Positions 1 through 20,626 of a stretch of 20,626 nucleotides of DNA are shown here, one piece after another. Source of the stretch: a virus; the IMG/VR virus record IMGVR_UViG_3300049893_002560, positions 1 through 20,626 of that record, one strand, 5' to 3'. Each line of letters starts with the position of its first letter. Within the stretch, counting starts at the first letter, position 1. A program made the position numbers and the translations under genes. The notes under the pieces are model-generated. The model worked only from the letters and a program-made list of their open reading frames with translations. It did no database searches and was not told the origin of the DNA.

Positions 1-200
1 GTGCGTTATATGCGCCTGTTAAATTTTTTGCTCTGCTTACGGCAGTCGCCTTTCGGGTAGCTCTATCCTGTACTTCTATCCCTGTCGAAACCAAGCACCC
101 CCAAAACACTACGATACATCAAGTGGAGGTGAGGGGAGTCGAACCCCTGTCCAAGAAAAGTTTCTATTCAAGCAATCTACTACCATCCTACACTACTATT
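1..200 (-). ncRNA. ssrA: Circularly permuted tmRNA (partial at the window edge)
   Basis: tmRNA frees stalled ribosomes and tags unfinished proteins. On the minus strand, bases 148-132 form a perfect T arm (AGGGG stem, loop TTCGACT), followed by the acceptor 3' strand CACCTCC (131-125) and discriminator A at 124. CCA is not fully encoded. After a 21-base intervening segment (123-103) comes the matching acceptor 5' strand GGGGGTG (102-96), which pairs over 7 bp with one G-U. Next is the tmRNA hallmark TTCGACAGG, then an A-rich stretch leading to a likely resume codon GCA at 13-11. The tag would begin A-Y-N-A and runs off the window. The 3' half therefore precedes the 5' half, as in two-piece tmRNAs of alphaproteobacteria and cyanobacteria. 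The 5' end of the acceptor piece (about 180-200) is a guess. The gene lies 23 bases or more downstream of the nuclease gene and is probably transcribed with it. Confidence 0.9.
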
Positions 201-223
201 TATCATCATCCTACGATACTATT

Positions 224-886
224 TTACTTGTTAAACGCCTCATACAAGTCACGATAATATAACAAACTATTTACATGCTTGTCTCTACGGCTTTCAAACA
301 CTTGCATAAATCCATCTTCCACCACAATGGCAATTACAAGACGATTGATGGGAATTTTTGTTCGTTCCTCGAACATGATGGCATAGGCAGCGGCTTGCAT
401 ATAGTAATGTTGAATATGCTCCTCATCTTTTTCTCGCCGTGCCGTTTTAAAGTCAATGACGCTTAACTTGCCATCAAACTCGGCAATGCAATCCACTCGT
501 CCTGCCAAGCGTAGATGATGTGACCATAACGTGGATTCTTGTGCACGAATGTTATCAATTCTATCCAACACAGGTTGTGCCACTTTGAACATCTCGTAAT
601 CCATCAAAGAGAAATCACCACCAGACAATTCATTCTGAAGATATTTTTCCGCCATGGTGTGAAATCTAGTACCACGAAATGCCGCCTTTCTGGACACACG
701 GTTGGCTTCTTCTTCACCCACACGCTCACGCCATTCCAAGATGCCTTTCTTGGTGTGGGCAGAAAGCACTGTGGTCACGGAGGGATAGAGTTTACCATCT
801 GGTGTATGATATACTCTATTCCCATCCGTGCCTGTTGTGGCTTGTAATTCTTCTATTAATATTGGATTTCTGAGAAATGTTTTCAT
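224..886 (-). CDS. PD-(D/E)XK exonuclease, RecB/MGME1-like
   Basis: Predicted 220-residue single-domain nuclease of the PD-(D/E)XK superfamily, cytoplasmic, probably acting on DNA ends in replication, recombination or degradation of host DNA. An N-terminal Y-P-S-V-T-T-V-L segment (34-41) and a G-T-x-x-H motif (72-76) precede the core: GRVD with Asp132, then V-I-D-F-K-T with Asp145 and Lys147, and a trailing Y-M-Q-A-A-A-Y-A helix with Gln164. This order matches Cas4/RecB and mitochondrial MGME1 nucleases and is common in T4-like phages. A strong sigma70-type promoter (893-921) places the expected transcript start at or next to the ATG. There is no Shine-Dalgarno sequence and no later in-frame ATG before residue 78, so translation may be leaderless. 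Substrate and polarity cannot be read from the sequence. Confidence 0.85.
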   Translation of the reverse strand: MKTFLRNPILIEELQATTGTDGNRVYHTPDGKLYPSVTTVLSAHTKKGILEWRERVGEEEANRVSRKAAFRGTRFHTMAEKYLQNELSGGDFSLMDYEMFKVAQPVLDRIDNIRAQESTLWSHHLRLAGRVDCIAEFDGKLSVIDFKTARREKDEEHIQHYYMQAAAYAIMFEERTKIPINRLVIAIVVEDGFMQVFESRRDKHVNSLLYYRDLYEAFNK

Positions 887-892
887 ACTATA

Positions 893-921
893 ATATTAAC
901 ATCACTTTCCACATTTGTCAA
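893..921 (-). promoter_or_regulatory. Sigma70-type promoter for the PD-(D/E)XK nuclease
   Basis: On the minus strand, TTGACA (921-916) and TAATAT (898-893) are separated by exactly 17 bases. The -35 box overlaps the stop codon of the PhoH gene. The start codon at 886 lies 7 bases past the -10 box, about where transcription should begin. Confidence 0.8.
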
Positions 922-1676
922 GAGGCTATCAACATCTCCTCACAAGCCAATCGTGCAATGATGTACTCTTTCACCAATGGTCCTCGAACAATATCTTCCA
1001 CTTCAAATTCCACATGCCGGAATGATGGCATATGATTGGCAATGGCCATGAACTTTTTCAACCCTGATAAATCATTTCGCTTCTGTAAATCGGTTTGTCG
1101 GAAATCACCACAGAAGATGATTTTAGTATTTTGACCTACTCGGGTCATGATGCTGTTCAGTTCCATGTCATTCATGTTCTGGGCCTCGTCCACAATCACA
1201 ATACAATTATCCAAGGTTAATCCTCGAACATAAGAGGTGACCATGAAATGGATAAGGCTTTGTTCCTTCAACTTGTTATAAGCACTTTCTCCAAATCGTG
1301 GAAACAAGTCAGAACAAATTTCTTGGTAGGGTTGTGAATACACTTCCACTTTTTCCTTCTCGTTGCCTGGAAGAAATCCAATGTCTCGGGATGGTACAGC
1401 AGAACGAACAATCACAACTTTTTTATATCCTGAATTTTCTAAAATTTCCTTGAAGGCGCTGTGCATGGCGATATATGTTTTACCTGTGCCTGCCACGCCA
1501 TGGCACAGAATGGCTTTATGTCCTTTTCGATAGTAATTGAAAAAATTTTCCTGATTTTCTGTTAGGGCCCAAATTTCTTTTAAATCTGCGAGTTTGATTT
1601 TGTGTTTGGATTCTTGTTCCTCTTGGACAATGTAAGTTTGTGAAGTAACCAATTTCAGGCGCTTTTTGCGTGACAT
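918..1676 (-). CDS. phoH: PhoH-like P-loop ATPase
   Basis: 252-residue PhoH-family NTPase. Walker A is G-V-A-G-T-G-K-T (60-67). Walker B is I-V-I-V-D-E-A-Q-N (159-167), followed by the family's sensor-like I-I-F-C-G-D-F-R-Q-T-D. The fold matches the helicase-like ATPase half of bacterial PhoH, without its PIN or KH domains. It is one of the commonest auxiliary genes of marine myophages. Its role is unsettled; RNA or phosphate-stress functions are proposed for the family, and nothing here decides between them. The start has only a weak ribosome site (GCGAG). The gene follows a terminator at 1700-1737 and no clear sigma70 promoter lies between, so it may depend on read-through or on a promoter type I do not recognise. 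Its last bases form the -35 box of the next gene. Confidence 0.93.
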   Translation of the reverse strand: MSRKKRLKLVTSQTYIVQEEQESKHKIKLADLKEIWALTENQENFFNYYRKGHKAILCHGVAGTGKTYIAMHSAFKEILENSGYKKVVIVRSAVPSRDIGFLPGNEKEKVEVYSQPYQEICSDLFPRFGESAYNKLKEQSLIHFMVTSYVRGLTLDNCIVIVDEAQNMNDMELNSIMTRVGQNTKIIFCGDFRQTDLQKRNDLSGLKKFMAIANHMPSFRHVEFEVEDIVRGPLVKEYIIARLACEEMLIAS

Positions 1677-1699
1677 AAAACACTCGCTAGGTTGAAGGT

Positions 1700-1737
1700 A
1701 AAAAAATCCCGGCGGGCAATTGCCCTACCGGGATTGA
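1700..1737 (-). terminator. Rho-independent terminator after the FmdB-like gene
   Basis: On the minus strand an 8-bp outer stem (AATCCCGG with CCGGGATT) and a 4-bp inner stem (GGGC-AATT-GCCC) are followed by a run of six to seven T. It lies 20 bases after the stop codon of the zinc-ribbon gene and closes the ligase transcription unit. Confidence 0.88.
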
Positions 1738-1754
1738 TTATGGACGGAGAGTCC

Positions 1755-2021
1755 TTAGATGTAACTGCTGTTGTTTTTAAGTGTGGAGCCTGGAGTTTTA
1801 TCATGTATCTTTTGTAAGACCTCTTTGAATCCATTGTCAGGTCGTCGAATACCAAGACGAACAGGGTCACCGAGAGTAGGGGCAGTCATGATTACCTTTT
1901 TGACTGCAACTTCACCGCAGTTAGTACATGGTTCCTCCTCTGGCACGTACATGGAAGAGATACTTACATTTCTTGTGAAATAATGCTCACACTTTTCACA
2001 GCGATATTCATATGTTGGCAT
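1755..2021 (-). CDS. FmdB-like zinc ribbon protein
   Basis: 88-residue small protein beginning M-P-T-Y-E-Y-R-C-E-K-C, the hallmark start of the FmdB/CxxC_CxxC_SSSS zinc ribbon family. A second pair, C-T-N-C, follows near residue 34, so four cysteines can bind one zinc. The tail is low-complexity and polar. I chose the ATG at 2021 and not one 57 bases upstream because the family always starts at MPTYEY and the upstream stretch overlaps another gene. It begins 8 bases after the stop of the 59-residue gene and ends just before a terminator, so it is the last gene of the ligase unit. FmdB-like proteins are proposed regulators, but the biochemical role of phage copies is unknown. Confidence 0.85.
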   Translation of the reverse strand: MPTYEYRCEKCEHYFTRNVSISSMYVPEEEPCTNCGEVAVKKVIMTAPTLGDPVRLGIRRPDNGFKEVLQKIHDKTPGSTLKNNSSYI

Positions 2022-2029
2022 ATTTTTAT

Positions 2030-2209
2030 TTATCTTTCGTAGTTTTCTGCGACACGTTGCATTGTGTCTCGTACCCATTGAAGAAGTAGTACAGCAGACT
2101 CGTTTCCACGTACTAATCGTTCAATATTGTCTAGTTCTTCGTCCATGTCCGTGACAAAATACCTGATTCTATCATCTACTTCTTGAAAATACTCATCATG
2201 CTTGGTCAT
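2030..2209 (-). CDS. Small acidic hypothetical protein, 59 residues
   Basis: Unrecognised 59-residue protein starting M-T-K-H-D-E-Y-F. It is rich in Asp and Glu, apparently mostly helical, and has no cysteines or membrane segment. The excellent ribosome site TAGGAGG just before the ATG supports it as a real gene. It begins 8 bases after the ligase stop codon and ends 8 bases before the zinc-ribbon start, so the three are co-transcribed. The helical, charged make-up could suit a protein-binding adaptor, but no function can be assigned. Confidence 0.75.
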   Translation of the reverse strand: MTKHDEYFQEVDDRIRYFVTDMDEELDNIERLVRGNESAVLLLQWVRDTMQRVAENYER

Positions 2210-2217
2210 ACTCCCTC

Positions 2218-3504
2218 CTACTTGATGGAAGATAAAGAATCGGCCACATCCTTATCCTCACGAAGTTCAATGAACACAGGAAGAAATAAACTGAACTCAC
2301 CAGTCTTTTTATCCTGAATTTTTGCATTATATTTCACAGCAACAATTTTTCCTACCGTGTTGTTCATGGTGTATTTATCACGTTGTTCATCAGTGAAACC
2401 AGAACCCACATTCACTTTCACTAGTTTATCTGAGGATTCCAACACCAAGGCACCCAACTTGCCTACATTCTTACCAGTGCCTTCTTGCCAATCCACACAC
2501 AGCAAGTCACACTCCAATTCTCCCTTGAACTTCACCTGATGCTTCACTCGCTTATCTTCCCAGCCTTTAGTGATGTCCTTGAGAATGATGCCTTCTTCAC
2601 CCTTGGAGAAATATTCCTCGAACAAATGATGGGCCTCATCCTCAGAGGCCACTTCAATGTTTTCAATCAATGATAGTCGCTCAGGCATTTCCAGGTCTTC
2701 AAGCATCTGGAAACGCATTTCATATGGCATCTTGGATTCTCCATCCTTGAAGTGTTGTAGCATGATGATGTCCCAAACCACAGCCTCCACCATGCTAGCT
2801 TCTTTATCAGAGATGGTGCCCTTCACCGCCTTGTTCAAAATACCATTACCCTTCTGACGATTCATGATGGAACCATTCTTTTCTCGAACAATCAATTCAC
2901 CATCAAACACCACAGGCAGCTCACCTGCCAGTGAGAGAAATTCTTGTTCAAGATTTCCCAACAAATCAATGCTCTTACCATTGCGGGAACGGAAATCCAC
3001 CTTGCCATTCTGCACAATGGCGTTGAACCGCATCCCATCCAACTTCAATTGGACATAGGCAGGATAGGTCATCTTGTTCATAATCTTTTCATCAAAGCCA
3101 GATGCTAACATCACGGGATAAGTGGGAATTAAATCAGGCCAAATCTTGTTCACCGTGGCTTCAGACACACCACACTTCAAATCCTTTTCAATGATGCGTT
3201 CAATCACCTTGGCTTTTTCAGCAGGCAAATTAGACAACACATTTTTCAAATGTCCAATGGCAGCATTACCGGTTATTGTCCTACTAGACAACAGATGCAG
3301 CTGATTCAATGATTCTTCTATTCCAATATCAGTATTACCAATTTGCTCATATTGAGGAATTTTACGAATGTAGAATTGTGTATACGGGTCAAGAGCAAGA
3401 AACAACACACGCTTCAATGTTTCATCGGCGTGATGCTTCTTTAAGATGGCTTCTTTTTCTAAACGACTACTGGTGTTTGCCAATTCAAGAAAAATTGATT
3501 CCAT
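2218..3504 (-). CDS. ATP-dependent DNA ligase
   Basis: 428-residue ligase that seals nicks during phage replication and repair using ATP. Residues 1-140 form an N-terminal helical domain like that of T4 gp30. The nucleotidyltransferase motifs are in order: motif I K-L-D-G-M-R with adenylated Lys154, motif III V-F-D-G-E-L-I (199-205), motif IV E-E-G-I-I-L-K-D (303-310), and motif V V-K-F-K (324-327). An OB-fold region follows. The length is slightly below T4 gp30 (487 residues). The start at 3504 has a strong AGGAGG site. It is the first gene of its unit, driven by the promoter at 3526-3554. Confidence 0.95.
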   Translation of the reverse strand: MESIFLELANTSSRLEKEAILKKHHADETLKRVLFLALDPYTQFYIRKIPQYEQIGNTDIGIEESLNQLHLLSSRTITGNAAIGHLKNVLSNLPAEKAKVIERIIEKDLKCGVSEATVNKIWPDLIPTYPVMLASGFDEKIMNKMTYPAYVQLKLDGMRFNAIVQNGKVDFRSRNGKSIDLLGNLEQEFLSLAGELPVVFDGELIVREKNGSIMNRQKGNGILNKAVKGTISDKEASMVEAVVWDIIMLQHFKDGESKMPYEMRFQMLEDLEMPERLSLIENIEVASEDEAHHLFEEYFSKGEEGIILKDITKGWEDKRVKHQVKFKGELECDLLCVDWQEGTGKNVGKLGALVLESSDKLVKVNVGSGFTDEQRDKYTMNNTVGKIVAVKYNAKIQDKKTGEFSLFLPVFIELREDKDVADSLSSIK

Positions 3505-3525
3505 GTTTCCTCCTGGTTATGTTGT

Positions 3526-3554
3526 AATATAACAAAATCCCCCACTTTTGTCAA
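3526..3554 (-). promoter_or_regulatory. Sigma70-type promoter for the ligase operon
   Basis: On the minus strand, TTGACA (3554-3549), a 17-base spacer and TATATT (3531-3526): near-consensus. The -35 box lies inside the loop of the upstream terminator hairpin (3534-3565). Confidence 0.85.
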
Positions 3555-3565
3555 GTAGGGGATGT
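3534..3565 (-). terminator. Terminator after GMP reductase, fused to the ligase promoter
   Basis: On the minus strand, ATCCCC (3563-3558) pairs with GGGGAT (3542-3537). An inner ACTT/AAGT pair extends the stem after one mismatch, and TTTTG follows. It lies 18 bases past the GMP reductase stop codon. Its loop carries the TTGACA box of the next promoter. Confidence 0.78.
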
Positions 3566-3582
3566 TGTTTGGTGAAATTGTC

Positions 3583-4602
3583 TTAACGAATGGTGTAATT
3601 TTCCAAACTAGTGTTCAATTGTCGGTTCACCTGAATGAATTGTGCCTTGTCCTTCATTTCTGAAACATTTTTTGCATCAATGTAGGCACACGTTGAACGA
3701 ATTCCACCTAAAATGTCAGCAATAGTGTGTTCCACCAAGCCCTTGTAAGGAATTTGCACCACTCGTCCCTCGGAAGCTCGATAATTTTTCACCTGGTTGT
3801 GTTTTTTCTGAGCTGCATGACTACTCATCCCATAAAAAGTGACTTTTCCATCGTGAATTTCTTGTTCCGACTCATCATGACCAGCAAAAATACTGCCTGC
3901 CATCACCATTTCTGCACCTGCAGCCAAGGCCTTTGAGAAATCTCCGGGAAAAACACATCCTCCATCACTTTGCACACCACCTCCAACCGCTTTTGCGGCT
4001 GGAACGCACTCTTGCAAGGCGGAAAATTGAGGATATCCCACACCTGCCACACGCCGAGTGGTACATACCGCGCCGGTTCCAATGCCAACCCGTGCCATAT
4101 CGGCACCTCGAAGTAAAATATTTTCAACTGCTTCGGGTGTCACCACGGTTCCTGCCATGATGAAGGCATCAGGAATGGCATCTCGCACTTCAGCAATGAA
4201 GGAATAGAAGGGATTCATGTACCCATTTGCCACATCAATGACAATTTTAGGTGTAAAATTATCTACTCTATCCTTCCAAACACGAACAATGTCTTGAGCT
4301 TTGATGAGCTCTTCACGATTCATGCCTATTGTGATGAAAGCATGACTTACATCCTTCTGTTCCACCCATTCAGCCAAGGCATGATGTTTGGTAATGGCTG
4401 TGAAGGCGCCGAATTTCTTCAAGGCATGATGCATACTGAAGGTTCCAACACCATCCATGTTGGCAGCAATGATGGGTGCTCCATGAATTTTTGCACCCCA
4501 CTTGCCTTGTATTGTTGTTTCCACTTCCACTTGACTACGAGAAGTGATTTGAGAAAATCTTGGAACAATCAATACATCATTGAAATCCAGCTTTATCATC
4601 AT
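3583..4602 (-). CDS. guaC: GMP reductase (IMPDH/GMPR family)
   Basis: 339-residue TIM-barrel enzyme that reductively deaminates GMP to IMP with NADPH. The active-site loop reads G-I-G-T-G-A-V-C-T-T-R with catalytic Cys180. It continues R-R-V-A-G-V-G-Y-P-Q and the S-D-G-G-C phosphate loop (212-216), then the C-terminal D-I-L-G-G-I-R-S segment. Length and these blocks fit E. coli GuaC (347 residues) and not IMP dehydrogenase, which is longer and carries CBS domains. The start follows the DsbA-like stop codon directly (TGATATG), so the two are co-transcribed; a second ATG in the next codon is equally possible. It is the last gene before a terminator. GMP reductase is an unusual phage enzyme; with the PurA-like synthetase at 7254-8276 it suggests guanine-to-adenine conversion. 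Confidence 0.93.
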   Translation of the reverse strand: MMIKLDFNDVLIVPRFSQITSRSQVEVETTIQGKWGAKIHGAPIIAANMDGVGTFSMHHALKKFGAFTAITKHHALAEWVEQKDVSHAFITIGMNREELIKAQDIVRVWKDRVDNFTPKIVIDVANGYMNPFYSFIAEVRDAIPDAFIMAGTVVTPEAVENILLRGADMARVGIGTGAVCTTRRVAGVGYPQFSALQECVPAAKAVGGGVQSDGGCVFPGDFSKALAAGAEMVMAGSIFAGHDESEQEIHDGKVTFYGMSSHAAQKKHNQVKNYRASEGRVVQIPYKGLVEHTIADILGGIRSTCAYIDAKNVSEMKDKAQFIQVNRQLNTSLENYTIR

Positions 4603-4603
4603 A

Positions 4604-4864
4604 TCAAGATACCTTCTTGGTCACCGTTTCATAAAGTGTTTCAAAATCCTTGTGAAGCTCAACTTCCTCGCTGAAGTTGCCCTTGTGATAGGTGCGAGCC
4701 AACTTGTTCAACACCTTTCTATTCAATTGAAGGTCATCACAAATATCACTTTTCACATTCTTCATCAAATCACGTTCTGCTTCCACTCTGGCCATGCTCG
4801 CAGAAATTTCCTTCAAGGCATCAAGGAGCTTTAACTTGTCGGCTGGTGTCGTAGGTAATGTCAT
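4604..4864 (-). CDS. DsbA-like late-transcription DNA-binding protein
   Basis: 86-residue protein resembling T4 DsbA, a double-stranded DNA-binding protein that stimulates late transcription. The C-terminal half matches best: a L-N-K-L-A-x-x-Y-H-K motif followed by an acidic helix with L-Y-E-T-V. This parallels the F-N-R-L-L-A-L-Y-H-K and E-L-Y-D-T-V of T4 DsbA as I recall it. The ATG at 4864 is preferred because GGAGAA lies 9 bases upstream; the longer reading frame would add 22 residues without a ribosome site. The first 44 bases overlap the end of the amidase gene. If correct, a T4-type late promoter system (octamer TATAAATA, see 16184-16191) should operate in this phage. Confidence 0.7.
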   Translation of the reverse strand: MTLPTTPADKLKLLDALKEISASMARVEAERDLMKNVKSDICDDLQLNRKVLNKLARTYHKGNFSEEVELHKDFETLYETVTKKVS

Positions 4865-5354
4865 TGTATATTCTCCATAACTGAAAATGTTCACCTGGGT
4901 CTTTCTTTCGTGTTTTCGGATAGGCAACATCTGAATGACCCAGAATTGGTTTGTCTTTGCTATCCGGATATCTAAAGTTAATATAATTCACTAATATTTT
5001 CAAGGCCTGATATTGCTCTTCCGTGTATGGTAAAAAGTTTGTCCCTTGTAAGCATACACCGATGCTGAAAATATTCCAATCGCTTATTCCATTCCATTTC
5101 GAAACTCCTGCGTGTAACGCCTTCTGTGTCAAATCTTTCCATTGATGTATTTCTCCTGTTCGAGAAATGAAATAATGATAGGACAATCTTCTTCTTTTCA
5201 AGATGGCGCGTGTTGCCGTGGCACTTAAACTGGCGCCATCATTGTGTATTACAATGTAATTTCTTGTAGTATCTCTGAGTGTTTTACCCGGCAAGAAATT
5301 CTTTACTACCAGCGGAGCTTGTAGTTGTAGTGCGAGTGCTAATGTTGTCAGCAT
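4821..5354 (-). CDS. N-acetylmuramoyl-L-alanine amidase (endolysin)
   Basis: 177-residue Amidase_2-type zinc hydrolase that cleaves the bond between MurNAc and the stem peptide, likely the phage lysin. Zinc ligands are visible as His37 (Y-I-V-I-H-N-D-G), His140 (L-G-H-S-D-V-A) and Asp152 (K-K-D-P-G), as in AmpD; H-A-G at 81-83 is also typical. I chose ATG 5354 because AAGGAGGAG lies just upstream; the frame is open 24 bases further. Residues 1-17 are hydrophobic (L-T-T-L-A-L-A-L) and could be a weak signal or signal-anchor sequence, so export independent of a holin is possible. The gene overlaps pspC by 71 bases and dsbA by 44. Confidence 0.9.
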   Translation of the reverse strand: MLTTLALALQLQAPLVVKNFLPGKTLRDTTRNYIVIHNDGASLSATATRAILKRRRLSYHYFISRTGEIHQWKDLTQKALHAGVSKWNGISDWNIFSIGVCLQGTNFLPYTEEQYQALKILVNYINFRYPDSKDKPILGHSDVAYPKTRKKDPGEHFQLWRIYNDITYDTSRQVKAP

Positions 5355-5541
5355 GGATCTCCTCCTTGTCTGGTACAATGAACCATGCTATAACATATCC
5401 AATCACGGCAGGCACTGGTGTCCAAATCATCAGAAACCATGCAAACCGTATCAAGGTCACATCTACATTCCACATCTCACTTAATCCTGCGCAAATCCCA
5501 CCCAACTTTCCCTTCTTGATATTACGATACCATTTTGTCAT
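5284..5541 (-). CDS. PspC-domain membrane protein
   Basis: 85-residue protein with an N-terminal PspC domain: the K-x-G-K-L-G-G-I-C-A-G-L-S segment, then V-D-V-T-L-I-R and a hydrophobic helix of about 25 residues ending A-W-F-I-V-P. The tail is polar and Thr/Ser-rich. Host PspC proteins sense envelope stress at the inner membrane. The phage copy may act during lysis or envelope damage, because it lies between uvsE and the amidase and overlaps both genes. The start at 5541 has GAGAGGAA upstream. Family assignment is confident; role is inference. Confidence 0.85.
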   Translation of the reverse strand: MTKWYRNIKKGKLGGICAGLSEMWNVDVTLIRFAWFLMIWTPVPAVIGYVIAWFIVPDKEEIHADNISTRTTTTSSAGSKEFLAG

Positions 5542-6433
5542 GTCTATTCCTCTCGTATAGTGTCCAGGCCAGTTCCTTTGCTTTCGTTTCCAAGTCAACG
5601 TCAATATTTAGTCCGTAATCATCCAATGTCAATAGAGCATAATCGGAATGTGCTCGGGGATTACCTTGAACACTTTCATTCAAGTTTTTGCTTTCACTGT
5701 AATGAAACAATGGCTTGTAATCCCAGGTCTCAGATGCCATGATAGCAGCTTCTTTGCTTGACAATCCATCAGGATGAAATGTGTGATGAAAATAATCAAA
5801 CGTGATGGGTGTGCCAATGGCAGCATAGATATCATATAGTTGCTTTACTGAATAGGCGTTTGCCTTGTCATCATTTTCCACCACCAACCTAGCCTTGGTT
5901 GATGCGTTCAACATTTCAAAGCGTTCCATGAAACGATTTGTGGTTTCATCGCTTCTGTTCATCCCAACATGAATATTGAGTGGATAATAATGCGTGGCAG
6001 GCAATCCCATCATGTTCATGATCCAATCATGATGGTTCAAGTCATGTATGGAACGGCGAACCACGATATCCTTTAATGTACCAAGTTTCACAAAATGGTC
6101 GGGATGAAAACTCACCCGTTGTCCAGATTGTTTAATGATTTGACCTGCCAGATGTAGATATTCCAGGATAAGAGAATAATCAGGCAATTGATTCACTTCA
6201 TATTCCGAATTCCAAGGGAAGATGTTGCTGCCAATTCGGAACACGCGTACATTGTTATCCTCGTTCCACTTCAGTATCTTCACCAAATCTGTGGCATTCT
6301 GCAAAGCCAGCAAGGACGTACGCTGCAGCTTCGTGTCCTGCTTGAATGAAGCCTGGCGTAACGTCCTTCCAGTGGTAATCTTTTCTTTGCCTAATGTGAG
6401 ATTGATACAGCAGTACCCAACTTGATGTGGCAT
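5522..6433 (-). CDS. uvsE: UV-damage endonuclease UvsE/UVDE
   Basis: 303-residue TIM-barrel endonuclease that nicks DNA 5' to UV photoproducts to start alternative excision repair. Family landmarks in order: N-terminal V-G-Y-C-C-I-N, F-R-I-G-S-N-I-F-P, S-F-H-P-D-H-F, L-N-I-H-V-G, V-V-E-N-D-D, T-F-D-Y-F-H-H and a H-Y-S-E-S segment. Together these supply the His, Glu and Asp metal ligands. Length is normal. The start has GAGGTG 3 bases upstream and lies 26 bases after a near-consensus promoter (6459-6487). Its last 20 bases overlap pspC. It leads a run uvsE-pspC-amidase-dsbA-guaC that ends at the terminator at 3534-3565. Confidence 0.93.
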   Translation of the reverse strand: MPHQVGYCCINLTLGKEKITTGRTLRQASFKQDTKLQRTSLLALQNATDLVKILKWNEDNNVRVFRIGSNIFPWNSEYEVNQLPDYSLILEYLHLAGQIIKQSGQRVSFHPDHFVKLGTLKDIVVRRSIHDLNHHDWIMNMMGLPATHYYPLNIHVGMNRSDETTNRFMERFEMLNASTKARLVVENDDKANAYSVKQLYDIYAAIGTPITFDYFHHTFHPDGLSSKEAAIMASETWDYKPLFHYSESKNLNESVQGNPRAHSDYALLTLDDYGLNIDVDLETKAKELAWTLYERNRHDKMVS

Positions 6434-6458
6434 AACACCTCACTTGAAGTCATACTGA

Positions 6459-6487
6459 AATATAATACATTTCCCACAAAAAGTCAA
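6459..6487 (-). promoter_or_regulatory. Sigma70-type promoter for the uvsE-guaC run
   Basis: On the minus strand, TTGACT (6487-6482), a 17-base spacer and TATATT (6464-6459). The -35 box begins 4 bases after the stop codon of the upstream 38-residue gene. Confidence 0.82.
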
Positions 6488-6490
6488 GCC

Positions 6491-6607
6491 CTACTTTTTC
6501 TTAACCTTCTTTGGCTTATAAGTGGACTTCACACGAACCTTTTTGCTGGTACCATTTTTCTTGGTAATTTTCCGAGTGTGTTCCTTGATGTAGCTAAACA
6601 TTCCCAT
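6491..6607 (-). CDS. Tiny lysine-rich protein, 38 residues
   Basis: 38-residue, strongly basic peptide starting M-G-M-F-S-Y-I-K-E-H and ending K-P-K-K-V-K-K-K. About a third of residues are Lys or Arg, so nucleic-acid binding is the simplest reading. The ribosome site GGAGAAAG lies inside the end of the preceding basic gene, whose stop codon is 2 bases upstream, which indicates translational coupling. Not recognised; a role in DNA condensation or host interference is speculation. Confidence 0.65.
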   Translation of the reverse strand: MGMFSYIKEHTRKITKKNGTSKKVRVKSTYKPKKVKKK

Positions 6608-6609
6608 TA

Positions 6610-6699
6610 TTACTTTCTCCTATTTCTACGGGTTTTACGCTTCTTACTTCCTACCTTTCTGCGTCCTTTTCTGGGACGATTCTTATGCGGATGTGGCAT
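6610..6699 (-). CDS. Tiny arginine/lysine-rich protein, 29 residues
   Basis: 29-residue peptide M-P-H-P-H-K-N-R-P-R-K-G followed by an almost unbroken Arg/Lys tail. More than half of the residues are basic. Despite its size it has a textbook ribosome site (AAGGAG, 6 bases before the ATG) and is coupled to the next basic gene. It lies 38 bases after the 92-residue gene, probably on the same transcript. The composition resembles protamine-like or ribosomal-protein-tail sequences. No homologue recognised. Confidence 0.65.
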   Translation of the reverse strand: MPHPHKNRPRKGRRKVGSKKRKTRRNRRK

Positions 6700-6737
6700 A
6701 TCTTACTCCTTGACGTTCTGCTTGTTCTTTAAGTGCT

Positions 6738-7016
6738 TCAACATGCTGGGTGCTCAATTGTGTTGCCATCTTCATCCACTCTGGGATGGATTCCTGTGTC
6801 AACTTCACTTCCTGGGGGTGCATCATATAATCCCTTCTCCTGTGATGTTATGATTAATTCATCTAATTTTTGTCTCACCTTATCTATATCAGCTTGCAAC
6901 TCGGCTCGCTTCTGTTCCAATTTCTTTTCTTTGGAATGAAAAATGCGCTCCCAGTTATCTTCAAATTGTTTCTGGCTAACACTTAAAGGTCTTGGTGCAT
7001 CACCTTTACCATTCAT
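6738..7016 (-). CDS. Conserved phage protein with MNGKGD-PRPLSVSQ N-terminus
   Basis: 92-residue protein whose first 27 residues (M-N-G-K-G-D-A-P-R-P-L-S-V, then F-x-x-N-W-x-R-I-F) are a signature shared by small hypothetical proteins in many tailed phages. The middle (27-58) is a charged coiled-coil-like helix rich in Glu, Lys and Gln. The tail is acidic and ends in Cys. AGAGGATG precedes the start. The promoter at 7062-7091 drives it, followed by the two basic peptides. The family is familiar but its function is not known. Confidence 0.82.
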   Translation of the reverse strand: MNGKGDAPRPLSVSQKQFEDNWERIFHSKEKKLEQKRAELQADIDKVRQKLDELIITSQEKGLYDAPPGSEVDTGIHPRVDEDGNTIEHPAC

Positions 7017-7017
7017 A

Positions 7018-7257
7018 CTACATCCTCTTGATTAAATTATTCCAATTCACTTCGAATATGAAATATAACAACGTTTTAAGTACCATGTCAAGTAATGAAA
7101 TGTTCACACTAATTTGTAAATTTTTTGTCAACATCATGGAGAACACAAATGTCATCATCACAGAAAATCCACGATACAATATGGACTTCACAAACAACAC
7201 ACGATTGCTCATCCATCTACGACCCAGAGCCCATCGGATATAGGCAATAATTCTCAT
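7018..7257 (-). CDS. Small membrane protein, DUF2061-like
   Basis: 79-residue protein with two hydrophobic helices: about 30-43 (S-V-M-M-T-F-V-F-S-M-M-L) and about 53-71. Basic S-I-L-Y-R-G-F-S lies between the N-terminus and helix 1, and E-V-N-W-N follows helix 2. This arrangement resembles DUF2061 two-helix proteins. The start overlaps the PurA-like stop codon (ATGA) and GGAAGG precedes it, so it is translationally coupled. Function unknown; inner-membrane location predicted. Confidence 0.75.
   Translation of the reverse strand: MRIIAYIRWALGRRWMSNRVLFVKSILYRGFSVMMTFVFSMMLTKNLQISVNISLLDMVLKTLLYFIFEVNWNNLIKRM
7062..7091 (-). promoter_or_regulatory. Sigma70-type promoter for the 92-residue gene
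   Basis: On the minus strand, TTGACA (7091-7086) and TATATT (7067-7062) with an 18-base spacer, or TTATAT with 17. It lies inside the DUF2061-like gene, 46 bases before the next start codon. Confidence 0.75.
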
Positions 7258-8276
7258 ACGCCTTCCGGTGTTGTGGACCAGATGATGTCATGCAACTCGG
7301 AACGGTAATGCCAACGAATGGTATCCTCAACAAAGCTCTTGAATTGTGAAGCTGTATCAAGCATTGTTCGAGTTCCATTGAACACCACACCATATTTTCC
7401 TACTTGCTCCAAAACATCTATCTTGTTAATGATAAGATGTGTCACATCATTAATGTACATGGCTTGAATTACTCCGTCAAGATGTAACCATCGCACCTGG
7501 CGCTTTCTTCCAGTTGTGGCACCAAATTCTTGCCCCACTTCTTGTATCTTTTCAAAGATAGGAGAATCATCTGTGAAATGGGTTTTGAATCCTGAATAGG
7601 TCTCATATGCCTTCATGACACCATAGACATTTCTCCAGGTTCTGGGAGGAACACCATTCAACGCCACGGCACCAGAAGTGCAATGTGAGCTGGTGACATA
7701 GGGATAATCACCCCAATCAATGTCAATTTGAAATCCTTGAGCTCCTTCACACAACACATTCACCTCACGATTGTCACCATGAAAATATCTATAGGTGTCA
7801 ATCATGTCATAGGGAAGGTCCCAGCTGTTATATTTCAAAAAATTGGCGATGCGTGTGCCAGTTCTGGCATACTTGTCTCGGTAGGTGGGACCAATGCCTT
7901 GGCGTGTGGTACCAATCTTCGTGTCATCACTATCTTCCCGAATATGTTCTTCTGTGGTGACATGGCATCTTCCATCAATCATGATGGGAGCTTGAAACCC
8001 GAGATGCTTTAACATATCAATTTCATCACGAAGTTTCGGAAGATTCACCACACACCCCACGCCAATGATGCTGGGAATGCCATAGAACACACCCACAGGC
8101 ACTTGATGAGTTACCACCTTTTGTCCTTGGTGGTAAATGGTATGCCCGGCATTGGCACCGCCGTTATATCGAAGCACGGCATCATATTTGTTTTGTTTGG
8201 CTAACCAATGTGACACCTTGCCCTTGCCTGTGTCACCTGCCTGAAGATCCACCACAATGTCGGCATATCGAATCAT
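7254..8276 (-). CDS. Adenylosuccinate synthetase family (PurA/PurZ-like)
   Basis: 340-residue GTPase-fold ligase that joins aspartate to a purine nucleotide. Visible sites: P-loop A-G-D-T-G-K-G-K with Asp15, N-A-G-H-T with His45, I-G-T-T-R-Q-G-I-G-P (121-130) binding the nucleotide, Y-P-Y-V-T-S-S (191-197), the aspartate loop A-T-T-G-R-K-R (253-259), N-K-I-D, and a C-terminal I-I-W-S-T-T-P. It is about 90 residues shorter than E. coli PurA, the size of archaeal PurA and of phage PurZ. PurZ makes 2-aminoadenine precursors from dGMP. As I recall, PurZ replaces the catalytic Asp with Ser; here Asp is kept but the next Glu has become Thr. Substrate (IMP or dGMP) is therefore open. It is co-transcribed with the DksA-like gene upstream and the DUF2061-like gene downstream. 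Confidence 0.9.
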   Translation of the reverse strand: MIRYADIVVDLQAGDTGKGKVSHWLAKQNKYDAVLRYNGGANAGHTIYHQGQKVVTHQVPVGVFYGIPSIIGVGCVVNLPKLRDEIDMLKHLGFQAPIMIDGRCHVTTEEHIREDSDDTKIGTTRQGIGPTYRDKYARTGTRIANFLKYNSWDLPYDMIDTYRYFHGDNREVNVLCEGAQGFQIDIDWGDYPYVTSSHCTSGAVALNGVPPRTWRNVYGVMKAYETYSGFKTHFTDDSPIFEKIQEVGQEFGATTGRKRQVRWLHLDGVIQAMYINDVTHLIINKIDVLEQVGKYGVVFNGTRTMLDTASQFKSFVEDTIRWHYRSELHDIIWSTTPEGV

Positions 8277-8280
8277 AATA

Positions 8281-8493
8281 TCATCTTCCCCGATTCACGA
8301 AACGTGTTAGTGTATGTACAGCTTCTTTGTTCTCAGGACGGACAAACACCACACGCCCTGCCGTTTTATGGTCATACACCATGGCGCCCACATATTTCTG
8401 CACACCTGAGCAACTCACGCATGTTTGTGTATCAGGTAGCACTTCCAATCTGGATTCTGGAATAAAAGCCTTACACCGAGCACAAGTTCGCAT
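8281..8493 (-). CDS. DksA/TraR-type zinc finger protein
   Basis: 70-residue protein with C-A-R-C near the start, the signature I-P-E-S-R-L-E-V-L-P, and C-V-S-C about 20 residues later. This is the C4 zinc finger of DksA/TraR, proteins that bind the RNA polymerase secondary channel. The coiled coil with acidic tip that normally precedes the finger is missing, so polymerase binding of the usual kind is doubtful. ATG 8493 is chosen because GGAG lies 6 bases upstream; an ATG 12 bases earlier lacks a site. Its own promoter is at 8523-8551 and it precedes the PurA-like gene by 4 bases. Confidence 0.78.
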   Translation of the reverse strand: MRTCARCKAFIPESRLEVLPDTQTCVSCSGVQKYVGAMVYDHKTAGRVVFVRPENKEAVHTLTRFVNRGR

Positions 8494-8522
8494 ATATTTC
8501 TCCATGACAAAGAATACTAGTA

Positions 8523-8551
8523 ATGTTACTTCACTTCAGTGGAATTGTCAA
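8523..8551 (-). promoter_or_regulatory. Sigma70-type promoter for the DksA-like/PurA-like operon
   Basis: On the minus strand, TTGACA (8551-8546), a 17-base spacer and TAACAT (8528-8523). It is embedded in the last codons of the upstream 363-residue gene. Confidence 0.75.
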
Positions 8552-9617
8552 GTGTTTTAATGTTTTTTGCGTTACCACCCAGCAACTTGATGGGCATGAT
8601 GCTGACACGAACATCAGCATAATTTTTTCCATTACTGGTGAATCTTCTACCAGCACGATATGTGGCACCCAGCACAGCTTGATAAGGACCAGATTTGAAA
8701 TGTGAAATGTCTGGTGAAAACGAGGAGGCTGCAGCAGAAAATGTTAATGAATGCATGGCACCTTGTGGGCGTAGTACAGGATTGCCTTGTGCAATCATTT
8801 GAATGTTATCCAACGTGTACACACCACGAGGAAATTCTGGTCCATACACGGCACGTCCAATCAACACATCATCCTGGATGTTCATGTAGAAACGTTCACG
8901 ATTGTTCAACACACGGTCATGCACTTTTGCCAAGCGAGCCAGAAATTCCAACACTTCTGGGTGTTCAGAAATGGATCCAGGCATTTTGCCATCGGCATCT
9001 GGTGTGATACCACCATATTGTTGGAAGCCACTGGCATCATTTCCCAGTTTATGAGAAAGATAATACACTTCTTCAAACTTTTTTCTTTGAGCATTATATG
9101 CCACCAAGGCAATGTCCGCCTTGGGTGTGCCATCCACTTTGTTGGCACCATAAATGTTGTGCAACAATTTGCCATTCACATTCATGGTGATGGGTGTTTC
9201 CAAATGTGCAATATATTGATTGATGTCTTGCAACACCATGTATTCACCACGTTCTGCCGCTGTGGGTGTATACAACTTATATGAAGCATCCAAATGATGC
9301 ATGCGATATAACAAGCCATGCACTGCTTCTCCCACCGGGAGTTGTGTGACACCTCCACCTCCACGTCCTCCAAATTCCGAGGTTTTTGCCAGCTCGGAAA
9401 ACATGAGATGCTGTCCGGTTTTCGTGATTAATGGAGTTTTCACCAAGGTGCGAGCATCACGCTTCTTCACCAGCTCCAGAATATGATGTTGCATCAGCAA
9501 CACCACCTTGGTGTTTTTCGTGGTGGTGAAAGGAGATTCCGTGGTGTATTTTTCCAGAAATTTGTTTACACGATAATCGTATTTAAACAATTCAGCTGGA
9601 CGTAAATCTGATGCCAT
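8526..9617 (-). CDS. Conserved hypothetical protein, possible PD-(D/E)XK-like fold
   Basis: 363-residue cytoplasmic protein with no signal or membrane segment. Residues 81-90 hold a Gly-rich loop, E-F-G-G-R-G-G-G-G-V. Residues about 166-205 read K-A-D-I-A-L-V-A-Y, then V-Y-Y-L-S-H-K, then F-Q-Q-Y-G-G-I. An Asp, a hydrophobic strand and S-x-K resemble the core of some restriction-type nucleases, but the central Glu is absent. That makes enzyme activity uncertain; a structural or DNA-binding role is equally open. It overlaps the downstream end of the 209-residue gene (TAATG), so the two are coupled. Existence of the gene is secure; function is not. Confidence 0.72.
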   Translation of the reverse strand: MASDLRPAELFKYDYRVNKFLEKYTTESPFTTTKNTKVVLLMQHHILELVKKRDARTLVKTPLITKTGQHLMFSELAKTSEFGGRGGGGVTQLPVGEAVHGLLYRMHHLDASYKLYTPTAAERGEYMVLQDINQYIAHLETPITMNVNGKLLHNIYGANKVDGTPKADIALVAYNAQRKKFEEVYYLSHKLGNDASGFQQYGGITPDADGKMPGSISEHPEVLEFLARLAKVHDRVLNNRERFYMNIQDDVLIGRAVYGPEFPRGVYTLDNIQMIAQGNPVLRPQGAMHSLTFSAAASSFSPDISHFKSGPYQAVLGATYRAGRRFTSNGKNYADVRVSIMPIKLLGGNAKNIKTLDNSTEVK

Positions 9618-10246
9618 TACTCATCCCGGATGATGTCATAATAGAAATGATTGCTATCTTCCGTGGAATATTTAGGGGAATTTTCCACCCGATATGTATT
9701 ATGATTAATCAACCTGTGCACCACCAAGTCTTTCTTCACCGTGAAACTCGGGTCAAAGAAACGCATTCTGTTGTTGGGTTGTATGGCATAATGGCCGGAA
9801 TCCAGCTTGATGACATGACCACATTTATGATTGTCAGGTGTCTCGGCATATCCATAACGCAGCTCGGAGTAATCTCCCTGAGCCCAATCTATCGTGAACA
9901 AATATTCTCCAGCATGTTTCACGTTATCCCTGTCATAATAGACACAGGTTAATCCACTCAAAGCAGCAAACGTGGTGACAGCAACGTTGTAGCTGAAAGA
10001 GTTCCAGAGTTGCAGTTGTTCCAAGGGTCGTGGCTCGCAGTGCTTCCAACACAAGGCACTCACCGGAACACCCCACCAAACGCCCCCATCTTCCATCAGG
10101 ATGTTGAACAACGTGGCTTCCCCAGGACGACTAATAATGGCAAACGCCAAACACGGGTAAAACTCCCCGTGTCCGCGCTCATGATTTTGTAGATATTCTC
10201 CCCGGACGAAACAACTCATCACAGGAATGTTGGCATTTAAATACAT
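9617..10246 (-). CDS. Conserved hypothetical phage protein, 209 residues
   Basis: 209-residue soluble protein beginning M-Y-L-N-A-N-I-P-V. It is rich in aromatic residues (L-W-N-S-F-S-Y, Y-L-F-T-I-D-W-A) and has a C-G-H-V-I-K-L-D-S-G-H-Y-A-I-Q-P-N-N-R-M block near residue 140. It resembles hypothetical proteins of marine T4-like phages that I recall, but no characterised function is known to me. It starts directly after the 59-residue gene's stop codon (TAAATG) with GGAGGAG inside that gene, and its own stop overlaps the next start. It is thus the middle member of a tight cluster. Confidence 0.75.
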   Translation of the reverse strand: MYLNANIPVMSCFVRGEYLQNHERGHGEFYPCLAFAIISRPGEATLFNILMEDGGVWWGVPVSALCWKHCEPRPLEQLQLWNSFSYNVAVTTFAALSGLTCVYYDRDNVKHAGEYLFTIDWAQGDYSELRYGYAETPDNHKCGHVIKLDSGHYAIQPNNRMRFFDPSFTVKKDLVVHRLINHNTYRVENSPKYSTEDSNHFYYDIIRDE

Positions 10247-10426
10247 TTACTGTTTCATCTCCTCCACTAGATCCCGACGAATCACGGCGCTGTTGCCCAT
10301 CACTTTCTTGGCTTCATAGTATCCATACGTTCGCGCCTGTTTCACAGAGTTGGCGTACACCACTGTACTATACTTATAATGGTTGCAAAACGCCGTGTAA
10401 ACATAGCTTTTTCGTTGATTTCTCAT
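10247..10426 (-). CDS. Small basic hypothetical protein, 59 residues
   Basis: 59-residue protein M-R-N-Q-R-K-S-Y-V-Y, with many Tyr, Lys and Arg residues and the segment A-K-K-V-M-G-N-S-A-V-I-R-R-D near the C-terminus. TAGGAG lies 8 bases before the ATG. Its stop codon abuts the start of the 209-residue gene. Not recognised; the ribosome site and tight spacing make it a real gene. Confidence 0.75.
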   Translation of the reverse strand: MRNQRKSYVYTAFCNHYKYSTVVYANSVKQARTYGYYEAKKVMGNSAVIRRDLVEEMKQ

Positions 10427-10429
10427 GTA

Positions 10430-10612
10430 TCACACTCCTAGAAGATATCGAACAATGATGAAAAGCATCATGAAAATGCTAAGACAAGCAATCATGAAAG
10501 ATAGGATTCCCGTGAAAGCAATGAATCTGGGAGAAAATCGGTCAGAATGAAACACAGACAAGGGAAATAGTAAGATGCCTGTCAGGAATAGTAGAAATGT
10601 GGTGGGAGCCAT
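10430..10612 (-). CDS. Small two-helix membrane protein, 60 residues
   Basis: 60-residue protein with two hydrophobic segments (about 4-21 and 32-56) joined by a short basic loop (H-S-D-R-F-S-P-R-F). Inner-membrane insertion is predicted. A small two-helix protein could be a holin or antiholin, but it is not next to the amidase and nothing else supports that. There is no ribosome site before the ATG; its end lies just before the ribosome site of the next gene. Moderate confidence as a gene. Confidence 0.5.
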   Translation of the reverse strand: MAPTTFLLFLTGILLFPLSVFHSDRFSPRFIAFTGILSFMIACLSIFMMLFIIVRYLLGV

Positions 10613-10782
10613 TGGAAAAGTATAGAAATGGAAAAATTGCGCAGAAAAATTTTTTAATAGAGAATTCTAGAAAATCTGGGAGAATTCCATGGTCAGGTAT
10701 AAAGAAGCAATGTGTATATGGGGGGTTTATGTCGTCCTCATGACCAAACCCGACTAGAGATTTCCATAGTCGGGTTATAGCC
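10613..10782. other. Intergenic region between the GC-rich block and the left block
   Basis: 170 bases without a gene. It holds a 10-bp inverted repeat (10747-10776), two copies of GAGAATTC about 30 bases apart (10660-10700), and an A/T-rich stretch before the membrane-protein gene. I see no convincing sigma70 promoter, though one is expected for the genes downstream. Confidence 0.6.
10747..10776 (-). terminator. Hairpin after the coiled-coil gene, probable terminator
   Basis: A perfect 10-bp inverted repeat, AACCCGACTA with TAGTCGGGTT, around a 10-base loop. It starts 7 bases past the stop codon of the 51-residue gene. No T-run follows, so termination by this hairpin alone is uncertain. Confidence 0.5.
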
Positions 10783-10938
10783 CTACCTGGTGTTCAGGGT
10801 CCTAGGATCCTTCTCTAGCGCCTTGATGAGCTGTTGCTCTAGACGAAGAATCTCCTCCACAATCTCGGAGCGCTGCTCGTCCAACTCCTTCATCCGTTCT
10901 TGCAGCAGCTCCAGTTTCAGCACATCTAGTTTCCGCAT
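10783..10938 (-). CDS. Small coiled-coil protein, 51 residues
   Basis: 51-residue protein M-R-K-L-D-V-L-K-L-E, with regularly spaced Leu and Ile and dense Glu, Lys and Arg over residues 4-42: a clear single coiled-coil helix. Its ribosome site AAGGAG lies within the last codons of the AAA+ gene, so it is co-transcribed with it and may be its partner or an oligomerisation peptide (inference). A hairpin follows it. Not recognised by name. Confidence 0.72.
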   Translation of the reverse strand: MRKLDVLKLELLQERMKELDEQRSEIVEEILRLEQQLIKALEKDPRTLNTR

Positions 10939-10948
10939 TGTGTTCTCC

Positions 10949-11785
10949 TTATCGGCAGAGTAGAATACGAGACATCCTGGACCAATCCTCGGGATGCGAC
11001 TTCACGAGCTGGCACACCTTCATGGCGGTACGCAGAGAAAACTCGCGGAGCTCGTCACGGTTCGATTTCAGGAACTCCAGAATCTCCCGACCCTTGGATG
11101 CAGTGATGCCCTCACGCTCAAACATCTTACCAGTGGTGGCGATATGCTCCACCCAGAGGGAGATGGCCTGCCTATCATGGAGACGGAGATCCAGATACAA
11201 ACTGCGAGACATCAGCGCCTCGAAATGTGCCACATACTTGCTCCCACCAGCATCCACATACTTCTGGAAATCCAGGTTGCTGATGAAAATGAAACTCCCA
11301 TGGAAATCGTAGGCCTGCGGGACGTCATCCTGGCGAAGCGTGGCGGAATCCTTCAACCATGACACGCGCCGGATCGCCGAGCTGTCGCAGAGCGCCTTCA
11401 GGATGTTGAGCGCATCCTCGTCGGTGAAGATGGAGTCGGCGTCATCCAGAACAATCACGGACCCAGGCTTGCGCATCCGGTAGCCGAGCTTGTAGAGCTC
11501 CACGGCGCTGAGCGCACCCTTCACCGTCTCGCGCCGCTGCTCAGGAATCTTCTCCAGAATGCTGGTCACGGTGTGAGTCTTACCCACGCCCGGGGCACCT
11601 GTCACCACCATGCTCCGAATGTTGCTAGAAATGGCGCCATGCGTGAGCTTGCCCAGCATATCGAAGCGATCCTTGAGGTCAGTAAGCACCTCGATATCGG
11701 TACGCGCCTTGACAGTAGCCTTGGCGGCACGTTCCGCGAGCATAGCCTTGCTAGGACGACCACGGCGCTTAATCTGCAGAGACAT
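10949..11785 (-). CDS. AAA+ ATPase with N-terminal AT-hook-like motif
   Basis: 278-residue AAA+ protein. Residues 7-12 (R-R-G-R-P-S) look like an AT hook for DNA binding. Walker A is G-A-P-G-V-G-K-T (63-70), Walker B V-I-V-L-D-D-A-D (110-117), and a sensor I strand F-I-F-I-S-N ends at Asn170. A possible arginine finger follows (S-R-S, about 193-195). The arrangement resembles replication loader or DnaA/DnaC-like ATPases, but no target is evident. The start has AAGGAT; its own promoter is at 11814-11842. The gene is visibly GC-richer than those left of 10600, like the block it begins. Confidence 0.85.
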   Translation of the reverse strand: MSLQIKRRGRPSKAMLAERAAKATVKARTDIEVLTDLKDRFDMLGKLTHGAISSNIRSMVVTGAPGVGKTHTVTSILEKIPEQRRETVKGALSAVELYKLGYRMRKPGSVIVLDDADSIFTDEDALNILKALCDSSAIRRVSWLKDSATLRQDDVPQAYDFHGSFIFISNLDFQKYVDAGGSKYVAHFEALMSRSLYLDLRLHDRQAISLWVEHIATTGKMFEREGITASKGREILEFLKSNRDELREFSLRTAMKVCQLVKSHPEDWSRMSRILLCR

Positions 11786-11813
11786 TTGCTATCCTTGTTT
11801 TGGAGTGTCTTTG

Positions 11814-11842
11814 AAACTAATGGAAAATGGTCAGGAAGTCAA
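11814..11842 (-). promoter_or_regulatory. Sigma70-type promoter for the AAA+ gene
   Basis: On the minus strand, TTGACT (11842-11837), a 17-base spacer and TAGTTT (11819-11814). It lies 28 bases upstream of the start codon, right after the hairpin that follows the GP88-like gene. Confidence 0.7.
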
Positions 11843-11843
11843 T

Positions 11844-11872
11844 AGCGACAGCATCACGACAGTGGTGTCGCT
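11844..11872 (-). repeat. Inverted repeat after the GP88-like gene, possible terminator
   Basis: AGCGACA pairs with TGTCGCT around a 15-base loop, directly overlapping the stop codon. It lacks a T-run, so it may be a weak terminator or an operator next to the AAA+ promoter. Confidence 0.45.
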
Positions 11873-12594
11873 TATGCCGCCCGGGTCAGCGACACCAGAT
11901 CCGACACGGCACCCGACACCACGAACCCAGAGGCATCCTTTTTCGCCTTGCCGTTCGCCTTCAGGCCCACGATAACAAAGCTGGGGTCCAGGAATCGGAG
12001 ATCCGTCTCCGTCCCATCCACCACGGTGATGCCCATATACTTGTCGGGAATGGTGTCGAACACCACCGCCACATTCATTTGCGACATCATCCGAATGGTG
12101 TCCATGTGGTTCACCTCGGAGCGGCTGAAGGTGAGGTGATAGTTGCTGGGAATGAAATTGCGATTGGTGAGCTTGGTGTAATCGTAAAACTGCGTGGTCG
12201 GGAACGCCTCCATCACGTTCCGATACTCCACCCCATCCTTCACCACGGCATACTGCTCCCAGCGAATGTCGCTGGTGCCATTCAGGCGAAACACCGCCTT
12301 CAGCCCCGCCTTCTGGCTCTTGCGAATGGCGGCACCAATCTCCTTGACCAGCTGAGCCATGAACGCCTTGCGATCCTCGAAAAAGTAGCGGGTCTTGGCG
12401 ATACGCGCCGCCTGAACGTTGCTGAACCTGCCCATCCCGCTCAGGTTCAGGCACGCCTCAGCACAACCCGGGGACGCCATGGGGCAGACCTGATAACCCG
12501 ACAGGGTGCTCGGCGCCAGGTGCATGATATAGGTCTGGTAGCCGTACTTCTCGCCCTTCATGGTCTTGGTGTTGGCAATTCCCAAAAGCTTCAC
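11872..12594 (-). CDS. GP88-like conserved phage protein
   Basis: 240-residue protein with a Cys cluster near residues 37-48 (C-P-M-A-S-P-G-C-A-E-A-C-L) followed by G-R-F-S-N-V-Q-A-A-R-I-A-K-T-R-Y-F-F. This combination marks a phage family I recall as gene product 88 (Pfam GP88); that name is from memory. Three closely spaced cysteines suggest a metal or iron-sulfur site. Function unknown. The start is GTG at 12594, chosen because GGAGA lies 6 bases upstream and the leader matches those of the neighbouring operons. Its promoter is at 12622-12649. Confidence 0.75.
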   Translation of the reverse strand: MKLLGIANTKTMKGEKYGYQTYIMHLAPSTLSGYQVCPMASPGCAEACLNLSGMGRFSNVQAARIAKTRYFFEDRKAFMAQLVKEIGAAIRKSQKAGLKAVFRLNGTSDIRWEQYAVVKDGVEYRNVMEAFPTTQFYDYTKLTNRNFIPSNYHLTFSRSEVNHMDTIRMMSQMNVAVVFDTIPDKYMGITVVDGTETDLRFLDPSFVIVGLKANGKAKKDASGFVVSGAVSDLVSLTRAA

Positions 12595-12621
12595 AGCGTC
12601 TCCTTGAGTGTTATGCTATGC

Positions 12622-12649
12622 AATTTAATGGTTTTTCACCATTTGTCAA
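12622..12649 (-). promoter_or_regulatory. Sigma70-type promoter for the GP88-like gene
   Basis: On the minus strand, TTGACA (12649-12644), a 16-base spacer and TAAATT (12627-12622). The spacer holds a small hairpin (AATGGT/ACCATT). The leader downstream, from the -10 box to ACTCAAGGAGAC, is shared with the promoters at 14547 and 14826. Confidence 0.72.
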
Positions 12650-12656
12650 GCACCGC

Positions 12657-12681
12657 TAAGTGCTTGTAAATCAACAACTTA
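12657..12681 (+). repeat. 25-base inverted-repeat element, copy A
   Basis: Plus strand: TAAGTGCTTG, then TAAATCAACAACTTA. It is flanked by CGC/GCG, giving perfect 8-bp outer arms (12654-12661 with 12677-12684). It overlaps the stop codon of the 55-residue gene and ends 4 bases before the next -35 box. Copies also occur at 14886-14910 and 19487-19511. Confidence 0.75.
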
Positions 12682-12846
12682 GCGCCCCAGCATCTCCATC
12701 ATATGCAGCTTTGCCAGACGCTGCGCCTTGTATTTCTCCTTGGACATCTTATGATCCCGGCGCTTGTTCCGCTCCCACTTGTCAAACTCCTCCTTGGCTT
12801 CCTTCATGGCCTGCCGATACTCCTCACCCTCGTAAATACCTTGCAT
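12679..12846 (-). CDS. Small charged hypothetical protein, 55 residues
   Basis: 55-residue, highly charged, helical protein M-Q-G-I-Y-E-G-E-E-Y with an E-E-F-D-K-W-E-R-N-K-R-R core. ATG 12846 is chosen because GGAGG precedes it and because it follows the stop codon of the 65-residue gene directly (TAACATG). It is the last gene of the eight-gene operon that starts at 14519. No function recognised. Confidence 0.72.
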   Translation of the reverse strand: MQGIYEGEEYRQAMKEAKEEFDKWERNKRRDHKMSKEKYKAQRLAKLHMMEMLGR

Positions 12847-12847
12847 G

Positions 12848-13045
12848 TTAGTTCGCCTCCGCGAAATCGGTTTGCTCCTTGATGTATCGCACATGGTCCT
12901 GGTTCGTCTCCACCTTGTTGACCCAGACGCCGAACGTCTCCTCGTTGGACAGATCCAGCAGCTCAGGCCAATCCCAATAGTCGGGACCTGAATCCATGTC
13001 GCTCATGGTGGTGTATTCAATGGTGATGCGATAGGTCTTGGCCAT
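12848..13045 (-). CDS. Small acidic hypothetical protein, 65 residues
   Basis: 65-residue acidic protein M-A-K-T-Y-R-I-T-I-E-Y, probably one beta strand pair and a helix, with a W-D-W-P-E-L-L-D segment. AAGGAG lies 7 bases before the ATG. It starts 2 bases downstream of the 73-residue gene. Not recognised. Confidence 0.75.
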   Translation of the reverse strand: MAKTYRITIEYTTMSDMDSGPDYWDWPELLDLSNEETFGVWVNKVETNQDHVRYIKEQTDFAEAN

Positions 13046-13046
13046 T

Positions 13047-13268
13047 TTACTTCTCCTTGATGGTGGGAAACATTACATCCTCGATAATATCCGGCGCATA
13101 CTCAGCAACCTGCGATTCCAGCTGAATATCGTTCAGCTCATGCAACTCCTCGTCCAGCTTTTCATACATAAACTGGCACAGCTCTGCCAGGGACATATTA
13201 TCCATGACCCGGTGGATGTAGGCGTCGGTGATGGCCTTGCGTTCCGCGTCCGTGAAATGCTGATCCAT
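13047..13268 (-). CDS. Small acidic protein, tandem paralogue 2
   Basis: 73-residue acidic helical protein. Its core (A-Y-I-H-R-V-M, then Y-E-K-L-D-E-E-L, then L-E-S-Q-V) aligns over about 45 residues with the gene just upstream (13268-13474), so the pair arose by tandem duplication. GGAGAA precedes the start, which overlaps the upstream stop codon (TAATG). Function unknown; acidic helical phage proteins of this size often bind host factors, but that is only a guess here. Confidence 0.75.
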   Translation of the reverse strand: MDQHFTDAERKAITDAYIHRVMDNMSLAELCQFMYEKLDEELHELNDIQLESQVAEYAPDIIEDVMFPTIKEK

Positions 13269-13474
13269 TACTCATTCTCCAAAAGGTCGGGGTAACTATC
13301 CTGAACCTGCTCCTTCAAACCCTCGTCGCTATACTCATCCATCTCCTCCGACAGCTTGTCGTATGCATACTGCCACAGGTCACCCCAATCCAAGTCCTGA
13401 ATGACGCGCTCAATATAGGCATCCTGCAGCTTCTCACGGGGACTGCGCTTGTCCAGATACTCCTCGTAGCTCAT
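13268..13474 (-). CDS. Small acidic protein, tandem paralogue 1
   Basis: 68-residue acidic helical protein M-S-Y-E-E-Y-L-D-K-R-S-P-R-E-K-L. Its core (A-Y-I-E-R-V-I, then Y-D-K-L-S-E-E-M, then L-K-E-Q-V) matches the 73-residue neighbour downstream. It overlaps the upstream 92-residue gene by 4 bases (ATGA). I recall similar small proteins in other phages but no function. Confidence 0.75.
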   Translation of the reverse strand: MSYEEYLDKRSPREKLQDAYIERVIQDLDWGDLWQYAYDKLSEEMDEYSDEGLKEQVQDSYPDLLENE

Positions 13475-13749
13475 CGGTACGTCTCCATGTTGATGTAATC
13501 ATCCTGTCCCACCACTTCCCAATATCGCATATTGATGGCATCCTCAGCCAGAGGATTGTCCAGATACACGTTGCCAGCGTGAAGGCAATGCAAAGCAAAC
13601 TTGTTGCCAATCAACGTGTAAACAGCATCTCCCCAAGTGACGTTGCTGAACCCAGCATCCAGTATCTCATCCTGCTCATCCTCGGAATACCCAAGATGCT
13701 CCAGCACGTCCGAGATGTTCACAAACCCTACCACGTTACGATTTACCAT
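13471..13749 (-). CDS. Hypothetical protein, 92 residues
   Basis: 92-residue acidic soluble protein M-V-N-R-N-V-V-G-F-V, with a H-L-G-Y-S-E-D-E-Q-D-E-I-L helix and a C-terminal M-R-Y-W-E-V-V-G-Q-D-D segment. The start overlaps the upstream stop codon (TAATG) and lacks a good ribosome site, so it depends on coupling. Not recognised. Confidence 0.7.
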   Translation of the reverse strand: MVNRNVVGFVNISDVLEHLGYSEDEQDEILDAGFSNVTWGDAVYTLIGNKFALHCLHAGNVYLDNPLAEDAINMRYWEVVGQDDYINMETYR

Positions 13750-13943
13750 TAGTTCATTACCAGGTTGGAAGTGTAATCCTGCTCCCTACGGAACCACTCG
13801 TCGTGAGCCACGCACAGCTCGGCAGTGATGAACCGAAACTGCTCCGAGCCCATCTCCAGACCCAGGCGCATCTCATCCAGTTCCAGAATCAGTGCACGGA
13901 GCTGATGGTCGGACAAGTCGCGCACCATGGTGCTGAGGTACAT
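13749..13943 (-). CDS. Small hypothetical protein, 64 residues
   Basis: 64-residue helical protein M-Y-L-S-T-M-V-R-D-L-S with a L-E-L-D-E-M-R-L-G-L-E helix. ATG 13943 is chosen because AAGGAGA is 6 bases upstream; the frame is open for 75 more bases inside the upstream gene without such a site. Member of the 14519-12679 operon. Function unknown. Confidence 0.75.
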   Translation of the reverse strand: MYLSTMVRDLSDHQLRALILELDEMRLGLEMGSEQFRFITAELCVAHDEWFRREQDYTSNLVMN

Positions 13944-13953
13944 ATTGTTCTCC

Positions 13954-14325
13954 TTACTTGTTGAGAGTGTAATGCAGAAACCGATTGCCATTCCAGAAGT
14001 ACCCATACTCGCATCCATTCATCTCACGGTGGTCGATCCACTCGCCAATGTTCTGGTGAAGCATGGCGGGACTATCCTCACCACGATCCGAGTAGAATAA
14101 GCAAACCTCCTCGTTCCGATTGCCTGGGTCGAAGCTGTTGCCCTCGCCAATGTCCGGAGCCAGCACCGAGATGTCACCGCGATCCATGAGCCGGCTGAGC
14201 TTGTCGGGATCCTGATAGTACGTCTCCAGAGTGGCGCCGACACCTGCCGGGTAGCCATCCCAGTGCACATACACGCTGCGAATGCCTTCACCAGTTGCCA
14301 TTGCGATGCTGGAACGCGTTGCCAT
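13954..14325 (-). CDS. Conserved MATRS-type protein
   Basis: 123-residue protein with the widespread signature M-A-T-R-S-x-I-A, then V-Y-V-H-W-D-G-Y-P-A-G-V-G-A-T-L, then R-G-D-I-S-V-L. This family occurs in many phages and bacteria, but its function is unknown. AAGGAGAT precedes the start, which overlaps the stop codon of the 64-residue gene upstream (TAATG). The presence of such a widely shared gene in the operon fits a set of exchangeable accessory genes. Confidence 0.82.
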   Translation of the reverse strand: MATRSSIAMATGEGIRSVYVHWDGYPAGVGATLETYYQDPDKLSRLMDRGDISVLAPDIGEGNSFDPGNRNEEVCLFYSDRGEDSPAMLHQNIGEWIDHREMNGCEYGYFWNGNRFLHYTLNK

Positions 14326-14519
14326 TAGTTCATCTCCTTGAGTGCGTTGGTGAGCTGCCGCTCGTAATAGTCTGCCATGTCATACTGCTCGCGCTGCTTC
14401 ATCTCGTACACCATGTTGCTCGCCAGCGAACCGAGATAGCCCGCGGCGTAGGCGTGGGTGCCGTGCTTCCGGTACGCGGCGTCGAGGAACTTGGTCATCT
14501 TATCGTAATAGCTGGACAT
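14325..14519 (-). CDS. Small hypothetical protein, 64 residues, operon leader gene
   Basis: 64-residue protein M-S-S-Y-Y-D-K-M-T-K-F-L-D-A-A-Y, Tyr- and Ala-rich, probably helical. First gene of the eight-gene operon, preceded by AAGGAGA and by the leader and promoter at 14547-14575. The gene downstream begins on its stop codon. Not recognised. Confidence 0.75.
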   Translation of the reverse strand: MSSYYDKMTKFLDAAYRKHGTHAYAAGYLGSLASNMVYEMKQREQYDMADYYERQLTNALKEMN

Positions 14520-14546
14520 CTTGTCTCCTTGAGTGTGATGCTGCGC

Positions 14547-14602
14547 AATCTAGCGCCTGAACGACCATTCCACAAGTCTGCGATTGTAACGGAATTGTAA
14601 CG
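14547..14602 (-). promoter_or_regulatory. Class II promoter with 11-base direct repeats, operon of eight genes
   Basis: On the minus strand: two 11-base-spaced repeats GTTACAAT (14601-14594 and 14590-14583), a 7-base gap, weak -35 box TTGTGG (14575-14570), a 17-base spacer and -10 box TAGATT (14552-14547). The whole stretch down to the ribosome site is nearly repeated at 14826-14880. Confidence 0.75.
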
Positions 14603-14609
14603 ACGCTAA

Positions 14610-14624
14610 GTTCAATAGTTGAAC
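14610..14624 (-). repeat. Short inverted repeat at the end of the 61-residue gene
   Basis: GTTCAA-TAG-TTGAAC, a perfect 6-bp inverted repeat overlapping the stop codon. It lies just upstream of the direct repeats of the next promoter. Too short for a confident terminator. Confidence 0.4.
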
Positions 14625-14797
14625 GTGGGGTCATCGGGATACCCACCGATGTGCCCGTTATGGGTGATGTAGTCCTCGGCCGCCCAAGCGGTCGGGAACC
14701 CCTGCGCGACGACGAACCCCGTGCGGATGTCACGGATGGCGAAGGCGGGAGAAAGGTGAGAACCCTGCGGGACGACGATATAGTGGGTGCTGGTCAT
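14612..14797 (-). CDS. Small hypothetical protein, 61 residues
   Basis: 61-residue protein M-T-S-T-H-Y-I-V-V-P-Q-G, beta-rich at the N-terminus with a D-I-R-T-G-F-V-V-A turn and a W-A-A-E-D-Y-I segment. ATG 14797 is chosen for its AAGGAGA site. It is a single-gene unit between two class II promoters. Not recognised. Confidence 0.72.
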   Translation of the reverse strand: MTSTHYIVVPQGSHLSPAFAIRDIRTGFVVAQGFPTAWAAEDYITHNGHIGGYPDDPTFNY

Positions 14798-14825
14798 TTC
14801 TGTCTCCTTGAGTGTGATGCTGCGC

Positions 14826-14881
14826 AATCTACGTCCCGGGGCGCCATTTCACAAGTCTGCGATTGTAACGGAATTGTAACG
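14826..14881 (-). promoter_or_regulatory. Class II promoter with 11-base direct repeats, 61-residue gene
   Basis: Minus strand: GTTACAAT repeats at 14880-14873 and 14869-14862, 7-base gap, TTGTGA (14854-14849), 17-base spacer, TAGATT (14831-14826). The leader down to ACTCAAGGAGAC equals that of the 14547 promoter, so the two arose by duplication. Confidence 0.75.
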
Positions 14882-14885
14882 GCGC

Positions 14886-14910
14886 TAAGTTGTTGATTTG
14901 CAACGACTTA
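14886..14910 (-). repeat. 25-base inverted-repeat element, copy B
   Basis: Read on the minus strand: TAAGTCGTTG, then CAAATCAACAACTTA, the opposite orientation to copies A and C. It lies between the 83-residue gene and the direct repeats of the promoter at 14826. Confidence 0.75.
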
Positions 14911-14929
14911 CGCCCCTCTTTTCTCTCTC

Positions 14930-15181
14930 TTATATGTTGTAGTCAGTCTCGTACCAACCAAACGTGATGAAATCATTTCTACTATTGAAACTCTCTAAAG
15001 CCCTTACGATTTCATATTCAATATCATCTTCGAACTTTCTTGTGAAGATTCCCAAACTTGTGTCCAAATACACAAACTCGTCGTATTCGTACAAGTCAAG
15101 AACTTTGAAATCTGCCTGTGCGATTTCCTCTTTGAACTCATCTACAAAGTTGAAATACATTTCCTTGATTTCTTTCGTCAT
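14930..15181 (-). CDS. Acidic hypothetical protein, 83 residues
   Basis: 83-residue, strongly acidic protein M-T-K-E-I-K-E-M-Y-F-N-F-V-D-E-F. It has aromatic-rich Y-E-Y-D-E-F-V-Y and F-G-W-Y-E-T-D-Y segments. Its base composition is more A/T-rich than the genes downstream of it. The start at 15181 has only a weak GAGAG site and lies 29 bases after the -10 box. It could be a DNA mimic or host-factor inhibitor given its charge, but nothing proves this. Not recognised. Confidence 0.65.
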   Translation of the reverse strand: MTKEIKEMYFNFVDEFKEEIAQADFKVLDLYEYDEFVYLDTSLGIFTRKFEDDIEYEIVRALESFNSRNDFITFGWYETDYNI

Positions 15182-15209
15182 GTTTTTTCTCTCTTGTTGA
15201 ATGTACGTC

Positions 15210-15265
15210 AATATACTACAGAATCACGACAAACACAAGAAAACTATTGTAACGGAATTGTAACG
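15210..15265 (-). promoter_or_regulatory. Class II promoter with 11-base direct repeats, 83-residue gene
   Basis: Minus strand: GTTACAAT repeats at 15264-15257 and 15253-15246, 7-base gap, TTGTGT (15238-15233), 17-base spacer, TATATT (15215-15210). Leader and spacer differ from the previous two class II promoters; only repeats and spacing are conserved. Confidence 0.78.
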
Positions 15266-15275
15266 GAAAATGATA

Positions 15276-15306
15276 ACGGGAGCGTGTCATTTCGACACAC
15301 CCCCGT
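15276..15306 (-). terminator. Strong hairpin after the C4 zinc protein gene
   Basis: On the minus-strand RNA, 13 bp pair without a gap (two G-U) around loop GAAAU. On the opposite strand these two pairs would be A-C mismatches, so the structure is made for minus-strand RNA. It starts 5 bases past the stop codon. The tail UAUCAUUUU is only partly U-rich. Confidence 0.7.
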
Positions 15307-15311
15307 CCACC

Positions 15312-15572
15312 TCAGTAGGCGTACACGTCCTTTCGTGCGGCATACGGGTGCTGCGACGAAGCACCGCGACGCTGCGAGTAGCAGCGATTGCATTCTGGGA
15401 TGCCTTTATATCGGCGGAGCTTCTTGCTCCCATCAGCGCGCTCCGTCCCCATATTATGGGCCGTGTAGTCGCCGCAGTAGCCGCAAAGGGGGCGACTATA
15501 TGCAAAGCGCTTCAGGATGTTGTTTTTTCTGTTTCTTTCTTTCTCTGCTCGATACAGCGCCACGGCGTCCAT
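15312..15572 (-). CDS. Small C4 zinc-binding protein, 86 residues
   Basis: 86-residue basic protein. A charged N-terminal helix (Y-R-A-E-K-E-R-N-R-K-N) leads into C-G-Y-C and, about 26 residues later, C-N-R-C: a plausible C4 zinc ribbon with K-K-L-R-R-Y between. Nucleic-acid binding is likely. It resembles HNH-associated zinc domains but lacks the HNH His/Asn residues. ATG 15572 is chosen for GGAGATGA just upstream. Driven by the class II promoter at 15600 and followed by a strong hairpin. Confidence 0.68.
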   Translation of the reverse strand: MDAVALYRAEKERNRKNNILKRFAYSRPLCGYCGDYTAHNMGTERADGSKKLRRYKGIPECNRCYSQRRGASSQHPYAARKDVYAY

Positions 15573-15599
15573 GTCATCTCCTGTTGTAGTGTACCCTGT

Positions 15600-15666
15600 A
15601 AGATACATCCACCCCAAGAAAAACACAATACCAGAAATGTCACGGAATTGTAACGGAATTGTAACA
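15600..15666 (-). promoter_or_regulatory. Class II promoter with three 11-base direct repeats, C4 zinc gene
   Basis: Minus strand: GTTACAAT (15665-15658), GTTACAAT (15654-15647) and GTGACATT (15643-15636) at 11-base steps, 7-base gap, TTGTGT (15628-15623), 17-base spacer, TATCTT (15605-15600). It is the only copy with three repeats. Confidence 0.75.
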
Positions 15667-15677
15667 GAAAAAATGGA

Positions 15678-15699
15678 AATGTTACGAAATTGTTACAAT
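15678..15699 (+). repeat. Opposite-facing pair of GTTAC direct repeats
   Basis: Plus strand AATGTTAC (15678-15685) and ATTGTTAC (15689-15696), again 11 bases apart and in the opposite orientation to the adjacent class II repeats. No -10 box is visible at the matching distance downstream, so it may be a silent or auxiliary binding site. Confidence 0.55.
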
Positions 15700-15860
15700 T
15701 GGTGTCGGGTTGCGCCCCAGGCCCCCACCGCCCCAGGAGCGCTAGCGCTTTTCTGAGCGCTTGAAGCGCCATCTCAGCATCTGAAGCATCTATCTCACCA
15801 TCCCGCGCACGTATCCACACGTCACGCATATATGCACACGTGACGCATACGAACACATGA

Positions 15861-15971
15861 CCCGCGCCCATCCCGCAAAAAATCCCGCGTTTCTTCCCGC
15901 ACTATTTCCCGCACTTTGTCCCGCATTCCACCCGCGTTTTTTCCCGCATTATATCCCGCGTTTCCACCCGC
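15861..15971 (+). repeat. Array of ten CCCGC units spaced 11-12 bases
   Basis: CCCGC begins at 15861, 15872, 15884, 15896, 15908, 15920, 15931, 15943, 15955 and 15967: steps of 11 or 12 only. The units are separated by A/T-rich 6-7-mers such as GTTTCTT. The array ends at the stop codon of the 62-residue gene. A period near one helical turn would place the sites on one face of DNA. It could be an iteron-type origin or regulator array (inference). Confidence 0.8.
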
Positions 15972-15973
15972 GT

Positions 15974-16162
15974 TTAAAATTCTCTGCGTTTCATTTCTCG
16001 GAATATCTCAGTGGCTTCTTCCAATCCCTCGTCATTGCGTATGGTGGTGGGGTCATGATATCTGCCAGCTGCTGGAGCTTTTTTCGGCATCTTACGGAGC
16101 TTCTTCAAGAGAGCCTGCATTTCTCTTTCTTCTTTGGTTAATTTTCTAGTTAACTTTGTCAT
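15974..16162 (-). CDS. Small charged hypothetical protein, 62 residues
   Basis: 62-residue protein M-T-K-L-T-R-K-L-T-K-E-E-R-E, with a Lys-rich helix (L-L-K-K-L-R-K-M-P-K-K) and a C-terminal charged helix. No recognisable domain. ATG 16162 is the first after the divergent promoter; there is no clear ribosome site, and a further 45 bases upstream are open. Placed next to the repeat array and the strand switch it could be a regulator, but this is only position-based. Confidence 0.55.
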   Translation of the reverse strand: MTKLTRKLTKEEREMQALLKKLRKMPKKAPAAGRYHDPTTIRNDEGLEEATEIFREMKRREF

Positions 16163-16181
16163 ATAAAGTTGTTTATGGGTT

Positions 16182-16211
16182 AATATAAATATCGGTGTGC
16201 ATCTCATTCAA
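16182..16211 (-). promoter_or_regulatory. Sigma70-like promoter for the 62-residue gene
   Basis: Minus strand TTGAAT (16211-16206), 18-base spacer, TATATT (16187-16182). The -10 box overlaps the plus-strand late octamer, making a shared divergent promoter core. Confidence 0.55.
16184..16191 (+). promoter_or_regulatory. T4-type late promoter octamer
   Basis: Exact TATAAATA on the plus strand, upstream of the only plus-strand operon in the window. A DsbA-like protein elsewhere in the window fits T4-style late transcription. By chance such an octamer would occur in about half of windows this size, so its position is the main support. Confidence 0.5.
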
Positions 16212-16288
16212 CCACAATTGTTTCATTGTGTATCCATAACAATGTTTCATGGATATACAACACTTCACCTTCAGCATTGACTCTTTCT

Positions 16289-16417
16289 ATGCGGCATGTT
16301 ATCTTTTCATTAGTATATATTCCCATTCTACTACTGGGAATCATCACCATTAGTTTATTTGCCATGTGCTATCTTCTCATGGAATACTTCACTCGTTTCT
16401 GGACTGGAAAACAATGA
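16289..16417 (+). CDS. Single-helix membrane peptide, 42 residues
   Basis: 42-residue peptide M-R-H-V-I-F-S-L-V-Y with a continuous hydrophobic stretch (about 4-32) and an aromatic-basic tail F-T-R-F-W-T-G-K-Q. No ribosome site is visible; the frame is open upstream to a TTG at 16226. Its stop codon overlaps the next start (ATGA), which is the best support for it. First gene of the plus-strand operon. Function unknown. Confidence 0.5.
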   Translation: MRHVIFSLVYIPILLLGIITISLFAMCYLLMEYFTRFWTGKQ

Positions 16418-16692
16418 AATTTCTCTCTTTACAACCCATTTCTCTCACGCATACTGCTGAACATCGAATACATCAAAGAAAATGGGCTGCTGTCGTGATA
16501 TTGGTCATTGGTGGACTGTTATTAGCCAGTAGAGCTCCCGTACCCATGAGTTTTAGTTACTTTCTACTATTTTTTGGACATGCGGGCATGGTGCATCAAA
16601 TGTACTTGAAGCGAGATGTACCATTATTCATTGTAAACATCATCTGGCTCGGGGTGGATACCCTGGGCATGGTGCGTTGGTGGAATCATTGA
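16414..16692 (+). CDS. Small three-helix membrane protein, 92 residues
   Basis: 92-residue integral membrane protein. After a polar N-terminus (M-K-F-L-S-L-Q-P-I-S-L-T) come three hydrophobic helices at about 25-40, 46-60 and 68-85, with short loops; the tail is V-R-W-W-N-H. The layout recalls half-transporters of the PnuC/SemiSWEET type, but no diagnostic motif is present. Start and stop both overlap neighbours (ATGA, TGATG), so it is tightly coupled between the 42-residue peptide and the deaminase. Confidence 0.7.
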   Translation: MKFLSLQPISLTHTAEHRIHQRKWAAVVILVIGGLLLASRAPVPMSFSYFLLFFGHAGMVHQMYLKRDVPLFIVNIIWLGVDTLGMVRWWNH

Positions 16693-17105
16693 TGCACCAG
16701 AAAGACATGCTGTTTTGCGTGGACGTGGTGAAGCGGTTAGCCAGAAACAGTCGTGCCACACGGGCGAAAGTGGGGTGCGTCATCTGGGACATGAAACGCA
16801 GAACCATTGTGAGTCTGGGGTATAATGGCACGCCCGAGGGTGAAGATAATCAGATGGAGCTGGACAACGTAACGTTAGATACGGTGGTGCATGCCGAAGT
16901 GAATGCGTTAAAGAAGTTGTCCTGGTATCAACGGAAGCGACATTTCGTGTTGTTTGTGACCCATGCGCCATGTAGAAATTGCGCCATGGAAATTGTGCAC
17001 TCAGGCATTAAAAAAGTCTATTACTTGGACAATTACGGGTCTGCTGCGGGATTGGAACATCTCAGGAACCATGGGGTGGATGTGCGGCGATTGTTACCTG
17101 TATGA
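16692..17105 (+). CDS. dCMP deaminase-like zinc enzyme
   Basis: 137-residue cytidine/deoxycytidylate deaminase-fold enzyme. Zinc site: H-A-E with His67 and catalytic Glu69, then P-C-R-N-C with Cys94 and Cys97; S-L-G-Y-N-G-T-P at 41-48 is the substrate loop typical of dCMP deaminases. The expected reaction, dCMP to dUMP, feeds thymidylate synthesis for phage DNA. It is shorter than T4 gpCd (193 residues) and lacks an obvious allosteric insertion. The start overlaps the previous stop codon (TGATG); an in-frame TTG 15 bases upstream is the alternative. Confidence 0.92.
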   Translation: MHQKDMLFCVDVVKRLARNSRATRAKVGCVIWDMKRRTIVSLGYNGTPEGEDNQMELDNVTLDTVVHAEVNALKKLSWYQRKRHFVLFVTHAPCRNCAMEIVHSGIKKVYYLDNYGSAAGLEHLRNHGVDVRRLLPV

Positions 17106-17605
17106 TTTTCATTTATTTACAACACAATCATTTTCTGATTTCCGAGAAAACACATCGGGAACTGCGTGAGAAACATCCTGGGTTGGAATTGATTAGAACA
17201 TTCAGAACCATTCAGGATGCCAGAAGCTGGGTGGCGAAACAATCCCGAGAAGTGTTGGATCTGGTTACGAAACAACACACAGGCATCACGCCAGAAGGAC
17301 GAGAACGAATGCGTGAGAAGAAACGTGGGAAGAACAATCCCAATGCTGGGGGTTTATCAGCAAGTCACAGAGCGAACATCTCCCGAAACAAGAAGATGAT
17401 GTATTTGCGAGATGGTAACCCCATGTACAACAGAAAGCATAGCATGCAAACCAGGAGAAAAATGAGCTGGGGGCAGATGCGGAAAATGAAACGCAGATGG
17501 ATGGTGGATCCAGCTGGTCGAGAACATCTCATGAACATTACATTTCCCTTGCCTCCAGGATGGGTACTGGGACGTGCTCGGGGACAAGCTGGCAGGCACA
17601 TATAA
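17102..17605 (+). CDS. NUMOD3-type DNA-binding protein
   Basis: 167-residue very basic protein. Residues about 73-120 contain NUMOD3-like repeats: K-R-G-K-N-N-P-N-A-G-G-L-S and G-N-P-M-Y-N-R-K-H-S-M-Q-T-R-R-K-M-S. These DNA-binding modules belong to the tails of GIY-YIG and HNH homing endonucleases. No GIY-YIG or HNH catalytic domain is seen in the first 70 residues, so this may be a nuclease remnant or a DNA-binding protein in its own right. The start overlaps the deaminase stop codon (ATGA). Last gene of the plus-strand operon, followed by a palindrome and twin terminators. Confidence 0.75.
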   Translation: MIFIYLQHNHFLISEKTHRELREKHPGLELIRTFRTIQDARSWVAKQSREVLDLVTKQHTGITPEGRERMREKKRGKNNPNAGGLSASHRANISRNKKMMYLRDGNPMYNRKHSMQTRRKMSWGQMRKMKRRWMVDPAGREHLMNITFPLPPGWVLGRARGQAGRHI

Positions 17606-17623
17606 TGTTGTGTATACACAACA
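17606..17623. repeat. Perfect 18-base palindrome
   Basis: TGTTGTGTA followed by its reverse complement TACACAACA, starting 1 base after the NUMOD3 gene stop codon and 3 bases before the twin terminators. It may be a dimeric-protein site or a terminator arm. Confidence 0.65.
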
Positions 17624-17626
17624 AAA

Positions 17627-17662
17627 AAGCCCCTCACGGGGCTTAAGCCCCTCACGGGGCTT
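17627..17662. terminator. Duplicated bidirectional terminator
   Basis: Two exact 18-base copies, AAGCCCC-TCAC-GGGGCTT, in tandem (17627-17644, 17645-17662). On the minus strand the second hairpin is followed by six T; on the plus strand by TAATTGTTTTT. It serves both the plus-strand operon and the HNH gene, whose stop codon lies in the hairpin arm. Confidence 0.88.
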
Positions 17663-18059
17663 AATTGTTTTTATTTTGCAATTTATAATCACCTTGTAAG
17701 ATGCCTTTCATGGTATGGCACGGGTCACACAATTCATCGGCATTTTCTGGTGTATTGTTCCAATGATTGCCATCTTTATGATCCACTTGTGTGAGACCTA
17801 TAGCCCAGGGTGATTTCTGATAATCCCACCCACACACAAACCCCAAATGCCCATCAGAATTGCTGCATTTTCCTGTTTTAAATGGGGTGACACCTGCAGG
17901 GAGTGGTAGTTTCTTGTATCCTGCTATATGACACGTTACACAGAATGGTCGCCAACGCGTGCCACAATGAGTGACATATCTTCCACAACCTGGATTCAAG
18001 CAAATGGGGCGGTTTTTCACCTTTTTCAAAGGGCGTCCCCGTTTCTTTTTTTTAGGCAT
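17661..18059 (-). CDS. HNH endonuclease-like protein
   Basis: 132-residue protein. The N-terminus is very basic with an AT-hook-like K-R-G-R-P (6-10). Four cysteines (20, 25, 40, 43) form a first zinc site. The HNH core follows: V-D-H-K-D-G-N with His94, N-N-T-P-E-N (Asn102 onward), then C-D-P-C-H with Cys111, Cys114 and His115. It may be a free-standing homing endonuclease or a phage HNH nuclease. It overlaps the upstream 62-residue gene by 8 bases, and a weak ribosome site leaves the exact start somewhat uncertain. Confidence 0.88.
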   Translation of the reverse strand: MPKKKKRGRPLKKVKNRPICLNPGCGRYVTHCGTRWRPFCVTCHIAGYKKLPLPAGVTPFKTGKCSNSDGHLGFVCGWDYQKSPWAIGLTQVDHKDGNHWNNTPENADELCDPCHTMKGILQGDYKLQNKNN

Positions 18060-18240
18060 CCTGGAACTCTTTCATTCGACGCCGATGTTCACGGTCACGC
18101 TTATGAGCACCATTTCTGTTCGGCTCCACGTATCGAACATTGTCGGTGAGGCTACCTGTGGGGCTATTATCCTTTCGGATGGGCTCCCAGCTCTGATACT
18201 CCTCGTACTCCTCGTCCAGATACTCCCACTTGTTTGACAT
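18052..18240 (-). CDS. Small charged hypothetical protein, 62 residues
   Basis: 62-residue hydrophilic protein with an acidic Tyr-rich N-terminus (Y-L-D-E-E-Y-E-E-Y) and a basic C-terminus (H-K-R-D-R-E-H-R-R-R). Probably disordered. TGAGGAT lies before the ATG, inside the 33-residue membrane gene upstream. Not recognised. Confidence 0.7.
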   Translation of the reverse strand: MSNKWEYLDEEYEEYQSWEPIRKDNSPTGSLTDNVRYVEPNRNGAHKRDREHRRRMKEFQDA

Positions 18241-18342
18241 TTAATCCTCAGTGATGATTAGATAAATGATGATGGCGAATCCAATTGCTGCCGACACCCA
18301 GCCTGCATTTCCTCGACTCAACCAAAGTCCTATGGCACTCAT
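18241..18342 (-). CDS. Tiny membrane peptide, 33 residues
   Basis: 33-residue peptide M-S-A-I-G-L-W-L-S-R-G with a hydrophobic helix (about 14-29, including A-I-I-I-Y-L-I-I) and tail T-E-D. AAGGTGG lies 6 bases before the ATG, and the start overlaps the upstream stop codon (ATGA). Third in a chain of three coupled one-helix peptides. Function unknown. Confidence 0.65.
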   Translation of the reverse strand: MSAIGLWLSRGNAGWVSAAIGFAIIIYLIITED

Positions 18343-18410
18343 TTCACCACCTTGTCAAGGATGAGCATGATAATGGTACTCACAAGAAAAATCTTCAATC
18401 CAATGTTCAT
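18339..18410 (-). CDS. Tiny membrane peptide, 23 residues
   Basis: 23-residue peptide M-N-I-G-L-K-I-F-L-V with a hydrophobic core (8-18) and tail D-K-V-V-K. Start and stop both overlap neighbours by ATGA, which is the evidence for it; the ribosome site is weak. Middle member of the coupled chain. Confidence 0.5.
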   Translation of the reverse strand: MNIGLKIFLVSTIIMLILDKVVK

Positions 18411-18529
18411 GAGATGTCTCGCTCCTCGTCGCGTTTCATTATCTCGTAGCTCACGTGCGCTATCATGGCGCTAATCAATACTGCAATGGCGAACAATGCA
18501 ACCAGAACCACACTAATCTTGAATAGCAT
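18407..18529 (-). CDS. Tiny membrane peptide, 40 residues
   Basis: 40-residue peptide with one N-terminal hydrophobic helix (about 4-24) and a charged cytoplasmic-type tail K-R-D-E-E-R-D-I-S. GGGGA precedes the start, which overlaps the upstream stop codon (TAATG). First of three coupled one-helix peptides. A spanin- or antiholin-like role is conceivable but unsupported. Confidence 0.65.
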   Translation of the reverse strand: MLFKISVVLVALFAIAVLISAMIAHVSYEIMKRDEERDIS

Positions 18530-18783
18530 TAGAATCCCCAGGTCTTCACAGCCTGCTTCATCTTCTGCTGCTGAGGCGTGTGAGTGATGCTCACCCAGGC
18601 GTTGGCAATCTCCGCCTCCACAATGTCATGAGCATACACACTACCCGTCTCGGTGTGATATCCCTCCACAGTGGCCATACGCGTGTTGCCTCGGGCATTG
18701 TCCACCAGCGTGGCATACCAGCCATTCTCCAGCCGTACACGGGTTCCCTTCTTCAGGTCATTCGTCTTAACCAAGTTCGTCAT
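18529..18783 (-). CDS. Conserved small phage protein, SH3-like, 84 residues
   Basis: 84-residue protein M-T-N-L-V-K-T-N-D-L-K-K-G-T-R-V-R-L with beta-rich K-G-T-x-V-x-L-x-N-G-W, D-N-A-R-G-N-T-R and G-S-V-Y-A-H-D-I-V segments, suggesting a small SH3-like barrel. Similar hypothetical proteins occur in other phages as I recall. GGAGAAG precedes the start. It has its own promoter (18848-18876) inside the upstream gene, and overlaps that gene by 17 bases. Confidence 0.75.
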   Translation of the reverse strand: MTNLVKTNDLKKGTRVRLENGWYATLVDNARGNTRMATVEGYHTETGSVYAHDIVEAEIANAWVSITHTPQQQKMKQAVKTWGF

Positions 18784-18973
18784 ATTTCTTCTCCGGCAAA
18801 GGGTAAAGGGCTTCCCAACAATCTCGACACATCTGGCCTGCACCTTCAATGTAATATAACCGTTTCTGAATGTCAAGCGTTTTTGGTGTACCAGTCAACT
18901 CCTTGCAGCTGATGCAAGTTTCATATAAGTCATGCTTGTGAATTTGTCGGTGAATCCACATGCCATCCGTCAT
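18767..18973 (-). CDS. Small zinc-finger protein, 68 residues
   Basis: 68-residue protein M-T-D-G-M-W-I-H with C-I-S-C at about 20 and C-R-D-C about 28 residues later: likely one C4 zinc site. ATG 18973 is chosen because it overlaps the SWIM-gene stop codon (ATGA) with GGAG 8 bases upstream. One of three zinc proteins in a row. Role unknown. Confidence 0.68.
   Translation of the reverse strand: MTDGMWIHRQIHKHDLYETCISCKELTGTPKTLDIQKRLYYIEGAGQMCRDCWEALYPLPEKKYDELG
18848..18876 (-). promoter_or_regulatory. Sigma70-type promoter for the 84-residue gene
   Basis: Minus strand TTGACA (18876-18871), 17-base spacer, TACATT (18853-18848); an overlapping TATATT lies at 12 bases. Located within the 68-residue zinc-finger gene. 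Confidence 0.7.
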
Positions 18974-19236
18974 GCCAAATACTCCGCGGAGTGCTTGCAC
19001 TTTTTCCGATAGGTAAACCCAGGGCAATCGCATGTTACTCTCCCGTTATCATAAATGTTCACAATATACTTGCCTACATGCTTCATCTTCACCTTCGCCT
19101 TCACCTGAACAGGACGGATCCAATCAATGTCATCCAACGTGGTACCATCAGGCACCACGGTCCAAGTAGGCATCACTATCGTCTTACCATTCAACACAGC
19201 GATGGCGGGATTGTGAATGCTGGTGATTTTAATCAT
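18970..19236 (-). CDS. SWIM zinc finger protein, 88 residues
   Basis: 88-residue protein with a C-terminal SWIM motif, C-D-C-P-G-F-T-Y-R-K-K-C-K-H (CxC, then CxH), a nucleic-acid or protein binding zinc fold. The N-terminal half is a beta-rich region. ATG 19236 overlaps the upstream stop codon (ATGA), with GGAG 10 bases before. Free-standing SWIM domains are rare in phages; partners are unknown. Confidence 0.78.
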   Translation of the reverse strand: MIKITSIHNPAIAVLNGKTIVMPTWTVVPDGTTLDDIDWIRPVQVKAKVKMKHVGKYIVNIYDNGRVTCDCPGFTYRKKCKHSAEYLA

Positions 19237-19421
19237 GAAGTCCAAGCTCCTGTCTCCAGATTAACATACATGGTGTGCTGCGTCTCCAGCTCACGTTCAT
19301 AATGATGCATCGCCAGCATGTCATGATAATCTCGCTCACATTCCTTGCTACAGAACTCCACGTCCAACGCCATGTCCTCACCACAGATACAGAGATTCGG
19401 GTCCATCATGTCGGAAGTCAT
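19233..19421 (-). CDS. Small zinc-binding protein, 62 residues
   Basis: 62-residue acidic protein with C-I-C-G-E-D-M near residue 11 and F-C-S-K-E-C at about 23-28, a compact C4 site resembling zinc-ribbon fingers, followed by a His-rich helix (D-M-L-A-M-H-H-Y). GAGG precedes the start, 28 bases after a consensus promoter. First gene of the zinc cluster transcript. Confidence 0.7.
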   Translation of the reverse strand: MTSDMMDPNLCICGEDMALDVEFCSKECERDYHDMLAMHHYERELETQHTMYVNLETGAWTS

Positions 19422-19449
19422 GAAATCCTCGTGTTGAAGTTATAGATGA

Positions 19450-19478
19450 AATATAACAAAAAGCGGGGCCTTTGTCAA
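19450..19478 (-). promoter_or_regulatory. Sigma70-type promoter for the zinc-protein cluster
   Basis: Minus strand TTGACA (19478-19473), 17-base spacer, TATATT (19455-19450): near-consensus. The -35 box lies in the loop of the lipase terminator. Confidence 0.87.
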
Positions 19479-19488
19479 GACCCCGCTA
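19458..19488 (-). terminator. Terminator after the lipase gene, fused to the next promoter
   Basis: Minus strand AGCGGGG (19487-19481) pairs with CCCCGCT (19468-19462) around a 12-base loop, followed by five T. It lies 21 bases past the lipase stop codon, after the 25-base element. The loop contains TTGACA. Confidence 0.85.
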
Positions 19489-19511
19489 AGTGCTTGAAAA
19501 TCAACAACTTA
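19487..19511 (+). repeat. 25-base inverted-repeat element, copy C
   Basis: Plus strand TAAGTGCTTG, then AAAATCAACAACTTA; differs from copy A at one base. It overlaps the lipase stop codon and is followed (minus strand) by the terminator/promoter fusion. Confidence 0.75.
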
Positions 19512-20267
19512 CAACAGTGCTGCTGAGAGATGCATTCTGTATAAGTCGGAACTATGGTCTTTGGCGTCACCCATAATGGTGTTAAGAATACCACGTGGAC
19601 TTGTCAATCCTAGAAGTTTCATGGGATTGAAGGTGCGTTCATAATCAAAGTGAATGGTGCCATTCACATCTATTTTATGCATTTTTCCACAATGATAGAA
19701 GAAAGGAGCAAATGGGATTTTCGTAACAATATCACCATCATTCACCCAACGATGATGTTCAAATGGGAGTGTATTGAAATAGTTCACAAACTTTCTATCA
19801 CCTACCCGAGGACTTCCGTAAGTGAACAACCCTGAAGGATTGGGAATTAAATCCATGGTGGCATACCGATAGGCAATAATGGTGGCCATGGCGGCACCTA
19901 AACTATGTCCTGTCATCCAAACTTTTCGATTATGTTCACGTGCCACTACACCACGTGATAGAAGTCCTGACCAGATTTTATCCACGTAATGATTGAATCC
20001 AATGTGAATTTTTCCCACCTTGGCAGATGTTTTGGAAATGCTTAAATCCGCCTTCACATCGGCGATTTGTTTCACTTCTGTACCACGACAAGCAATAATC
20101 ATGTCGGTATCATTTTCTAATGTATAGGCATCAGCACCTTTATATCCATAATATTCAATATGATAATCTGGAAATGATTCCTTCATTCCCTTTATATCTT
20201 GATAGGCACAGTTACTAACTTTAGCAAATAAAGCACTTTGTTCCAATAAAGTTTTTTCAGAAATCAT
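19509..20267 (-). CDS. Class 3 lipase (alpha/beta hydrolase)
   Basis: 252-residue Lipase_3-family enzyme. An R-G-T oxyanion segment (61-63) leads to the nucleophile elbow G-H-S-L-G with Ser122, then T-Y-G-S-P-R-V-G, then V-N-D-G-D-I-V with Asp179 as probable catalytic acid, and D-H-S-S-D-L-Y with His238 (or His197) as base. No signal peptide is visible, so release or host lysis would be needed for action outside the cell. The substrate, acyl ester or phospholipid, is unknown. GAGGAT precedes the start, which overlaps the upstream stop codon (ATGA). Lipases are uncommon in phages; membrane damage at lysis is one idea. Confidence 0.88.
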   Translation of the reverse strand: MISEKTLLEQSALFAKVSNCAYQDIKGMKESFPDYHIEYYGYKGADAYTLENDTDMIIACRGTEVKQIADVKADLSISKTSAKVGKIHIGFNHYVDKIWSGLLSRGVVAREHNRKVWMTGHSLGAAMATIIAYRYATMDLIPNPSGLFTYGSPRVGDRKFVNYFNTLPFEHHRWVNDGDIVTKIPFAPFFYHCGKMHKIDVNGTIHFDYERTFNPMKLLGLTSPRGILNTIMGDAKDHSSDLYRMHLSAALL

Positions 20268-20626
20268 AGTGTCATCCTCGATCCTACAAGTAGGAAGTTT
20301 AAAGGTTTTTGCCCGTTCACAATCATCACACGATGAGCAAACGTAGCGCCGAAACGTTTTGTGATTTTGTAATCCAATGAATTACCCACCATCATACTGG
20401 TGGCTTTATTAGTAACTAATTTTGTCATGTCATTATATGAAATGGGACTTGCCATCACAAAGAATTGTGGTGACAACACCATGCGTTCATTCAATGTGAT
20501 GGGAGGATGCATCCAGAATCCCACCAAACTGGTGGCATAGCTAGGACTTCCTCCATCAGGCATGAACAAGGCAATCAAGCCGCCACTGATGCCATACACA
20601 CCCCACCGTGGGTCAGGCTTCACCCA
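20264..20626 (-). CDS. Partial protein, possible outer-membrane beta-barrel C-terminus
   Basis: About 120 C-terminal residues of a protein whose start lies beyond the window; the frame is open to the edge. The sequence alternates hydrophobic and polar residues in strand-like segments. It has Gly- and Pro-rich turns (D-G-G-S-P-S-Y-A) and ends in a strand N-F-L-L-V-G-S-R-M-T-L. This pattern resembles the end of outer-membrane barrels or a structural beta protein; neither is proven. It is coupled to the lipase (ATGA), which hints at a shared envelope-related task. Confidence 0.5.
   Translation of the reverse strand, partial: WVKPDPRWGVYGISGGLIALFMPDGGSPSYATSLVGFWMHPPITLNERMVLSPQFFVMASPISYNDMTKLVTNKATSMMVGNSLDYKITKRFGATFAHRVMIVNGQKPLNFLLVGSRMTL

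Follow-up and report, generated by a model that had tools for sequence, protein, structure and literature searches.

Whose gene is the tmRNA at the end of this virus contig, and what would it do for its owner? The window, by which we mean the whole stretch of DNA analysed, is an entire linear virus record of 20,626 bp, both of its ends being record ends. Its first bases, read on the minus strand, had been described in an initial annotation as a circularly permuted tmRNA gene whose layout pointed to capture from a host of alphaproteobacterial or cyanobacterial kind. The reading that we favour, to which we give a probability of about 85%, is that a T4-like aquatic phage carries in bases 204-1 (-) a circularly permuted tmRNA gene with its promoter, complete except for the rest of the tag and the 3' end, which lie beyond the contig end.

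The tmRNA gene proper occupies 184-1 (-), and the contig end cuts inside its tag. In a cmscan search the tmRNA_permuted family RF04321 was the sole RNA family match in the window, at 184-16 (-), with 93.9 bits (gathering cut-off 47 bits) and E 2.3e-17; model positions 1-172 of 213 were matched before the alignment stopped at the contig end, and the complete relative L082 matched positions 1-213 with 109.3 bits. This covariance-model match in permuted order bears out the two-piece layout first proposed for the phage contig, and the positions then assigned (148-125, a 21-base spacer, 102-81) proved exact by script and sequence, as did the pairing of the 7-bp acceptor stem. ARAGORN made no tmRNA call on the window because the gene is truncated at the contig end; in close relatives it calls the complete gene as permuted ('tmRNA*'). 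The relatives with a whole gene are viral contigs picked by a close exonuclease homologue (nearest 97% identity) or by the tmRNA pattern. The order along the minus strand is P2 strand, T arm, acceptor 3' strand, spacer, acceptor 5' strand, TTCGACAGG, P2 return strand and tag start, preceded by a promoter box:

197-204, minus strand: GATAAATA box, a probable late promoter of T4 type for the tmRNA gene, judged from its fixed position and from strand bias
153-184, minus strand: 5' side of the long P2 helix (acceptor piece), from the first RF04321 positions and cofolding with the coding piece
132-152, minus strand: GGAC and T arm, from the RF04321 alignment and script coordinates, T stem with 5/5 pairs
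152-149, minus strand: GGAC, from script coordinates
148-132, minus strand: T stem, loop and stem AGGGG-TTCGACT-CCCCT (stem 148-144/136-132, loop 143-137), from the RF04321 alignment
131-125, minus strand: acceptor 3' strand CACCTCC, from sequence and script coordinates
124, minus strand: discriminator A, from the sequence
103-123, minus strand: intervening segment (spacer) of 21 nt, from the coordinates; its removal is expected to give two RNA pieces
96-102, minus strand: acceptor 5' strand GGGGGTG, 7/7 pairs with 131-125 including G3-U70
89-81, minus strand: TTCGACAGG, from script coordinates
81-93, minus strand: TGGTTTCGACAGG, the tmRNA D-like region, from the RF04321 alignment and coordinates
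55-63, minus strand: GAGCTACCC, 3' side of the outer P2 helix, partner GGTAG near 184, from the RF04321 alignment and cofolding
1-16, minus strand: start of the tag frame, GGC GCA TAT AAC GCA C.., read as G-A-Y-N-A..., truncated by the contig end and completed in relatives

The bases after the discriminator are CTT, that is, CCA is not encoded in the window. The spacer is identical to that of L115 and the P2 strands match those of L109 (the first identical, the second with one difference), so the gene appears to be a local mosaic. We considered worse pairing of exchanged P2 strands as proof of their co-evolution and rejected it: the first strand of the window pairs equally well or better with several other partners, and by cofolding energy native partners were not consistently better than exchanged ones.

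The window shows the first five tag codons, and the complete tag and stop codon are found in relatives that match its tag bases. The full tag GAYNAPLALAA was read in nine fetched loci, ARAGORN reporting it with tmRNA* in L082, L083, L085, L094 and L110; sister tags from the same program are GTYNTPLALAA, GTFNSPLALAA, DNNYMSFATSYALAA, DNSYMSNANSYALAA and DNSYMSYANYSYALAA. The tag had been taken to begin A-Y-N-A, and these residues are there, but the predicted resume codon is GGC at 16-14 (-), one codon earlier, because GGC, unlike GCA, suits the Thr that GTYN and GTFN tags have in second place. Among distinct genes, the resume codon reads GGC in 7 phage cases and GAC in 8, as against an alanine codon in 80/80 distinct bacterial permuted genes sampled. 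Gly and Asp resume codons are unusual, yet precedented, 30 Gly and 3 Asp first tag codons being already listed for tmRNAs (PMC1168896); the non-Ala first codon is common to both sets, the examples named there being bacterial and ours phage permuted genes. We found no description in the literature of Gly or Asp resume codons in this phage clade. All tags of the clade keep the ALAA end and vary in their N-terminal halves, and it is to the N-terminal half that the difference of GAYNAPLALAA from bacterial tags is confined. The earlier suggestion that the tag may send its products to another fate does not fit the usual LALAA degron in these nine loci. A search by tag-start pattern returned unrelated sequence in five of 15 stretches (L217, L218, L219, L222 and L223).

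When would such a gene be transcribed? The box GATAAATA at 204-197 (-) lies 52 nt from GGAC and is one base off the T4 consensus TATAAATA. In each of the 22 clade loci listed, [T/G]ATAAATA precedes the GGAC of the T arm by 52 or 53 nt, and the position is kept even where a different gene lies upstream (L002, L107, L095 and L099); most of the 22 have no clear -35 box, while L002 has TTGAGA at 19-nt spacing. Across loci L002-L081, the coding strand has 137 copies of KATAAATA and the opposite strand 13 (GATAAATA alone, 54:2), the counts for control octamers being much nearer balance; as these loci are related and so not independent, a p-value for the bias serves as a rough guide. The window furthermore encodes a DsbA-like transcription protein (4604-4930), whose T4 relative acts at late promoters. 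We infer from these patterns that the tmRNA gene is transcribed late in this phage. Timing may differ within the family, since the window box is not the T4 consensus and more distant relatives, read by eye, seem to use TTGACA-type (sigma-70-like) promoters instead. A fixed [T/G]ATAAATA box ahead of a phage permuted tmRNA is a feature for which we found no description in the literature. The only exact TATAAATA in the window, at 16184-16191 (+), precedes the plus-strand genes at about 16.2-17.6 kb (a deaminase and a NUMOD3 protein), placed as would be expected of a late promoter, though one match is near chance. In the phage Melnitz, to which we return below, several such boxes stand directly ahead of structural genes; its tmRNA gene (L142 5201-5653) has TATAAATA with TTGACA about 17 nt before it, so that sigma-70 and late-promoter readings both fit, and its authors call this promoter early (PMC9004378).

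Under the reading preferred here, the transcript would begin some 10 nt downstream of the GATAAATA box and would probably be made late in infection. Going by permuted tmRNAs in general, host tRNA-processing enzymes would excise the 21-nt spacer, and CCA, which is not encoded, would be added to the acceptor end by the CCA-adding enzyme of the host. The two pieces of the predicted molecule would join through the acceptor stem and P2, whose pairs are seen in the sequence. Host AlaRS would charge it at G3-U70 and host SmpB would deliver it to stalled ribosomes; eleven longer records of related phages yielded no SmpB, so that of the host is presumably used. The ribosome would resume at GGC and add GAYNAPLALAA, the tag read from relatives, and the LALAA end should direct the product to ClpXP-type proteases. 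The phage would benefit in that ribosomes are kept free and truncated proteins are cleared during infection. A more specific proposal, possible but on balance doubtful, is that in this T4-like phage clade the permuted tmRNA has become a late gene, driven by a late promoter of its own and encoding a phage-specific tag (resume codon Gly or Asp, N-terminal half altered, ALAA end kept), so that late trans-translation would work with tags unbound by host adaptors that recognise the usual A-N-D start.

A possible objection is that the tmRNA serves against the host, mainly competing with host tmRNA or destroying host proteins, and is not an aid to phage translation. The altered N-terminal tag residues and the Gly/Asp resume codons would suit such a role, and the Melnitz authors propose host-protein tagging for amino-acid recycling (PMC9004378). 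The normal tag frame with its ALAA end suggests ordinary tagging, however, and a late-type promoter suits help in the translation-heavy late phase and not an early takeover. We consider an anti-host role unlikely, while noting that it involves the same molecule and chemistry as our favoured reading, so that confidence in the one is not exclusive of confidence in the other.

The surroundings of the gene bear on how long phages have carried it. Two genes precede it on the same strand:

224-886, minus strand: PD-(D/E)XK exonuclease gene, directly upstream of the tmRNA gene (PF12705; phrog_298 exonuclease; synteny)
918-1676, minus strand: PhoH-like gene, upstream of the exonuclease gene (PF02562, E 5.1e-49)

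Of the 80 loci that have a homologous exonuclease gene, 43 gave a permuted tmRNA call with ARAGORN, in every case 9 to 2,280 nt downstream of the exonuclease gene and on its strand; at other positions relative to the exonuclease gene there was none among the 80 loci. This conserved position, together with the same order in Melnitz, indicates that the tmRNA gene is an old part of a phage block. Of the 42 distinct phage genes that were parsed, 41 form 7/7 pairs in the acceptor stem, where pairs 4, 5 and 6 show changes in both strands, and 41 have G3-U70; 12 loci were left unparsed in this survey, and the single exception is a mis-parse or a divergent row.

Could the gene nevertheless be an earlier acquisition in decay or a passenger, by now functionless or being lost? 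No tmRNA was called in the other 37 of the 80 exonuclease loci, in part owing to contig ends or ARAGORN misses, and two close relatives carry a deletion after GCACCTCT that takes away the codons for LALAA together with the stop codon and the downstream hairpins:

5741-5900 of L003: tag deletion region
3284-3500 of L115: tag deletion region

In L115 the tag frame continues into the downstream PP-loop gene. These losses may be real deletions or assembly faults; if real, the gene may be dispensable. The window contig terminates four bases short of the same deletion point, so it may have stopped at a branch in the assembly or belong to a variant with a real deletion. Against decay, diverged phages have retained the acceptor stem, the T arm, G3-U70, an open tag frame and the ALAA end, with compensatory substitutions, and the promoter box holds its position despite different upstream genes. 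We therefore regard decay as very unlikely. The gene directly downstream of the complete tmRNA gene of L002 (7629-8273, +) encodes a PP-loop/QueC-like protein that weakly resembles QatC.

Elsewhere in the window, a minus-strand gene at 7254-8276 encodes an adenylosuccinate-synthetase-like protein of the PurA/PurZ family, under all curated cut-offs, and another at 3583-4602 (-) a GMP-reductase-like protein (367 bits, cut-off 397). A purine or 2-aminoadenine-type pathway is possible from this pair; the annotated genes of the window showed no DatZ, MazZ or polymerase. We also noted a UV damage endonuclease UvsE/UvdE at 5522-6433 (-) as phage cargo (153 bits, above the NCBIfam cut-off of 124), a GP88 family protein at 11872-12594 (-) (PF17338, E 3.6e-50), and two probable homing endonucleases, a NUMOD3-motif protein at 17102-17605 (+) and an HNH-like protein at 17661-18059 (-).

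We turn to the lineage of the gene, and with it to the idea of recent capture from a host among the alphaproteobacteria or cyanobacteria. Both groups usually have permuted tmRNA genes, and the alpha model passes its own cut-off on L082; betaproteobacteria, a third lineage with permuted tmRNA, had been omitted. First, the older Rfam class models gave L082 98.8 bits for beta, 63.5 for alpha and 49.2 for cyano, a lead of 35 and 50 bits. The match to beta_tmRNA (RF01850) spans the full model and exceeds its cut-off of 84; the alphaproteobacterial subtype RF01849 did not score best, and the match to the cyanobacterial subtype RF01851 was partial and below the cut-off of 70. The beta model was highest in seven phage relatives (L082, L101, L090, L112, L095, L109 and L088), with some more distant clade members under its cut-off (L101 81.8, L088 81.2 and L090 69.9).

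Second, in a tree of 136 genes with few columns (204), the window falls inside a phage clade of 16 (support 99) that lies near betaproteobacterial genes and apart from 57 alpha-type genes (support 96). The phage clade (99) stands beside and outside the bacterial beta clade (99), the two being joined at support 86, and most of the beta genomes compared had been retrieved with a pattern resembling the window and are a biased sample. An exact search of bacterial genomes for the T arm and acceptor of the window found none, and a looser search found 24 stretches, all labelled betaproteobacteria. A near-identity search of annotated phages returned nothing. A match to Synechococcus phage S-CBWM1, from a distant search with the tmRNA, was set aside as a 36-nt stretch of T arm too short for meaning. 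By the class models and the tree, recent capture from either group is highly improbable; the conserved locus and the separation of the phage clade from bacterial sequences favour a phage gene, and any capture would be old.

The host cannot be read from the tmRNA type, because Melnitz has a Methylophilales host yet an alpha-type tmRNA (PMC9004378). Among 120 genomes sampled from the order that includes Thauera, only 5 scored above the permuted cut-off, so a standard tmRNA gene is what a host from this order would usually carry. The nearest proteins (about 37-52% identity) are spread over cyanophages, Melnitz, the unassigned Kyanoviridae phage C48C1 and others, which gives no host assignment.

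Two-piece tmRNAs in phages have been counted before, with 53 cases (PMC9004378), and the PhoH-exonuclease-tmRNA order with a permuted tmRNA is already published for Melnitz. To these the window and its relatives add a beta-type lineage, and they present the tmRNA as a long-standing member of this block in T4-like aquatic phages and not a one-off host gene. The altered tag start and late-type promoter raise the question of whether ribosome rescue in the late phase of infection is run by these phages themselves, and whether its tags escape host adaptor proteins.

Among the closest known systems is Melnitz itself (EXVC044M, MZ577097; PMC9004378), a Methylophilales phage whose tmRNA is likewise phage-borne and permuted, in PhoH-PDDEXK nuclease-tmRNA order on one strand. 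Its tag ANDNYVPVDYALAA has a YALAA end, and its tmRNA is of alpha type (106.7 bits alpha, 25 beta), whereas relatives of the window score best with beta. Melnitz encodes CCA and has a spacer well over 100 nt, where the window has no CCA and 21 nt; Melnitz also differs in having a glutamine riboswitch on the 3' side of the tmRNA, and its sigma-70-like promoter and Ala resume codon are unlike those of the window's clade. The betaproteobacterial permuted tmRNA (RF01850; Thauera, Azoarcus, Accumulibacter) provides the best class model for the window's relatives and shares the GGGGGTG/CACCTCC acceptor stem, the full CCA not being encoded in most parsed examples. It differs in its ANDERFALAA-like tags and Ala resume codon, in scoring (324 bits for Thauera with the beta model, 70-100 for the phage clade) and in forming a separate clade, although this bacterial set is biased, most of it having been collected with a window-like pattern. 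Finally, the cyanobacterial-type viral contigs L089, L091, L092, L097 and L105 carry tmRNAs that are also permuted and viral, with the same acceptor stem and T arm, but differ in type, L091 scoring 129.6 bits with the cyano model, and in their long tag, ...AANNIVAFSR...
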